In this document: in pieces, positions 1-64,000 of the stretch
How the letters are laid out: every line of letters begins with the position of its first letter
Position numbering within the stretch: position 1 is the first letter of the stretch
Assembly: GCA_002104535.1 (NCBI GenBank)
Contig: NBOG01000004.1
Coordinates: forward strand, 1-64,000
DNA length: 64,000 nt
Direction of reading: 5' to 3'
Source of the DNA: Cognaticolwellia sediminilitoris
GTDB taxonomy: Bacteria; Pseudomonadota; Gammaproteobacteria; Enterobacterales; Alteromonadaceae
Made by a program: the position numbers and the translations under genes
The notes under the pieces: generated by a model
Database searches by the model: none
The model's input: only the letters and a program-made list of their open reading frames with translations
Told to the model about the DNA's origin: nothing

Positions 1-18
1 GATCAAACTCTTCAATTA
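1..18 (-). rRNA. 16S rRNA gene, 5' end only (partial)
   Basis: Read on the minus strand, the first bases give AATTGAAGAGTTTGATC, the conserved 5' end of bacterial 16S rRNA (the 8F/27F primer region). The rest of the gene lies beyond the left edge. The upstream boxA and two rRNA-type promoters on the same strand support the call. The exact mature 5' end is uncertain by one or two bases. Confidence 0.93.
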
Positions 19-355
19 AAAATCGTTTGTGATGCTCACCTTAGCGAACTAAGAAAAGACATCTGCTCAATGAATTCTGTCGTGTTTCTATCTATCCGAC
101 TAAAGAAGATAAAAACTACATAAAACGTATATTTAAATCCGAAGACTTAAATGATACTTATTTTTTGTGTGACATCATATTAAGCTATTTTTTTTGTTAC
201 CCGAAGGTAACTATGTAAAATCAACGTTAATGTGAGTGCCCACACAAATTGCATGATAACTAATTGTTAAAGAACATAACTTCAAAGAAGATATCGGTAA
301 GAATCTCATTCGCTCTATACCGTAAAGTAATTCGTTGCTGCAGGCCTTGCCTGAA
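19..355 (-). other. 16S rRNA leader (pre-rRNA 5' region)
   Basis: No gene is seen in this stretch. It lies between the promoter-proximal rRNA promoter and the 16S 5' end, so it should be the transcribed leader that carries antitermination and RNase III processing signals. It contains boxA at 265-276. Next to boxA (about 237-252) the minus strand reads ATTTGTGTGGGCACTC, a string familiar from rRNA leaders and spacers of Vibrio/Alteromonas relatives. The processing stem cannot be drawn because its partner lies outside the window. Confidence 0.75.
265..276 (-). promoter_or_regulatory. boxA antitermination element of the rRNA operon
   Basis: The minus strand reads TGTTCTTTAACA, close to the bacterial rrn boxA consensus TGCTCTTTAACA bound by NusB/NusE. 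It lies between the proximal promoter and the 16S 5' end, where boxA is expected. Confidence 0.85.
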
Positions 356-366
356 GCGAGATGCGC

Positions 367-394
367 ATTTTACGCAACTCAGTTTTAATGTCAA
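367..394 (-). promoter_or_regulatory. rRNA promoter, proximal (P2-like)
   Basis: On the minus strand there is a perfect -35 TTGACA (389-394), a 16-nt spacer and a -10 TAAAAT (367-372). A GC-rich discriminator (GCGCATCTCGC) follows, typical of stringently controlled rRNA promoters. Upstream is an A/T-rich stretch resembling an UP element. Confidence 0.88.
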
Positions 395-536
395 CGCTTT
401 TTTGAAACTTTTTAAACTTTCTTTTCAGAAGATTTAAAACTTAACTTTCAAACGTTATGTTAACTAAATCAGCCTAAACTGAATGAGATAACTTATTAAA
501 ACCGCCTCTTCGACTTGTCCCGAAGAAGTGGAGCGC

Positions 537-564
537 ATTTTAGAGATTTATCGCCCCGCGTCAA
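537..564 (-). promoter_or_regulatory. rRNA promoter, distal (P1-like)
   Basis: On the minus strand: -35 TTGACG (559-564), 16-nt spacer, -10 TAAAAT (537-542), then a GC-containing discriminator GCGCTCCAC. It repeats the architecture of the promoter about 170 bp downstream, so the operon has tandem promoters. A/T-rich sequence precedes it. Confidence 0.82.
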
Positions 565-757
565 CCGCTAAATGCAATTAAATTGCCTTAATGTGTTTGT
601 TTGCTTCATAATCAAACAAGATGTCTATTTTTCACACATTTAAATAAATTATGGTGGGTTAAAATGCTTTTTGTTAGCTAATTTGCAGCCAAGTCATTAG
701 GTTATTCATAGACATCTATATCTACTTATATCTTGATAACAAAATAAACTTAACTTA

Positions 758-1597
758 TCAGGGCTTATTTCTTGGCGTTTTATCTTCTGCATCAACTGGG
801 TTAACAACATCGCAAGCATCATTTTGATTGAAATCAGCATCATGATCGTCACCAACAACATGCTCTAACTTCAATTTTTTAACGCTTCTGATAGTAGTAA
901 ATGGCCCTGAGGACGCGTAAAGAACGAAAATAATTAGCAATATGTTTTCAGGACTTGATGCTATTACCACAAAAGCCAGCACAATTAATAACACCACGAA
1001 AAAATTAACTTTACCTCTCCAATCAACTTCTTTAAAGCTGTTATACCTGAAGTTACTCACCATCAGTAATCCGCTAACGATTGTTATCAAGCCAACAATG
1101 AGCCCATAATCTTCGCCATTAATTTTATATTCGCTACCCACCCAAATAAGACTAGCAATAACACCGGCAGCTGCAGGACTAGCTAAGCCTTGGAAATAAC
1201 GTTTATCCGCAATGCCTACTTGGGTATTAAACCTTGCAAGTCGCAAAGCCGCACAAGCAACATATATAAATGCAGCAAGCCAGCCAAATTTTCCAAAGCT
1301 AGACAGTGCCCAGTTATATGCCACTATTCCTGGAGCAATACCAAATGAAAGCATGTCAGCCATACTGTCATACTCAGCGCCAAACTCACTTTGAGTATTA
1401 GTCATTCTAGCTACACGCCCATCTAAGCCATCAAAAATCATTGCTATAAAAATTGCGATAGCCGCACTGATAAAATGGCCGTTCATTGAAGAAACCACAG
1501 CGTAGAATCCTGAAAATAAACCTGCGGTGGTTAATAGGTTAGGTAATAAATAAATTCCGCGTGCTGGCTGATTAGCATTATTAATTTTGTCTGGCAT
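758..1597 (-). CDS. pssA: CDP-diacylglycerol-serine O-phosphatidyltransferase
   Basis: An integral membrane enzyme that joins CDP-diacylglycerol and serine to make phosphatidylserine, the precursor of phosphatidylethanolamine. The CDP-alcohol phosphatidyltransferase signature DG..AR........G...D...D is complete (FDGLDGRVARM, then FGAEYDSMADM). About eight hydrophobic segments follow, and the C-terminal tail is acidic and soluble. The length and the motif near the N-terminus fit the type II (Bacillus-like) PssA and not the PLD-type E. coli enzyme. The ORF extends to an ATG at 1648, but the extra 17 residues look unconserved. I chose the inner ATG (MPDKINNANQ) at 1597. No clear Shine-Dalgarno separates the two choices. 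It is a single gene that reads toward the rRNA promoter region. Confidence 0.9.
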   Translation of the reverse strand: MPDKINNANQPARGIYLLPNLLTTAGLFSGFYAVVSSMNGHFISAAIAIFIAMIFDGLDGRVARMTNTQSEFGAEYDSMADMLSFGIAPGIVAYNWALSSFGKFGWLAAFIYVACAALRLARFNTQVGIADKRYFQGLASPAAAGVIASLIWVGSEYKINGEDYGLIVGLITIVSGLLMVSNFRYNSFKEVDWRGKVNFFVVLLIVLAFVVIASSPENILLIIFVLYASSGPFTTIRSVKKLKLEHVVGDDHDADFNQNDACDVVNPVDAEDKTPRNKP

Positions 1598-1831
1598 AAA
1601 TAAAACCGAAAGTAAGTTAATTTTAATAATAGAATGATAATCTAACATAAGCTTATTTGAAAACGTTAGCGAATAGCTTCATGTTAGAAAAATAAAACAA
1701 ATATTTGTAAACTGTCGCTTGTGTTGTTATAAACAAAGTAGATATTACATATTAGTCAATAATTTTCCTTGTTCGCTCTATGTATGTTGGTTAAAGGCAA
1801 TTTAAGTTTTAATTTATGGATAGGTACAGGT

Positions 1832-2272
1832 ATGAAGTTTAAAACATTAGCGCTAATTTCAACGATGCTTATGTATTTCGATGTTACAGCGGCTGAGCAA
1901 CTTACAGTTTACCGTTGGATTGATAAAGATAATGTTGTGCATTTTAGTCAACATCAACCAAAAGATGGCGATTACATTGAGATCAGTATGGCTAACAATC
2001 AAAAATCGACTGCAGTCATAGAGCAAGAAAACACAACTTCCCCCCGCCAAGACCCTACTTTAGCTAAAAGTGCTGTTGAAGAGACAGGTACGAGTGAGGG
2101 AGATAATGATAAATGTAATTCAGCACGTGACAATCTTAATACTTTACAAAATTTTGACAAAATCCAATATAAAGATGAAAAAGGTAATATGAAAGTTCTA
2201 GGGGCCATTGAGAAAGAACAACAACTGGCCATGAACAAAAAACAGGTTGAAGTATTTTGTATCGATGATTAA
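1832..2272 (+). CDS. DUF4124 domain-containing exported protein
   Basis: A 146-aa exported protein of unknown function. It begins with a signal peptide (MKFKTLALISTML...VTAAEQ). The DUF4124 core VYRWIDKDNVVHFSQHQPKDGDY follows directly; it is a small domain common at the N-terminus of periplasmic proteins of Gammaproteobacteria. The rest is low-complexity and polar, with two cysteines (DKCNSARDN near the middle and FCIDD at the C-terminus) that could form a disulfide. The open frame extends 21 codons upstream to 1769. The ATG at 1832 is preferred because it starts the signal peptide and has AGG about 7 nt upstream. It converges with clpB across a shared terminator. Confidence 0.75.
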   Translation: MKFKTLALISTMLMYFDVTAAEQLTVYRWIDKDNVVHFSQHQPKDGDYIEISMANNQKSTAVIEQENTTSPRQDPTLAKSAVEETGTSEGDNDKCNSARDNLNTLQNFDKIQYKDEKGNMKVLGAIEKEQQLAMNKKQVEVFCIDD

Positions 2273-2313
2273 ATATCAAATCTACTAATACAAGCTTGTT
2301 AATCAAATAAAGA

Positions 2314-2353
2314 AAAGGCGTTCAACCGAAAATATTTCAAGGTGAACGCCTTT
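2314..2353. terminator. Bidirectional rho-independent terminator
   Basis: An 11-bp perfect stem, AAAGGCGTTCA (2314-2324) with TGAACGCCTTT (2343-2353). It lies between the convergent DUF4124 gene and clpB. U-rich sequence follows best on the minus strand, so it should end clpB transcripts efficiently and may also end the plus-strand gene. Confidence 0.8.
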
Positions 2354-2425
2354 CTGCTATTAATATGTCCAAACAAATTTATTTAGTCTCGTCTTCCACT
2401 TGAAGAGAATAAAACTAGGATTAAC

Positions 2426-5008
2426 TTAATCAGTCTTAGTGTTGAATTTAAGCGTGTTATCTGCCAATTCAACAAAAATATGATCACCTTCAGAGAATTC
2501 ACCTGCTAATAGTTTATGAGCCAATGGGTTTTCTATTTCTTTTTGAATAGAACGTTTCAGCGGCCTTGCCCCAAAAACCGGGTCAAATCCCGCTGCAGCT
2601 ACGAATGACAAAGCATCATCAGATAACTCCATCGTTATTTCCCTCTCTCCTAAACGCTTCACTAGTGCTGATATTTGAATACCAGCAATATTCTTTATTT
2701 GTTCGGCAAGTAATGGATGGAAAACAACGGTCTCATCTACTCGGTTTATAAACTCAGGTTTAAAGTGATGTGCTAATTCAGAAATAACCTTAGCTTTCAT
2801 TTCTTGGTAATGGCTATCATCACCAAACTCTTGAATAATTTCAGAACCAATATTAGAGGTCATTATAATGACAGTATTCTTAAAGTCGACAGTGCGCCCT
2901 TGCCCATCAGTTAAACGGCCATCATCTAATACTTGTAGTAAAATGTTAAAAACATCAGGATGTGCTTTTTCAATTTCATCAAGTAATATCACAGAATAAG
3001 GCTTACGTCTTACTGCCTCGGTCAAATACCCTCCTTCTTCATAACCAACATAACCTGGAGGAGCCCCAACTAATCTAGAAACAGAGTGTTTTTCCATAAA
3101 TTCCGACATATCGACTCGAACTAACGAATCTTCACTATCGAAAAGGAAATGGGCTAACGCTTTTGTTAATTCAGTTTTACCAACACCTGTAGGGCCAAGA
3201 AATAGAAATGAACCAATGGGTTGATCAGGATCAGCTAAACCGGCACGTGAACGGCGAATCGCATTAGATACTGAAACCACGGCTTCGGATTGACCGATGA
3301 CGCGTTTATGTAAATTATCTTCCATGTGAAGTAATTTATCTGACTCACCTTCTAACATTTTAGCTACGGGAATACCTGTTGCTCGGCTTAATACGTCAGC
3401 AATTTCTACATCCGTAACTTTATTTCGTAACAAAGTCATTTCTTGCATTTCAGCTTGACTAGCAAGATCAAGTTGCTTTTCAAGATCTGGAATTCGGCTA
3501 TATTGCAATTCAGCCATAGTATTAAGATCGCCAACTCGACGAGCAGCTTCAAGCTCAATTCGAGCTTGCTCTAGATCACTTTTAATTGCTTGTGTACCGT
3601 GTAGCGCTGCTTTTTCTGTTTTCCAGACTTCTTCTAATTCATCATAGCTCGCTTGGCAGGTAGCAATATCGTCTGAAATTAAGTCCAGTCGTTTTTTAGA
3701 AGCTTGATCAGAATCTTTTGATAATGCACGTTGTTCTAACTTAAGTTGAATGAGTCTGCGTTCTAATCTATCTAAACTCTCCGGTTTAGAATCCATTTGC
3801 ATTCGAATGCTAGAAGCGGCTTCATCAATAAGATCGATGGCTTTATCTGGTAATTGACGATCACTAACGTAACGATGCGATAATGCTGCTGCCGCAACTA
3901 TAGCTGGGTCGGTGATCTCAACATTGTGATGTAGTTCATAGCGCTCTTTTAGCCCACGTAAAATTGCAATGGTATCTTCAACACTCGGTTCATCAACCAG
4001 TACTTTTTGAAAACGACGCTCTAATGCAGCATCTTTTTCTATATATTGACGGTATTCATCCAAAGTTGTTGCACCAACACAATGCAAGTCGCCGCGCGCT
4101 AGGGCTGGCTTTAACATGTTGCCAGCGTCCATAGCTCCATCACTTTTTCCTGCGCCAACCATAGTGTGGAGTTCATCAATAAATAAAATCACTTGTCCTT
4201 CAAGTTGACTCAACTCGTTGAGCACAGCTTTTAGCCTTTCTTCAAATTCTCCTCGGTATTTCGCGCCTGCCACTAATGCTCCCATATCAAGGGAGAGCAC
4301 CCGTTTATTACGAATACCTTCAGGCACTTCATGATCGACAATTCGTTGTGCTAAACCTTCAACAATTGCAGTTTTACCAACGCCGGGTTGACCTATTAAT
4401 ACAGGGTTATTTTTAGTGCGACGCTGCAATACTTGTATAGTTCGACGTATTTCTTCATCACGACCAATTACTGGGTCAAGTTTGCCTTGCTCGGCTCGTT
4501 CAGTTAAATCAACGGTATATTTATCTAGCGCCTGACGTGTTTCTTCGGCATTGACATCATCAACGTTTTTACCGCCACGTATATGCGTTATAGCGTCTTG
4601 TATTCGTTGTTCACTGGCACCTAAGCTCTTCAAAATTTGCCCTAGCTTACCTTTATCTTGCAAAGCGGCTAAAATAAATATTTCTGAGGAGATGAATTTA
4701 TCTCCATGCTTTTGTGCAAACTTATCGCAGAGGTTTAAAATATTTCCCATAGCGGAAGACAGTTGTACTTCGCCGCCTGTACCTGTTACTTGGGCCAGTT
4801 CTTCTATTGCAGTTTCTACTTGCGTTCTTAACGTTCGGATATTTATCCCGGCACTTTTTAACAATGGGATAATGCTACTCGCGTTTTGATTTAAAAGCGC
4901 AAGCATTAAATGGACAGGTTCGATAAATTGATGATCTTTTCCTAAAGCGATAGATTGTGCATCAGATATTGCTACTTGAAAAGTTTGTGTGAATCGGTCT
5001 AAACGCAT
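2426..5008 (-). CDS. clpB: ATP-dependent chaperone ClpB (disaggregase)
   Basis: A cytosolic Hsp100 disaggregase that threads aggregated proteins through a hexameric ring together with DnaK. At 860 aa it matches the family length (E. coli 857). In order: N-terminal Clp repeat domain ([18 protein letters not shown]); first AAA+ with Walker A GQPGVGKT near residue 205 and Walker [10 protein letters not shown]; the long coiled-coil middle domain (about 400-530) that defines ClpB; second AAA+ with GPTGVGKT near 608 and [11 protein letters not shown]; and a C-terminal D2-small domain. The start has a good ribosome site (GGAG, 8 nt upstream). A textbook sigma-32 promoter lies 50-78 nt upstream. It is monocistronic; pgeF ends about 155 bp upstream. 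Confidence 0.98.
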
Positions 5009-5057
5009 TGTATTCTCCTAATGCCATGTTACTGGGCTTACTTTAATATTAACTATG

Positions 5058-5086
5058 TTATAGGGGCCGATAGGTGCATTTTCAAG
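5058..5086 (-). promoter_or_regulatory. Heat-shock (sigma-32/RpoH) promoter of clpB
   Basis: On the minus strand, CTTGAAA (5080-5086), a 13-nt spacer and CCCCTATAA (5058-5066). This matches the sigma-32 consensus CTTGAAA-N11-16-CCCCATNT closely. It lies 50 bp upstream of the clpB start. Confidence 0.9.
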
Positions 5087-5163
5087 CAAGTTACTGCTTA
5101 ATCTTTAACTTTATTTTAAAGGATGACCCTGATAATTGATGATTAAAAAATTGTAATGTGATC

Positions 5164-5964
5164 CTAGAAAAGACAAATGACGCTGACCATACGTCCAGTT
5201 TTCCCATCTCTTCGGTAAGAATAAAATTTATTGTTGTTTAAAAAAGTACACTCCGCTAACACTGTTATTTGATTCACCCCTAATTTGCAAAGCTGTAGTT
5301 GAGCTATCAATGTTAAGTTAGCGAAATATTTACTCTCAATGTTATTGGCACTTTTGGTGGCAAGGGGGACAAATGCGGTTTCAAATTGGTTCGAAGTTTC
5401 GCAAAACTTTTGTTTTACTTCTTGTCCAACCTCAAAAGACGATGGACCTATACAGGGTCCCAGCCAAACGTGGATATCATCAGCGGTACTTTTCATTTTC
5501 GCTAATGTGCGCGCAATTATATTTGCCGATAACGGTCTCCAACCAGCATGAATGACTGCGATTTCACTCCCCTCTTTGTTAGTTAACAAAATGGGTAAAC
5601 AATCAGCGGTCATGACAGCTAAAGCGATATTTTTTTGCCGTGTAATAGCGGCATCAGCAACAATAGGCTTCTCACAATAATCAATAATATCAACAACGTT
5701 ATTACCATGGACTTGCTCTAACCATTGAATCTTAGAGTTATCTGGTAAAAATGAGAGTAAATGCTTTCGATTACTTGCAACTTTTATTGGACAATCACCA
5801 ACATGATCACCAACATTAAAAGCATCATAGCCGGTAAGGGTGTTAGGTGGATAATTCGATAATTGAAATTTAGGCGGGAGTCGTGTTGTGGAAAAGGCCA
5901 GCACATTTTTTGCTGGCCAATTTATATCAAGAAGGTTTTCCGATAGTTTAGTAGTCTGTGTCAC
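5164..5964 (-). CDS. pgeF: Peptidoglycan editing factor PgeF (laccase-domain/YfiH family)
   Basis: A cytoplasmic enzyme of the YfiH/DUF152 family. In E. coli it keeps L-serine out of peptidoglycan stems; related members also show purine-nucleoside phosphorolysis or multicopper-oxidase activity. Metal-site and core motifs are visible: LEQVHGNNV near residue 82, TADCLPILL near 119, VIHAGWR near 138, and WLGPCIGPSSFEVG near 167. At 266 aa it is slightly longer than E. coli YfiH (243). The start is GTG and overlaps the end of rluD by 17 nt, so the pair is translationally coupled. The rluD-yfiH order is widespread in Gammaproteobacteria. The gene name follows the E. coli function; the exact substrate here is inferred. 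Confidence 0.9.
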   Translation of the reverse strand: MTQTTKLSENLLDINWPAKNVLAFSTTRLPPKFQLSNYPPNTLTGYDAFNVGDHVGDCPIKVASNRKHLLSFLPDNSKIQWLEQVHGNNVVDIIDYCEKPIVADAAITRQKNIALAVMTADCLPILLTNKEGSEIAVIHAGWRPLSANIIARTLAKMKSTADDIHVWLGPCIGPSSFEVGQEVKQKFCETSNQFETAFVPLATKSANNIESKYFANLTLIAQLQLCKLGVNQITVLAECTFLNNNKFYSYRRDGKTGRMVSVICLF

Positions 5965-6925
5965 TTAGATTACTTTTTGTATCTTCACGCAAGCTATTCC
6001 CTAAAGCGACCATATCTTCAGGTATATCAGCATGCCAAGTCATTTGCTCTCCAGATATAGGGTGATATAAAGAAAGCATGGCAGCATGTAACGCTTGTCG
6101 TTTAAATTGGCGTAACATGTCACGCAACTCTTCTGAAGCATTTTTTGGAGGACGCGGACGACCGCCATAAACAGGATCACCTACTAGAGGGTGAGTAATG
6201 TGAGCCATATGAACGCGAATTTGATGTGTACGACCTGTTTCCAAACGTAAGCGTAAACGCGTATGTAGTCTAAATTTTTCCATTACTCGATAATGCGTTA
6301 CCGAAGGGCGACCTGAAAAAGTAACCGCCATATGAGTACGTTTAGTTGCATGTCGGCCAATAGGTTCGTCAACAACACCACCAGCAGTCATTATGCCATT
6401 GGCAATCGCTTCGTACTCACGGGTAATTTCACGCGCTTGCAAAGCTTCAACTAAATTAGTTTGTGCTGCAATAGTTTTTGCAACAACCATCAAGCCAGTA
6501 GTATCTTTATCTAAACGATGGACTATACCTGCGCGTGGCACAACGTCTAATTGTGGGCAATGATGTAATAAAGCGTTTAATACCGTACCATCTGGATTAC
6601 CAGCACCAGGGTGTACAACAAATCCTGCTGGTTTGTTGATGACTAAAATATCATCATCTTCGTAAACAATATTTAATGGTAGGTTTTGCGCTTTAAAACG
6701 CACTTCTGCTTCTACTTCTGTATTAATGGCAATTTGTTCACCGCCAAACATTTTTTCGCGTGCTTTATCGACGACAACGCCGTCTACCGTAACGTGACCG
6801 GCTAAAATCCACTCTTTTAAACGTGAACGTGAATAATCAGGGAACATTTCGGCCAATGTCTGGTCGAAACGTTTACCTAAGCATGATTCGGGAACCGTGT
6901 CCCGGTGTTGAATTATCTCAGCCAT
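5948..6925 (-). CDS. rluD: 23S rRNA pseudouridine(1911/1915/1917) synthase RluD
   Basis: It isomerises three uridines in helix 69 of 23S rRNA, important for subunit assembly. The N-terminal S4 RNA-binding domain covers about residues 18-80 (FDQTLAEMFPDYSRSRLKEWI). The catalytic domain carries the RluA-family motif GIVHRLDKDTTGLMVVAKT, with the nucleophilic aspartate in HRLD. Further family blocks are RLRLETGRTHQIRVHMAH and HPLVGDPVYGG. The length (325 aa) matches E. coli RluD (326). It is the first gene of the rluD-pgeF pair and is divergent from bamD, as in most relatives. Confidence 0.96.
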   Translation of the reverse strand: MAEIIQHRDTVPESCLGKRFDQTLAEMFPDYSRSRLKEWILAGHVTVDGVVVDKAREKMFGGEQIAINTEVEAEVRFKAQNLPLNIVYEDDDILVINKPAGFVVHPGAGNPDGTVLNALLHHCPQLDVVPRAGIVHRLDKDTTGLMVVAKTIAAQTNLVEALQAREITREYEAIANGIMTAGGVVDEPIGRHATKRTHMAVTFSGRPSVTHYRVMEKFRLHTRLRLRLETGRTHQIRVHMAHITHPLVGDPVYGGRPRPPKNASEELRDMLRQFKRQALHAAMLSLYHPISGEQMTWHADIPEDMVALGNSLREDTKSNLSDTDY

Positions 6926-7077
6926 TAAACTCTCTATTAATTAGCACTGTGCAAGGCATGATTGCTAGGTTAGAATGCCAGTGCTTATTTTACCTCTTTG
7001 CTTAAACAATTACATTAAGTAATTATGGCGAGGATGATATTTATTTTAACTAAAACAAAGTAGTGATATTGAAGTCT

Positions 7078-7842
7078 ATGGAAAAAGTGACAATAAAAAT
7101 AATGTGCCTAACACTAATGTTAGTATTAGCGGGCTGTTCAGGAACAACTGAAAAAGATATACAAAAGGTGCCAGACAAGTCAGCTCAAGCATTGTTTTCC
7201 GATGCTAGACAGTCACTTGATAATGGTTTGTATCAAAAGGCAATCCAAATTTTATCTGCGATTGACTCAAGGTTTCCTTATGGGCCTATTTCACATCAAG
7301 TGCAATTAGATTTAATTTATGCGTATTACAAAAGTGGTGACGCAGCACAAGGTATCGCACTCACAGATCGGTTTTTACGCTTAAACCCTTCCCACGCAAA
7401 TATAGATTACGTTTATTACATGCGTGCATTAATTAATATCGCGACAGAAACTAACTTATTTCAAGACTTAGCGGGCATTGACCGCTCAGATCGTGATCCA
7501 ACAGCTGCTCGTGCTGCCTTTAATGATTTAAAAACAGTATTAGAAAAGTACCCTAACAGCAAATATGCCGCAGACTCTCGTCAACGTATGATAGGGATTA
7601 AGTCGCGCTTAGCTAAATATGAACTAGCCGTGGCTCGTTATTATCTAAAACGTGAAGCTTACGTCTCTTCAGCTAATCGTGGAAAATATATTGTAGAGTA
7701 TTTTTCACCTAGCCCTGAAACAGAAGAAGCCTTAGAAATAATGATTGTTAGTTATGAAAAGTTGGGACTTGACGATTTACGCATTAATGCTAAACAAGTA
7801 TTAGCGGCTAATTATCCGAATAACGATTTAATTTCTAATTAG
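7078..7842 (+). CDS. bamD: Outer membrane protein assembly factor BamD
   Basis: An essential lipoprotein of the BAM complex that inserts beta-barrel proteins into the outer membrane. It has a type II signal peptide with lipobox LAGC (acylated Cys about residue 20). TPR repeats follow (LFSDARQSLDNGLYQKAIQILSAIDSRFPYGPISHQVQLDLIYAYYKSGD...), ending with YFSPSPETEEALEIMIVSYEKLGLDDL. At 254 aa it is close to E. coli BamD (245). The frame opens at a GTG at 7063, but I prefer the ATG at 7078 because it gives a standard short n-region. No strong Shine-Dalgarno is present for either. It is divergent from rluD and followed by a clear terminator. Confidence 0.95.
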   Translation: MEKVTIKIMCLTLMLVLAGCSGTTEKDIQKVPDKSAQALFSDARQSLDNGLYQKAIQILSAIDSRFPYGPISHQVQLDLIYAYYKSGDAAQGIALTDRFLRLNPSHANIDYVYYMRALINIATETNLFQDLAGIDRSDRDPTAARAAFNDLKTVLEKYPNSKYAADSRQRMIGIKSRLAKYELAVARYYLKREAYVSSANRGKYIVEYFSPSPETEEALEIMIVSYEKLGLDDLRINAKQVLAANYPNNDLISN

Positions 7843-7885
7843 CCCTATAGATAGAAAGTGATTCTGCTGAATAACTCACCATTAA

Positions 7886-7914
7886 AAATACCAGCTTAAA
7901 GCTGGTATTTTTTT
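7886..7914 (+). terminator. Rho-independent terminator after bamD
   Basis: A 10-bp stem AAATACCAGC / GCTGGTATTT with a 5-nt loop (TTAAA), running into seven T residues on the plus strand. It lies between convergent bamD and glnB. The A-tract on the other side may let it serve glnB too. Confidence 0.9.
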
Positions 7915-7940
7915 AACTATATTTTACAAATCAATACCAG

Positions 7941-8312
<372 letters not shown>

Positions 8313-8465
8313 TTAAATGATAAATATTATTATCTTAATATCCAGTAATTGTACACAGAATTGGCTCGCAGCTATAGTGCAAAAATTCTAATCCTAAATA
8401 GACTTTGCTACACTATGCTCTTTTCTGCAGTAATGAAGTGCTAAATAACACCAAAAGGAAAAATC

Positions 8466-9308
8466 ATGGACGCACAGGCAATAATTAATGAGATGAAAGT
8501 ATTACCTGAAATTGATGTAGAGTTTGAAATCAAACGCCGTGTCGAATTTATTAAAAAGCAATTATTAGGGTCTGGGCTTCAATCACTTATTTTGGGTATT
8601 AGTGGCGGTGTTGACTCAACAACTTGTGGACGCTTGGCTCAACTTGCCGTTGATGAGTTGAACTCGAATATAGGAGTTGGACAACAACCCTATAAATTTA
8701 TTGCCGTGCGACTACCCTTTAATATTCAAGCAGATGAAAATGATGCTCAACTTGCCTTACAATTTATTAAGCCTAGCCACAGCATAACCACTAATATATT
8801 TGCAGCCGCCGAAGGCATTCATCACGAAACAATACAGGCATTAGAAACTGCAAACCTGTTAACCGCTAACGCTGCACAAGTGGATTTTTCCAAAGGCAAT
8901 GTTAAAGCTCGAGCACGTATGACAATGCAATATCATATTGCAGGCATACTTGGAGGTTTAGTACTTGGCACCGATCATTCAGCTGAAAACATTACGGGTT
9001 TCTTTACTAAATGGGGAGATGGTGCATGCGATTTAGCACCGTTGTTTGGTTTATCAAAACGACAAGTAAAGCAATTAGCAAAAACCTTAGGTGCCCCCGC
9101 TCAATTATTTGATAAAGCACCAACCGCAGATCTAGAAGAATTAAGCCCGAGTAAAAAGGATGAAGATGCACTGGGTATGAGTTATGAACAATTAGATAAC
9201 TTTTTAGAAGGGAAAAATAAAGATAAAATAATTGAAGAAAAAGTTATTGCTATCTATATGAAAACTCAACATAAGCGATTAGCCATACCAACAATTTACC
9301 AAAATTAA
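8466..9308 (+). CDS. nadE: Ammonia-dependent NAD+ synthetase
   Basis: It catalyses the last step of NAD synthesis, amidating deamido-NAD with ammonia and ATP. The PP-loop motif [10 protein letters not shown] lies near residue 46. Other family motifs are [49 protein letters not shown] and KAPTADLEE. At 280 aa it matches the short, ammonia-only enzyme (E. coli 275) and has no glutaminase domain. The start has a good ribosome site (AAAGGA) about 8 nt upstream. It is divergent from glnB, with 186 bp between them. Confidence 0.97.
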
Positions 9309-9392
9309 GTTATTTACCTTGGAAATTCACAATAATTTTGACTATACCTAGCATAGAACACAGGAAGTGTTGTCAACTAAGGAATGGTTGCT

Positions 9393-9959
9393 ATGTCAAA
9401 GATTACTGGATTTACTATTATCGAAACAATGGTCGTTGTCGCTATCGCGATGAGCTTAATTACCATTGGAATACCTAACTTGAATGATTTCATTGTTAAA
9501 ACCCGAGTAGACAATGAAATTTCTACCCTCCATCGTCTGATATTAACGGCTAGAAATAGTGCTCTCACACACAATACTAGTGTTACCCTTTGTCCTTTAA
9601 ATGACGATGGGAAATGTAAAAATGTGTGGGACAAAGAGCTCAGTGTTTTTATTGATAATAACAACAATAAAATATTCGAGCCTAGTTTAAATGAAAAACT
9701 TGTTTCGCATAAAGCGGCAGTAAAATCAGGGGATAAACTTCAGTATGGTAAAACGCGGATTGGTTTAACCTATGCTTCCACTGGACATTTATCTGGTTGG
9801 GGGCAAAATGCAACATTTAGTTACTGCCCTAAAGGTCATCAAGATAAAAGTAGGGGTATCATAGTACACACTTCTGGAAGAGCTTATGTCAGTGCAGCAA
9901 ACAAAACCAACACAAAAGATGTTAGGCGCACTGGAGCCAAAATAAAATGCTTTAATTAA
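9393..9959 (+). CDS. Type IV pilus minor pilin, FimT/GspH family (copy 1)
   Basis: A minor pilin of the FimT/FimU (GspH) type, expected at the pilus tip or in the priming complex. The prepilin site is clear: KITG|FTIIE, with Glu at mature position 5, then a 20-residue hydrophobic helix. The globular part has the GspH-like block VDNEISTLHRLILTARNSALTHNTSVTLCP and four cysteines spread to the C-terminus (KIKCFN). The frame opens at an ATG at 9384. The ATG at 9393 is preferred because TAAGGA ends 9 nt before it and would sit on top of the upstream ATG. A paralogue follows 134 bp downstream. Both face the pilVWXY1E operon. FimT versus FimU cannot be decided from sequence alone. Confidence 0.85.
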   Translation: MSKITGFTIIETMVVVAIAMSLITIGIPNLNDFIVKTRVDNEISTLHRLILTARNSALTHNTSVTLCPLNDDGKCKNVWDKELSVFIDNNNNKIFEPSLNEKLVSHKAAVKSGDKLQYGKTRIGLTYASTGHLSGWGQNATFSYCPKGHQDKSRGIIVHTSGRAYVSAANKTNTKDVRRTGAKIKCFN

Positions 9960-10093
9960 CCATTTTTAAAAGCTCAATATAAATTTAACCTGATAAAGCT
10001 GCTTTTGTTTAGGTTTTAGAAATACAAATTTACTAGCTGAGATTAAGCAACAATGTTATAAATATACCATCAACCTTAACTTTAGCTGTAGTT

Positions 10094-10684
10094 ATGTTCA
10101 TATTTCAAATAAAAAAACTATCAATTAGAAAACGAATAAAAGGTTTTACAATAACTGAGTTACTTATAGGTATCGCTATTGTCGGCATACTAACGGCAAT
10201 TGCAAGCCCAAGTTTAAATCGGTTTATGGTGCAATCTAAAGTTGATAACGAAATAAGTGAATTACATCGCCTAGTCTTATCAGCAAGGAACAGCGCTATT
10301 AATAGCGGAAAATATGTAACAATTTGCCCTTTAAATAGCGGAAATTGCACTACAAACTGGCAAAATGAATTAAGTGTTTTTGTAAATAACGATAATACTT
10401 TAGCAAATAATAAAGTTTACGACAGTGCAAACGAAGAGCTAATAAAAGTTAAAAGCAAAATTTCTGATGGCGACACGTTAAAGTTTAGTCAGAATCTTAT
10501 TATTTTTGCGCCTACTGGACGACTAGTTTCAGGGGGTAATGGGAATTTTAGTTATTGTCCTAAGGGAAATACAGATTTATCACGGGGTGTGGAAATTTCA
10601 CTGTCTGGACGCGTTTATGCAACTTCTGATACTGACAATGACGGTAAAGACAACAATAGAAGTGGTACTAACGTCTCTTGCTAA
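10094..10684 (+). CDS. Type IV pilus minor pilin, FimT/GspH family (copy 2)
   Basis: A second FimT/FimU-type minor pilin of 196 aa. The prepilin site KRIKG|FTITELLIGIAIVGIL has Glu5 in the mature protein; the leader of 17 residues is longer than in copy 1. It shares many positions with its neighbour: VDNEISELHRLVLSARNSAINSGKYVTICPLNSGNC, SGGNGNFSYCPKGNTDLSRG, and a final Cys. This indicates a tandem duplication followed by divergence. The C-terminal region has a D/N-rich loop (SDTDNDGKDNNRSG) that could bind calcium; that is inference. No strong ribosome site is visible before the ATG. Confidence 0.83.
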   Translation: MFIFQIKKLSIRKRIKGFTITELLIGIAIVGILTAIASPSLNRFMVQSKVDNEISELHRLVLSARNSAINSGKYVTICPLNSGNCTTNWQNELSVFVNNDNTLANNKVYDSANEELIKVKSKISDGDTLKFSQNLIIFAPTGRLVSGGNGNFSYCPKGNTDLSRGVEISLSGRVYATSDTDNDGKDNNRSGTNVSC

Positions 10685-10711
10685 CATACTTTTGTTAAAA
10701 TAAACACATTG

Positions 10712-10738
10712 TACGGTTAGGCTTAAAGCCTAACCGTA
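10712..10738. terminator. Hairpin between convergent pilin genes (possible terminator)
   Basis: A long GC-containing inverted repeat, TACGGTTAGGCTT (10712-10724) with AAGCCTAACCGTA (10726-10738), between the convergent fimT-like and tapY2-like genes. Neither side has a good U-tract, so intrinsic termination is uncertain. The position suggests a shared transcript-end structure. Confidence 0.55.
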
Positions 10739-10750
10739 AAACATACCTGA

Positions 10751-11068
10751 TTACTTTGGATACTTCGCGAATAAAACTCTTGCTTGAGCTGTGCTAAAAT
10801 CATCGGTCATTTTCACACATTCATACACTCGGTTTACCTGCTGCTTGTTTTTTGAGTATACCGTAGGTATTTTACGGTTTATTAAACGTTTATCGAGGTT
10901 TTTCAAGGCGTTTTCATTAACAGTTGCAAAATAAATTGATTCTCGTCCGCCGTTTAATTCAATATGACATTTTACATCAACTGTTTTATTCGTTTTTGTA
11001 TTGTCCTCAGCATTCACCAAGGAGGTAAAAGCTAGGGACATTGCAAAAAATAGCATGGTTCGTTTCAT
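10751..11068 (-). CDS. Small exported protein, TapY2-like, at the end of the pil operon
   Basis: A 105-aa protein with a clear signal peptide (MKRTMLFFAMSLAFTSLVNAED). Its mature domain has two cysteines (VKCHIELNGGRESIYFATV and RVYECVKMTDDF) that probably form a disulfide. It starts 14 bp after pilE as the last gene of the pilVWXY1E operon. Shewanella and Aeromonas carry a small secreted protein named TapY2 at this place. The position and the C/GG pattern fit, but I assign it from context and from memory of the family. The frame opens 10 codons upstream at 11098, overlapping pilE; the inner ATG starts the signal peptide. Confidence 0.6.
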   Translation of the reverse strand: MKRTMLFFAMSLAFTSLVNAEDNTKTNKTVDVKCHIELNGGRESIYFATVNENALKNLDKRLINRKIPTVYSKNKQQVNRVYECVKMTDDFSTAQARVLFAKYPK

Positions 11069-11082
11069 AATATTAATCCCAT

Positions 11083-11490
11083 TTATTTTTCCCAACAATT
11101 ATTTGCAGGTAACTTTTGTCCAGTTTCACTTACCGACAAGGTTTGGCAACTGCTATCGTTTGATTTTTGAGGTTCAAGTGCCGTTGCCGTCAATACAAAG
11201 CTTTTATCGTCGGCTGATGCTGCAATACTATAATAGTTATTTTCAGTAATAAATGGGCTTTTATCTAAACCCAATTTAGTCAAATCAGTAGTGTATGATC
11301 TAGAATCAACATAAAATTGCTCTTGCATGTTTGCAATTCTCAATAACTCTCGTTGTGCTTCAGTACGATTTGAACGGGTGACAAAATCTGTATATGCAGG
11401 AAAAGCCACTGACGCTAAAATAGCTACAATAGCTACCGCAATTAATAGTTCAATTAACGTAAAACCATTAATACTTTTTAGTCTTAACAT
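11083..11490 (-). CDS. pilE: Type IV pilin-like protein PilE (minor pilin)
   Basis: A 135-aa prepilin. The cleavage site KSING|FTLIELLIAVAIVAILASVAFPAY has Glu5 and the classic N-terminal helix. The globular part includes the PilE minor-pilin block RSNRTEAQRELLRIANMQEQFYVDSRSYT. Two cysteines near the C-terminus (SCQTLSVSETGQKLPANNC) form the D-region disulfide loop. The start overlaps the pilY1 stop in a TAATG, so translation is coupled. Genes of this kind at the end of pilVWXY1 operons encode minor pilins that prime assembly, not the major subunit. Confidence 0.9.
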   Translation of the reverse strand: MLRLKSINGFTLIELLIAVAIVAILASVAFPAYTDFVTRSNRTEAQRELLRIANMQEQFYVDSRSYTTDLTKLGLDKSPFITENNYYSIAASADDKSFVLTATALEPQKSNDSSCQTLSVSETGQKLPANNCWEK

Positions 11491-14400
11491 TATTGCTCCT
11501 CTTTAATATATAAATACGTACGCATAGTTTGTAAAGTAAAACCAACTGGAATAATTTTCCGCCCAACGATGATATTACCAACGGTATCATCAGCAGTATT
11601 TTCATCTCCATCATCATCAGGGATAACGATAAGCGTAGGTGCACCGAGGAACTGTTCATTAATTATAACACTGCGTTCTGGCTCTTGCTCAGCGTCTTGT
11701 TCTCCTTTATTCCATCTGTAAATTGCAGTACCAAATGAAAGGTCAACAGCATACAACAAACCAATACCATTGGGTGGCTCACAACTAGTCACATTAGGAT
11801 CTAAATTTGGTGGTATAAATGTCGTAAAATAAGCAATGCCATTAATTACGATAGCCTCCGCTGTACTTTTTTCACCAGATGCTTCGAGATCTATAAACCA
11901 ACCAGACTTTTTACTCACGGCAATTGCTAGCGTTTCTCGTTGTTGAGTAGTTAATGTTTGCCCAAAAGGGTCATCGGTGTAGTCATATAAATCAGATTTT
12001 GTAATAGTATTCGGTATTTTAGGCTCTGTACCACTAAAAAATGATTGTGTTTTAACATCAGAGTCTTTAATCATAAAAAAACTATCTGATGTGTCTGTTC
12101 CTATAGGATTTGACCTATCACCACTTCCAATTAAAACAGCGTCATAAGGCTTTTCTTGATGACTTGTGATCATAACATCATTGCCATCTTCATCCTTTAC
12201 ATTCTCACCGTCTTCATTTGTTTTATTAGTTTGAATAGTTTCACTGATAAACGTACGTACTATTGATGGTTCATTAAAAAAGCGTAAATCAGTACTATCG
12301 GTTGTACCACCTAAGCTAGCTAATTTAAATACTGTCCAGGGGTCATCAGTATCTCCTGGAGCAGCAGATGGCATATCAACACGCCAAACATTACCACCAG
12401 TGTCTCCAGTATAAAGCCGGTCAGTTAAACCATCACCGTCACTATCTAGTATACCTATACTAGATGGAATACTGTCTGTTCCACTATAAGTTGTCGTGGC
12501 ATTAGTCGGGGCCATACTCCATTTAAGTGCGCCAGTAGCCGCATCAACCATGTAGATAGCTCGCCCTTTAGAGTCTGCTGTTCCTACACCAGTACTATCT
12601 TTATTCGCATCATAACCGCCGCCGAAAAATAATACCGGTGAAGCAACATCACCTGATACATTTAACTTAGAATATGCAACTTTTGGTTGAGACCAAGATT
12701 GACCTAACTCATCAAAGCCAGTTGTTTCAGCATTAATATGCCAAAGTTTGGTCGGTGCGCTAGGATCACTAATATCTAAAGCATAATAGGATGTGCCGCC
12801 TCGACGTAAGCCAAAGAAAATCCATACTTTGTCTGTACCATTTATTATGCCATCACCATTTTTGTCTTGGATATGTGAAGTAATGCTACCGTCAATTCCA
12901 TATATTTTTTCTGCCGTTGAGTAGTTTTCTCTTAAGGGTCTAATATTTTTGAAAAACTCTTTTGGCATAAATGCCCAATTTTCATCAACAGTTTCACCTT
13001 TATCTTCAAACATATGTAATACGCCGGCATTAGTACCAATAACGACTCGAATAGATGTTCCATAATTAATAACTAAAGGCTTTGAGTGTAGAGGATCAGC
13101 AAAAACATCAGGACGAATCTGAGGGGTGCTATTATCCTCTGATTTAACCTTATCTACATTTTTCCCAACAGCCCATTCTAAGTACGTTTCAACATCGTCT
13201 TCATGAACATTCATTTCAGCAGCGAGTTTGTCACTACCACCGAAAGACGTCTCTGCTTTTGTTTTTGTTAATAGCGCTAAAGCGTCGTTTGTCCCTATAT
13301 CACTATAAATAGTTCTATTATTTTTATTTCGTAGCATTTCTGCCACGCCACCTTCTTTAACACTATCGCCATCTTTCGAGTTATTAGGAGACCAAAAACT
13401 CGTCACTTCAGGAGAAAAGTGACCACTATCAGAGTCAAGAGCTGGTTTACCATGCTTGCCTATTTGCTCACTATTTTTAACTTTATATTTTTTCAAGTTA
13501 CCTTGCCAGCGCGGCCCGTTATCAGGCTGAAACATCGCATAATAAACTGAATTAAGTGTTTCTGTTCTATCAAAGTTATTAGCGGCTACTGAAGCTGACG
13601 TTAAACTATCATTACTTGGTTCTAAATCAGCTAATGCATTCAAGAGAGCTGCCGTGAGTTGCACACTATCTTCTGCACGAAAATATTTACCACCACCTAA
13701 TTTTGCCGCCTCTTTTAATAATGGTGCAGCATCGTCAGCACCTTTACTAAAACCAATGGTATAAGTTTCAACCGTTTGTTTACCTGGCAGACTTGTATTT
13801 ATATCATTTTCATACATCCACTCAGCAACAGCGGGTAAATAATTATCACCGAACTTAGAGCCACTAAAATTAACAGATACACCATCATTGACCGTGGTTA
13901 GTGCTTCAATTTTACCATCTGCGCCATTATCAAAAGTAGGCACGCCGTCGGTGATTAAAATAACAAAAGCTTTACTACTACAGGCGTTAAAAGGACTGAT
14001 ATATTTGCCATCACTTTCAATCGTAAGATCTCGAGGTGGAGTATCTTTAATATACCAATCCCCTTGTGTTTCATCATCATCACCAAAGTCGACATTCTTA
14101 CCAGAGAAGTATTGTTGCGCTTCATATAAACTCTCACATAGTGGTGTCCAAGTCTCTGGTGATACTTTGTTATTAATAATATCTAAAAGTGCCGTCTTAT
14201 TGGCGTCGGTCATTTCTCGAATACCATAAGCAATTCGGCCACCATTAGGATCAGAAGCAGCATCACCGTCATCAAAATTAAATACTTGCAAACCAAAATC
14301 AATTGATGGTGCAGACTTGATTACTGAAGTGATACTTTTTTGGGCAATTTCATTACGACTTTTTAAGGTTTGTGCAATAGCCTCCCCATGATGCCAACGT

Positions 14401-15035
14401 AAATAATTATCAGTATAAAGTGTCACTAATTGACCTGACCAATCAACATTAGAGGTAGCTTTTGATGGGGTATGGTAAATAGGGAGTTGCTTTGTCCCTA
14501 TATAGTTTACAGGGTAACCTTGAGGTAATGAGGGTATATTCTTAGGATTCGATTGTAACACATCATCTTCACAATCGATGACTTCAATATTAGCACCATT
14601 ATTATCAGGAATTTCGTTCCAAGAGCCAGAGTTACCATTAAAACTGTATTCACGGATATGACCGGTATAAAAGCCTGTTTCAGCAAGGATTTCCCTAGCA
14701 GTTTCACAACTATTAATTTCGTCTAAAAAGCGGCGTGACTCTTTATTCTTAACGGGCACTGGTAAACCACCACCTTCAAAGTTGCCTTTCGTGAAGTAAA
14801 TAAAGTCTTCATCTAGTGAGTTATCATTTCCGACCGCAGGGTAAATTGTATCAGGGTTATAATCTTCATTGACAGAAAGCTGGAGGCCCATACTGCCAGA
14901 GTTATCATAAATAATAAGTACTTGAGTTTTATTGCCTGCGCGTTTTACAGCCTCGCTGACATATAACTCAATATCCTCACTTAAAGCAGCTACTGATACT
15001 AGTAGCAATAGGCTTAGTGCTAATATTTTTTTCAT
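11490..15035 (-). CDS. pilY1: Type IV pilus tip adhesin/biogenesis factor PilY1
   Basis: A large exported protein (1181 aa) that caps the pilus tip with the minor pilins and acts in adhesion, surface sensing and control of retraction. It has a signal peptide (MKKILALSLLLLVSVAALSED). An N-terminal von Willebrand A-like domain carries a MIDAS-type motif DNSGSM (Asp44), followed much later by VILITDGVPTF. The C-terminal half is the PilY1/PilC beta-propeller (VVIGTNAGVLHMFE, WIFFGLRRGGTSYYALDISDP, LFFGGGYDANKD, IYMVDAATGALKWS). Two DxDxDG-type calcium loops are visible: DKNGDGIINGTDK near residue 722 and DSDGDGLTD near 861. It is operonic with pilX upstream and pilE downstream. Confidence 0.95.
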   Translation of the reverse strand: MKKILALSLLLLVSVAALSEDIELYVSEAVKRAGNKTQVLIIYDNSGSMGLQLSVNEDYNPDTIYPAVGNDNSLDEDFIYFTKGNFEGGGLPVPVKNKESRRFLDEINSCETAREILAETGFYTGHIREYSFNGNSGSWNEIPDNNGANIEVIDCEDDVLQSNPKNIPSLPQGYPVNYIGTKQLPIYHTPSKATSNVDWSGQLVTLYTDNYLRWHHGEAIAQTLKSRNEIAQKSITSVIKSAPSIDFGLQVFNFDDGDAASDPNGGRIAYGIREMTDANKTALLDIINNKVSPETWTPLCESLYEAQQYFSGKNVDFGDDDETQGDWYIKDTPPRDLTIESDGKYISPFNACSSKAFVILITDGVPTFDNGADGKIEALTTVNDGVSVNFSGSKFGDNYLPAVAEWMYENDINTSLPGKQTVETYTIGFSKGADDAAPLLKEAAKLGGGKYFRAEDSVQLTAALLNALADLEPSNDSLTSASVAANNFDRTETLNSVYYAMFQPDNGPRWQGNLKKYKVKNSEQIGKHGKPALDSDSGHFSPEVTSFWSPNNSKDGDSVKEGGVAEMLRNKNNRTIYSDIGTNDALALLTKTKAETSFGGSDKLAAEMNVHEDDVETYLEWAVGKNVDKVKSEDNSTPQIRPDVFADPLHSKPLVINYGTSIRVVIGTNAGVLHMFEDKGETVDENWAFMPKEFFKNIRPLRENYSTAEKIYGIDGSITSHIQDKNGDGIINGTDKVWIFFGLRRGGTSYYALDISDPSAPTKLWHINAETTGFDELGQSWSQPKVAYSKLNVSGDVASPVLFFGGGYDANKDSTGVGTADSKGRAIYMVDAATGALKWSMAPTNATTTYSGTDSIPSSIGILDSDGDGLTDRLYTGDTGGNVWRVDMPSAAPGDTDDPWTVFKLASLGGTTDSTDLRFFNEPSIVRTFISETIQTNKTNEDGENVKDEDGNDVMITSHQEKPYDAVLIGSGDRSNPIGTDTSDSFFMIKDSDVKTQSFFSGTEPKIPNTITKSDLYDYTDDPFGQTLTTQQRETLAIAVSKKSGWFIDLEASGEKSTAEAIVINGIAYFTTFIPPNLDPNVTSCEPPNGIGLLYAVDLSFGTAIYRWNKGEQDAEQEPERSVIINEQFLGAPTLIVIPDDDGDENTADDTVGNIIVGRKIIPVGFTLQTMRTYLYIKEEQ

Positions 15036-15070
15036 TTTCTACTCCAGTCGTTGGCTATAACAACAATTTG

Positions 15071-15595
15071 TTAGCGTAAAAGTTGCTGGGCAATACCGGC
15101 ATTTACTTCAACTTCGTTGGTATTGGTTCGTCCATATTTTCGGACCACTTGTACGCGTAAAACGTTACAAGTAAAAACTTGTGCTGATGAGGCAGCTCGG
15201 GAGTGGGGGCAATCTGGCTCTAACGCAAGGTCATTGTTTGAAATATGAATATTTGCCGTGGTATCGGCATCTGAATTAGTTTTCGTTAAACTATCTGTAA
15301 CAGCTATCGGAAATCTAACTAAAGGAAAAGTGAAAGAGTTTTCTCCCACTCCACCATTAACTTGTCTGAAAACAGCCTCATCACTAGCACTAATCACCTC
15401 CTGAATTGCAACAACTCTTTCCTCACTCGCACCTGACATTTTCATATCTGTAGTAGAGTTTTGCATCAGCGCTGCAGCAACTGCAGTTAAAGCTATTAAA
15501 AACACTAAAGCAACAATTAGCACAACACCTTGTTGGTGCTTATATGTTTTAACGGAAATCAAACTAAATCGATCGTTCCTGGCTAGTATTACCAT
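15071..15595 (-). CDS. pilX: Type IV pilus minor pilin PilX
   Basis: A 174-aa minor pilin. A 23-residue basic leader ends in HQQG|VVLIVALVFLIALTAVAAAL. The mature protein has Val, not Glu, at position 5, a trait shared with GspK-type tip pseudopilins. The helix is followed by the PilX-typical stretch STTDMKMSGASEERVVAIQEVISASDEA. Its ATG lies inside the last codons of pilW (7-nt overlap), which indicates coupling. pilY1 follows after 35 bp. The missing Glu5 suits a subunit placed at the pilus tip, where no subunit sits above it. Confidence 0.88.
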   Translation of the reverse strand: MVILARNDRFSLISVKTYKHQQGVVLIVALVFLIALTAVAAALMQNSTTDMKMSGASEERVVAIQEVISASDEAVFRQVNGGVGENSFTFPLVRFPIAVTDSLTKTNSDADTTANIHISNNDLALEPDCPHSRAASSAQVFTCNVLRVQVVRKYGRTNTNEVEVNAGIAQQLLR

Positions 15596-16548
15596 GAGTC
15601 AACCCCTGCATTATATAAGGTTACTGTTGAATTAAATAACAATCGGCGATAATGATCATTAAAGGTCACAGGAGGTAAATCACCTAAATTATAAGTATTG
15701 CTATTAGTATATTTATTATCAGGAAGAATACTTCGTGCTAGCACATAAATACGCACAGCTAATATACGATTATCATTACCATGATCCCATTGGGTTAAAG
15801 TCATATTATTTGCAGAAATAAAAGTATCGACTATGCCATATCCCGCACTTCCAGGAGGATCAGTATCTATCCCATACATAAAATAAATCATCTCGATACC
15901 ATCGATGATAGGATCAAAAGTCATTCTTGTTGTTAGTCTGCCTTGCATTAACACTGGCACGGTATTATTACCCTGCGCTTCTTCCCGAACATAATAAATA
16001 CGATGTTGATATTCCCAAAGCTGACTATTATCCACGTTAGGAATAGCCGCACCTGTGAATATTTCAGCCTTACTTAAATTTGAAATAATATAGTAATTGT
16101 TACTAGAACTTGCCGTTAATGGATCTGATACCGCACGTTTGAACTGAATAACATCAGAGCCTACTTTTGCATCATCAATACAACCCATAATTGATTTATT
16201 TAATACGGTTTGTCCCCAAAGCGTTCTAAAATGCCCAATAGCATTTGGGAAAGTACCATTATTTAAACCTCCACCAGTACATTCATTAACGGGTGCTGCT
16301 GGCACTGCACTAAGCATTGAGCGATCTAAAGTACCAGTATAGTCGCCCCAAAAATCTTGTCTGAGTAAATCTTCACTAATAACACTTAGCGCGAAGCGAC
16401 CATTTTCTTGAAGCTCACCGTAAGTTGCCGTTTCATGCGTTGTGGTTTTCATACCAACAAATACACTAAGTATGCCTGCAAAAAGCGCTAAACCAATGGC
16501 TAGTGAAATAAATATTTCTATTAAGGTATATCCGCGTTGGTTATTCAT
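15589..16548 (-). CDS. pilW: Type IV pilus minor pilin PilW
   Basis: A 319-aa minor pilin of the PilW/GspJ group. The prepilin site NNQRG|YTLIEIFISLAIGLALFAGILSVF has Glu5. The PilW block TYGELQENGRFALSVISEDLLRQDFWGDY follows. The C-terminal half is a large beta-rich domain with VEMIYFMYGIDTD-like sequence (residues DGIEMIYFMYG) and ILAVRIYVLARS. The frame is open to 16605, inside pilV. The ATG at 16548 is chosen because it gives the normal 6-residue leader and sits one base after the pilV stop. Confidence 0.92.
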   Translation of the reverse strand: MNNQRGYTLIEIFISLAIGLALFAGILSVFVGMKTTTHETATYGELQENGRFALSVISEDLLRQDFWGDYTGTLDRSMLSAVPAAPVNECTGGGLNNGTFPNAIGHFRTLWGQTVLNKSIMGCIDDAKVGSDVIQFKRAVSDPLTASSSNNYYIISNLSKAEIFTGAAIPNVDNSQLWEYQHRIYYVREEAQGNNTVPVLMQGRLTTRMTFDPIIDGIEMIYFMYGIDTDPPGSAGYGIVDTFISANNMTLTQWDHGNDNRILAVRIYVLARSILPDNKYTNSNTYNLGDLPPVTFNDHYRRLLFNSTVTLYNAGVDSW

Positions 16549-16549
16549 A

Positions 16550-17113
16550 TTAATTAATAAATGCCTTAACAATGACTTGTCTTCTTTTACTGCCTGCTGA
16601 GCCACAACTATCTTTTGCAGCGTCAGATATTTCAGTGCGACCTTCCCAGCTGATGACTACAGTCACAGAATTTAACACTTGGCTTATACAACCTCTTACT
16701 CCAGTTAATCCCGCAACATTATTATCTTCATTAACTACATCAGCGCCCATTAGTGACATTTCCCACTCATATTTGTCATTTATCACCATTTCCGCGGGAG
16801 TACATAAGCCAGCAAGCGTATTACAACGTTTTGCGGGAACAGAATCCAGTGTGTCACCATAATCTGTTCCGGCATATCCACCCAATGCGGCAGGATTGTT
16901 ACTTCGCATTCGCTCGACAATATCTTGCGCTAGTGCAGACGCTACTGAGCGTTGCATTGCATCAAAGCTGCCTTTTTTGGCAGAAGCTTGCATTGCAACC
17001 GCGCCTAAAATTCCGGTTACTAAAATAATAACAGCGACCAGCACTTCAATAAAAGTCATGCCTTTACTTGAAGTTGGCTTGTTTTTTGGAATTATCATGA
17101 ATGAATTATTCAA
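16550..17113 (-). CDS. pilV: Type IV pilus modification/minor pilin PilV
   Basis: A 187-aa minor pilin, first gene of the pilV-pilW-pilX-pilY1-pilE-tapY2-like operon. The prepilin site SSKG|MTFIEVLVAVIILVTGILGAVAMQ has Glu5. The PilV block QASAKKGSFDAMQRSVASALAQDIVERMRSNNPA follows. Cysteines in the distal part (RCNTLAGLC, GCISQ, SCGSAG) suggest two disulfides. The start is TTG: a strong ribosome site GGGAG ends exactly 8 nt before it, whereas the first in-frame ATG five codons later has no such site. A terminator-like hairpin lies about 100 bp upstream. Confidence 0.92.
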   Translation of the reverse strand: MNNSFMIIPKNKPTSSKGMTFIEVLVAVIILVTGILGAVAMQASAKKGSFDAMQRSVASALAQDIVERMRSNNPAALGGYAGTDYGDTLDSVPAKRCNTLAGLCTPAEMVINDKYEWEMSLMGADVVNEDNNVAGLTGVRGCISQVLNSVTVVISWEGRTEISDAAKDSCGSAGSKRRQVIVKAFIN

Positions 17114-17208
17114 TATTTAATCTCCCTTTAAATAAGAATAAGCAAAATGTATGGACGATGAAAATGCCCGAAAAGTGAACTTTATCTGAGGTTTTAGTTT
17201 CAGACATG

Positions 17209-17252
17209 AAAAAAGGCCAGCAATGAAAATCATCACTACTTAGCGGAGGCCT
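17209..17252 (-). terminator. Hairpin with U-tract in the ispH-pilV gap (weak terminator or leader element)
   Basis: Read on the minus strand, AGGCC (17248-17252) pairs with GGCCT (17214-17218). An inner ATGA/TCAT helix is possible, and six T residues follow. It lies 180 bp after ispH and 96 bp before pilV. It could end ispH transcription or act as an attenuator in the pil leader. Confidence 0.45.
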
Positions 17253-17310
17253 ATATGTGTTAAAAATCACATTGGTGAACAGCATTAACCCATACCTTAA
17301 AATATTATGA

Positions 17311-17345
17311 CGAGTAACCTTCCTCTTTTCAGCTAGTATTACTCG
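17311..17345 (-). repeat. Inverted repeat downstream of ispH
   Basis: CGAGTAA (17311-17317) pairs with TTACTCG (17339-17345) about 90-120 bp after the ispH stop. No U-tract follows on the minus strand. The rest of the 319-bp ispH-pilV gap is A/T-rich; I see no gene in it. The pil promoter should lie here but I cannot place it with confidence. Confidence 0.4.
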
Positions 17346-17432
17346 AAAATGCCAATTTGCAGTAAATATAAAAAACTAACAAAATATTAGAAATTCAAAA
17401 CTATCAATTACTACAAATATTATATCTTAAGA

Positions 17433-18362
17433 TTAGCGTAATTCTATCGGCACCGCAAATACTGTGTTTTCTTCTCTGCCTGGGTACTCAATAACCTCTT
17501 GTCCGCCAAAGCTTTTTAGCGCTTCTATAACCTGTTGAACTAAGATAGCAGGAGCAGATGCACCGGCAGTGACACCAACTTTAGCAACTCCCTGTAACCA
17601 AGCAATGTCAATATCATCTGCAGTATCAATTAAATAAGAAGTTGTTCCTATTTTCTCAGCTAATTCGCGTAACCGGTTCGAGTTAGAGCTATTTTTAGCG
17701 CCAACCACCAATAATAGTTCAACTTGCTCAGCTATTGATCGAACAGCATCTTGGCGATTTTGAGTGGCATAGCAAATATCATCTTTTCGCGGACCTTGAA
17801 TCAACGGAAACTTTGCGCGCAATGCGTCAATAACATCACTAGTATCATCTACCGATAACGTTGTTTGACTGCAGTAATAGAGTTTCTCTGGGTTTTTAAT
17901 TTCAAGCGTAGCAACATCATCTGTTGACTCAACAAGATAAATCCCACCTTCAGTGCTTTCATATTGCCCCATAGTACCCTCAACTTCTGGGTGACCAGCA
18001 TGACCAATCAAAATACATTCAATATTTTTTCGACTAGTACGTGAAACTTCCATATGGACTTTCGTTACCAAAGGGCAAGTGGCATCAAACACTTTTAAAC
18101 CGCGATTTTTTGCTTCGTTTCGAACGGCTTTAGACACGCCATGAGCACTAAAGATGACAGTGCTATCATCAGGAACTTCATTTAGTTCATCAACAAATAC
18201 TGCTCCGCGATCTTTTAGGCCATTGACAACAAACTTGTTATGCACCACTTCATGACGAACATAAATAGGCGCTTCAAATAAGTCTAGTGCTCTATCAACA
18301 ATACTAATTGCTCTGTCTACACCGGCACAAAAGCCGCGTGGATTAGCTAAAATAATTTCCAT
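17433..18362 (-). CDS. ispH: 4-hydroxy-3-methylbut-2-enyl diphosphate reductase
   Basis: It catalyses the last step of the MEP pathway, reducing HMBPP to IPP and DMAPP with a [4Fe-4S] cluster. The three cluster cysteines are seen in [13 protein letters not shown] (Cys12), [11 protein letters not shown] and [14 protein letters not shown]. Other family blocks are [32 protein letters not shown] and [15 protein letters not shown]. The length (309 aa) is normal. It closes the ileS-lspA-fkpB-ispH series, a conserved gammaproteobacterial order. Confidence 0.98.
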
Positions 18363-18393
18363 AACAATCTCATTTTTTGTCTATATGAATTTT

Positions 18394-18825
18394 TTACTTA
18401 ACTTCGACTACATCGATAACAAACGTTACTGCTTGTCCTGCTAACGGGTGGTTAAAATCAATAGTAACCGAACTACCAGAAACATCTTTGATCATTCCAG
18501 GTAATTCACCGCCAGGTTGTGTAAAAGTAATAATATTGCCGACGACAGCTGGAGCTTCTTCACTGAATTTACTAATATCCATATAGTGAATATTTTCAGG
18601 TAAGGGATTACCGAAGGCATCTTCCGCCGCCAGTGTAAACTCTTTGCTTTCACCAGCTGACATACCAATGAGTTCAGCTTCAAAGGCAGCGGAAATACTT
18701 GCATCACCCATGACAATTTTAGCTGGTTTTTTATTAACTTTGGTACTATCTGCCGCAGAACCATCAGAAAGCTTCATGGTGATATGCGCGATGATTTCAG
18801 AAGATGCGGTTACTAAATTTGTCAT
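18394..18825 (-). CDS. fkpB: FKBP-type peptidyl-prolyl cis-trans isomerase, SlpA/FkpB
   Basis: A cytoplasmic prolyl isomerase/chaperone of the SlyD-like group. The 143-aa protein shows an FKBP half (ITMKLSDGSAADSTKVNKKPAKIVMGDASISAAFEAELIGMSAGE). An inserted IF-like flap domain follows (AAEDAFGNPLPENIHYMDISKF...), and the FKBP fold is completed by GSSVTIDFNHPLAGQAVTFVIDVVEVK, which includes the conserved NHPLAG. The C-terminus has no histidine-rich tail, unlike SlyD. It sits 11 bp after lspA. The ribosome site AAAGAGA is visible before the ATG. Confidence 0.95.
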   Translation of the reverse strand: MTNLVTASSEIIAHITMKLSDGSAADSTKVNKKPAKIVMGDASISAAFEAELIGMSAGESKEFTLAAEDAFGNPLPENIHYMDISKFSEEAPAVVGNIITFTQPGGELPGMIKDVSGSSVTIDFNHPLAGQAVTFVIDVVEVK

Positions 18826-18836
18826 AAAAATTCTCT

Positions 18837-19349
18837 TTAAACCTTAGTTTCGTTTGTGTTGTCTATCGATTCACCATTTTTAAATGAATCAAAAATCATC
18901 AGTGCTGCACCAATAAATATCATAGAGTCGGCAATGTTAAATGCAGGAAAGTGGTAGCCAAAGCCATAAAAATCTAAAAAGTCGATAACATAACCAAATA
19001 ACACTCGATCAATTAAATTACCTACAGCACCACTTAGCATTAAAGCAAATGCCGCTGATAATAGTGCTTGCTGCTTAGGTGTTTTAGCTAGCCAAACTAT
19101 AAAGACAATACTGGCTACTGCAGCAATTACTGTAAAAAACCAACGTTGCCAGCCACCTTGGTCAGCTAAAAAGCTAAAAGCTGCTCCAGGGTTATGCACA
19201 TAAGTTAAATTAAAAAAAGGTAAAATATCAATCGATTGATATAAATCCATATTACTGACGACTAATTGCTTAGTAACCTGATCAGCAAGTAAAAAAATCA
19301 GGGTTAACCACCACCAACGTAATCCTGTTTCGGTAAATAACTTTTTCAT
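18837..19349 (-). CDS. lspA: Lipoprotein signal peptidase (signal peptidase II)
   Basis: An inner-membrane aspartyl protease that removes signal peptides from diacylated prolipoproteins. It has four predicted transmembrane helices. Catalytic aspartates lie in the two conserved blocks GAVGNLIDRVLFGYVIDFLDF and FPAFNIADSMIFIG. The N-terminal DQVTKQLV motif is also present. The length (170 aa) is usual (E. coli 164). It lies between ileS and fkpB. The many lipoproteins in this window (BamD, M49-like, TPR, M3, GH3) would be its substrates. Confidence 0.97.
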   Translation of the reverse strand: MKKLFTETGLRWWWLTLIFLLADQVTKQLVVSNMDLYQSIDILPFFNLTYVHNPGAAFSFLADQGGWQRWFFTVIAAVASIVFIVWLAKTPKQQALLSAAFALMLSGAVGNLIDRVLFGYVIDFLDFYGFGYHFPAFNIADSMIFIGAALMIFDSFKNGESIDNTNETKV

Positions 19350-19477
19350 AACACTAATAATTCTCTTATTTTATTCTTTTTAACAAACGATACTTAACGA
19401 TATAAATAACAGAAAACGTGTAGTGCCTATTCAGCGCTACACGTTTTAGTTGCAATACATCTGGAAATTATAATTGA

Positions 19478-22315
19478 TTAGGCAAAATGACGAACTTCAC
19501 CTTCACCGTCAACGTTGGTTATACAACGTCCACAAAGCTCAGGATGTTCTGTGCTTTGCCCAATGTCCTCAGTGACATGCCAACAGCGATCACATTTCGC
19601 TCCCTCTGCTGGCGATACACTTAACCATAAGCCATCAACTTCTGTGCTTAATACATTAGCTGGAGCACTTTCAACAATCTCAACAGTTGCTTTAGAAGTG
19701 ATTAAAACAAAACGTAGTTCATCACCCAATTGTTGCAAGTTTTTAGCAACGTCAGCCGTTGCATATATAGTTACAGCTGCTTCAAGTGCTTTACCCACTT
19801 GTTTCTCTTTACGTGCATTTTCAAGTGCTTTATTGACTTCAGTACGCACTAATAATATAGCGCTCCAAAAATCATTAGTTAATGCGCTATTGGTTGCCGC
19901 TTTTGGTAAACCATCGAACCAAACACCAGTAAAGACAAACTCGTCACGAGTTTCACCTGATGGTGTTGGTAAGGCTTGCCAAATTTCTTGTGCAGTAAAT
20001 GACAATATTGGCGCCATCCAACGTGTCATCGCTTCAGCAATTAAATACATCGCCGTTTGACATGAACGACGAGCGACACTGTCATCTTTAGCGGTATATT
20101 GGCGATCTTTAATGATATCTAAGTAAAAACCACCTAACTCTGTGGTACAGAAATTCATTAACTTATGAACGACAACATGGAATTCATATTCGTCGTAAGC
20201 CGCAATTATTTCTGCTTGTAACTCAGACGCTTTATCAACCGCCCAGCGATCAAGTGCCACCATATCATCAAAAGCAATTGAATCTGTCTTCGGATCAAAG
20301 CCATTCAAGTTTGATAATAAAAAGCGTGAAGTATTTCGGATACGGCGATAAGCATCTGCTTGGCGTTTAAAAATTTCATCACCAGCAGTAATTTCTTGGG
20401 TATAATTAACCGATGCGGTCCACAAACGTAAAATGTCAGCACCTAGGGTGTTAGTGATTTCTTTTGGCGTTATAACATTGCCTAAAGATTTAGACATTTT
20501 ATGACCTTTAGCGTCAACCACAAAACCGTGTGTCAGCACTTGTTTATAAGGTGCTTTACCATTCATAGCAACCGATGAAATCATCGAAGACATAAACCAA
20601 CCACGATGTTGATCTGAGCCTTCAAGATACAAGTCTGCAATACCGTCAAATTCTTCACGTGCGTTAACCACAGAGTAATGTGTTGTACCTGAGTCAAACC
20701 AAACATCAAGGGTATCAGGTACTTTTACGTATTCTTTAGCATCATCGCCAATTAGTTCAGCTGCTTCTAAATCAAACCAAGCTTGAATACCTTTTTCTTC
20801 AACACGTTTTGCTACAGTTTCAATTAATTCAATACTACGTGGATGTAATGCGCCGGTATCTTGATGAATGAACAATGCCATTGGCACGCCCCACGTACGT
20901 TGACGTGAGATACACCAATCAGGACGCCCTTCTACCATAGATTCAATGCGACGTTGGCCCCAATCAGGTATCCATTGCGTTTTTTCGATTTCATTTAATG
21001 AATCTTGACGTAAACCTTTATTGTCCATGCTAATAAACCACTGTGGGGTAGCACGGAAAATTAATGGCGTTTTATGGCGCCAACAATGCGGATATGAATG
21101 TTCTAACGCATAGTGATGCACTAAAGTGCCATGTTCTTTTAAGGTTTCCACAACATTAGCATTCGCTTTAAACACATGTTGACCAGCAAATAATTCAGTG
21201 CCTTCTAAATACACACCATTTGCCCCAACAGGGTTAGCTACTTCTAAGTTATATAATTTACCCACATCAAAATCTTCTACACCGTGACCCGGCGCTGTAT
21301 GTACACAACCGGTACCAGAATCAGTAGTGACGTGTTCACCTAAAATAACGGGGACAGTAAAGTCATAAAATGGATGTTTTAATTGTGCAAGCTCTAAATC
21401 ACTACCTTTGCAGAAACCTAATGCATGATATTTAGTAATACCAAAACGGTCCATACAAGCAGTAACAAGGTCTGAGGCAACCACTAGGCGCTCTTTACCT
21501 TGTTCTGTTTCACATTGTACCAAGGTGTATTCTACGTCGGTATGAAGCGCAACTGCTCGGTTAGCAGGAAGGGTCCATGGCGTCGTTGTCCAAATGACAA
21601 CTGACACACTACCTTCACCGGCATGATTTTCAGGATGATTAAACTTATCAGCAACACTTTGATCAACAAAAGTAAATTTGACATCAATAGCAGGAGATTG
21701 TTTATCTTTGTATTCCACTTCAGCTTCCGCTAAAGAAGAACCACAATCAGTACACCAATGCACAGGTTTGAAGCCTTGATGCAAATGACCATTTTCAGCA
21801 ATTTTACCCAAAGAACGGATAATATTTGCTTCGGTATCAAAGTCCATTGTACGGTAAGGGTTATCCCAATCAGCGAAAACCCCTAAACGTTTAAAGTCTT
21901 CACGTTGTGCACTAACCTGTTTAGCGGCGTATTCACGACATTTCTCACGAAAGACACTGGCAGAAACTTTATGGCCTGGTTTACCGACTTTTTTCTCTAC
22001 CATTAGCTCAATTGGTAAACCGTGACAATCCCAACCAGGTACATAAGGAGCGTTAAAGTCAGATAAAGTTTTTGATTTAACAATGATATCTTTTAGTATT
22101 TTGTTTACTGAGTGCCCGATATGAATATCACCATTGGCATATGGAGGTCCATCATGCAAAATGAATGACTTTTTACCTTTTTTAGCAGCACGAATTTGAC
22201 CATACAAATCTTTTTCGGCCCACTCTTTTAGCATATTCGGTTCACGATTCGCCATATTTCCTTTCATTGCAAAAGAAGTTGCTGGCAAATTTAAGGTTTG
22301 TTTATAATCACTCAT
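19478..22315 (-). CDS. ileS: Isoleucyl-tRNA synthetase
   Basis: It charges tRNA-Ile with isoleucine and edits valine. A 945-aa class I synthetase. The HIGH signature is in [21 protein letters not shown] near residue 66; the KMSKS signature is in [13 protein letters not shown] near 603. The CP1 editing domain includes [16 protein letters not shown] and the [16 protein letters not shown] block. A C-terminal zinc ribbon ([12 protein letters not shown]...ELCGRC) is complete. It precedes lspA with a 128-bp gap and follows ribF closely (35 bp). Confidence 0.99.
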
Positions 22316-22350
22316 TAAAATTAATATCCGTTGTCGTAGTCACTAATATA

Positions 22351-23313
22351 TTATTTAGTATTGTCTTGTATTTGAGCTAAGTTTTGCACGTAAGTGCGGC
22401 CCTGCTCTGTATCTATAGCAATTTGTTGAATAAGTTCAGCTAACGAGCTGAACTTCTGTTCACTGCGTAGTTTTTTCAACATCACTACCTCAATAACAGC
22501 ACCATACAAATTATTATCAAAATCAAAAATATGCACTTCTAATTGTTGCCTAATTCCAGCAACTGTCGGTCTTGAACCTACGTTAGCAACACCGAAGTGT
22601 TGGCCAAACTGGCTGTTAACCTGCACCACGTAAACTCCCGAAACTGGAGATACACGACGCTTTAATCTTATATTCGCAGTTGGAAAGCCCATTTCACGGC
22701 CGCGTTTATCACCGTGAAACACTTTACCAATGATAGAGTATGGACGACCTAGCATGACTTTCGCGCCATCTAAATCATCTTTCTCCAGTAACTGCCTAAT
22801 GGCGGTACTACTAACTCGACAACCAGCGAGTTTATGACTTGCGGTATCTGTCACCGAAAAGTCGAACTTTTTACCGGCTGTTTTTAACATCGAAAAATCA
22901 CCTTGACGATTTTTGCCAAAGTGAAAATCATCACCAACAATCAGGTGTTTAATTGCTAGGCGCTTAACTAACAATTCTTCGATAAAAGTTTCGGCGCTTA
23001 GACTAGCAAATTTTTTATTAAAATTGATACAAATTAATCTATCAATACCTAATTTTTTCAACAAGGCATATTTATCACGTAAGCGGCACAATCTTGCAGG
23101 TGCCGTTTCAGGCGAAAATAGCTCTTGTGGTTGCGGCTCAAAGACTAATACCGCGGCTTCGCAATCTAATTTTTTAGCTTTTTCAACTAATGCGAGAATT
23201 ACCTGTTGATGTCCTAAGTGAACACCATCAAAATTCCCGATAGTTAACACGCAACCACGACGATTTTTGTCGTCATTAATGCGCAAGTTGTGAATGCCAC
23301 GTGTTAAATGCAT
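22351..23313 (-). CDS. ribF: Bifunctional riboflavin kinase/FAD synthetase
   Basis: It converts riboflavin to FMN and then FAD. The N-terminal nucleotidyltransferase domain has LTIGNFDGVHLGHQQVI and the block VGDDFHFGKNRQGDF. The C-terminal flavokinase domain has RPYSIIGKVFHGDKRGREMGFPTANI. Length is about 320 aa, as expected (E. coli 313). The frame opens at a TTG at 23337; I chose the ATG at 23313 (MHLTRGIHNLR), whose first residues match typical RibF N-termini. A TAAGG lies 12 nt upstream, somewhat far. ribF-ileS-lspA is the classical order. Confidence 0.96.
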   Translation of the reverse strand: MHLTRGIHNLRINDDKNRRGCVLTIGNFDGVHLGHQQVILALVEKAKKLDCEAAVLVFEPQPQELFSPETAPARLCRLRDKYALLKKLGIDRLICINFNKKFASLSAETFIEELLVKRLAIKHLIVGDDFHFGKNRQGDFSMLKTAGKKFDFSVTDTASHKLAGCRVSSTAIRQLLEKDDLDGAKVMLGRPYSIIGKVFHGDKRGREMGFPTANIRLKRRVSPVSGVYVVQVNSQFGQHFGVANVGSRPTVAGIRQQLEVHIFDFDNNLYGAVIEVVMLKKLRSEQKFSSLAELIQQIAIDTEQGRTYVQNLAQIQDNTK

Positions 23314-23440
23314 GAAATTAGAAAACCTTACTGCCAATAGTGCTTTACTAAGAGCTAAATCATTAAAGTATAAAAACTGCTGAATTATATATCAGTCAGC
23401 TTTAAGAATCAGCCTTTAGCGAGAGTTATTTTAAGATTAA

Positions 23441-25027
23441 TCAATGCTTAGTTAGGTTTTTTTGCGTAACTTTAATATCACCAATTCGTATGCCAAGTAA
23501 TACTACGCAAATTAGGTAACTTAATAACCCAGAAGAAATGCAAATAACAAGCTGTAACACTTGCTCACTAAAGCTAAGTAAAAGCCACTGTTCAAACTCA
23601 GGTGATACTTGATTTACAATCCACGCCATAACAGCTGCTGAAAACATTAAGCGTGATATAAACCACCATGTTTTGCCTGTTAAATGAAAAACATTGGCCG
23701 CTTTTAAACCGTGATAAAGCATATATGCATTTAATGTTGCAGATAACGTCGTCGCAATAGCTAAACCAACATAACCAAAAAATGGCGCAAGCATTAGGTT
23801 AAAGGCCATGTTAGCCACCATCGCTTTAATCGCTATTTTGACCGGTGTTTTGGTATCTTGACGTGCATAATAACCGGGCGCCAAAATTTTAATAAACATA
23901 AAACTCAGTAAACCAGCAAGATATGCATAAAGAGCATAAGAGACTTGTAATACTTCATACTCGGTAAATTCACCGCGCATAAATAACACCATAATAATCG
24001 GCTGTGCTAGTATCATTAGCCCTGCCAAAGCTGGCCAACCAAATAACGATACAATTCTAATACCCCAATCTATGGTGTCACTAAATTCTTGAGTATCTTT
24101 TTTAGTATGCAACTTAGCCAAACTGGGTAATATGACTGTTGCAATACCAATACCAAACAATCCAAGTGGAAACTCAAGTAACCTGTCAGCATAATATAAC
24201 CAACTAATTGAACCCGTGATCAACATACTGGCAATAATAGTATCAAGCAGTAAATTAATTTGCGTTACAGAAACGCCGAACAGTGCAGGGATTATCAATT
24301 TACGTATTTTAGTTACCCCTGGAGATTTCCACGCCCAGGTGGGTTTAACTAAAGCACCGGCTCGATATAAAAAGGGTAATTGGAAAGCAAACTGAATAAA
24401 ACCACCTAAAAACACGCCCCAAGCTAATGCAAAGGCAGGGTTATCCATAACAGGCGCTAGGTATATTGCACAGGCAATCACGCCAACATTTAATAAAACG
24501 GGCGTAAATGCTGAAACAGCAAAACGGCCATAAGTATTTAAAATAGCCCCTGACAAGGCCGTAAAGCTAACAAACCATAAATAAGGAAAGGTTATTTTTA
24601 ATAACAAACTCGCAAGATCAAACTTTTCACTAGCGGGACCATCATTTAACCAATCTAAAAACCAACCAAATCCAAATAAAGCAACAAACAACGGTGAGGC
24701 GATCATGCCAAATAGTGTCACTAGAGTAATAACAACGCCAAGCGTACCAGAGACCTGCGCAATAAGTTTACGCGTCTCATTAGTTGTGTGTTCTTGATCT
24801 TTAGTATGGTACTCACTTAACACCGGTACAAAAGCTTGAGCAAATGCCCCTTCAGCAAAAAGTCGTCTTAAAAAGTTAGGGATTTTATTAGCGAAAAAAA
24901 ACACGTCAGCCGATGCCCCCGCTCCCATTATATTCGCTATTACCACATCTCTGACTAAGCCAAGTACGCGAGAAATTAAAGTCATCGCGCTAACAATTAT
25001 TCCTGACTTAATTAATTTTTTACTCAA
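23441..25027 (-). CDS. murJ: Lipid II flippase MurJ
   Basis: A MOP-superfamily membrane protein (528 aa, about 14 hydrophobic helices) that flips the peptidoglycan precursor lipid II across the inner membrane. Family traits include the N-terminal SGIIVSAMTLISRVLGLVRDVVIANIMGAG, FFANKIPNFLRRLFAEGAFAQAFVPVLSEY, and charged residues in the cavity helices. It reads in the same direction as ribF with about 100 bp between them, and is divergent from rpsT, the standard arrangement in this group. Confidence 0.97.
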   Translation of the reverse strand: MSKKLIKSGIIVSAMTLISRVLGLVRDVVIANIMGAGASADVFFFANKIPNFLRRLFAEGAFAQAFVPVLSEYHTKDQEHTTNETRKLIAQVSGTLGVVITLVTLFGMIASPLFVALFGFGWFLDWLNDGPASEKFDLASLLLKITFPYLWFVSFTALSGAILNTYGRFAVSAFTPVLLNVGVIACAIYLAPVMDNPAFALAWGVFLGGFIQFAFQLPFLYRAGALVKPTWAWKSPGVTKIRKLIIPALFGVSVTQINLLLDTIIASMLITGSISWLYYADRLLEFPLGLFGIGIATVILPSLAKLHTKKDTQEFSDTIDWGIRIVSLFGWPALAGLMILAQPIIMVLFMRGEFTEYEVLQVSYALYAYLAGLLSFMFIKILAPGYYARQDTKTPVKIAIKAMVANMAFNLMLAPFFGYVGLAIATTLSATLNAYMLYHGLKAANVFHLTGKTWWFISRLMFSAAVMAWIVNQVSPEFEQWLLLSFSEQVLQLVICISSGLLSYLICVVLLGIRIGDIKVTQKNLTKH

Positions 25028-25396
25028 AAGAACAACCCTATTTATTTAATTTTTTAACTGCGTTTTCATGCCGTTTTACATGCTAAAGGTAAAAATATCC
25101 AAACGAAAACACAAAAATAGCCATACATATGTATTATGCGGCTTTTATAAAATGATAAACAAGTTTTTAATGTTTTTACTTCTAGCTATGCTGTTTCAGT
25201 TAATCGTTTGTTTAATAGCCAGAAAAAAAGAATAAAATGACAGAAATAGAAATAAAGTATCAAATATATCAAAAATTACTTAAATCAAGGCATACAGTAC
25301 TTCCAACTTTTAACTAAAAACTTTAGAATGCACACATTGGTTTTATTTATACAAACGGGTAATTATCCGAACGGTCAAATTAAAGCGGTAAAATGT
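25028..25396. other. murJ-rpsT intergenic region
   Basis: A 370-bp A/T-rich gap between divergent murJ and the rpsT promoter. I see no coding region: the frames here are short and lack ribosome sites. It must hold the murJ promoter and possibly extra rpsT promoters, but nothing stands out. Confidence 0.5.
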
Positions 25397-25425
25397 TTGA
25401 CAAACCAGTTAAAAACAGGCATATT
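25397..25425 (+). promoter_or_regulatory. rpsT promoter
   Basis: A perfect -35 TTGACA (25397-25402), a 17-nt spacer and a -10-like CATATT (25420-25425). It lies about 50 bp upstream of the rpsT start. Confidence 0.7.
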
Positions 25426-25473
25426 TCGTCGCCTTAAATTTAGGCAATATTTATTCAATTTTAGGAGTTCACC

Positions 25474-25734
25474 TTGGCTAACTCAAAGTCTGCTAAGAAG
25501 CGCGCATTACAATCTGAAAAGCGCCGTCAACACAATGCAAGCCGTCGCTCAATGATGCGTACTTTACTTAAAAAAGTAATTTCTGCTATCGAAGCCGGTG
25601 ACAAAGAAAAAGCAACTACAGAATTTACTGCTGCTGCACCGATTTTAGATCGTTATGCAAGCAAAGGTCTTATTCACAAAAATAAAGCAGCTCGTAGCAA
25701 GAGTCGTTTGAACGCTGCAATTAAAGCGCTTTAA
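25474..25734 (+). CDS. rpsT: 30S ribosomal protein S20
   Basis: A primary-binding small-subunit protein (86 aa) that contacts 16S rRNA helices 9 and 44. The sequence is the standard S20: [28 protein letters not shown], then [28 protein letters not shown]. The start codon is TTG, preceded by AGGAG 8 nt upstream. E. coli rpsT also starts with UUG, where the weak start is linked to autoregulation; the conservation suggests the same here. A strong terminator follows. Confidence 0.99.
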
Positions 25735-25752
25735 TTTTTGTAAAGAATTAAA

Positions 25753-25777
25753 AAACCGGCTTCTGCCGGTTTTTTTA
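25753..25777 (+). terminator. Rho-independent terminator after rpsT
   Basis: Stem AAACCGGC / GCCGGTTT with a 4-nt loop (TTCT), followed by a run of T residues. It lies about 20 bp after the rpsT stop. Confidence 0.95.
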
Positions 25778-26168
25778 TACCTGTAAATCGTTGAACTAGC
25801 ATTTTTAAAATCCTTAGTCGATAACAAAACGTCCCTACTTAGCTTCCGGGGCGGGAATAATCAACTACTCTCCTCTACTCAAAACTCTGACTTATGCATT
25901 CATTCGATTAACTAAATATTAATTAACCACATTATTTTCAGCTTTTAATCCTGAATCATTAACTATAAAAGCCAAAACGTTATTTTCTTCAATTCTTTGA
26001 TATTAGTAACTCACTAATCACATGAAATTTATTTGACTAATCAGTTGTATGATTGATTTTGACAAGGCAATAACCATTCTCTACAATCATTGCCTTTGTT
26101 CTAAACACTTTAACTCTCGCTGATTAAGCAGCACTTAATCAACTGGGTATTTATAAGAGAGAATTTAC
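25778..26168. other. Non-coding gap before the M49-like gene
   Basis: About 390 bp without a convincing gene. It is A/T-rich in the second half and should contain the promoter of the downstream lipoprotein gene. A ribosome site (AGAGAG) lies about 9 nt before the ATG at 26169. Confidence 0.5.
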
Positions 26169-27824
26169 ATGAAACTTTCAAAAATCGCTTCACTCCTGCT
26201 CATTGCTGGCAGTTTAGCCGCTTGTAGTGATAACAACGATACAAAAACAACCACAAGCGTTAATTTAATACCTGAGTATCAAGACCGCTTAGATATCTAT
26301 AAAACGGTAACATTGAGTGCCGATTTATCGCACTTATCTGCTAACCAAAAAGATATGTTGTCATTACTAATTGAAGCCTCAGATATTATTGATGGTTTAT
26401 TTTGGCAACAAGCATTTGGTCAAGATAAAGAAAAATTCTTAGCGTCTATCAGCGATGAAAAAGTACGTGAATTCGCCCGCATTAATTACGGTCCTTGGGA
26501 TAGACTTAATGGCGACAAAGCATTTTTAACTAGCACTAAGGCGAAAAATCCCGGCGCCCAATTCTATCCAGCAGATATGACAAAAGATGAGTTTGAAAAA
26601 ACGACTTTTGATGATAAAAACGGTTTGTACTCATTAGTAACGAGAACTGATAGCGGTGAATTAAGCACTATTTCTTTCTCAGAAGCTTACAGTGATGAGG
26701 TCAATCGTATTGCAGTAATTTTAGAAAAAGCTGCTACATTAGCTGATGATAAAGAATTCGCAAATTACCTTAACATGCGTGCTAAAGCGATAAGAAATGA
26801 CGATTTCCAAGCATCTGATTTTGCTTGGATGGACATGAAAAACAATCCTATTGACGTCGTAATTGGTCCGATTGAAACATACGAAGACCAACTATTCGGT
26901 TACCGTGCTGCGTATGAATCATACGTACTTGTTAAAGATATGGCTTGGAGTGAAAAACTGGCTAAATATGCCGAGTTTTTACCTGAACTTCAACGTGGCT
27001 TACCTGTAAGTAAGAAATACAAAGCTGAAGTCCCAGGTTCAGATGCAGACTTAAATGCCTATGACGTAATTTACTATGCAGGACACGCAAATGCTGGCGG
27101 TAAAACTATTGCCATTAACTTACCTAATGACGAGCAGGTACAGTTAGAAAAAGGCACACGTCGTTTACAACTTAAAAATGCTATGCGCGCTAAATTTGAT
27201 GCCATCATGAAACCGATTGCAGAAACTTTAATTGTGCCAGAGCAACGCAAAAACGTAACCTTTACGGCATTTTTTGCTAACACCATGTTTCATGAGGTTG
27301 CTCATGGGTTAGGCATTAAAAACACCATTAATGGTAAAGGTACGGTACGTCAGTCATTAAAAGAGCATGCGTCAGCCTTAGAAGAAGGTAAAGCAGATAT
27401 TTTAGGACTGTACATGATCCGTCAGTTGCTAGCTAAAAATGTCATTACTGAAGGTACACTAGAAGATTATTACACAACTTTCTTAGCCGGTATATTCCGT
27501 TCTGTACGCTTTGGCGCAAGCTCTGCACACGGTAAAGCAAACATGGTACGTTTTAACTACTTTGCTGAACAAAATGCTTTCTCGCGAAACGAGCAAGGTC
27601 TATACACGGTAAATGTTGACAAGATGACGGCTGCAATAGATTCGCTGTCAGAGTTAATTTTAACCTTACAAGGTAACGGCGATTACGACGGTGTTGACAA
27701 ATTAGTGGCAAAAAGCGGCGTTATTAATAGCAATTTAGAGAAAGATTTAGCTAGTTTAAATACCGCTAAAATACCTGTTGATATTACTTTCAAGCAAGGC
27801 AAAAAAGTACTTGGTTTAAACTAA
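26169..27824 (+). CDS. M49-like metallopeptidase lipoprotein (DPP III-related)
   Basis: An exported lipoprotein of 551 aa with lipobox LAAC (Cys about residue 19). It resembles the bacterial 'Zn-dependent hydrolase' branch related to dipeptidyl peptidase III (M49). The zinc motif is HEVAHGLG near residue 374, and the second motif EEGKAD near 405 corresponds to EECRAD of DPP III. True DPP III has HExxxH (HELLGH); this protein has HExxH spacing, a feature of the bacterial branch. The block GHANAGGKTIAINLPND fits the substrate-cleft region. It probably cleaves peptides in the periplasm; the substrate is unknown. It is monocistronic, with its own terminator. Confidence 0.75.
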   Translation: MKLSKIASLLLIAGSLAACSDNNDTKTTTSVNLIPEYQDRLDIYKTVTLSADLSHLSANQKDMLSLLIEASDIIDGLFWQQAFGQDKEKFLASISDEKVREFARINYGPWDRLNGDKAFLTSTKAKNPGAQFYPADMTKDEFEKTTFDDKNGLYSLVTRTDSGELSTISFSEAYSDEVNRIAVILEKAATLADDKEFANYLNMRAKAIRNDDFQASDFAWMDMKNNPIDVVIGPIETYEDQLFGYRAAYESYVLVKDMAWSEKLAKYAEFLPELQRGLPVSKKYKAEVPGSDADLNAYDVIYYAGHANAGGKTIAINLPNDEQVQLEKGTRRLQLKNAMRAKFDAIMKPIAETLIVPEQRKNVTFTAFFANTMFHEVAHGLGIKNTINGKGTVRQSLKEHASALEEGKADILGLYMIRQLLAKNVITEGTLEDYYTTFLAGIFRSVRFGASSAHGKANMVRFNYFAEQNAFSRNEQGLYTVNVDKMTAAIDSLSELILTLQGNGDYDGVDKLVAKSGVINSNLEKDLASLNTAKIPVDITFKQGKKVLGLN

Positions 27825-27854
27825 TGTCTCAATAGACAGTCAATCGATAAATTT

Positions 27855-27885
27855 AAAGGCTAAACATTTGTTTAGCCTTTTTTTT
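27855..27885 (+). terminator. Rho-independent terminator after the M49-like gene
   Basis: An 11-bp stem AAAGGCTAAAC / GTTTAGCCTTT with loop ATTT, followed by eight or more T residues. Confidence 0.95.
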
Positions 27886-27985
27886 GCACGAATTTTTTGA
27901 ACTAATAATTCTAATGTTGAATTAAAATGAGTATTAAAGCATAGTGGTCAGACGTGTTGACATATAAAAGTTCGAAGGTGTAAGT

Positions 27986-29587
27986 TTGCAAACATTTGAT
28001 TTTGTAATAATTGGTGGCGGCTCTGCGGGCTGCGTCTTAGCTGATAAATTATCAGAAAGTGGCGAACACAGTGTATGCCTATTAGAGGCTGGCAAGAGCG
28101 ATAAAAATTGGTTAATTCATTTACCTATTGGCATTATTGGGCTTTTGAAAAGTAGAAGCCTCAATTGGCAGTTTAACTCCCATGCAGAAAACACCTTAAA
28201 TAATCGAGAAATATTCACACCGCGCGGTAAAACACTCGGTGGCAGTAGCTCAATTAACGCCATGCTATATGTCAGGGGGCAGAAACAAGATTACGATCAT
28301 TGGCAATCGCTCGGTAACGATGGCTGGGCCTTTGATGACGTGCTGCCTTACTTTAAGGAACTTGAGCATCAAGAACGTGGCGCTGATGAATTTCATGGCA
28401 TAAACGGGCCACTTAACGTTGCAGACTCAGTATCTAAACCTGCAGTTAGTGACGACTTTATTCAGTCAGCAATCACCGCGGGTTACCCTAAAAATAATGA
28501 CTTTAATGGCGCAACTCAAGAAGGTATTGGCTATTTTCAAGTTACGCAAAAAAATGGCTTACGCCATAGCGCAGCAAAAGCTTTTTTAACGCCAAATTTA
28601 ACACGTAAAAACTTAACAGTACTGACACAAACATACGTAGAAAAACTGATAATTATTGATGGTGTTGCCACGGGTGTTATTTATAAACATAACGGTAAAC
28701 TTCAGCAAGTTATCGCAAGCAAAGAAGTTATCGTCAGCGCAGGTGCAATCAATTCGCCACAAATATTAATGTTATCTGGCATTGGTCCAAAAGCTGAATT
28801 AGAAAAGCATGATATTAAAGTGCTACATGCACTTGAAGGTGTTGGAAAAAATTTACAAGATCATGTCGATGTGCTCAGCGTTGCCCAGCACGATAGAACC
28901 GAACTTTTAGCCTATCGCCCAAAAGCTATTTGGTGGGGTATTAAAGAGACAGTAAAATTTATTACTAAGCGCACAGGACTTCTAACTACCGTCATTGCAG
29001 AAGCTGGTGGCTTTATAAAATCAGAGCCGAGCCTAACAGAGCCTGACTTACAACTACATTTTGTGCCTGCAGCAATGGACGATCACGGCAGAAACAATAA
29101 ACTGCTTTGTACCTATGGCGTAGCTTTGCATGTTTGCTTACTGAGGCCAAAAAGTCGAGGCAGCGTGAAGCTTTACAGTAATAAAAGCAGTCAACATCCT
29201 CGTATTGAACTGAATATGTTAGACCACGAAGATGATATAAAAACCATGATTAAAGCGGTAAAAATTGCGAAAAATATCTTATCGTCACCGCCATTATCTT
29301 CAAGCCATGTTAAGTTTATTTTCCCTGAAGAAGGCTGCGCTAGTGACCAAGAAATTCATCAATTTCTAAAAAGTAAATGTAACACCATATACCACCCTGT
29401 CGGCACCTGTAAAATGGGTCAAGACGACTTAGCGGTAGTCGATGAACAGTTAAAAGTAAGGGGTATTAAACAGTTACGAGTAGTTGATGCTTCAATTATG
29501 CCGACATTAATTAGTGGCAATACTAATGCGCCAACTATGATGATCGCAGCGAAAGCTGCAGATATGATCTTAGCTGATCATTGTTAA
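27986..29587 (+). CDS. GMC-family FAD-dependent oxidoreductase (choline dehydrogenase-like)
   Basis: A 533-aa flavoprotein of the glucose-methanol-choline family. The Rossmann motif GGGSAGCVLADKLSE lies at residues 9-23, followed by LLEAG. GMC signature 1 is present (GKTLGGSSSINAMLYVRGQKQDYDHW). Signature 2 is VSAGAINSPQILMLSGIGP. The C-terminal catalytic block IYHPVGTCKMGQDD carries the active-site His, and NTNAPTMMIAAKAADMI closes the FAD site. The substrate is an alcohol of unknown type; no betaine genes are adjacent, so choline is not implied. The start is TTG with GAAGGTG upstream. It has no signal peptide. Confidence 0.9.
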   Translation: MQTFDFVIIGGGSAGCVLADKLSESGEHSVCLLEAGKSDKNWLIHLPIGIIGLLKSRSLNWQFNSHAENTLNNREIFTPRGKTLGGSSSINAMLYVRGQKQDYDHWQSLGNDGWAFDDVLPYFKELEHQERGADEFHGINGPLNVADSVSKPAVSDDFIQSAITAGYPKNNDFNGATQEGIGYFQVTQKNGLRHSAAKAFLTPNLTRKNLTVLTQTYVEKLIIIDGVATGVIYKHNGKLQQVIASKEVIVSAGAINSPQILMLSGIGPKAELEKHDIKVLHALEGVGKNLQDHVDVLSVAQHDRTELLAYRPKAIWWGIKETVKFITKRTGLLTTVIAEAGGFIKSEPSLTEPDLQLHFVPAAMDDHGRNNKLLCTYGVALHVCLLRPKSRGSVKLYSNKSSQHPRIELNMLDHEDDIKTMIKAVKIAKNILSSPPLSSSHVKFIFPEEGCASDQEIHQFLKSKCNTIYHPVGTCKMGQDDLAVVDEQLKVRGIKQLRVVDASIMPTLISGNTNAPTMMIAAKAADMILADHC

Positions 29588-29750
29588 ATTTAACTGTATA
29601 TAAATATGCGTATAAACGATTAATCAATTCATAACCTTACTAGAAAAAGAGCACTAAATATAAAAAGTTTGTTAAAAATCAAACTTTTTTGCAAGGATAA
29701 TAGTGTTACCAAGGTCAAATTAATTACCTCGTATTTAATAAGGATTAATT

Positions 29751-30257
29751 TTGATTAACCAACTTATCGCTGGTAAAAAATTGTTCACTGTAATCTTGCT
29801 GATATTTTCAGTATTTTTTGCTAATGCTGAAGAGACAAAAACCTTAGCACAAGCACCTGCTTGGCAACTAAAAACTCAATCGGGCAAGACTATTTCATCC
29901 GATCAATTTAAAGGACAAGCCACCATATTACACTTTTGGGCGACCTGGTGCCCTTATTGTAAAAAGCTACAGCCAAAACTCGTCGAGCTTGAGGAAAAGT
30001 ATCATCCGCAAGGTGTAAAACTCGTTGCGATAAGCTTTAACGAAGATGAGGGAGTATTACCTCAAAATGAATTAGCATCTCGAGGCTATAGTTTCCCCAC
30101 CGCAGTTAAAGGAGAAAAAATTGCTTCCTTGTATGGCGTTAGAGGTACACCAACAACCTTTTTTATTAATAAGAACAATCAAGTAGTATTTAAATCAACA
30201 AGTTCTAATACTGACGACCCGCGTTTAGAACTTGCTGTTAAAGAAATAGTTAAGTGA
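29751..30257 (+). CDS. TlpA-like periplasmic thioredoxin
   Basis: A 168-aa exported thiol-disulfide protein. The N-terminal hydrophobic segment (LFTVILLIFSVFFANA) acts as signal peptide or anchor. The thioredoxin fold carries the active site WCPYC (Cys67 and Cys70) in HFWATWCPYCKKLQPKLVELEEKY. A cis-proline lies in GVRGTPTTFFINKNNQ. It belongs to the AhpC/TSA-Redoxin TlpA/ResA group and probably reduces or shuffles disulfides in the periplasm. The start is TTG with AAGGA before it. It converges with the TPR lipoprotein, 12 bp apart. Confidence 0.88.
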   Translation: MINQLIAGKKLFTVILLIFSVFFANAEETKTLAQAPAWQLKTQSGKTISSDQFKGQATILHFWATWCPYCKKLQPKLVELEEKYHPQGVKLVAISFNEDEGVLPQNELASRGYSFPTAVKGEKIASLYGVRGTPTTFFINKNNQVVFKSTSSNTDDPRLELAVKEIVK

Positions 30258-30269
30258 TTTGAGTTTACG

Positions 30270-31433
30270 TTAAATAGCTTGATCAAGTTGATAAAGCTTT
30301 TTCTTTAATTTTTGCTTTTGTTCTGGTTCATGTAGCCATGCTAATGATTGTTGCAAGGTAGATATTGCCTGTTGAGTTTTTCCCTGTTGCAAATAAACCT
30401 CGTGCAACTCGAAGTATGCTTGTTTCACATAGGGAGCAAGCTTAATAACTTTACGATAATAGCGTGCAGCATCGGCATATTTATTATCATGCCTCGCGAA
30501 CTGTGCTTTCTCAAGCCAATGATAAGGGTTAGGATCATACATACTCTCTAAACGTTGTTTCACTTCATCAGCTTTAGATAACCTGCCTTGTTGTTTTAGT
30601 AAATTAACATAATTATCTAAAACACTAATATTAACATCTGAACTTGCGATTGCCTCCACGTAAAGGTTTTCTGCTGTTACGTAATCACCTTTTTTCTTAT
30701 GTAACAATGCCAATAAATTCAAAGCTGATGCACTTTCAGCGTCAATACGTAAAGCCTCGCTGGCATATGAAAAAGCGTGATCAAATTCACTTTCAATATA
30801 AAATTCTGCCGCTTTATTCACATAATACATAGCTAAAAATTTGCTTGAATCTAGTGTTTTAGAGCGAAGATTGCCCTCTTGTGGAAAGTAATCGATAACA
30901 ATAGCGGGTCGATTGACATAAAAGTACTCTTCTTCTGGAATAAAACTTGGATCATAAAGTAAAGATTGCACGTGGCTAGACGATAAAATGACATTTCCGT
31001 GTTTTTCATAAATTGGCAATGAATGCATTTTACGATAATCCATTTCAACATTAACTAGACGTGATAATGCTGTTGTTAAAATTGCGAGGCTCATACAATT
31101 ACCGCTATTTTCTGCCATCGCTTTTTGAGCTGTATAAGTTTTGCCATAGTAGGTGAAATTAGATAAATGACTACCTAAATAATCACTTATTACTTCATGT
31201 GGGATATAGCCCTTGTCTATTTTAATTTGATAGAAATCTAAAAACTTTTGCTTTTGGTCATCATTCAAATAATATAACTCTTGCTCTGATACAATGGGCA
31301 AATCTAATGAAAACAGGCTTTTATTCAATTTTATAGCAGCCGAACCAACTTGGTTTTCATTAATATTAGCGCAACCAATAGTTGCCATCATAAGCGCAAT
31401 TAAGAGCCACTTTACTTGTTGGTGCATATGCAA
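30270..31433 (-). CDS. Lipoprotein with transglutaminase-like and TPR domains
   Basis: A 387-aa probable lipoprotein: signal LLIALMMATIGC, with Cys about residue 21. The middle part has the start of a transglutaminase-like fold (KTYTAQKAMAENSGNCMSLAILTTALSRLVNVEMDYRKM, with Cys near 113) and a later HVQSLLYDP. The catalytic triad is not fully evident, so activity is doubtful. From about residue 205 to the end there are four or five TPR units (ASALNLLALLHKKKGDYVTAENLYVEAI; AQFARHDNKYADAARYYRKVIKLAP; AYFELHEVYLQQGKTQQAISTLQQSL). The function is unknown; TPRs suggest a scaffold in the outer membrane. Confidence 0.7.
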   Translation of the reverse strand: MHMHQQVKWLLIALMMATIGCANINENQVGSAAIKLNKSLFSLDLPIVSEQELYYLNDDQKQKFLDFYQIKIDKGYIPHEVISDYLGSHLSNFTYYGKTYTAQKAMAENSGNCMSLAILTTALSRLVNVEMDYRKMHSLPIYEKHGNVILSSSHVQSLLYDPSFIPEEEYFYVNRPAIVIDYFPQEGNLRSKTLDSSKFLAMYYVNKAAEFYIESEFDHAFSYASEALRIDAESASALNLLALLHKKKGDYVTAENLYVEAIASSDVNISVLDNYVNLLKQQGRLSKADEVKQRLESMYDPNPYHWLEKAQFARHDNKYADAARYYRKVIKLAPYVKQAYFELHEVYLQQGKTQQAISTLQQSLAWLHEPEQKQKLKKKLYQLDQAI

Positions 31434-31735
31434 ATCCTTGCTTCAAAATTAATTATTTTCATCGTTGTAAGCTTAAATCCAGAATAATAAAGACAAGCTA
31501 CGACAATCATCGTAACTCAATATATCGATAACTAACACTATTTGTCCAGTACTATTATTAACCAATAACAGTGTGTTCTATTATTTAACCCTGATAACTA
31601 CCCACTCATCGATTTTTCCTATCATCTACTTGTACCTAGCGCTTGCGCAACATAGAATCAGGTAAGCTTTTTGTGAAAAATTCACATTGGAGCACCTTAT
31701 CATCCCTTTGGATATAAACTTAAAAAGGTCATTTA
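31434..31735. other. Intergenic region between divergent lipoprotein genes
   Basis: About 300 bp without a gene. It must carry promoters for the TPR lipoprotein (minus) and the M3 peptidase (plus). I see no clear -35/-10 pair or operator. The ribosome site before the M3 gene is AAAGGTC at about 8 nt. Confidence 0.5.
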
Positions 31736-33883
31736 ATGAAAATTCGTTATCTCGCACCATTGGCTATTGCTATTGCTTTAGCTGGTTGCCAACAAAGCAC
31801 ATCAACACCAACTGTTGTAGATGTAGAACAAGTAGCCCCTACTGCAAACAACCCGTTCTTTGCAGAATACGACACACCATATGGTATTCCTCCATTTGAA
31901 AAAATTAAAAAGAGTGACTACTTACCGGCTTTCTATCACGGTATTGCTCAGCAAAAACTTGAAATAGAGGCAATAACAAAAGTTAAGTCACGTCCTACTT
32001 TTGAAAATACTATCGTTGCTATGGAAAAGTCAGGTGATTTTCTTAATAAAGTCAGCAATACTTTTTATGGTTTAACGGGCTCAATGTCTGATGATGAAAT
32101 CCGCGCAATTGCCAAAGAAATTTCACCTAAACTTTCAGCTTTAGGCGATGATATTGCGCTAAATGATGCTTTATTCCTGCGTGTTAAAGCTGTTTATGAC
32201 AATCAAGATAAATTTAATTTACGCACAGATCAAAAACGTTTACTCGATAAAACCTATAAAAACTTTGTTCGAGGTGGCGCTAACCTTAATGATGCTGATA
32301 AATTAAAATTACGTGAATTAAATGAAAAACTCAGTGGTTTAAGTTTAAAGTTTGGTGAAAACCTACTAGCTGAAACTAACAGCTTTGAAATGGTGATTGA
32401 TAATAAAGCTGACCTTGATGGTTTACCTGCTGATATTATTGCAGCCGCTGCTGAAACAGCCACAGCACGTGGCCATGAAGGAAAATGGGTATTCACTACA
32501 CATCGCCCAAGTAAAAACCCATTTTTGACTTACTCAAACAATCGTAAACTGCGTGAAACTATTTATAAAGGTTACACCATGCGCGGTAATAACGAGAATG
32601 CTAACAATAACCAAGCAATAGCTAGCGAAATGGCTAGCCTTCGTTATCAAAAAGCGCAGTTATTAGGTTATAAAACTCATGCGCATTTTGTGCTTGAAAA
32701 TGCCACGGCAAAAACCCCTGAAAATGTTTTTGAATTATTAAATAAAGTTTGGCCTGCAGCACTGGAAAGAGCAAAAGAAGAAGCGGCTGATATTCAAAAA
32801 ATGATTGATGTCCAAGGTGGCAACTTTAAAGTCGCTGCATGGGATTGGTGGTATTACTCTGAGAAAATTCGTAAGCAACGTTATGATATTGACGCAGAAG
32901 AAACTAAACCTTACTTCTCATTAGAGTCGACATTACAGGGTGTTTTCTATACCGCAGAAAAGCTTTGGGGCGTTACATTTAAAGAGCGTGATGACTTACC
33001 TAAATATCACCCAGAAGTACGTACATTTGAAGTTTATGATCGTGACGGTAGCTATATTGGTATCTACATGACCGATCATTACGTACGTGAAAGCAAACGT
33101 GGTGGTGCTTGGATGAGCAGCTTCCGTAAGCAATATAGAATGAACGGGGAAGACGTTACACCTATCATCTACAATGTTTTAAACTATCCTCGACCGATTG
33201 GCGATAAACCAACACTATTAACCTTTGATCAAGCATCAACCTTATTCCATGAGTTTGGCCATGCTATCCAAGGTTTACTATCTGATGGTTACTACCGTTC
33301 TCAAACCGGTACTTCACTACCAAGAGACTACGTTGAATATCCTTCACAAGTGATGGAAAACTGGATGACAGAGCCGGAAGTATTAGCGAACTTTGCTAAG
33401 CACTACCAAACAGGTGAAGTTATCCCGCAAGCCCTTGTTGAGAAAATCCAAGCGTCTGGCAAGTTTAACCAAGGCTTTGGCACTACAGAGTATTTAGCAG
33501 CAGCATTACTGGATATGAGCTGGCATTCACTTGAAACTGCCGAGTTACAAGATGCAAATAGCTTTGAGAAAAATGTTTTAAAAGAAATTGGCTTGATTGA
33601 GCAAATCGCGCCAAGATATAAAACAGGTTATTACTCTCACATATTTGCTGGTGGTTACTCTGCTGGTTACTACGGTTATATTTGGTCAAATATCTATGAT
33701 GCTGATACCTGGTTAGCCTTTAAAGAGAATGGCATATTCGATCAGAAAACAGCAGAGCTATACCGTAAACATGTACTTGAAAGCGGTGGCACTGACGACC
33801 CAACAATTATGTACCGTCGATTTAGAGGTCAAGACCCTAAAGTAGAGCCACTATTAGAGCGTCGTGGCTTGATCAGCAAGTAA
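31736..33883 (+). CDS. M3-family metallopeptidase lipoprotein (peptidyl-dipeptidase Dcp-like)
   Basis: A zinc peptidase of the thimet oligopeptidase/Dcp family, 715 aa, exported as a lipoprotein (signal LAIAIALAGC, Cys about residue 18). The zinc motif HEFGHAIQGLLSD lies near residues 505-509. Substrate-loop blocks RDYVEYPSQVMENWMTEPEVL and FAGGYSAGYYGYIWS are complete. It probably removes dipeptides from the C-terminus of short peptides. Cytosolic Dcp and OpdA lack a lipobox; periplasmic lipoprotein forms are common in Alteromonadales. A terminator follows, then an insertion element. Confidence 0.93.
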   Translation: MKIRYLAPLAIAIALAGCQQSTSTPTVVDVEQVAPTANNPFFAEYDTPYGIPPFEKIKKSDYLPAFYHGIAQQKLEIEAITKVKSRPTFENTIVAMEKSGDFLNKVSNTFYGLTGSMSDDEIRAIAKEISPKLSALGDDIALNDALFLRVKAVYDNQDKFNLRTDQKRLLDKTYKNFVRGGANLNDADKLKLRELNEKLSGLSLKFGENLLAETNSFEMVIDNKADLDGLPADIIAAAAETATARGHEGKWVFTTHRPSKNPFLTYSNNRKLRETIYKGYTMRGNNENANNNQAIASEMASLRYQKAQLLGYKTHAHFVLENATAKTPENVFELLNKVWPAALERAKEEAADIQKMIDVQGGNFKVAAWDWWYYSEKIRKQRYDIDAEETKPYFSLESTLQGVFYTAEKLWGVTFKERDDLPKYHPEVRTFEVYDRDGSYIGIYMTDHYVRESKRGGAWMSSFRKQYRMNGEDVTPIIYNVLNYPRPIGDKPTLLTFDQASTLFHEFGHAIQGLLSDGYYRSQTGTSLPRDYVEYPSQVMENWMTEPEVLANFAKHYQTGEVIPQALVEKIQASGKFNQGFGTTEYLAAALLDMSWHSLETAELQDANSFEKNVLKEIGLIEQIAPRYKTGYYSHIFAGGYSAGYYGYIWSNIYDADTWLAFKENGIFDQKTAELYRKHVLESGGTDDPTIMYRRFRGQDPKVEPLLERRGLISK

Positions 33884-33934
33884 GCATTGCTTGGGTAAGC
33901 GTGATGTACTTATCTTAAGTACTGCGCTTATCTT

Positions 33935-33984
33935 AGGTAATACTTAATCTTACCGTTAAACTTAGGCTTAAGTATTACCTTTTA
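33935..33984 (+). terminator. Terminator after the M3 peptidase gene
   Basis: A 13-bp perfect stem: AGGTAATACTTAA (33935-33947) and TTAAGTATTACCT (33968-33980), then TTTT. It ends only 11 bp before the insertion element, so the element landed just outside this transcription unit. Confidence 0.8.
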
Positions 33985-33995
33985 ATTATATAAAA

Positions 33996-34037
33996 AAAGG
34001 GTCGCTAAATAGCAAGCCGTTTACTTAAAGTGGATCT
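33996..34037 (+). repeat. Left terminal inverted repeat of the element
   Basis: It reads AAAGGGTCGCTAAATAGC followed by AAGCCGTTTACTTAAAGTGG and ATCT. It pairs with 36684-36726. The outer 12 and inner 24 bases are identical to the right end when that is reverse-complemented. Between them are a few mismatches and one missing base. Confidence 0.93.
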
Positions 34038-34039
34038 AA

Positions 34040-34070
34040 TTGCTTACTTTTTATAAAAATGCACTATAAT
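34040..34070 (+). promoter_or_regulatory. Possible promoter of the transposase-like gene
   Basis: A perfect -10 TATAAT (34065-34070) lies 33 bp before the start codon. The best -35 candidates are TTGCTT at 34040 (19-nt spacer) or TTACTT at 34044 (15-nt spacer); neither is ideal. It lies just inside the left inverted repeat, where transposase promoters usually are. Confidence 0.5.
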
Positions 34071-34102
34071 TAAGGTAGTTAACTTGATTATGGTGTATTT
34101 TT

Positions 34103-35962
34103 TTGAGAAAGAAATCTTGCCAGAGGGATTGGCCTACCTTCCCAGAACCGTATAAAGGATTACAAGTAAATTGTTGTAAGTTTACTAGATGTGAAAACTT
34201 TGGAATATCGCCAGAAGAAGCTTTAAATGGTACACAACGAGCATACTCCGATGAAGACCTTATCCCTAAAATATCTGAACGTCAAGTAAGTAAGCATCAT
34301 CCTATATATGGAACATCTGGTAGCGGAAAGCACGAAGCTGCATTAGTCTGTAAGGCGTGTACAACAAAGAAAGCTGATGGAGAAGTAATTCAAAGTTCAT
34401 ACATGCTTAAAAGCAACCGAGCTGTTATGGAAGAGTATGAGCGTTTAAGCCGTTATTTAGTCCCCGAACAGCCAACTTGTCCCAATAACGATTGTCCCAC
34501 ATACACTGTTGAATTTTTTGAACCTGCACTTAAAAAACGTGGATTAACAAAGGCTGGCTCTCAGCGTTATCAATGTAAACATTGTAAAAAAAGTTTTATT
34601 GTTGGTGAACAAACTAGAAAGCACCGCAGACCAGAGATAAATATTAGGCTTTTTGACTTACTTTTAATGCATGTCCCGTTACGCAAAATTATTAAACACC
34701 TGAACATTTCGCCTAAAACGCTTTATGACAAAATCGACTTTATTCACAAACAATGCCTTAATTTTGTCGCTGAGAGAGAGCAGCAGTTAATAAATGGAAA
34801 ACTTAAAGAAAAAAGCTTATATCTTTCTACAGATCGACAAGTTCAAATCACCAATTGGACAAAAAGAGAAGACAAACGTAATACCGAACTTTATGGGATT
34901 GGGACTGCTTGTTTAACTTCAGGTTATGTTTTTGCTTTTAATTTTAACTTTGAGGAACGATTAACACAAAATGAAGTTGAGCTGATTGCGTCAGAGTATA
35001 AGGATAATGAGAAGCCTAAACATCACAGAGTGATGGCAAGAATTTGGCTTGAAGATGAGTTTTCGGAGGCTTCAAAACATAAAAGAAAAGTGCATGATAA
35101 ACCTCCCTATACTTTACAGGAAGAAGTAGCCCAAAAAATTGAAGGTGAGTTTTCAGCACTAGATATGACTAGCTCTGAAGACTTTGACAGAACAACAAAG
35201 CTTCCAGCAAAAGGTGTGCTAGTCCATAACGAATATACAATGATGGGCCACTTCCTACTGCTAAAAAAACTAACACAACGCATCAACAAAACACGCTTTT
35301 ATCTTGATCAAGATACAGGGATGAAAACCGCATATTTAAGTATTTTCAAAGATGAAATCAAAGAAGGAAAAAGTGATGGTTTTCTTGTTCGAACAGTTAA
35401 AAACCTGAGTGTTGATGAAAAAAGAAGTGCCCTTGCAGACACAAACAAAATGATACTCGAATTAACAGGTCGGCCACGAAAAAGCTTAACAGGCAAAGAG
35501 TTCAGGGAGTTAGTTAATGAACTAATTATTCCAAAGTTGAATATGCTTGAAGTCATAAATAATTCTACCGAACGTTGGCTTACTTACCCTATTGCGACTA
35601 TGCCAGAGCCTGAAAAGCTGGTCGCAGCTATTACAGGCATATCAAGGTATGATGATAAGCATCAAGCTAACTTGTACAGAAAGGCTAGTTTACACGCGAT
35701 AGATAGATTCTTTATGAGTAGTCGCAGAGGAGTTAACCTTTTGGAAAGACCATTTACTTCGGCAACAAATAAAGCAAGAACATGGAACGGTTACTCAGCA
35801 TACAACCCTGCCATGCTTACAAAAATGGCTGATATCTATCGTGTCTATTACAACTACGTTAATAAAAATGATAAGGGCGAAACTCCTGCAATGAGATTAG
35901 GTTTAGCCAAAGGGCCAGTCGCTTCTGAAAAAATTATTTACTACGGAAAATATGATGGATAA
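34103..35962 (+). CDS. Transposase-like protein with two zinc ribbons and a DDE-like domain
   Basis: A 619-aa protein encoded inside the element. It has two Cys4 zinc ribbons: C24/C25..C30 with C83xxC86, and C126x4C131 with C158xxC161. The second resembles the IS1 InsA motif (GSQRYQCKHCKKSF). A helix-turn-helix follows near 190-212 (LRKIIKHLNISPKTLYDKI). The rest looks like an RNase H-type catalytic region. Candidate acidic residues are Asp244 (LYLSTDRQ), Asp402 (FYLDQDTG) and Glu548 (NLLERPF), and the C-terminal TPAMRLGLAKGP is a phrase seen at the end of many DDE transposases. The catalytic assignment is inference. The start is TTG at 34103; an upstream in-frame stop excludes a longer ATG form. 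Confidence 0.7.
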   Translation: MRKKSCQRDWPTFPEPYKGLQVNCCKFTRCENFGISPEEALNGTQRAYSDEDLIPKISERQVSKHHPIYGTSGSGKHEAALVCKACTTKKADGEVIQSSYMLKSNRAVMEEYERLSRYLVPEQPTCPNNDCPTYTVEFFEPALKKRGLTKAGSQRYQCKHCKKSFIVGEQTRKHRRPEINIRLFDLLLMHVPLRKIIKHLNISPKTLYDKIDFIHKQCLNFVAEREQQLINGKLKEKSLYLSTDRQVQITNWTKREDKRNTELYGIGTACLTSGYVFAFNFNFEERLTQNEVELIASEYKDNEKPKHHRVMARIWLEDEFSEASKHKRKVHDKPPYTLQEEVAQKIEGEFSALDMTSSEDFDRTTKLPAKGVLVHNEYTMMGHFLLLKKLTQRINKTRFYLDQDTGMKTAYLSIFKDEIKEGKSDGFLVRTVKNLSVDEKRSALADTNKMILELTGRPRKSLTGKEFRELVNELIIPKLNMLEVINNSTERWLTYPIATMPEPEKLVAAITGISRYDDKHQANLYRKASLHAIDRFFMSSRRGVNLLERPFTSATNKARTWNGYSAYNPAMLTKMADIYRVYYNYVNKNDKGETPAMRLGLAKGPVASEKIIYYGKYDG

Positions 35963-35980
35963 AGTCAAAAGGAATCAAAT

Positions 35981-36616
35981 TTGAAAACTAAATCATTTAA
36001 GGGAACATTAATATTTTTAATATTGGTATTAGGTACATTCATATTCGCTAAAACCTATTATCATCGTTATGACTGGGTGCCAATGGAGGTTTCAATTGTT
36101 GAATCAAATTATTCTTATAGCGGGAGCTTTATCTCAGAGTATGATGGGAGTCACCGAATCTACCTTGAGATTGATCGCCAACATAATAGTGATAAAGCTA
36201 TTGAGTGTTTTTTTGGTGTAGAAATTACAAAGACCGATTGTGGAACTAGTAGAAGTTTTGCCAAGTTAGAATGGGAAATTAGCGAAAACAACGCTCCTTT
36301 TAAATCAGGTCTCATACAAGATAATTGGGAAGCTGCATATTGGGGAGCCAACGGCTCGGCAAGTAGCGTATTTAGATTCAATACTATCAAAGGAAATAAA
36401 TATGCTCTTAAATTTAAGCTTTTTGCCCCAGATAAAATAATAAAACAAAGTAATCCAAGAATTAAGGTTGAGCTGCCAGCTATTCTTCATAAAAATAGTG
36501 CAATCATTTCTGGTATTGCAGAATTGATATGTTTTTTACTTTTAGCAGTAGGGTCAATCGTATTTATTTTTGAGGTAATTCAAGCTACAAAGAGGAAGCC
36601 AAGCCTTCATTTGTAA
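35981..36616 (+). CDS. Passenger membrane protein of the insertion element, unknown function
   Basis: A 211-aa protein I do not recognise. It has an N-terminal transmembrane segment (GTLIFLILVLGTFIFAKTYY) and a second near the C-terminus (IISGIAELICFLLLAVGSIVFIFEV). Between them is a soluble domain of about 140 residues that looks beta-rich (YSGSFISEYDGSHRIYLEIDRQ, AKLEWEISENNAPFKSGL, YALKFKLF) with one Cys pair (ECFFG and KTDCG). The topology suggests a periplasmic domain held by two membrane spans. It starts with TTG 18 bp after the transposase-like gene; AAGGA lies 8-9 nt before it. It is probably co-transcribed with that gene. Confidence 0.65.
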   Translation: MKTKSFKGTLIFLILVLGTFIFAKTYYHRYDWVPMEVSIVESNYSYSGSFISEYDGSHRIYLEIDRQHNSDKAIECFFGVEITKTDCGTSRSFAKLEWEISENNAPFKSGLIQDNWEAAYWGANGSASSVFRFNTIKGNKYALKFKLFAPDKIIKQSNPRIKVELPAILHKNSAIISGIAELICFLLLAVGSIVFIFEVIQATKRKPSLHL

Positions 36617-36620
36617 TAAA

Positions 36621-36661
36621 GCAACTACAACTCAATCTAAAAAAAATTGAACCATAGTTGC
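36621..36661 (+). terminator. Hairpin after the passenger gene
   Basis: GCAACTA (36621-36627) pairs with TAGTTGC (36655-36661), with an inner CAAT/ATTG pairing. It lies between the passenger gene and the right inverted repeat. The U-tract is weak. Confidence 0.4.
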
Positions 36662-36683
36662 TAAAAAGGTTACTACGAGTTCC

Positions 36684-36726
36684 AGATCCACTTTAAGTAA
36701 ACGGCTTGGCTAAATAGCGACCCTTT
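36684..36726 (-). repeat. Right terminal inverted repeat of the element
   Basis: The minus strand reads AAAGGGTCGCTATTTAGCC followed by AAGCCGTTTACTTAAAGTGG and ATCT, matching the left end at 33996-34037. It carries one extra base compared with the left repeat. Confidence 0.93.
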
Positions 36727-36749
36727 CTTATATCTTAATCTATAAAAAA

Positions 36750-37187
36750 TTACTGAAGGTACATACTACCTTCAAAAAAAGCAAAAACAGTTTCAAAAGC
36801 ACTTTCTTGGTATTGCTTCAAACCAGTGTCTCTAAAATCAATATCAACTTGGCTGCGAGTTAGCGCTTTTTTGATAAAACTGCCCGCTAAAATCTCTACG
36901 GGTAAATCTTTTATAAGTTGAATAGCTGCTTCCAATTTAAAGCCAACAGGACCACCAGAATACTTGCCTTTTAACGCACGCCCTTTGATCACCACTTTAT
37001 CTACTTTATAATCTTCCATCAGCTTAGCAAAAGCAAACTGAAAGTATTGAACTTGCTCAGCATCAGCAGCATCAACAAGACTAATTTTTTGTACGCGCGT
37101 TTTTGGTATGTCGTACAACCCATTTTCCCGCGACATGATACAAATAATTGCATCGTTACCTTTTAATTCAACACCACATATTTTCAT
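36750..37187 (-). CDS. DUF3010 family protein
   Basis: A 145-aa cytoplasmic protein of the DUF3010 family found in Vibrio and Alteromonadales. The start MKICGVELKGNDAIICIMSRENG recalls an RNase H-like beta-hairpin, and VVIKGRALKGKYSGGPVGFKLEAAIQLI is the most family-specific part. No function is known. The insertion element ends only 24 bp after its stop codon, so it may have lost its natural transcription end. The DTW gene lies upstream on the same strand, about 100 bp away. Confidence 0.8.
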   Translation of the reverse strand: MKICGVELKGNDAIICIMSRENGLYDIPKTRVQKISLVDAADAEQVQYFQFAFAKLMEDYKVDKVVIKGRALKGKYSGGPVGFKLEAAIQLIKDLPVEILAGSFIKKALTRSQVDIDFRDTGLKQYQESAFETVFAFFEGSMYLQ

Positions 37188-37285
37188 AAATTAACCTCGT
37201 TTCTATAATGTTCGTTATTATAAAATAGTTTTGTGTAAGCTGCAGTGTTTTCATGCATTTAAAGTTTATCTTTTAACTTGAAAAC

Positions 37286-38056
37286 TTAACTATTGTTATC
37301 TTTAGTTAGCACAATGCCGTGTAGCTTAGTAAATTCGGTATATTCTGCCACGGCATTCGGGTTAGCTTTGTTTTGCTGACAAACACCTTTCTGATACTGA
37401 TAACTAAAGACATCAAACCACAAATCTAGTAAGTCAGCATTAACTTGCTCACCAGCAAGAGACAAAATTTGAGCGGCAACTTCAGCCGTTGCTAATTCGG
37501 TATTATTGGCCGCTAGTCGAATTTGGTATCGAGAACTTAACTCCTCGGTGTTATCAGGCGCTTTAGGGGTAAATGAAACCACAGGTAAATTTTGCAAGTA
37601 TGGACTGCGACGAAACATCTTCTTTGCTTCTCGCCAACTACCATCAAGCATAATAAACAAAGGCCTTTTACCGGATGCTACAGTAAGTTCATTATCATAG
37701 ATTTCCCGATTTTCGCCGGCATAATCTTTTGGAAAAACAATCATAGGTTGCCACATAGGATCATCTAGAATGGCAATAATTTCTGGATTAACTTCTGTTC
37801 TTGACCATAAAAATGCAAAGCTGTCCGGTATCAAATCAGCAATCAACTTACCAGTATTACTCGGCTTGAGTACTTCAGTGTCATACATCAATAACAAAAA
37901 GCCAGCATTAGAGTTAACTTTAGGCGCTAATTCGCAGATACAAAACTGTTTTGCTAAGCGACATAACTCACAGCGAATAACACGCTGGCCTCTCGACTTG
38001 TAAGTAGTAGTGCTTAAACTTTTACGATATTGATGAAGCTTTTGTACTGCGTGCAT
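37286..38056 (-). CDS. DTW-domain protein (tRNA-uridine aminocarboxypropyltransferase family)
   Basis: A 256-aa protein of the DTW family, whose characterised members (TapT/YfiP) place a 3-amino-3-carboxypropyl group on tRNA uridine using SAM. The N-terminal Cys cluster RCELCRLAKQFCICE is typical. The core shows LLLMYDTEVLKPSNTGKLIADLI and LFIMLDGSWREAKKMFRRSPYLQNLP. The family D-x-T-W motif is DGSW here, a conservative change. The region SSRYQIRLAANNTELATAEVAAQIL completes the fold. It may be a TapT paralogue; the exact tRNA target is unknown. Confidence 0.85.
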   Translation of the reverse strand: MHAVQKLHQYRKSLSTTTYKSRGQRVIRCELCRLAKQFCICELAPKVNSNAGFLLLMYDTEVLKPSNTGKLIADLIPDSFAFLWSRTEVNPEIIAILDDPMWQPMIVFPKDYAGENREIYDNELTVASGKRPLFIMLDGSWREAKKMFRRSPYLQNLPVVSFTPKAPDNTEELSSRYQIRLAANNTELATAEVAAQILSLAGEQVNADLLDLWFDVFSYQYQKGVCQQNKANPNAVAEYTEFTKLHGIVLTKDNNS

Positions 38057-38117
38057 AAATAATATATCGGGAGTATTTTAGGGCGCTACTTTAACGCGCA
38101 CTGGTAATGTTAGCAAT

Positions 38118-38148
38118 AAAAAAACGCTAGTCAAATGACTAGCGTTTT
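38118..38148 (-). terminator. Rho-independent terminator after the YggN-like gene
   Basis: A 13-bp stem AAAACGCTAGTCA (38121-38133) with TGACTAGCGTTTT (38136-38148). On the minus strand it runs into further T residues. It lies 50 bp after the DUF2884 gene. Confidence 0.88.
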
Positions 38149-38198
38149 AGGATTTAATTACTCATGTACTAGACAATAAATTATTGTCTGTTTAGAGG

Positions 38199-39002
38199 CT
38201 AAATTTCATTATGCTGATTTTTAACACTTGCTGTGATCAAGTTAAAACCAGCAAGTTCATCTATACTGTCTTTCAAACGTTCTTCCAAATCATCTATCGC
38301 GATTACTGACTGACAAAACGTTTCACCACGTTTCTCAAGGCCTTCGCTACGAACTTCCATTTCATGACCGATTTGTTCACCAAACTTTTCCATTTTACTA
38401 CCAAAGGCATCCATATCACCGCCTGACATCAGCATTTCTTGGCCGACAGCAATCATTAAGGTACCTAAAGAGTTTTGAATGGTATTCTCAACGGCTGTTT
38501 CAATGCGTTGTTCAAAATCATCACCGAAAAAATCTTTTCCAGAAAAACCATCTTCATCAATATAAAAGCCTGCTTGCTTTTTAAATTCGCTATCAACCTC
38601 AGTACGAATATTGGTTAATTGCGTGGTTAATTCAGCACTAACGTTATTGCCTTGTCCTAACAACTCGTCGAATGCTAAATTCACGCCATCTATTGCCAAG
38701 TCAATTGCATCTAAAGCAATACTTTTTACTTCTGGCACTACTTGACGAATTTGAGTTGAATAATCATGCAACAGAGCTTTTTGGTGAGAGTTCAAAGCGA
38801 CTTCATCACCATTAATCAATAAAGTATTATCACCTGAGATAGTATATAAAGGTGATTTGTTTTTAGAAAAAGTAATCGCTTTTTCATTGATGTTAATACC
38901 ACCATGTAACTCAACATTACAATTGTCACTAGAGAAAGAGTTATCGTGTGCATAACTTGCTGAACTGGCTAAAATTAATGCGGTCGCTATCAATGTTTTC
39001 AT
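38199..39002 (-). CDS. DUF2884 family exported protein (YggN-like)
   Basis: A 267-aa periplasmic protein related to E. coli YggN (DUF2884), function unknown. It has a signal peptide (MKTLIATALILASSASYAHD). The mature part begins with CNVELHGGININEKAITFSKNKSPLYTISGDNTLLINGDEVALN, a typical YggN opening. A long mostly helical region and a C-terminal EKRGETFCQSVIAIDDLEERLKDSI follow; the two cysteines (CNVEL, FCQSV) may pair. The frame opens at 39047, but the ATG at 39002 starts the signal peptide and has AAGGAAA upstream. Confidence 0.85.
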   Translation of the reverse strand: MKTLIATALILASSASYAHDNSFSSDNCNVELHGGININEKAITFSKNKSPLYTISGDNTLLINGDEVALNSHQKALLHDYSTQIRQVVPEVKSIALDAIDLAIDGVNLAFDELLGQGNNVSAELTTQLTNIRTEVDSEFKKQAGFYIDEDGFSGKDFFGDDFEQRIETAVENTIQNSLGTLMIAVGQEMLMSGGDMDAFGSKMEKFGEQIGHEMEVRSEGLEKRGETFCQSVIAIDDLEERLKDSIDELAGFNLITASVKNQHNEI

Positions 39003-39228
39003 CTTTATTTCCTTTATATAATTAGCGTAATAAGAGCGTGTTTGCACTCAGTTACTACTATTGTTTACAATTCTAATGCCAAAATAAAAAAATCTTTAAT
39101 ATCAACAATTAAGATAAAAGTCGTGGTACAGCAAATAAAATAATTTGCCAAATAATAGTGAAATAATTAATTTAATGGTTAATTTGATAGGTAACTGTAT
39201 AGCTATTATTCTGGGTAAATACGAGCTT

Positions 39229-40380
39229 CTAATAATTTAACTTTTGCATTTCATAAAGACGAGATTTACAACGTGCAAACTCAAAATTAAGTTGTGTACC
39301 TTGATAAAGTTCTTCAATATCGACTTCTGCTTCGATAATCAAACGAACATCTCTATCGTAAAGCTCGTCCACTAAGGCAATAAAGCGTCGAGCCTCGTCA
39401 TCAAGGCCGCGCAATTGGCCCATAACAACCCCACTACGCTGGTAGCTATCCTCGACACCAGAAAAAACAGCAGGAATTAACTCGCCGCTAAATTGTGGCA
39501 CATTACTGAGCAACACCGTAGAAAAGTCATCTGCTAGTTTAATATAGTCCCTTTGACTTCTAGGCCCTGAGCATAATGCTAAAAAATCAAACCAAATGGT
39601 ATTATCACTTAGTGCTACATAGTTAATTTCTCTACCATGAACACTAATTGTTTGATCATACGTAACCTTAGGCTTAGCTAATGTTAAAAAGTGTTGAGAC
39701 AGAAAATTACTACTACTTTTCGTATTGATATTAAAGTCTCGATATTGATGAACGTTTAAATCAAGATCAATTAAGCGATGATCTTCTGGTCCATCAATTG
39801 AAATCACCTGGCAATATTTTTTAATAATATCAATGGTAGGTAAAAATTTTTCACGCTGTAAGCCATTTTTATATAACTGCTCAGGTTGGCAGTTTGAGGT
39901 AGCCACAAACGTAATCCCATAAGAAAGCATAGCCTCTAACAAGCCAGCTAATAACATCGCATCGCCAATATCATTAACAAAAAACTCATCAAAACATAGT
40001 ACATCTACTTTCAAAGCCCACCGCTTCGCGATTAAATTTAACGGGTTAGATTGGCCACTTAACGTATGCAAGTCTTGGTGCACGTTTTCCATAAAGTGAT
40101 GGAAATGTATACGCTCCTTCCGGGTAATAGTTAACTGCTGATAAAACAAGTCCATCAACATAGTTTTACCTCGCCCCACTCGACCGTAAAAATAAATACC
40201 GTGGATAAAGTCAGGTTTTACAAAGAAGTTTTTTAACGAAGTAAATAAAGAGGATTGGGATTGTCTAAACGATAAATCTTGTGAAAGTTTATCCAAAGCA
40301 ATTATTGCTTTACCTTGGTCAGCATCAAGCTTTAATACTTGCTGGGAAACAAGTTGATTATATTTTTCAATCACTGACAT
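39229..40380 (-). CDS. zapE: Cell division protein ZapE (AFG1-like ATPase)
   Basis: A 383-aa P-loop ATPase of the AFG1/LACE1 family. In E. coli (YhcM) it associates with the Z-ring during late constriction and stress. Walker A is GIYFYGRVGRGKTMLMDLFY; Walker B is VLCFDEFFVNDIGDAMLL. Further family blocks are FHHFMENVHQDLHTL, TFVATSNCQPEQLYKNGLQREKFLPTI and RFIALVDELYDRDVRLIIEAEV. The C-terminal FEFARCKSRLYEMQ is near-invariant. Length is usual (E. coli 375). A terminator of the upstream csp gene separates the two. Confidence 0.95.
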   Translation of the reverse strand: MSVIEKYNQLVSQQVLKLDADQGKAIIALDKLSQDLSFRQSQSSLFTSLKNFFVKPDFIHGIYFYGRVGRGKTMLMDLFYQQLTITRKERIHFHHFMENVHQDLHTLSGQSNPLNLIAKRWALKVDVLCFDEFFVNDIGDAMLLAGLLEAMLSYGITFVATSNCQPEQLYKNGLQREKFLPTIDIIKKYCQVISIDGPEDHRLIDLDLNVHQYRDFNINTKSSSNFLSQHFLTLAKPKVTYDQTISVHGREINYVALSDNTIWFDFLALCSGPRSQRDYIKLADDFSTVLLSNVPQFSGELIPAVFSGVEDSYQRSGVVMGQLRGLDDEARRFIALVDELYDRDVRLIIEAEVDIEELYQGTQLNFEFARCKSRLYEMQKLNY

Positions 40381-40413
40381 AATAATTTTATGAGATAAGT
40401 ATTATTTCAGGCA

Positions 40414-40443
40414 CAAAAAAAGGGCAGACTATGTCTCCCCTTT
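40414..40443 (-). terminator. Terminator after the cold-shock gene
   Basis: On the minus strand AAAGGGGAGAC pairs with GTCTGCCCTTT (one mismatch, short ATA-type loop), then a long T run. It lies 50 bp after the csp stop. Confidence 0.85.
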
Positions 40444-40492
40444 TTCAACACTTTTAATATTTTAGCTAGTATAACCAGCTAAGTAATATTAA

Positions 40493-40702
40493 TTAAAGTG
40501 CTACGATGTTCTCAGCTTGAGGACCTTTTTGACCTTGAGTAACAGTAAACTGTACTTTTTGGCCTTCAGCAAGAGTTTTGAAACCGTCGCCAGAGATTGC
40601 AGAGAAATGTGCGAAAACGTCTGGACCAGATTCTTGCTCGATGAAACCAAAACCTTTAGACTCGTTGAACCATTTTACTGTACCAGTAGTTGTATTAGAC
40701 AT
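40493..40702 (-). CDS. Cold-shock protein, CspA family
   Basis: A 69-aa single cold-shock domain that binds single-stranded RNA/DNA and melts RNA structure. RNP1 is KGFGFIEQ and RNP2 is VFAHFSAI, both complete. The sequence [21 protein letters not shown] is near-canonical. Several paralogues usually exist, so no number is given. Upstream lies about 240 bp of non-coding sequence. It includes a small hairpin (GCCT...AGGC at 40731-40746) that may be part of a structured 5' UTR; no classical cold box was found. The ribosome site TAGGA lies before the ATG. Confidence 0.96.
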
Positions 40703-40946
40703 TGTATTATCCTATTTATTCGTAATTGATGCCTCAAAAATAAGGCGGTGTTGCAGGAAGTGTTGCTATTACTTATTAAACAGGACGAGCTACTTACTAA
40801 TATAACTTCGAAACTTTGTACATAAATATAGGTCTTACTTTCTAGCTGAGACGGATTTTACCTACTTTTTTCTAAGAGTCAAGTTGTTTCAAATAAAAGT
40901 CTTATTTTCTTTGGTTAAACTTTTACTGAACTCAGCCCTAATAAAC

Positions 40947-41453
40947 CTAATTTACTTTCACGGTATTATTGGTATCTCTACTTCGCTTTATTAACTCGTC
41001 CCCTACCACTGTATGTTGTGATTTCGCTAAACGGTCGTAAAGTAAAACATTAACACTAGCGGCCAAATTCATACAACCAATAGTTGGCACGTATACTACA
41101 GCATCGGCGCTGTTAATAACCTCTTGTGAAATGGTGCCGTCTTCAGGGCCAAAAATATAAAGAGCGTTATCGGGGTGTTCAAATTCAGGCAGAGGTATAG
41201 CACCTTCAACTAAATCTACACAAATCACTTTTTGCTCTGGCGTTAAATTATTTGTTAATGCCGTTACAGCATTAAGTGGAATTTTTTTTGAGGCATCTTT
41301 AGTATCAGTATGAAACTTTGCAGCTCTGGCATATCGTACACCTGTATAACGCACTTCATCAACTTGATAACAACCAGCGGCACGCATCACTGCACCAACA
41401 TTTGACGGACTTTTAGGATCCGTTAACCCTATCACAACATTTTGGTTTTTCAT
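40947..41453 (-). CDS. SpoU/TrmH-family RNA methyltransferase
   Basis: A 168-aa SPOUT-fold methyltransferase consisting of the catalytic knot domain alone. Motif 1 is LTDPKSPSNVGAVMRAAGCYQVDEV; motif 2 is YIFGPEDGTISQEVI; motif 3 is VPTIGCMNLAASVNVLLYDRL with the invariant Asn. These positions bind SAM and the ribose 2'-OH. The size resembles TrmL (157 aa), but motif details differ, so the RNA target cannot be named. It is a stand-alone gene. Confidence 0.88.
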   Translation of the reverse strand: MKNQNVVIGLTDPKSPSNVGAVMRAAGCYQVDEVRYTGVRYARAAKFHTDTKDASKKIPLNAVTALTNNLTPEQKVICVDLVEGAIPLPEFEHPDNALYIFGPEDGTISQEVINSADAVVYVPTIGCMNLAASVNVLLYDRLAKSQHTVVGDELIKRSRDTNNTVKVN

Positions 41454-41660
41454 TAACAGCCATACTTTTCAGTTTTGTAATTATTTAATCAACGTAATTT
41501 TGCGCTGCTAATAACCAGACTACAAGCATATTTTTACAACTATGGAGCGTAAATAAACAAGAAAAATTATTCCATCCCAACCCTGCAGTTTTCTGATAGC
41601 ATCTCATCAACAGTTATTACTATCATACTTTACTCAAATTCGGTTATTTAGGAGCATTAG

Positions 41661-42293
41661 ATGAAATCAACAATCAATATTTTACCTTTATTACTTACCA
41701 GCGGTTTATTATTCCTGAATCATTCTGCAACAGCGAACGATAGCAATCTTGTATCCGCAGCGCCCTTGGTGTCTATTGAAACACATGATAGTTTTTTTAA
41801 TAGTATTAAGTCATATTGTGGAAAAGCTTTTCAAGGCAAAGTCACTGTTGATAACGCTATCGGCGATAGTTTTAGCAACAAAGCGTTAATTATGCATGTT
41901 CGTAAGTGCTCAGAAACAACACTTGAAATTCCGTTTCACGTTGGTGATGATGCTTCGCGAACTTGGATCATCACAAAAACAGGTTCAGGTTTATCATTAA
42001 AGCATGACCATCGCCATAAAGACGGTAGTCATGACGAGTCAACTATGTATGGCGGGCACACAGTGGATGCTGGTTGGGCGCAAGCTCAATCATTCCCTGC
42101 AGATGAATATTCCAAACAACTTTTTGCTAAAACTGGTATCCCGCAATCGGCTGGTAATACTTGGCAAATGTATATCTACCCTGAAAAATTTACTTACCGC
42201 CTTATCCGTCAAGGCCGGGAATTCCGTGTTGATTTTGACCTAACCAAAGAAGTAAAAACACCTTCAGCACCTTGGGGTTATAGTGATAAATAA
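41661..42293 (+). CDS. Exported protein of unknown function
   Basis: A 210-aa protein with a clear signal peptide (STINILPLLLTSGLLFLNHSATAND). I do not recognise the domain. Visible traits are two cysteines (SYCGKAF and HVRKCSETT) and a histidine-rich stretch KHDHRHKDGSHDESTMYGGHT, which could bind metal. A conserved-looking end reads TWQMYIYPEKFTYRLIRQGREFRVDFDL. The beta-rich character suggests a soluble periplasmic protein. The ribosome site (AGGAG) is good, and a strong terminator follows. Confidence 0.65.
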   Translation: MKSTINILPLLLTSGLLFLNHSATANDSNLVSAAPLVSIETHDSFFNSIKSYCGKAFQGKVTVDNAIGDSFSNKALIMHVRKCSETTLEIPFHVGDDASRTWIITKTGSGLSLKHDHRHKDGSHDESTMYGGHTVDAGWAQAQSFPADEYSKQLFAKTGIPQSAGNTWQMYIYPEKFTYRLIRQGREFRVDFDLTKEVKTPSAPWGYSDK

Positions 42294-42378
42294 TGGCTAG
42301 TTTTTAGAAATTAGCCCGCATAGAAATATATCATTACATTTTCATCTCCTATCTGCCTTTAAACTGTGGAACTTAAAA

Positions 42379-42411
42379 AAAACGACTTAGTCCAAAGCTA
42401 AGTCGTTTTTT
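42379..42411 (+). terminator. Rho-independent terminator after the exported protein gene
   Basis: A 12-bp stem AAAACGACTTAG / CTAAGTCGTTTT with a 7-nt loop, followed by T residues. It ends about 20 bp before the signal peptidase gene. Confidence 0.93.
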
Positions 42412-42433
42412 ATCGCAATTTAAAGGAAAGATA

Positions 42434-43099
42434 ATGAAAAATACAATTTCAACCTTCTTCAAAAACAATAAATCATTATTGATATTTATCAGTTTAATGC
42501 TGGTATTTCGCAGCGCTGTTGCTGACTGGAATGATGTACCGACTGGTTCAATGAAACCAACCATAGTGGAAGGTGATCGTATTTTCATTAATAAAATGGC
42601 TTACGATTTAAGATTACCCTTTAGCCAATATACCTTGTTAAAAATTGCAGACCCAAAGAAAAATGATATTGTTATTTTTGAATCTAAAGCTGCAGGTAAA
42701 CGACTCGTTAAGCGCGTTATTGGCGTGCCTGGCGACAGTATTGCTTTAGATAACAATCAATTGTTTATTAATAATACTCCTGCCAGTTATCGCGTAATAG
42801 AGCAAAACACCCAATTCACACTTACTGAAGAACACATCGAGGGTAGCAATCGCTTAATCCGTACAATTACCAAGCCAGGAAGTTCGACAAACTATCCCCT
42901 AGAAAGCTTTCAATCGGTTACCGTGCCCAAAGGTTATTACCTTGTGATGGGAGATAATCGCAATAACAGTGCTGATTCTCGTGTTATTGGGTTAGTTCCA
43001 CGTAAAGAAATCATTGGCCGTTCAAACACCGTCGTTTTTTCGTTAAATTACGACAATTACTTAATTCCCCGCAGTGAACGATTTTTTAAATCAATTTAA
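42434..43099 (+). CDS. Signal peptidase I (LepB-like paralogue)
   Basis: A 221-aa membrane serine protease of the S26 family that removes signal peptides. One N-terminal membrane segment (SLLIFISLMLVFRSAVA) precedes the catalytic Ser39 in VPTGSMKPTIVEGD. The general base Lys93 lies in KRLVKRVIGVPGDSI. The box E motif MGDNRNNSADSRVIGLVP is complete. Housekeeping LepB in this group is usually longer (about 300 aa), has two membrane segments and lies beside lepA. This short single-span form is probably an accessory paralogue. Its specific substrates are unknown. Confidence 0.9.
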   Translation: MKNTISTFFKNNKSLLIFISLMLVFRSAVADWNDVPTGSMKPTIVEGDRIFINKMAYDLRLPFSQYTLLKIADPKKNDIVIFESKAAGKRLVKRVIGVPGDSIALDNNQLFINNTPASYRVIEQNTQFTLTEEHIEGSNRLIRTITKPGSSTNYPLESFQSVTVPKGYYLVMGDNRNNSADSRVIGLVPRKEIIGRSNTVVFSLNYDNYLIPRSERFFKSI

Positions 43100-43298
43100 A
43101 TACATTGATGCATCACAGCACTTCAAAAGTGCGCTCTAAGCCTTATTTTGCCATGATTACCTTTATTAATTCAAAAAGTAATCATGCTCTTCATTTCATT
43201 TATAAAACGCTACAATAACGGCTTTAGCTTGTTGTTTTAACCAAAGCACATTACTATTCGTGCAATTTTAAAACTGCTAAGTACTAAGAATTTAATTT

Positions 43299-44069
43299 AT
43301 GACGCTTTCGAAGATTTCTAAAATATCACTGGTATTATTGACCTGTGCTAGTCTTTCTGTTTCTGCAACTATTGTGGAATTTACAACTTCTCATGGCAAC
43401 TTTAAAGTTAACTTGCATGATGAAACTACTCCTATCACTGTGACTAACTTCCTGAAATATATTACCGATGGTGATTACAATAATACTGTTGTGCATCGTG
43501 TTGAACCTAACTTTGTTATGCAAGCAGGTGGATTTGAATTTACTGGCAACCTGCCATTAGATCTAATTTCAACAGACAGTGCGATTAAAAACGAACCGGT
43601 ATATTCCAATGTTCGCGGCACTATCGCTATGGCAAAAGAAGCAGGAAATGCGAATAGCGCTACGAGCCAATGGTTTGTCAACTTATCAGATAATAGTGGC
43701 GGCAATGCAAAGCTAGATCTTCAAAATGGCGGTTTCACTGTTTTTGGTGAAGTTATAGAAGGTATGGAAAATATTGACGCTATCGCTGAAATACAAAGGT
43801 GTTCAAGTATTCCTATGCCGGATGTAACGGCTGAACAATGTTCAGATAGTAACTTTGTTCCTGGGGCTGGAAACTTTGTTACCATCGAGTCTGTAGTTGT
43901 TTTTGATTCTACCGTTAATACTGCGGGCAGTTTAGCTGGAGTTAAAAACACCTCTTTAAGCGTGACACCTACACCTTCGCCAACACCACCATCTGATAGT
44001 GGCGGCGGAACGTTTACCTGGTTGGGTTTGTTTTTAACAGCCTTAATTGCGATAAGAAGACGCTTTTAA
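43299..44069 (+). CDS. Cyclophilin-type prolyl isomerase with GlyGly-CTERM tail
   Basis: A 256-aa exported peptidyl-prolyl cis-trans isomerase. A signal peptide (SLVLLTCASLSVSA) precedes a cyclophilin domain: VEFTTSHGNFKVNLHDETTPITVTNFLKY, VVHRVEPNFVMQAGGF, GTIAMAKEAGNANSATSQWFVNLSDNS, and FTVFGEVIEGMENID. After residue about 220 comes a TPTPSPTPPSD linker and then SGGGTFTWLGLFLTALIAIRRRF. That tail has the Gly-rich, hydrophobic, Arg-rich layout of the GlyGly-CTERM sorting signal, which rhombosortase cleaves. Other cyclophilins of this size are free in the periplasm; this one is probably surface-sorted (inference). Confidence 0.9.
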   Translation: MTLSKISKISLVLLTCASLSVSATIVEFTTSHGNFKVNLHDETTPITVTNFLKYITDGDYNNTVVHRVEPNFVMQAGGFEFTGNLPLDLISTDSAIKNEPVYSNVRGTIAMAKEAGNANSATSQWFVNLSDNSGGNAKLDLQNGGFTVFGEVIEGMENIDAIAEIQRCSSIPMPDVTAEQCSDSNFVPGAGNFVTIESVVVFDSTVNTAGSLAGVKNTSLSVTPTPSPTPPSDSGGGTFTWLGLFLTALIAIRRRF

Positions 44070-44095
44070 TAATTCTCAGTAAATCACAAATTAAT

Positions 44096-44142
44096 AAAAG
44101 CCGTAATAACAAGTCTTTATGTTACTCGTTATTACGGCTTTT
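44096..44142. terminator. Bidirectional terminator between the PPIase and nudC genes
   Basis: A 15-bp perfect stem AAAAGCCGTAATAAC (44096-44110) with GTTATTACGGCTTTT (44128-44142). It sits between convergent genes and has T-rich sequence on both sides. Confidence 0.9.
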
Positions 44143-44164
44143 CAGTTTATTAACTAACCGCATA

Positions 44165-45157
44165 TTAGTTCGTTTCTAACTGTTTTTTACACCATGAGTC
44201 AATTAGCAGCCTAGCGATTGACTCTTTCCTCGGTAATTTAGGAAGATCATTTTCTGCGCCCCAATCTGCAAAGGTTAATAATTGTTCAGCACTAAACCAA
44301 TCAGCACTGCGTAATTCTTCATCCTCCAAACATAGCGTCATACTGTCAGCTTCAGCGATAAAACCAATCATTAAAGAATTGGGGAACGGCCAAGGCTGTG
44401 AATCAATGAAGCTCACGTTAGTGACATTAATTCCCGCTTCTTCTAATACCTCGCGCGTTACAGCTTCTTGCAATGATTCGCCGGGGTCAACAAAGCCAGC
44501 AAGCGTTGAAAACACTTTTTCAGGCGTTCTATGGTGCTCTGCAAGTAAACAAACCGCAGGACCTGTTTTAGGTTTGTATTCAACCAACATAATAACGGCG
44601 GGATCCGTTCGAGGGAAATGTTCTTTCTGGCAGTCATCATCTGTGCAAATTAAACGATGTCCACCTTCAAGCGGTTGCGTTTTATTACCGCAACAGCCGC
44701 AAAATAGAGTACTTTGCTGCCAATGTATCAATGCTTTAGCGTAGCTTAAAGTTGCTGCTACTTTCGGTTTCAACAAGGTTAATGAACGTATAAAATCAAG
44801 AAATTTTAAGGCACTATTTCCTAACGTTAATAACCACTGCTCAACTTCAGCGTCATCATTAAATGCTAAGGAGCAAACAAAATAAGCTTGTTCGTGCTTA
44901 GTACCTAAAAAAGAAACACTACTTTGCTCTATTACCAACGAAATTAGTGGAGTGTTAAAGGATTCGCCTAACACATTATTATGTTCAGCTTGGGTAAAAA
45001 CAAAGAGTTCTTGTTCAAAATAAAGAAAGCGACCACACCAATAAAAGTAAAAATGGCTACTATCAGATTGTAATTTAGCCTGTAACCATGTTTTATCTTT
45101 TCTTAAGGTAGAGGCGCGATCGAGTGGCATTTGGCAAAACGTTAATGCATTTTCCAT
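44165..45157 (-). CDS. nudC: NAD+ diphosphatase / NAD-RNA decapping hydrolase NudC
   Basis: A Nudix hydrolase that splits NADH and removes NAD caps from RNA 5' ends. The zinc ribbon lies in FCGCCGNKTQPLEGGHRLICTDDDC. The Nudix box GFVDPGESLQEAVTREVLEEAG (GX5EX7REUXEEXGU) is complete, and the NudC-specific SQPWPFPNSLMIGF follows it. At 330 aa it is longer than E. coli NudC (257) because of the N-terminal domain. It lies 50 bp after arfB, on the same strand. Confidence 0.95.
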   Translation of the reverse strand: MENALTFCQMPLDRASTLRKDKTWLQAKLQSDSSHFYFYWCGRFLYFEQELFVFTQAEHNNVLGESFNTPLISLVIEQSSVSFLGTKHEQAYFVCSLAFNDDAEVEQWLLTLGNSALKFLDFIRSLTLLKPKVAATLSYAKALIHWQQSTLFCGCCGNKTQPLEGGHRLICTDDDCQKEHFPRTDPAVIMLVEYKPKTGPAVCLLAEHHRTPEKVFSTLAGFVDPGESLQEAVTREVLEEAGINVTNVSFIDSQPWPFPNSLMIGFIAEADSMTLCLEDEELRSADWFSAEQLLTFADWGAENDLPKLPRKESIARLLIDSWCKKQLETN

Positions 45158-45207
45158 GTAAGTTCTCTGCTGTATTTATATTCGATTAGTTGTAAAGGCT
45201 TAATCAG

Positions 45208-45621
45208 CTAATGATCTACTTTGCCGCGTAATGCTTTATTAGAACTGAGTTTCTTTTTTGCATCTAATCGTCTTAATTTTGAGCCTTTAGTCGGCTTGGT
45301 TGGCCTGCGAACTTTTTTAACCACCATTGCAGACAAAATCAATTCTTTTAAGCGCTTTAAAGCGTCGTCTTTATTCATCGATTGGGTTCTAAAAGATTGT
45401 GCTTTGATTATGATAATGCCATCACTTGATATACGGCTATCTGAAAGCCGCAGTAGTCGCTCTTTATATACCGAAGGTAAAGTCGAGCGTTTAATATCAA
45501 ACCTAAGGTGAATTGCTGTTTCAACTTTATTTACTCTTTGTCCACCATTACCGGTCGCTCTGATCCCGGTAAGCTCAATTTCCCAATCAGCAATCGTTAC
45601 AGTGTTGGAAATTTCTAGCAT
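45208..45621 (-). CDS. arfB: Alternative ribosome-rescue factor ArfB (YaeJ)
   Basis: A codon-independent peptidyl-tRNA hydrolase that frees stalled ribosomes. The catalytic GGQ is at residues 26-28 in RATGNGGQRVNKVETAIHLRFDI. It is a 137-aa class I release-factor-like protein with a strongly basic C-terminal tail (KKVRRPTKPTKGSKLRRLDAKKKLSSNKALRGK), which enters the empty mRNA channel. Both features together separate ArfB from RF1/RF2. It lies upstream of nudC. Confidence 0.94.
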   Translation of the reverse strand: MLEISNTVTIADWEIELTGIRATGNGGQRVNKVETAIHLRFDIKRSTLPSVYKERLLRLSDSRISSDGIIIIKAQSFRTQSMNKDDALKRLKELILSAMVVKKVRRPTKPTKGSKLRRLDAKKKLSSNKALRGKVDH

Positions 45622-45730
45622 AAAACATCTACTACCTAGTTCTTAATGTGAATATGTTAAGTGTATTTATCTCTTTTACCAAATTAAACTTCGCACTATC
45701 TTGGAAGCCCGAATGAAAAAGTAGTGCATT

Positions 45731-45753
45731 AAAAAAGGAGGCGACTGCCTCCT
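45731..45753 (-). terminator. Rho-independent terminator after hpf
   Basis: On the minus strand AGGAGGC pairs with GCCTCCT with a 4-nt loop (AGTC), followed by six T residues. It lies about 35 bp after the hpf stop. Confidence 0.95.
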
Positions 45754-45788
45754 CATTATATCTGACTTCATTAAATCGTGGTTTAATC

Positions 45789-46145
45789 CTAACTAAGATT
45801 CATTTCCTGAACTTTTTCATGAGCTATTTCAGGTGCAGTAACTTCTGGTTTGCTATGTAAATTCGCTTTGAGTAAGCCTTTACGGTGTTTTAATGCCGCA
45901 TCTAGCTTTTTAGCAGCTGTTGCAATAGCGGGATACATAACGGCGTCGTTTGATGAAGCTGAAATGCGACCTCCTTCATAGGTCGTTCGCAGTTCTACAT
46001 TAAATTTATGATGTTCGTAAGATAAAATAACATCGAGTGAAATTAAGGTTGGAAAGTGAATGGCAATTTTTGAAAACTTTTCATTGATATGCTCTTTAAT
46101 TGAATCGGTAACATCGACATGGTGACCTGAAAGATTTATTTTCAT
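45789..46145 (-). CDS. hpf: Ribosome hibernation promoting factor (HPF/YfiA family, short form)
   Basis: A 118-aa protein that binds the 30S subunit and stores or inactivates ribosomes under low growth. The family fold is clear: MKINLSGHHVDVTDSIKEHINEKFSKIAIHFP, then VILSYEHHKFNVELRTTYEGGRISASSNDAVMYPAIATAAKKLDAALKHRKG. It lacks the C-terminal dimerisation domain of long HPF. The C-terminal tail (LHSKPEVTAPEIAHEKVQEMNLS) is longer than in E. coli HPF (95 aa) and near that of YfiA/RaiA (113 aa), so it may act like RaiA. The ribosome site AAAGGA lies upstream. Confidence 0.9.
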   Translation of the reverse strand: MKINLSGHHVDVTDSIKEHINEKFSKIAIHFPTLISLDVILSYEHHKFNVELRTTYEGGRISASSNDAVMYPAIATAAKKLDAALKHRKGLLKANLHSKPEVTAPEIAHEKVQEMNLS

Positions 46146-46280
46146 TGGTATTCCTTTTAATTAGTTACTCATTACTAATACTTGGGCCTAAATGCTAAAA
46201 AGGCAAGTTAATAACGTAAAAATTACCGTTAAGTTGATCCTATAGTGGTCAACAAAGCTGCTTTAATGATTTTAGAGCGT

Positions 46281-46826
46281 TCAACTATCGTTAAGTTCAA
46301 ATAACATCACCGTTTGTTTATTAGTTGCTAACTCAATGTTTTTCAAAAACTTAAAATCTAATCTTTTTAATAAGGCCTTTGATGCCTCATTGTCTAAATT
46401 ACATATAGCTTGTAAGCAATTTAAAGCCAATTGATGTTTTGCGTAATTAACCACTGCCTGTGCAGATTCAAAACCATAACCTTTACGGCAGAAATCACTT
46501 AGAAACGCAAAACCTACCTCTGGGTGGTCAATACCCTCTCGTTTTATTAAACCAGAAAGCCCAACGGCTTGCTGAGTAGTTTTATTTACACAGCAATATA
46601 AACTAAAGCCAAGTTCTTTCTGCATGGCTAATGGACCAGAGTTAATATAGTCCAACGCATCCTGATAATTTCGAACGCCTTTATCACCAATATTATGAAT
46701 GAACGATGGTTCATTTAACAACACCAGAATCATCTCGGCATCACGTTCTTTCAGTAAACGTAGCTGTAATCGTTCGGTTTCTAAAATCAATGTTAACCCT
46801 ACTAATAAAACTAATTTTGCAAGCAT
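46281..46826 (-). CDS. GNAT-family N-acetyltransferase (RimJ/RimL-like)
   Basis: An acetyltransferase of 181 aa. The start LILETERLQLRLLKERDAEMILVLLNEPSF and the block HPEVGFAFLSDFCRKGYGFESAQAVVNYAKHQLALNCLQAICNLDNEASKALLKRLDFKFL are typical of RimJ/RimL-type enzymes that bind acetyl-CoA. The motif A R/Q-x-x-G-x-G/A is RKGYGFES. The first 12 residues (MLAKLVLLVGLT) are hydrophobic and unlike the family, so the true start may be further in. The target amine is unknown. Confidence 0.82.
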   Translation of the reverse strand: MLAKLVLLVGLTLILETERLQLRLLKERDAEMILVLLNEPSFIHNIGDKGVRNYQDALDYINSGPLAMQKELGFSLYCCVNKTTQQAVGLSGLIKREGIDHPEVGFAFLSDFCRKGYGFESAQAVVNYAKHQLALNCLQAICNLDNEASKALLKRLDFKFLKNIELATNKQTVMLFELNDS

Positions 46827-46991
46827 ATAACATTGTATGTAAAAGCAAAATTGGTAAATTTAATCCAACAATATATTTTTAAACTTAAACAAATAAATCG
46901 ACTAAACAAAATGCGCATTTTTTATTATGATTCAGTTATAATCATGCCTTTCATTTATTATTTGTTTTCAGCTATATAAAGAGATTTTTGA

Positions 46992-48089
46992 ATGTTTGAT
47001 GATATACGCCCTTATCGTGACGATGAGGTGGCTGCCGTAATTGAAAAATTAATAAACCAACAGGGCTTACAAGCTTCAATCGCCAGTTTAAAAATGCCGG
47101 GGCTGTATCAAGCATTGCCGAGCATCGCCCGTTTAATCGTAAAGTGGTCATTAAAATTACAAGCTAAAAAATTTCATAGCATCGATGAAATTCAAATTGA
47201 AGTGGCTAAATATTTACATCATTTAATTAAAAAAAGTACTGCTGGCTTTAGTTTTAGTGGCGTAGATAAATTTGATAATACCAAGCCCGCACTATTTATT
47301 AGTAACCACCGAGACATCGTTTTAGATGTGGCATTAGTCAATTTAGCATTATACAAAAGCGGTATGAGTACCGTTGAAGCAGCCGTTGGCGACAACTTGC
47401 TTCACCAACCTTGGGTTGCTGATTTAATGCGTATCAATAAAAGCTTTATTGTTAAGCGTAATGCTGAAAATAAACGCGCGATGCTCAATGCCTCAAAACA
47501 ACTTTCAGCTTATATCCATGACACTGTAGCAAACCGTCAACAAAACATTTGGATAGCACAACGTGAAGGCCGTGCTAAAGATGGGATTGATAAAACCAAT
47601 TCTGCGCTTATTTCGATGTTATTGCTCAATAAAAATAAACAAACGCCAATAGCAGAATATTTAAAAGAAATTAATATAGTACCAGTATCAATTTCATATG
47701 AGTTCGATCCCTGCGATCGCGATAAGGCTATTGAACTTGCTGAAAGAGACGCGACAGGAAGTTATCAAAAGCAAGAAGGTGAAGATTTACAAAGCATCAC
47801 ACAAGGTCTAATTGGTCAAAAAGGCCAAGTACACATTGAGTTTTGCCAACCAATCCAAGGTGAGTATGCCGACAGCAAAGCAATTGCCGCGGCAATTGAT
47901 AAAGAGATCATTAGCAATTATAAACTGTACGACAGTAACCTTGTAGCACATGCTAAGCTTAATCAGTGTGAGACAGATAGCCCAACACTAGGTTTGCTCA
48001 ATAAGCGCATGGATAATTTAACGCCTGAACAGCGTACATGGTTATTAACCATGTACGCAAACCCCGTTATAGCTAAAAAAACGTTATAA
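46992..48089 (+). CDS. PlsC-like acyltransferase
   Basis: A 365-aa protein of the glycerophosphate/lysophospholipid acyltransferase superfamily. The core motif is FISNHRDIVLDVALV near residue 101, with the catalytic His and an Asp at +2 and +6 rather than the common HX4D. Other blocks are MRINKSFIVKRN and NIWIAQREGRAKDGIDKTNS (Glu-Gly-Arg). It has no clear membrane segments; it would act on the inner face of the inner membrane. Whether the acceptor is glycerol-3-phosphate or lysophosphatidate is not clear. It reads away from the GNAT gene. Confidence 0.8.
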   Translation: MFDDIRPYRDDEVAAVIEKLINQQGLQASIASLKMPGLYQALPSIARLIVKWSLKLQAKKFHSIDEIQIEVAKYLHHLIKKSTAGFSFSGVDKFDNTKPALFISNHRDIVLDVALVNLALYKSGMSTVEAAVGDNLLHQPWVADLMRINKSFIVKRNAENKRAMLNASKQLSAYIHDTVANRQQNIWIAQREGRAKDGIDKTNSALISMLLLNKNKQTPIAEYLKEINIVPVSISYEFDPCDRDKAIELAERDATGSYQKQEGEDLQSITQGLIGQKGQVHIEFCQPIQGEYADSKAIAAAIDKEIISNYKLYDSNLVAHAKLNQCETDSPTLGLLNKRMDNLTPEQRTWLLTMYANPVIAKKTL

Positions 48090-48286
48090 ATACTAAACGT
48101 CGGGTATTAAACATATTTTAGTCGTTTAATTATCAATGCCAATGTGGCTAATTACACAGTTAATTCAGTTAAGAAACGAGTTTCTCAATTATTTAGTAAC
48201 TATGGTAAGTAAGTTAATTACTTAAAGGATTGTTGTTAAACTCGATTTACTAATATTATTAATTAAACTTAGTCAAAGAGAACTTT

Positions 48287-49054
48287 ATGGCCATTTTATC
48301 GCGTGCTCGTGAAATACTGGGTAGAAAGTTAGCCACATACCTTTCTAAACCTATCAAAGAAAACTTTCATTTGTCTACTTGCGATCCTGAATATTTGGCC
48401 GCGACCATTCGCAAAGGTGATATTTTACTAGTAGAAGGTGTCAGTCGTTTCAGCACAGCGATTAAATATATCACGCAGTCTACTTGGTCTCATGCAGCGC
48501 TTTGCGTTTCCAATGTAAAAGGCCAAGAATTGCTTGAAGCAGATGTACTCGAAGGTGTTAGAAATGTTGCTTTAAGTGAGTATTCTAGCTGCCATACGCG
48601 TATTTGTAGACCCGTAGGTTTGACTGATGATGAAATTGATGCTGTCTTAACATTTGCCTGTGCTCAAATTGGACATCAGTATGATTTAAAGCATATCTTT
48701 GATTTAGCACGCTTTCTTATACAGGCGCCACCGGTCCCCGTAAAAATGCGCCGTGGCCTTCTTGCTCTAGGTAGTGGTGATCCAACTAAAGCGATATGCT
48801 CTTCCCTAATCGCCAAAGCATTTCAGTCGGTAAATTACCCTATTTTGCCTGAACTTGAGGTTAACGATGAAGGTACTCCCGCACAGGTGAAATTTAACAA
48901 AGAATATTACCACATCAGGCATCATAGTTTGTTCGCGCCAAGAGATTTTGATATTTCTCCTTACTTTAAAATAATTAAACCAACACTTGAGTGTGGATTT
49001 GATCCTCACCAATTTAACTGGCACCACCAAATAGAAGAGAACTTAAAAAGGTAA
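48287..49054 (+). CDS. YiiX/YebB-like permuted NlpC/P60 cysteine hydrolase
   Basis: A 255-aa cytoplasmic protein of the circularly permuted papain-like superfamily. His69 lies in STWSHAALCV; the nucleophile candidate Cys171 is in KAICSSLIAKAF. The block RKGDILLVEGVSRFSTAIKYITQ opens the fold, and IGHQYDLKHIFDLARFLI links the two sites. Related enzymes hydrolyse amides, including peptidoglycan or lipid-linked substrates; the substrate here is unknown. No signal peptide is seen. It overlaps the 3' end of the convergent acetyl-CoA hydrolase gene by 12 bp. Confidence 0.85.
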   Translation: MAILSRAREILGRKLATYLSKPIKENFHLSTCDPEYLAATIRKGDILLVEGVSRFSTAIKYITQSTWSHAALCVSNVKGQELLEADVLEGVRNVALSEYSSCHTRICRPVGLTDDEIDAVLTFACAQIGHQYDLKHIFDLARFLIQAPPVPVKMRRGLLALGSGDPTKAICSSLIAKAFQSVNYPILPELEVNDEGTPAQVKFNKEYYHIRHHSLFAPRDFDISPYFKIIKPTLECGFDPHQFNWHHQIEENLKR

Positions 49055-51184
49055 GTGGCGAGCTAACATTTTGCAAAGTAACTTATCTTTAAAACTTATC
49101 GAAACACCTTGCTCGTTTAGCCTCCAGCCCATACGTGCTAAATGAGGGTACGCTTGAGCTGGTATTTTTCTTGGTAACAGATTAGTAATGATTTGTCGCA
49201 GTTTACCCTGTGGGCTTGAGGTTGCAGCCTCTAGTGATTGTAGTGCCGTAATCAGTTGTTGCTCAATTTCGTTAAAATCGCTACCAAACGGGTAAAGCGC
49301 AAAGTATCGGCTTTGCTTAAGTCCAATTAATTTTTCGGGTAAATTCTGCCGCCAAGCTTGTGGAATATCAAAGTCTTGGGCTATTTTCCCCGCCGCCTTG
49401 GCGCTAGTAAGCAATTGAAGTTGAAACCTTGCGTCACTGATGGCCAGAAGCCTTTTGATCACTTCTTGATCACTTTGACCTCTTAAATCTGCAATACCAT
49501 ATTCAGTGATTACAATATCGCGCAGATGCCGAGGAATAGTAGTATGACCATAATTCCACAGTAAGTTAGATTTAACCTTACCCGCTTTGGTTCGTGTCGC
49601 ACGTAACATTAATATGGAACGCCCGCTTTCTAACGAATGTGCCATAGCAACAAAGTTATATTGACCGCCAACACCGCTAACGACTTGGCCGCTCTCCAAA
49701 GCATCAGAAACAGCCGCACCGAGTAGCGTTTGCATCATACAGGTGTTAAAGAAGCGAGCGTCTTTACGTTGTGTTCGATCTAGAGTTTCCTTCCCCCCTA
49801 ATAATTCGTTTGTATGTGAGACGCTGCGCATCCATAAGCCAGTCCAGTCATCACCTTTTAGTTGAGATAACCACTGGTAAAGTGGTTTAGAACCAAGCAA
49901 AAAAGCACCTTCTAAATAGCGGCCACCTTGTAAACTCTTTCCAGATAATAGTTGGTCAAAATCCGTTAATGCAGTCTGTTCAGTCAAATGACAGCTAATC
50001 GAGTGATCTGCATTAACCAATTGTGTTCCTTCGAGTTTCGCATTTTTGTCAATTAAGCCGAATCTTTTCATCCACCTAAGGTCTGCATCACTTAAGTGCT
50101 TAGCAATGAGTCCAACATCAAGGATTTTCTTAGCGTCGCCTGGTGCCAGCGGATTGGAAATTGTTTTGTTGTCGAGTAATTGTTGCAATACCAAATCATC
50201 AAATACCAAACGTTTTAAAATCCCTGCTTGGCGCAAATGCATGAAACCATCCATCACCATTTCTGTCGCGCCATATAATCCCTTTGTAAATGGTGCAAGA
50301 CCACCAAATTCATTGACTAAATCGCTCTGACAATCGGCATTAATATTAGCAAGTGACTGAAGATAACTTGAGTTATCTTGTTGCCTCAACATTAACGCAT
50401 TAACAATTGCATCAGATAAAGCACCTATGCCTATTTGCAGTGTGCCACCATCCTTGATTAATGTACTCGCATGTAAGCCGATAGCGTGATCGACTGCACT
50501 AACAGCTTCACGAGGGATGGCAAATAATTCGGCATTTTCACCGTCCTCTAACAACAGGTTGAACACCTCTTGATTGACTTCTGCGTCACCTCCAAGGTAA
50601 GGAAGCTCGTTATTTAAAACGCCAATCGTAAATAGAGTTTTGTGCTCTTGTTTCATCCTATCAATCAACTCTAGGCTGACGTCAGGGTTACAGGACAAGC
50701 TTATCTTGTTTCCTCTTCGAGTAACTTGCTGTAGTAACAAATTGACATTTGCTGACACTAAATCACGTGCGACATGAGTATAGTTTTGACAAATATAATC
50801 CTGTTGCGCCGAAGCAGAGTTAAGTTGGCTGCCCGAACTAAAATAAAATTCATGTACCACGATATTTTCGGGTAAGCGTGAATTTCTCCAATCAATTAAA
50901 TAATCAAGTTCGGGGGATTTGTCGCCAAAATGGCGAGATAAAAAAGGTTTAAGGAAACGAGATTGAAGCTCACTAGTTGCCTGTGGTATCTGTAGCGACA
51001 AGGCTGTGTATATTGTTAATCGTAAATCGTTTGGGCTTGCTTTCACTCGTTGGTAAAGTGCGTTAAGCAGCGTATTTGGCTTGCCGAGCCCTAGAGGTGC
51101 TGCCAACTTCACATGGTTACCACAGCGGTTTAAAATTTCATCTACTGTACTTTCAAGACTGTCAGTAACGCTCGTATGTTGCAT
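49043..51184 (-). CDS. Acetyl-CoA hydrolase/transferase family protein
   Basis: A 713-aa member of the acetyl-CoA hydrolase/transferase family, longer than the usual 430-550 aa. The C-terminal signature is complete: GGQYNFVAMAHSLESGRSILMLRATR, LLWNYGHTTIPRHLRDIVITEYGIADLRGQSDQEVIKRLLAISDARFQ. The N-terminal domain shows LQIGIGALSDAIVNALMLRQ and VNEFGGLAPFTKGLYGATEMVMDGFMHLRQAGIL. The extra length lies between the two halves and in a C-terminal extension after about residue 620. The acyl-CoA substrate is unknown. Its stop codon overlaps the convergent upstream neighbour by 12 bp. Confidence 0.85.
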   Translation of the reverse strand: MQHTSVTDSLESTVDEILNRCGNHVKLAAPLGLGKPNTLLNALYQRVKASPNDLRLTIYTALSLQIPQATSELQSRFLKPFLSRHFGDKSPELDYLIDWRNSRLPENIVVHEFYFSSGSQLNSASAQQDYICQNYTHVARDLVSANVNLLLQQVTRRGNKISLSCNPDVSLELIDRMKQEHKTLFTIGVLNNELPYLGGDAEVNQEVFNLLLEDGENAELFAIPREAVSAVDHAIGLHASTLIKDGGTLQIGIGALSDAIVNALMLRQQDNSSYLQSLANINADCQSDLVNEFGGLAPFTKGLYGATEMVMDGFMHLRQAGILKRLVFDDLVLQQLLDNKTISNPLAPGDAKKILDVGLIAKHLSDADLRWMKRFGLIDKNAKLEGTQLVNADHSISCHLTEQTALTDFDQLLSGKSLQGGRYLEGAFLLGSKPLYQWLSQLKGDDWTGLWMRSVSHTNELLGGKETLDRTQRKDARFFNTCMMQTLLGAAVSDALESGQVVSGVGGQYNFVAMAHSLESGRSILMLRATRTKAGKVKSNLLWNYGHTTIPRHLRDIVITEYGIADLRGQSDQEVIKRLLAISDARFQLQLLTSAKAAGKIAQDFDIPQAWRQNLPEKLIGLKQSRYFALYPFGSDFNEIEQQLITALQSLEAATSSPQGKLRQIITNLLPRKIPAQAYPHLARMGWRLNEQGVSISFKDKLLCKMLARHLPF

Positions 51185-51372
51185 TGTTTAGCCGCCTATT
51201 TTGTATTAAGACCATGGTGCTTATGAGCTCTTTGACTAAGATCTTTTTTTGTATGACTAATACTAGTCCACTTAGCTAATCGACTAAGTATGAGAATAAA
51301 TCGTCAAATTCAAGTCACCTATTTAACTACCCACTTGTTCTAATAAATAGCGGCGGCGTTGGCATATTAAAA

Positions 51373-51418
51373 CAGTGGAAATGAACAATTTACAAATGCG
51401 AACGGTAAATCCCCACTG
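51373..51418 (-). terminator. Terminator-like hairpin after the DUF2999 gene
   Basis: On the minus strand CAGTGG (51413-51418) and CCACTG (51373-51378) enclose a second stem ATTTAC/GTAAAT, and TTTT follows. It lies just after the DUF2999 stop. Confidence 0.7.
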
Positions 51419-51426
51419 CCAATATT

Positions 51427-51678
51427 TTATTTCTCTAATGTGGCTTTTGCTGCTTCAACTTTTGAAAAATCTAAACCTAATTCATCTACGGCTTCTTTAA
51501 TTAGCCCTGGATTTTGCATTAGCATCATCATTAAAGCCTGAAGTTTGTCTTGTGGAATGCCCAATTGCTGCACTGTCGCCATTGCCATTAACGGGTTTTC
51601 TGTTAGCGCTTGAAAGACTTCTTTAATTTGCTCATCACTAACGTTATGTTCTTTTAAAGTTGCAATAATTGGGTTCAT
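51427..51678 (-). CDS. DUF2999 family protein
   Basis: An 83-aa all-helical protein of unknown function, known mainly from Vibrio, Shewanella and Alteromonadales. The typical opening MNPIIATLKEHNVSDEQIKEVFQALTENPLMAMATVQQLGIP and the Met-rich stretch KLQALMMMLMQNPGLIKEAVDELGLDF are present. It has no signal peptide or membrane segment. It stands alone, with about 240 bp of A/T-rich non-coding sequence between it and the acetyl-CoA hydrolase gene. Confidence 0.88.
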   Translation of the reverse strand: MNPIIATLKEHNVSDEQIKEVFQALTENPLMAMATVQQLGIPQDKLQALMMMLMQNPGLIKEAVDELGLDFSKVEAAKATLEK

Positions 51679-51752
51679 CTATTTTCCTATTTACTTGTTT
51701 AATGTGTTATTCATTGTGGTGAATTATGCATATTCTACCATTGATAATTTTA

Positions 51753-51786
51753 ATGTAAAAAACTTGATAAGTAGCTATCAAGTTTT
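51753..51786 (-). terminator. Rho-independent terminator after rhlE
   Basis: An 11-bp stem AAAACTTGATA (51759-51769) with TATCAAGTTTT (51776-51786); the minus strand continues with T residues. It lies about 35 bp after the rhlE stop. Confidence 0.88.
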
Positions 51787-51820
51787 ACGCATGCCCAGAC
51801 ATATAGCTCACAAGCGCATG

Positions 51821-53020
51821 TTAGTTACGTTTATTCTTTGGGACATAATTTAAGATAGAAACCGGTACGATTTTTTTAACCGGAAACTCTGCGAACTCTT
51901 TACGTTCAATGGTGTGCCCTAAGTTGCTTTCTATGGCACAGAGGTTTCTAAAGTTATCTTTAGCGACGAATGAGACAGCCTCGCCGTTTTTACCTGCACG
52001 TCCAGTTCTGCCAATACGGTGAGTATAATCATCAACTTTATCCGGTAAGTCATAATTAACCACACGCGCAAGCTCGCCAATATCGATGCCGCGAGCGGCA
52101 ATAGCTGTTGCAACTAAAAAGTTAATTTTACCGGCTTTAAAATCGTTTAATATTTGCTCGCGAACTGCTTGTGTTCTACCACTGTGAATTGACTCAGCTT
52201 TAATGCCGCGCTTTTCTAGTTGGCTAACTAATTTTGCCGCGCCATGTTTGGTTTCAATAAAAATTAACGCTTGCTGCCATTGTTGCTCTTTTATTAAATA
52301 ACTCAAAAGTGCTGACTTATTACCTTTATCGACGGTGACTAACCATTGGGAAATTTTCGGTTTTGACGTACTATTTTTAGCAATAGATATTTCACTAGCA
52401 TGATGTATGGTTCTTTTTGCCAGTGCTCTAACATCATCAGAGATAGTGGCTGAAAACAGTAAATTTTGACGTTGCTCAGGCAAGCGCTCAATAATTTTAT
52501 TAATGTCATCAATAAAGCCCATATCGAGCATTCTATCCGCTTCATCAAGGACAAAGGTTTCAAGTTGATCAAAATAAACTGCCCGTTGATGGGCCATATC
52601 AAGTAATCGTCCTGGCGTTGCCACCAAAATATCAATACCCCAGATCAAACGCTGCTTTTGTGGTTCTATTTCTGTCCCGCCATACATCGCCATCGAGCTA
52701 ATATTTAGGTATTTACTGTACTTTACAATACTCGCTTCAACCTGAATCGCCAGTTCACGTGTTGGCGTTATAATCAAAGCTCGAATGCGTTTACCCCGCA
52801 GATTTCGCTCATCATCCCCGACTGCTAAACTCAGTTTTGCCAGCAAAGGCAAAACAAAACTAGCTGTTTTCCCAGTACCCGTTTGTGCAGCGGCAATAAC
52901 ATCTTTGCCGGCTAAGATAACAGGGATGGCTTTTTGTTGAATTTCAGTTGGCTGACTATATTCTAAATCAGTGATAGCACTTACAATCGGAGTTGATAGT
53001 CCAAGTTTGGAAAATGGCAT
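51821..53020 (-). CDS. rhlE: DEAD-box RNA helicase, RhlE family
   Basis: An ATP-dependent RNA helicase of about 400 aa. The Q motif SQPTEIQQKAIPVIL, motif I AAQTGTGKT, Ia PTRELAIQ, Ib ATPGRLLD, motif II VLDEADRMLDMGF, motif III SATIS, motif IV ALIFIETKHGA, motif V ATAIAARGIDI and motif VI HRIGRTGRAG are all present. The order and the motif II flank (MLDMGF) match RhlE. The C-terminus is short, without a long basic tail. The frame continues upstream to a TTG at 53086; I chose the ATG that gives MPFSKLGLSTPIV, the usual family start, with AAAGAGA upstream. Confidence 0.93.
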   Translation of the reverse strand: MPFSKLGLSTPIVSAITDLEYSQPTEIQQKAIPVILAGKDVIAAAQTGTGKTASFVLPLLAKLSLAVGDDERNLRGKRIRALIITPTRELAIQVEASIVKYSKYLNISSMAMYGGTEIEPQKQRLIWGIDILVATPGRLLDMAHQRAVYFDQLETFVLDEADRMLDMGFIDDINKIIERLPEQRQNLLFSATISDDVRALAKRTIHHASEISIAKNSTSKPKISQWLVTVDKGNKSALLSYLIKEQQWQQALIFIETKHGAAKLVSQLEKRGIKAESIHSGRTQAVREQILNDFKAGKINFLVATAIAARGIDIGELARVVNYDLPDKVDDYTHRIGRTGRAGKNGEAVSFVAKDNFRNLCAIESNLGHTIERKEFAEFPVKKIVPVSILNYVPKNKRN

Positions 53021-53086
53021 TAAAGGTCTCTTTAAATCTATAGTTAGCAGCAATGAGTTTGAAGTTTTACGAAATAACGCCTTCAA

Positions 53087-53411
53087 AATGGTTGCGATTA
53101 TAACATTAATCCTAGCGGCTGTTGTACTTTCAATTCACTGTTCGCACGTTTCGAAATTAATGAAAATTTAAACTATGGTTACAAATGCAGAGTTTAAAGT
53201 CAGCATGGTTTAGTGTCATAACAAAGCTAATTTGTCATCTTCAAATTGAAATCATTCATCAAGCAAATAATTGGGTGGTATGTAAATCAGCAATATACTA
53301 ATTGAGAAGTTAAGCATATTATGATTAGCAAATTATGTAATAACTTTATCATAAATCCCAGTCATTTAAGCCTGTTAGGTTTTTGATAAAATAGATAATA
53401 CGGACATATAC
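53087..53411. other. Intergenic region between rhlE and the T5orf172-like gene
   Basis: About 325 bp of A/T-rich sequence without a recognisable gene. Promoters for both divergent genes should lie here. I see no distinct operator or RNA structure. Confidence 0.5.
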
Positions 53412-53723
53412 ATGAATACACATGAAGTTGCTTTCGGCAATGTTTACGTGATGACACATTCGTTTTTTAGCGATGTGATTAAAATTGGCTGTACACCAAT
53501 TGATCCTATCGAGCATGCATTTAATTTATCTCAAAAAAGCCCTGGCGATTATCGTGTAGTGTTTTCACTTCAATGTAAAAAACCATGCCAGATAAAAAAA
53601 CAAATTCGTGAATATTTAAATGCGGAAAAATACGTTAATGAGTTTTATCAAGTTCCTGCTGATGTAGCAGAGCAACTTTTAAAGCGTGAAACATTAAGAA
53701 TACCAATAAAGACCGAAAACTAA
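53412..53723 (+). CDS. Small T5orf172/MUG113-like protein (GIY-YIG-related)
   Basis: A 103-aa protein. The opening FGNVYVMTHSFFSDVIKIGCTPIDPIEHAFNLSQKSPGDYRVVFSLQC resembles the T5orf172/MUG113 domain, which is related to the GIY-YIG nuclease fold (typical pattern: G-x-V-Y-V-M-T ... IKIG.T..DP..R...L). The end EKYVNEFYQVPADVAEQLL also fits the family pattern EFF.V....A. The catalytic Arg of GIY-YIG enzymes is replaced by His in PIEHAF, so activity is doubtful. It is a solo gene next to the repeat array. The assignment rests on pattern memory. Confidence 0.6.
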   Translation: MNTHEVAFGNVYVMTHSFFSDVIKIGCTPIDPIEHAFNLSQKSPGDYRVVFSLQCKKPCQIKKQIREYLNAEKYVNEFYQVPADVAEQLLKRETLRIPIKTEN

Positions 53724-53818
53724 TTAAACTTTCATATGGTGAATGGATGTTGATTTTTAAGGAAAATTTCCTGTAAAAATAATCATTAAAAAATAAATGA
53801 ATATAAATTTAAATTATT

Positions 53819-54264
53819 TTGAACTTTAGCCAACATCGACGCTCTTACTATACGAGAGACTTTATTTCCCTAAGTGTTTTATGTTTTTATAACGCGTTTA
53901 CCTATGTAAACGCTTTTTTTTGCCTAAAACTTGGCAAAACTGATAGCAGCTACTCTTTATCTTCCATATCTATATGTTCACGCTACGCTCAAAAGCAACC
54001 AACAACACTTTGTTGGCCTAAAATCCAACCTACACAAGTTTATAATTCGCATTTGCCCAAGCCACAAAGGGGAGGTAATTCTCTGTAGGTCGGCTTTAGC
54101 CCGACAAAGTTAAAACATATGAGTGTGTTGGCCTAAAGACCAACCTACAAAAGTTTATAATTCGCATTTACCCAAGCCACAAAGGGAGGTAATTCTCTGT
54201 AGGTCGGGCTTTAGCCCGACAAAAGTAAAACATATGAGAGTGTTGGCCTAAAGACCAACCTACA
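53819..54264 (+). repeat. Repeat block A: leader plus five REP-like palindromes
   Basis: The block starts with a leader (53819-54010) containing a terminator hairpin. Then palindromic elements alternate in orientation about every 115 bp: R1 54011-54034, F1 54084-54106, R2 54126-54149, F2 54198-54221, R3 54241-54264. An F element starts TGTAGG, then TCGGGC-TTTA-GCCCGA-CA. An R element is the opposite orientation of a sister sequence (TGTTGGCC-TAAA-GACCAACC-TACA). The GTAGG head before a palindrome is typical of REP elements tied to RAYT transposases. Short spacers (ACATATGAG, ATTCGCATTTACCC) are conserved too. Confidence 0.93.
53894..53921 (+). terminator. Terminator hairpin in leader A
   Basis: GCGTTTAC (53894-53901) pairs with GTAAACGC (53906-53913), loop CTAT-like, then eight T residues. 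It is repeated exactly 700 bp downstream in leader B. Confidence 0.9.
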
Positions 54265-54336
54265 AAAGTTTATAATTAATTGTATAGGGTCTGGCTGTTG
54301 CCGCATTTTTAGGTTTTATATTGGGGTTGGTGCCAT

Positions 54337-54359
54337 GGCGAATAAATTCGCCCCTACAA
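54337..54359 (-). repeat. Second type of GTAGG-headed palindrome
   Basis: On the minus strand it reads TTGTAGG, then GGCGAA-TTTA-TTCGCC. It has a GTAGG head and a palindrome but a different stem from the elements around it. It lies in the spacer between blocks A and B. Confidence 0.75.
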
Positions 54360-54435
54360 GTATTAATCACTTCTCGGTGTCGAGCGAAGCGACTCAGCTT
54401 TTCTCGTTGGTGAATTATGTTTTGATGTTACCATT

Positions 54436-54459
54436 TGTAGGTCGTTTTTTTGCCCGAGA
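54436..54459 (+). repeat. Degenerate REP-like element
   Basis: TGTAGGTCG followed by a T-run and GCCCGAGA: the head and the 3' arm of an F element are kept but the stem centre is eroded. It looks like an old relic between the two blocks. Confidence 0.6.
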
Positions 54460-54518
54460 AGAATAATTTAAGGCTAGTGCATTACAAAAACAACTAACTT
54501 AAAAGAAATTTAAAAAAA

Positions 54519-55081
54519 TTGAACTTTAGCCAACATCGACGCTCTTACTATACGAGAGACTTTATTTCCCTAAGTGTTTTATGTTTTTATATCGCGTTTA
54601 CCTATGTAAACGCTTTTTTTTGCCTAAAATTTGGCAAAACTGATAGCAACTACTCTTTATCTTCCATATCTATATGTTCACGCTACGCTCAAAAGCAATC
54701 AACAACACTTTGTTGGCCTAAAATCCAACCTACAAACGTTTATAATTCGCATTTACCCAAGCCACAAAGGGGGGGAATTCTCTGTAGGTCGGGCTTTAGC
54801 CCGACAAAATTAAAACATATGAGAGTGTTGGCCTAAAAACCAACCTACAAAAGTATATAATTCGCATTTACCCTAGCCACAAAGGGGGGGGAATTCTCTG
54901 TAGGTCGGGCTTTAGCCCGACAAAATTAAAACATATGAGAGTGTTGGCCTAAAGACCAACCTACAAAAGTCTATAATTCGCATTTACCCTAGCCACAAAG
55001 GGAAGGTAATTATCTGTAGGTCGGGCTTTAGCCCGACAAAATTAAAACATATTAGAGTGTTGGCCTAAAAACCAACCTACA
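54519..55081 (+). repeat. Repeat block B: leader plus seven REP-like palindromes
   Basis: A second copy of block A, offset by exactly 700 bp at its start, with one more repeat unit. Elements: R4 54711-54734, F3 54783-54806, R5 54826-54849, F4 54899-54922, R6 54942-54965, F5 55015-55038, R7 55058-55081. The spacing is 115-116 bp between like elements. The leader differs from leader A by only a few substitutions (for example AACGC against ATCGC before the hairpin). A related motif, TGTAGGTTGTGCTTTTAG..., follows at 55098. Confidence 0.93.
54594..54621 (+). terminator. Terminator hairpin in leader B
   Basis: The second copy of the GCGTTTAC/GTAAACGC hairpin with eight T residues. Confidence 0.9.
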
Positions 55082-55097
55082 AAAGTCTATTACTCAT

Positions 55098-55122
55098 TGT
55101 AGGTTGTGCTTTTAGTAAAAGC
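55098..55122. repeat. GTAGG-headed hairpin at the array's right end
   Basis: TGTAGGTTGT precedes the stem GCTTTT/AAAAGC (55108-55122). It lies 20 bp after the OsmC-YcaO stop on the other strand and may double as that gene's transcript end. Confidence 0.55.
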
Positions 55123-55142
55123 TGACTTAACACTAGCACTTT

Positions 55143-57329
55143 TTAGTTTTGTGCTGCGACTTTACGGGCATAGTGTAATTTTTTATAACTCTCGATTAAT
55201 CGTAAATGCTTATCTAAACCGGCTAAATCCATACCAGTTTTTGTTAAACCAAAGAACTTCACTTCACCGTAAACCGAACCGACAACATTATGCATAGTTT
55301 CTTCGCCAAACATTCTATTTAAGTTAGGTAGAAAGTCTTCAAGTTCCATCGCTTCATCTATCGTAATCTCTAGGACTGCTTGCATCGCTTGGTAAAATAA
55401 GCGGCGTTCGACGGTGTTATCGTTAAATTGTAGAAACTCTTCAACTAATTCCTGTGCGTCTTCTATGGCACCTAACGCTAAATAAATCAGTATTTTAAGT
55501 TCTAATATAGTCAACTGTCCCCAAACAGTATTTTCATCAAACTCAATACCAATTAAGGTGCGAATATCAATATAGTTATCCAGCTGGCTATCTTCTAAGC
55601 GTGTCACTAAACTTTCTAGTGCGTCATCATCTAAAATATGCAGATTAAGAATGTCTTCACGATAATTAAGTGCCTTATTGGTATTATCCCAAACAAGATC
55701 TTCGACAGGATAAATTTCAGAATAATCAGGAACTAATATACGACAAGCACTAGCGCCAAGTTGATCGAATACAGCTACATACGCCTCTTTGCCTAGGTCT
55801 TTTAAAATAGCGAATAAACGATCATTTTCTTCTTCATTGGTCCCAGAAAAATCCCATTCACAGAATTGATAATCTTGTTTATTACTAAAGAAACGCCACG
55901 AGATAACACCGGTAGAATCAATGAAGTGTTCAACCGCATTTTCAGGCTCAGCTACTGCTAAGCTATTAAATGTCGGCTTAGGTACATCGTTTAAGCCTTC
56001 AAAACTGCGGCCTTGCAATAACTCAGTCAAGCTTCGCTCTAACGCGACTTCAAAGCTAGGGTGAGCACCAAAAGAAGCAAACACACCGCCTGTTTTTGGG
56101 TTCATCAAGGTTACACACATAACAGGAAATTGTCCGCCTAATGAGGCGTCTTTAACTACAACCGGGAAACCTTGTTTTTCTAGCGCTTCAATGCCCTCAA
56201 GAATACTCGGGTATTTCTCAAGTACGTTTTTAGGCACATCAGGTAGAACAATTTCTTGTTCTATTATTTGTCTTTTCACTGCTCGTTCAAATATTTCAGA
56301 CAAGCACTGTACTTGCGCTTCCGCTAAATTATTACCCGCGCTCATACCATTACTTAAGAACAAGTTTTCAATTAAATTAGATGGAAAGTAAACTGTTTCA
56401 CCGTCAGACTGACGCGTATATGGGATCGCACAAATACCGCGTTCGACATTTCCGGAATTAGTATCAATTAAATTTGAACCTCGTAGTTCATCATCTGGGT
56501 TGTAAATCGCTAAACAGTGCTCATCTAAAATACCTGCTGGTAAATCATCGCTGTCATCTAACTTGAACCACTTTTCATTTGGATAATGAACAAAATTACT
56601 GTTAGCAATATCTTGGCCCAAAAACTGATCGTTATAAAAGAAGTTACAGTTTAAACGCTCGATAAACTCACCTAGGGCAGAACAAAGTGCGCTTTCTTTA
56701 GTGGCGCCTTTACCATTGGTGAAACACATAGGAGAGGCTGCGTCACGAATATGTAATGACCAAACATTTGGCACAATATTACGCCATGAAGCAATTTCTA
56801 TTTTCATGCCTAGATCCGCTAAAATTGCGGTCATATTTTTAATGGTTTCTTCTAGCGGTAAATCTTTTCCTAAAATATAAGTACTGCTGTTGTCGCTCGT
56901 CTGCTCCATCAACATTGCTTGTGCGTCTTGCTCAAGACTGTCGACTAAATCAACTTTAAATTCAGGGCCTGTTTGTATCACTTTTTTAACCGTACAACGG
57001 TCAATTGAACGCCTAATACCTAAGCGATCTTTTTCTGAAATACTTTCGGGTAATTCCACTTGAATTTGGAATATTTGCTTATAACGATCTTCAGGATCAA
57101 CAATATTGTTTTGTGACAGTCGAATGTTTTCTGTTGGAATATCACGAGAATTACAGTACACCTTAACAAAATATGCCGCACACATAGCAGAAGAAGCCAG
57201 GAAATAGTCAAATGGTCCCGGTGCAGAGCCATCACCTTTATAACGAATGGGTTGATCGGCAATGACACTAAAGTCATCAAACTTAGCTTCTACTTTTAAA
57301 TTATCGAGAAAATTAACTTTAATTTCCAT
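55143..57329 (-). CDS. OsmC-YcaO fusion protein
   Basis: A 728-aa protein. The N-terminal OsmC domain (about 1-130) has YKGDGSAPGPFDYFLASSAMCAAYFVKVYCNSRDIP, with the OsmC cysteine in SSAMCAAYF and a later GIRRSIDRCTVKKVI. A YcaO domain (about 140-560) has KGATKESALCSALGEFIERLNCNFFYND and the ATP-site blocks SNGMSAGNNLAEAQVQCLSEIFERAVK and GAHPSFEVALERSLTELLQGRSFEGL. A helical C-terminal domain with TPR-like character follows (about 590-728). Stand-alone E. coli YcaO supports RimO in S12 thiomethylation. The extra OsmC domain, a peroxide/thiol-reactive fold, suggests a sulfur or redox link (inference). The ribosome site is AAGGA. Confidence 0.88.
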   Translation of the reverse strand: MEIKVNFLDNLKVEAKFDDFSVIADQPIRYKGDGSAPGPFDYFLASSAMCAAYFVKVYCNSRDIPTENIRLSQNNIVDPEDRYKQIFQIQVELPESISEKDRLGIRRSIDRCTVKKVIQTGPEFKVDLVDSLEQDAQAMLMEQTSDNSSTYILGKDLPLEETIKNMTAILADLGMKIEIASWRNIVPNVWSLHIRDAASPMCFTNGKGATKESALCSALGEFIERLNCNFFYNDQFLGQDIANSNFVHYPNEKWFKLDDSDDLPAGILDEHCLAIYNPDDELRGSNLIDTNSGNVERGICAIPYTRQSDGETVYFPSNLIENLFLSNGMSAGNNLAEAQVQCLSEIFERAVKRQIIEQEIVLPDVPKNVLEKYPSILEGIEALEKQGFPVVVKDASLGGQFPVMCVTLMNPKTGGVFASFGAHPSFEVALERSLTELLQGRSFEGLNDVPKPTFNSLAVAEPENAVEHFIDSTGVISWRFFSNKQDYQFCEWDFSGTNEEENDRLFAILKDLGKEAYVAVFDQLGASACRILVPDYSEIYPVEDLVWDNTNKALNYREDILNLHILDDDALESLVTRLEDSQLDNYIDIRTLIGIEFDENTVWGQLTILELKILIYLALGAIEDAQELVEEFLQFNDNTVERRLFYQAMQAVLEITIDEAMELEDFLPNLNRMFGEETMHNVVGSVYGEVKFFGLTKTGMDLAGLDKHLRLIESYKKLHYARKVAAQN

Positions 57330-57587
57330 TGAATGGGTTCCTTCAATTGAGTGCTATGACAGCCGAACTTAAACAAGTCTGTACAACTTGAGTTCATGCT
57401 TTTGAGCGTATTTATCTTAATGAGGTGAATTATCGTGTGTTTTGGCCAAATAGTCTTGGATTAATTGCAGAAAATGTCGAATTAGCAGCTTTAATAATTA
57501 TAAATAAAACACCATGTTGATTTGAACAGCATTATCAAACGGCTATTTTCACGCTAAATATAATACTAAAGCGCCATTTTACTTATT

Positions 57588-58457
57588 TTATTTCAAGGCG
57601 TTGAGCGGTAAGGTTAAATACTGTAAACCATTATCTTCTGCTTTAGGAAAATGTCCTGCTCGAATATTGACTTGCACTGAAGGTATAATTAACTTTGGCA
57701 TAGCTAAGCTTGCATCTCGTTTGTTTCGATAAGCAACAAAGTCATCAAGGACAACATCACCTTTAAGGTGAATATTTTCAGACTTTTGTTCAGCCACAGT
57801 GCTTTGCCAAGCAAAGTAATCTCTATTATCTGCTTTATAATCATGGCCAACATAAATTTTTGTATCTGTAGGTAAGCTAAGAATTTTTTCAATAGAGTGA
57901 TAGAGCATTGCAGCATCGCCACCCGGGAAATCACAGCGAGCAGTGCCATAATCAGGCATAAATAAGGTATCACCAACAAAAGCATTACCGTCAACAATAA
58001 AACTAACGCAAGCTGGAGTATGACCCGGTGTATGTATTACATTAATCTCAAAAAAACCTAAATTAAGCACATCACCTTCGGTCAGTAAGCGATCAAATTG
58101 GCGACCATCGCTGATAAATGTTTGCTCAAAATTAAAAATAGGTTTAAATATTTTTTGCACATCAACAATATGCTTACCTATCGCGAGAGTGCCACCAAGC
58201 TTTTCTTGTAAGTAAGGCGCTGCAGTTAAATGATCAGCATGGGCGTGTGTTTCCAAGATCCAACGACATTGCCAGTGCTGAGTTGTAACATAGGCAATAA
58301 TGTCATCAGCTAACGCGGTTGAAGTTTTACCAGAAGCCATCTCAAACCCTAAAACAGAATCAATAATCACACACTCTTTTGATTCAGTATCTGCTATTAA
58401 ATACGTCGCAGTATTTGTTATTTCATCAAAAAAGCATTTTATTGATAACTGTGTCAT
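57588..58457 (-). CDS. Metallo-beta-lactamase-fold hydrolase, persulfide dioxygenase-like
   Basis: A 289-aa MBL-fold protein. The metal site ETHAHADHLTAAPYL near residue 70 (HxHxDH), the HTPGHTPACVSF motif and VGDTLFMPDYGTARCDFPGGDA are present, and YVGHDY supplies the last His. The segment C-D-F-P-G-G-D is typical of persulfide dioxygenases (ETHE1/Blh type), which oxidise glutathione persulfide to sulfite with an iron centre. Glyoxalase II is less likely because of that segment and the spacing. The gene precedes the OsmC-YcaO fusion with a 258-bp gap. A perfect palindrome lies 168 bp upstream. Confidence 0.85.
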   Translation of the reverse strand: MTQLSIKCFFDEITNTATYLIADTESKECVIIDSVLGFEMASGKTSTALADDIIAYVTTQHWQCRWILETHAHADHLTAAPYLQEKLGGTLAIGKHIVDVQKIFKPIFNFEQTFISDGRQFDRLLTEGDVLNLGFFEINVIHTPGHTPACVSFIVDGNAFVGDTLFMPDYGTARCDFPGGDAAMLYHSIEKILSLPTDTKIYVGHDYKADNRDYFAWQSTVAEQKSENIHLKGDVVLDDFVAYRNKRDASLAMPKLIIPSVQVNIRAGHFPKAEDNGLQYLTLPLNALK

Positions 58458-58625
58458 TTTAACCTCTTTAAATCGTTATTTTGCTGACCTTGTAGTGCTA
58501 ACAACTCACCTTTTAAGTAGCTCTTTTGTTAGGAACTGCTCTATAAATATCACGTAGCAAACTTCTATAGTTTGGATTAACCAAAGAATACAATTGATAG
58601 CAGCAAAAAGAATATTGCAATTAAC

Positions 58626-58652
58626 TAATTTACATTTGCCTAATGTAAATTA
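58626..58652. promoter_or_regulatory. Perfect 11-bp inverted repeat, possible operator
   Basis: TAATTTACATT (58626-58636) and AATGTAAATTA (58642-58652) separated by five bases, with no mismatch. It lies in the upstream region of the MBL-fold gene. The layout suits a dimeric repressor such as an ArsR-type (BigR/YgaV) sulfur sensor, but the protein is not known. Confidence 0.65.
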
Positions 58653-58745
58653 TCGTAACACATAAAAGGTTTATTACAATAACCGAGGAAGTAGATGGAC
58701 AATAAATAGCAGCATTCGACACAGCTTACGTTATATGTGACCTAA
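58653..58745. other. Non-coding sequence near the MBL-fold promoter region
   Basis: Together with 58458-58625 this forms a gap of about 340 bp between the GH3 gene and the MBL-fold gene. Apart from the inverted repeat and the terminator I see no gene. A confident promoter could not be placed. Confidence 0.4.
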
Positions 58746-58747
58746 CT

Positions 58748-58774
58748 AAAAAGCCGATATAAAATATCGGCTTT
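58748..58774 (-). terminator. Rho-independent terminator after the GH3 gene
   Basis: An 11-bp perfect stem AAAGCCGATAT / ATATCGGCTTT; on the minus strand five T residues follow. It ends the sugar-uptake operon about 25 bp after the GH3 stop. Confidence 0.92.
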
Positions 58775-58798
58775 GATTAAGTGTTGCTCAATTTGTTA

Positions 58799-61411
58799 CT
58801 AAGGGCATTGAATTAATGAACTTTCAGATACTTTAGTTCCGCCTTCAAAGCGAATATCACTTATTGAGAGTTTAATAGTTCCTGAAGTGAACAAACCAAA
58901 CGGAGAAACAATTTCATCCATCTGTACGCCTTTATCTGCGAAGCATTTTAAATCAACAGCGACTTCTTGCCACTGCCCTTCAGGTACAGCTTTAAGTTGT
59001 TTTGTTATATCAATACTGGCTCGACAACTTCCCAAAGCATCGCCTAATGACTCACAGTGCATTTCAATATCAACGGGGTTATTGATCATGCCTTGACGTT
59101 TTACGGTCATGATTAGGGCTGATTTTTGCACTAGCTCAAATGAAAGGTCTTCTCTAAAGCTGCTAGAGAATATAATTCCTGCCCTTTTATTACCATTAGT
59201 TTCAATGCGAAAAGCATCTTCTTGCACCACTTTATCAACGGTTCTATATGTAACACCTGCTAAGGCCGAACTATTAGAGGTTAACTCAGTCGACTGCTGT
59301 TCAGATGCCAAAAACATACGCCAAGGTTTTACGACTTTGCCTGAAAATATCGCCGTGTTTTTCACTAAACTGTGATCAGTACTAACTTTTTCTGACAAAG
59401 CATCTGATAAAAGCACTTGTTGTTCATTGCTTTGATAGCTTAAGCCATAACCATAAGGTAATAACGGCTCGTAAACTTCATCAAAGCGGTTGACGGTTTG
59501 TGTTGCAGTTTTCGGCCATGAAAAAGATAATTTACCTTTAAAGTCATGTTGAATGTTATTATTAGCATCGCTTAAAAGTACATCCGCAACTGCTTTACCT
59601 TCAGAACCCGGCAACCAAGCCGCAACAAAAGCGTCACTGGCATTAAGTTCAGCATTTACCCATAAAGGTCGACCACTAATAAAAACACTGACTACTGGAA
59701 TTCCCTGTTCTTTTAATTTTTTTAGCAGCGCTAAGTCAGTTTTCATGCCGCGTTGATAGTCTAAATTGTCTTTATCGCCATGGCCTTCGGCATAAGGCTC
59801 CTCACCAAAAACAACAATGGCAACATCGGGTTTTTCTGTAAAGTCCCCATTGACACTTAAGCTGACTTTACCACCAGCAGCATTAATTTGCTCGGCTAAG
59901 CCAGCATATATAGAGGTGCCACCAGGAAAGTCTTCATTACTATTATTTGTGCCTTGCCATGTAATACTCCAACCACCTGATTGCTTTCCAATATTATCAG
60001 CGGCATCACCGGTAACTAAAACATTCAACTTAGGTGAAAGAGGTAAAACATTAGCTTTATTTTTCAATAAAACTAGCGACTCGCGCACAGCTTGTTGAGC
60101 TACCATCCGATGTTCTTCATGGCCAATTAATTCGGTTTTTCCTGAAAACAAGCGTTTAGCTGGGCTCGGTTTACTAAATAATCCAGCACGTAATTTAACT
60201 CTAAGAATACGACTGACCGCATCGTCGATTCTCGTCTGAGGAATAACCCCTTGCTTCACTTGCGCGATGGTATTTTCCATTAACGGCTTCCATGCATCAG
60301 TTGGTACCATGAAGATATCTAGGCCTGCATTAGCCGCTTGTGGACAGTTATCATTGCTACAACCTACTATTTGTCCATGGCCATTCCAGTCACCGACGAC
60401 AAAACCATCAAAACCCATTTTATTTTTTAACACTTCAGTTAATAAATAACGATTGCCGTGAATTTTATCGCCATGCCAGCTATTAAAAGAGGCCATTACT
60501 GATTGAGCACCTGCGGTTAAACCGCCAACATACCCTTGAGCATGTAAATCAAATAATGCTTGCTCAGAGGCCTGGTTATCACCTTGGTCATCTCCTGCTA
60601 CAGTGCCACCATCACCAATAAAGTGTTTGACGGTACTGATCACCCTATCATCACCTAAAAAGTCTTTACCTGCATGACCTTGTAAGCCTTTAACAACTGC
60701 TGCTGCATAGGTTTTTACAATGGCAGGATCTTCAGAATAACTCTCATAAGTTCTACCCCATCGGTCATCCCTTACAGTAGCTACCGTGGGAGCAAATACC
60801 CAATCAATGCCAGTTACCATAACTTCTGTAGCAGTAATTTTTGCAATTTTCTCCACTAGTTCAGGGTTATTAGCCGCACCTAATCCAATATTATGTGGAA
60901 ACAAAGTGGCCCCAATAACATTATTATGACCATGCACAGCATCTGTCCCCCACATGGTAGGAATACGCGAGCCATCGAGCGAATCATCAATTGATGCTTG
61001 ATACATAGCTTCAGCTAATGCTATCCAGTCTTGTGGCGTCGAATGTTTATTGTTATTTGGAAATGCGCCACCACCATTAAGATAAGAGCCAAAGCCATAT
61101 TTACGCATATCATCAACTGTGATATCGCGAATTTCCGGCTGTATCATTTGCGCAACTTTTTGCTCAAGTGTCATTTCCGATAACAAGGCTTGTACTTGTC
61201 TCTCTAGTCCGGAATTTGTTTTCACTTCGGAAACAATTGTTGGCCATATAGACAAATCTTTATTAGCTAACACTGTCTTATCAGCTTTATTGTTTAACGA
61301 CACTTTTTCATTCGAGTTAGGATTAACTTGCGCCGGATTATCAGCATTACAAGCCACTAACCCCATTGCTGATAACGTTGAAAGGAAGATGTAAGCAAAC
61401 TTTTTCATCAT
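58799..61411 (-). CDS. GH3-family beta-glucosidase lipoprotein (ExoP-like)
   Basis: An 870-aa lipoprotein (signal [12 protein letters not shown], Cys about residue 21) with a glycoside hydrolase family 3 fold. The N-terminal domain has [23 protein letters not shown] and the nucleophile Asp in [16 protein letters not shown]. The C-terminal sandwich has the probable acid/base Glu in [13 protein letters not shown] and the ending [10 protein letters not shown] third, ExoP-type C-terminal domain (about 680-870) contains Cys and ends in [13 protein letters not shown]. It fits exo-beta-1,3/1,4-glucosidases of marine bacteria. Its ATG overlaps the MFS stop (ATGA), so the genes are coupled. Confidence 0.92.
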
Positions 61412-62682
61412 ACATTCTCCTCTACATTCTGAACTAAGGGCTTAGCACCTCGCAATCCGTAATAAACGATATAACCATAACAAATCATCGGTAAAACAAA
61501 CGATAATTGCACGCCAACAGTGTCAGCAAGCATGCCTTGAAATAGCGGCACGATGGCACCACCAACGATGGCTAAACATAATATCCCTGCCCCTTGGCTA
61601 GTGTGTTTCCCTAAACTGTTTAACGCTAAACTAAAGATGGTAGGAAACATAATAGAGTTACATAAGCCGACCAATAGAATTGACCACATAGCTAAAGCGC
61701 CACTGGTTAACATAGTAATAATGACTAGCGCCACGGCTGCAAAAGCATTGAAGCCAAGTACTTTACCAGCATCAACTTTTTGCATTACCGCAGCACCGAT
61801 GAAACGGCCAACCATTGCTCCGCCCCAATAGTAAGTCAGGTATTTAGCGGCTTGTGATTCTTCCAAACCAGCGATATTCGCTTCACCGAAAAAGTTAATT
61901 AAAAAACTACCAATTGACACTTCAGCGCCAACATAGACAAAGATACCGACAGCGCCTAAAACTAAATGTCGATATTGCCAAGCGGAGCCAGAAACAACTT
62001 CATCAGTTTCAGTCTCTGCACTCGCAATATGCGGTAATTTTAACCATGCAAAAATAGCAGCTAACAAAAGTAAAGCGGCGGTTAGTATTAAATAGGGTAC
62101 TTTTACTGAGTCTGCCGAAGGCGTAATAACCATTGCATTAGCGGCTTCATTTAGGATAAATAAACCACCTAAATATGGTGCGACAGTAGTGCCTAGAGAG
62201 TTAAACGCTTGTGTCATGGTTAATCTTGATGAGGCTGACTCAGAAGGTCCAAGCAAAGTAACATAAGGGTTTGCTGATACTTGTAAAATGGTTATACCGC
62301 TTGCTAAAACAAAAAGTGCAGATAAAAACATTGGATAACTGTGCATTGACGCTGCGGGATAAAACATTAAACAACCTAACGCAGCAACAACTAAGCCAGC
62401 GACAATACCTTTTTGATAACCCACTTTTTTCACTAATTGCCCAGCGGGCAGTGAAACTAAGAAGTAAGCACCAAAAAAACAAAATTGCACTAGCATCGAC
62501 TGCGTATATGTTAAATCGAAAATAGCTTTTAAATGAGGGATTAAAATGTCATTTAAGCAGGTAATAAAACCCCACATAAAAAACAATGATGTTAATGAGA
62601 TCAGAGCAAAGCGGTTTTGATGAGCAGACCCATTCATTTGCACGCTATTATTTGGCTCTAAAGTGACCGAATTTCCAGCCAT
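61408..62682 (-). CDS. FucP-type sugar MFS transporter
   Basis: A 424-aa major facilitator of the fucose/glucose-galactose permease group, with 12 hydrophobic segments. The N-terminal [68 protein letters not shown] is characteristic. The block [41 protein letters not shown] also matches the family. It probably imports the glucose released by the GH3 enzyme by proton symport. The frame opens at 62748; the ATG at 62682 (MAGNSV) has AGGA 9 nt upstream and fits the family start. The GH3 gene follows with a 4-nt overlap. Confidence 0.93.
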
Positions 62683-62789
62683 AAGATAATTCCTATATGT
62701 AAGAAAATAGATAGTTAGTGACGAACACAAAAAGTCAAAATCTTTCAACTTAATATGTTTGCGCGTTCATCCTAAAGGAAGCAAAGTTA

Positions 62790-62818
62790 AGCGGCAGTTA
62801 TCTTAGCAATCTGCCGCT
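62790..62818 (-). terminator. Hairpin between the TonB receptor and MFS genes
   Basis: AGCGGCAG (62790-62797) and CTGCCGCT (62811-62818) form an 8-bp stem with a 13-nt loop. No U-tract follows on the minus strand. It may cause partial termination or protect the receptor mRNA. Confidence 0.55.
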
Positions 62819-62833
62819 AACTTTAAACTATGG

Positions 62834-64000
62834 TTAGTTATCTAAGGTGTATCTAAAACCGAGTACATATCTTGGTCCGTATTGCGCAGCACTAACAAAC
62901 TGACTTTCAAAACGACTATAAGTGCGTTCAGTTTCGTTGGTTAAGTTTACGCCATCAAAGAATACGGTCATGTTTTCAGCTACTTCATAATTAACGCTGA
63001 GATCCCACTGCATGAATTCTTCAGCATATAGCGGCGCTGAATCAGCACCCGTATCTGGTAAACCTAAACCTACTAGATAATCACTACGCCACGCACCGGT
63101 AACTTTTACCGACAAACCATCTTTTTCATAAAACATTTGTAGGTTGGCAGAGTCACTTAATCCTTCAAGTACTTTTTGTTGCCCAATGTAATAGTTATCG
63201 ACATCGACATCTCCACCAACAAACGTAGCATTAACGCCAATACCAAAACCCGACTCACCGAATACGTGCTGGACGGCAAGTTCAATACCGTTAACTCGAC
63301 GTGCTTCAACATTTTCCGGTGAGCTAATATTCCATTCAATCAACGGGTCGGTTGCGGCATCAGGCAATATACGGTTGTTTTCGCCAATACCGACACCATT
63401 AGCGACAATTTCATCGTAAATGGCTGAATCCGTAGCTTGATCACCACGCCCTTCAATTGCGGCAACAGCATTATTCCAGCGTTGACCTAAGTAAACATCA
63501 TGTAAACCTTCATAAGTGGTTGTTACTGAAGAGCCTGCAATCCAGTCATCAACATCTTTCCAGAATAAACCAACAGAAGCATAACTGGCTTCGTCATAAT
63601 AATATTCAAGTGATAGGTCTAGGTTAGTTGACTTAAATGGTTGTAGATTGGTGTTACCACGACTACCACTTCTTGAGCCTATTTTGGGCGACGGTGTTAA
63701 ACTCAGATTACCCAGCATATTTCCGAGCGAAGGACGGGTAATAGTTTGCCCAAAAGATGCCCTAGCCACTAAGTCATCACTTAGGTCAACTTTGATATCT
63801 AACATCGGCAATAACAAGTCATAGTCGCCTTCGTAATCGACTTCTACGAATTCACCACCACTGGCAAATTCAGAAATCCACTCTGAGCCACCGGCCCAGT
63901 AAACCTGTTCAACCACGCGACTTTTTGCTGGGCTCACTACATCAGTTTTTTCGTAACGAACACCTAAATTCACCTGTACATCATAACCACTAACTTCAAA
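62834..64000 (-). CDS. TonB-dependent receptor, C-terminal part (cut by the window end)
   Basis: The C-terminal 388 residues of an outer-membrane TonB-dependent receptor; the frame stays open to the window end, so the N-terminal part lies outside. Beta-barrel strands are seen throughout (LNLGVRYEKTDV, DDLVARASFGQTITRPSLGNML, LDLSLEYYYDEASYASVGLFWKDV). The last strand YVLGFRYTLDN ends in an aromatic-rich barrel closure. Blocks such as TITRPSL and NLQPFKSTNLDLSLEYYY are typical of carbohydrate-type receptors in Alteromonadales. The MFS and GH3 genes follow on the same strand, which supports an oligosaccharide uptake role. Confidence 0.9.
   Translation of the reverse strand, partial: FEVSGYDVQVNLGVRYEKTDVVSPAKSRVVEQVYWAGGSEWISEFASGGEFVEVDYEGDYDLLLPMLDIKVDLSDDLVARASFGQTITRPSLGNMLGNLSLTPSPKIGSRSGSRGNTNLQPFKSTNLDLSLEYYYDEASYASVGLFWKDVDDWIAGSSVTTTYEGLHDVYLGQRWNNAVAAIEGRGDQATDSAIYDEIVANGVGIGENNRILPDAATDPLIEWNISSPENVEARRVNGIELAVQHVFGESGFGIGVNATFVGGDVDVDNYYIGQQKVLEGLSDSANLQMFYEKDGLSVKVTGAWRSDYLVGLGLPDTGADSAPLYAEEFMQWDLSVNYEVAENMTVFFDGVNLTNETERTYSRFESQFVSAAQYGPRYVLGFRYTLDN

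Follow-up and report, generated by a model that had tools for sequence, protein, structure and literature searches.

A REPIN cluster beside a probable small RNA gene with a sigma-E-type promoter in Cognaticolwellia sediminilitoris

In the window, by which we mean the whole 64-kb stretch of Cognaticolwellia sediminilitoris DNA that was analysed, GTAGG-headed palindromes alternate in orientation in two blocks, and each block is preceded by the same leader. The locus raises the question of what these palindromes are, how the array was built, and whether the leader is a part of it. An earlier note had described five forward and seven reverse palindromes, and all 12 were confirmed by direct reading at 54012-55080; the forward ones are denoted here as X and the reverse ones as Y. 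They alternate with the claimed period of 115-116 bp, which is 115 bp in block A and 116 bp in block B, and Tandem Repeats Finder gave periods of 115 (2.3 copies, 94% match) and 116 (3.3 copies, 95%). The blocks are indeed duplicated, in that the leader and the array start recur 700 bp downstream over 270 nt at 95% identity, and the different GTAGG palindrome and the relic described between them are both present. When the 64-kb window was scanned with a pattern at ≤2 mismatches, 11 of the 12 elements were recovered, compared with a mean of 0 in 100 shuffles. The forward element at 54085-54105 lacks one stem G and is one base shorter, so that it is invisible to ungapped scans. The features of the array are as follows.

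54085-54105 (one base shorter), 54199, 54784, 54900 and 55016, + strand: forward X elements, GTAGGTCGGGCTTTAGCCCGAC, from direct reading and scan
54012, 54127, 54242, 54712, 54827, 54943 and 55059, − strand: reverse Y elements, GTAGGTTGGTCTTTAGGCCAAC and one- or two-base variants
54012..54263: REP block A, a single Y at 54012-54033 (−), then X-Y head-to-head pairs at 54085-54148 and 54199-54263
54712..55080: REP block B, a single Y at 54712-54733 (−), then X-Y head-to-head pairs at 54784-54848, 54900-54964 and 55016-55080
54337..54357, − strand: second REP type, GTAGGGGCGAATTTATTCGCC, between the blocks; 75 copies in the genome at ≤1 mismatch (control 0)
54437..54460 (approximate limits), + strand: degenerate X relic, family D3, about 74% alike
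53806..55105: duplicated package of predicted sRNA gene, single Y and X-Y units; the first copy (A) begins at about 53806 and the second (B) at about 54506, with 215 bp between the copies that hold the second REP type and the relic

A further degenerate element, absent from the list in the earlier note, is located at about 55099-55120.

As the REP reading of the palindromes implied, X and Y are dispersed through the genome. The 3.84-Mb assembly contains 88 matches at ≤2 mismatches (41 X and 47 Y, in 32 clusters), compared with one for the reversed control. Among neighbours within 70 bp, we counted 35 pairs, 30 of which are X-Y head-to-head with GTAG outside, four tail-to-tail and one head-to-tail. 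The head-to-head pairs take in 60 of the 88 elements, and their start-to-start spacing is 43 bp in 19 pairs, 42 bp in five, 36 bp in three, 41 bp in two and 46 bp in one. This X-Y head-to-head arrangement is the REPIN arrangement. The elements are short imperfect palindromes with a GTAG head, occur in many dispersed copies and lie mainly in inverted pairs at a fixed distance, as GTAG-class REPs do, and the alternating palindromes of the window are almost certainly a REPIN (BIME-like) cluster of two such REPs, X and Y.

The earlier statement that a RAYT gene is not in the window was correct, and a RAYT gene flanked by the same palindromes was found further along the same contig, some 205 kb downstream:

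C26:259699-260151 (L063:4200-4652): RAYT gene encoding 150 aa, with a score of 140 bits for REP_Tyr_transpos of NCBIfam (cut-off 80)

On its 5' side, an X is placed 22 bp before the start, with further X/Y elements upstream, and on its 3' side a degenerate X with three mismatches follows directly after the stop and is paired with a perfect Y. This RAYT presumably mobilised the X/Y REPs in trans from its position 205 kb away. PF01797 gave two matches in the genome; the other one, a RAYT-like gene on C9 that encodes 237 aa and scores 65 bits (cut-off 80), was rejected as the source, as it is without flanking GTAGG palindromes. The X-Y pairs near the RAYT gene (C26, about 259032-259607) have 36 bp between starts compared with mostly 41-43 bp elsewhere, and these pairs beside the transposase gene are a distinct REPIN subtype. 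No element of the second REP type was found within 1 kb on either side of the strong RAYT. Considering that this type has 75 copies, not every REP here is tied to this RAYT.

Across the genus, a search with the RAYT model returned 20 loci, of which 12 were examined. GTAGG palindromes were present at all six loci above 120 bits (L200-L205, with 18, 2, 5, 16, 27 and 14 elements, respectively; L204 has one internal stop) and at none of the six weaker loci examined (L206-L210 and L218), among which L206, at 80.5 bits, narrowly exceeds the curated cut-off and L210 is interrupted by three stops. The palindrome stems differ among several of the species with strong RAYT loci. With strong RAYT genes accompanied by REP palindromes of their own, whose stems vary among several species, the genus offers a natural series for the study of RAYT-REP recognition. 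Many genus proteins of about 325-340 aa (e.g. G000:C6:31976 and G014:C1:374156) match the C-terminal half of the RAYT model only, at about 30 bits.

The earlier note had regarded the long regular unit with conserved spacers as unusual. This assessment could not be upheld, since arrays of similar period are present at RAYT loci and elsewhere in the genus and tandem REPINs have been published. The periods of tandem REP arrays elsewhere in the genus range from 49 to 208 bp and mostly lie at 85-135 bp, so the unit in the window is typical of the genus. Even though the palindromes differ from species to species, the arrays at L200-L205, at L150-L156 and in the window have units of similar length, with 107-121 bp at several RAYT loci and 113-130 bp elsewhere; units of 49, 85-99 and about 203-208 bp were also found.

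Published systems are close to the array. In the part of Bertels and Rainey 2011 (PMC3116915) considered here, ordered clusters are tandem, near-identical REPINs including flanking sequence, and the largest cluster named there for SBW25 consists of four REPINs and one REP. Those REPINs share with the window array the inverted REP pairs and the link to a RAYT, whereas the window has five pairs and two single REPs in two blocks over 1.07 kb, and its package includes the predicted sRNA gene. Likewise, the excerpts used from Di Nocera and others 2013 (PMC3733652) describe GTAG-tagged REP dimers of 24 families that are reiterated in tandem with flanking DNA; the GTAG head, short stem-loop, head-to-head dimers and tandem reiteration are common to the window, and Colwellia and Alteromonas are not mentioned in these excerpts. 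The E. coli BIMEs, in the portion of PMC2817692 consulted, have regularly spaced REPs of alternating orientation as in the window, but their palindromes differ. Considering that tandem REPINs with flanking DNA are already published, the REP layer is ordinary, and the array is a new instance of a known arrangement.

When the inter-REPIN spacers of 50-51 bp were compared with 69 further loci of the same genome, a set that overlaps and covers part of the genome, no match exceeded 14 nt, and the REPIN had matches in 62 of the 69. On this evidence, the spacers appear to be specific to this locus, which suggests that the array grew by local duplication of REPIN and spacer. In our model, a REPIN would have inserted behind the leader, local tandem amplification of the 115-116-bp unit (REPIN and locus-specific spacer) would have followed, and the sRNA gene with the REPs behind it would then have been duplicated as one package in this species, giving two sRNA copies. 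We retained no order of descent among the five units of 115-116 bp, since their pairwise differences at 5-11 positions point to none clearly. Local amplification of the unit and locus-specific spacers would also be expected if a palindrome that arose by chance, with no relation to REPs or to any RAYT, had simply been duplicated in tandem at this locus. However, that purely local origin is refuted by the 88 dispersed X/Y elements (control 1) and by the RAYT gene flanked by them, and we give it almost no weight.

The earlier note had named a shared leader among the features of the array. The leader does not belong to the REP system; it is a separate, conserved element of about 101 bp that resembles an RNA gene. 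The predicted features of its two copies are listed below; for copy 1, the transcription start is predicted near 53853-53855.

53821..53853, + strand: promoter of sRNA copy 1, sigma-E type; GAACTT at 53821-53826, 16-bp spacer, TCTTA at 53843-53847
53854..53921, + strand: sRNA copy 1 as predicted, length about 68 nt; the body is U-rich and contains TTTCCCTAAGTG, the terminator has its stem at 53894-53913 and a T8 tail; covariance-model score 105 bits
54521..54553, + strand: promoter of sRNA copy 2, with the same sequence as for copy 1
54554..54621, + strand: predicted sRNA copy 2, one base off copy 1 within the 101-bp element; covariance-model score 103 bits

The leader was found in all 16 of the other genus genomes (28 matches, at least one per locus, over about 100-180 nt), and its copies at these loci diverge beyond the T-run. 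We extracted 27 copies, two from the window and 25 from relatives, with a pattern in which GAACT and T8 were fixed and the promoter spacing was free. Every one of the 27 has TCNTA at a distance of 16 bp behind GAACTN. Three further BLAST matches, one of them cut by a contig end, were missed by this pattern. GAACT-N17-TCNNA is present in 42 of 43 aligned copies, and the remaining row is cut by a contig end. Over 30 copies, the mean pairwise identity was 0.36 and 0.31 in the upstream and downstream flanks, respectively. Within the element, it was 0.89 for GAACTT, 0.46 for the promoter spacer, 0.82 for the −10 part, 0.71 for the body, 0.79 for the terminator stem-loop and 1.00 for the T-run. The profile is that of a short RNA with a promoter in front and a terminator behind.

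Based on the alignment of 43 copies, which was fitted to the covariance model and favours structure, 98.4% of the cells in the terminator helix are paired and six of the nine pairs have two-sided changes, a result that 0 of 500 shuffles reached; in a MAFFT alignment of 27 copies made without the model, two-sided changes were present in three of the nine pairs. A terminator scan found exactly both predicted terminators, a count of 2 that is not above the shuffles (mean 1.6), and folding z-scores of five predicted transcripts were −3.1 to −4.6. With a promoter motif of its own, an intrinsic terminator and a conserved non-coding body, the leader has at sequence level what bacterial sRNA genes have, and it is very probably one.

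In the family, covariance model R1 matched 59 of 196 genomes and R2 matched 60 of 196, in 18 of 52 genera, and 51 of the 60 genomes with an R2 match have 2-9 copies. In an order-wide draw of 197 genomes, six had a match, all of the same family and including the own genome; the family- and order-wide scans used stricter filters, with which weak matches are lost. The own genome has two sRNA-model matches, both in the window. Among named genomes, the exact core pattern was found on 16 contigs titled Colwellia, Candidatus Colwellia, Cognaticolwellia, Pseudocolwellia or Alteromonadaceae bacterium. The gene ycaO is a neighbour at 12 of the 16 genus loci; in other genera, the tested loci (with 1.5-kb flanks) did not show it. 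Judging from these comparisons, the leader is conserved at the ycaO locus across the genus, often in multiple copies. In several relatives, a weaker-scoring relative of the sRNA (about 60-70 bits) is located elsewhere (G004:C12:669235, G016:C17:72586, G008:C53:14929, G001:C30:117341 and G009:C1:203038), perhaps as a second sRNA of the same family.

In Rfam (release 15), the leader scored at best 24.3 bits against a gathering score of 57 (RmaA), and 15.6 against 41 (suhB); the REPINs scored 28.6 bits against 79 (mir-1245), and the 17 loci with distant leader copies gave no match at the gathering score. As this score was reached nowhere, membership of the leader, the REPINs or the distant loci in any Rfam family was rejected. 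No description of the leader element was recognised in the literature covered, which consisted mainly of open-licence titles and abstracts. The leader is apparently an undescribed sRNA and probably a sigma-E-driven one, for which we infer both transcription and sigma-E control. Taken all together, we are rather confident that the locus is best explained as a REPIN cluster beside an sRNA gene of about 70 nt with a sigma-E-type promoter.

Other readings of the leader have to be weighed against the sRNA gene. In the window, the leader was duplicated together with the REPs, as it would be if it belonged to the mobile REP element and were carried about with it. However, the own genome has two leader matches, both here, against 88 X/Y elements; leader conservation stops at the promoter and the T-run; and no GTAGG palindrome was seen at the sRNA loci of the 16 relatives by a finder that recovers seven of the 12 window elements and the one of the second type. 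Since the finder misses five of the 12, the absence of REPs in relatives is suggestive and not complete. Tandem copies of the sRNA are also present in relatives at loci in which no REP was seen. The REPs behind the sRNA terminator thus look like something acquired later and specific to this species, and carriage of the leader by the REP element is very improbable. The strong terminator at the leader end and the MUG113-domain gene 97 bp upstream would instead suit a conserved DNA or mRNA element, such as a terminator and 3' UTR belonging to the upstream gene, or a gene for a short peptide. But the upstream MUG113 protein was matched at only two of the 16 relatives' loci, a promoter-like motif is conserved immediately before the body, and gaps of 1, 2 and other non-triplet lengths in the body across copies argue against a peptide gene, so that we hold such an element to be improbable. 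The MUG113-domain protein just upstream of the sRNA is small (103 aa, 53412-53723).

Concerning the sigma factor, the best RpoE gene of the own genome (335 bits) has GAACTT-N16-TCCTA upstream and the leader has GAACTT-N16-TCTTA, a comparison within one genome in which both share the layout GAACTT-N16-TCNTA. The window has five sites of the looser form GAACTT-N16-TCNNA, of which three lie away from the leader copies; the motif alone therefore proves little, and its conservation is the argument. On this basis, control of the sRNA by RpoE is likely. Another ECF sigma factor, or sigma-70, could drive the sRNA instead, considering that the genome has ten RpoE-model matches, the nine weaker of which are other ECF-like sigma factors that could serve, and that the −10 of the leader, TCNTA, differs from the sigma-E consensus TCTGA. 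Against this stand the layout shared with the best RpoE gene and the sigma-70 scan, which gave 0 sites in 53380-55200 compared with 5.7 in shuffles, and we regard a driver other than RpoE as unlikely.

For the preferred reading of the leader as a sigma-E-type sRNA gene, known counterparts exist. MicA and RybB are sigma-E sRNAs; like the leader, they end in a terminator, and their sigma-E-type promoters are conserved among relatives. VrrA, in the part of PMC2628432 considered, is likewise an sRNA gene with a terminator and a sigma-E-type promoter conserved among relatives, whereas the leader is predicted at about 70 nt compared with 140 nt and is multicopy. Since the leader has no Rfam match at the gathering score, no sequence relation to MicA, RybB or VrrA is shown. 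With sibling sRNAs, as described in the consulted portion of a review (PMC4211561), it has in common that a genome holds more than one highly related sRNA gene; here, sequences were compared via Rfam only.

On envelope stress, RpoE would transcribe about 70 nt from the leader, Hfq would bind the U-rich 3' end of the sRNA, and the conserved stretch around CCCUNAGUG may pair with target mRNAs. If transcribed, the leader would provide an envelope-stress sRNA candidate for Colwellia-type marine bacteria with a defined promoter, terminator and covariance model and a series of copy numbers from 1 to 9 per genome, and the retention of some sRNAs in many tandem copies would become directly testable. 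A more speculative proposal, which we doubt, is that the sRNA and the REP array are one evolvable unit, in which the long direct repeats brought in by the REPs behind the sRNA gene would let recombination raise or lower the sRNA copy number, so that the REPINs would tune the dosage of an envelope-stress sRNA; equally doubtful is its companion, that the sRNA represents an undescribed copy-number-variable sigma-E family of Colwellia-type marine bacteria with up to 9 copies per genome. As for targets, AGGGAARTAA near an ATG gave 76 matches in 17 genomes compared with 37 for the reversed control. Inspection of 29 of the 30 loci obtained gave no clear outer-membrane target, and many are without a long open frame after the ATG; one gene start is recurrent, with similar proteins in L158 and L183.
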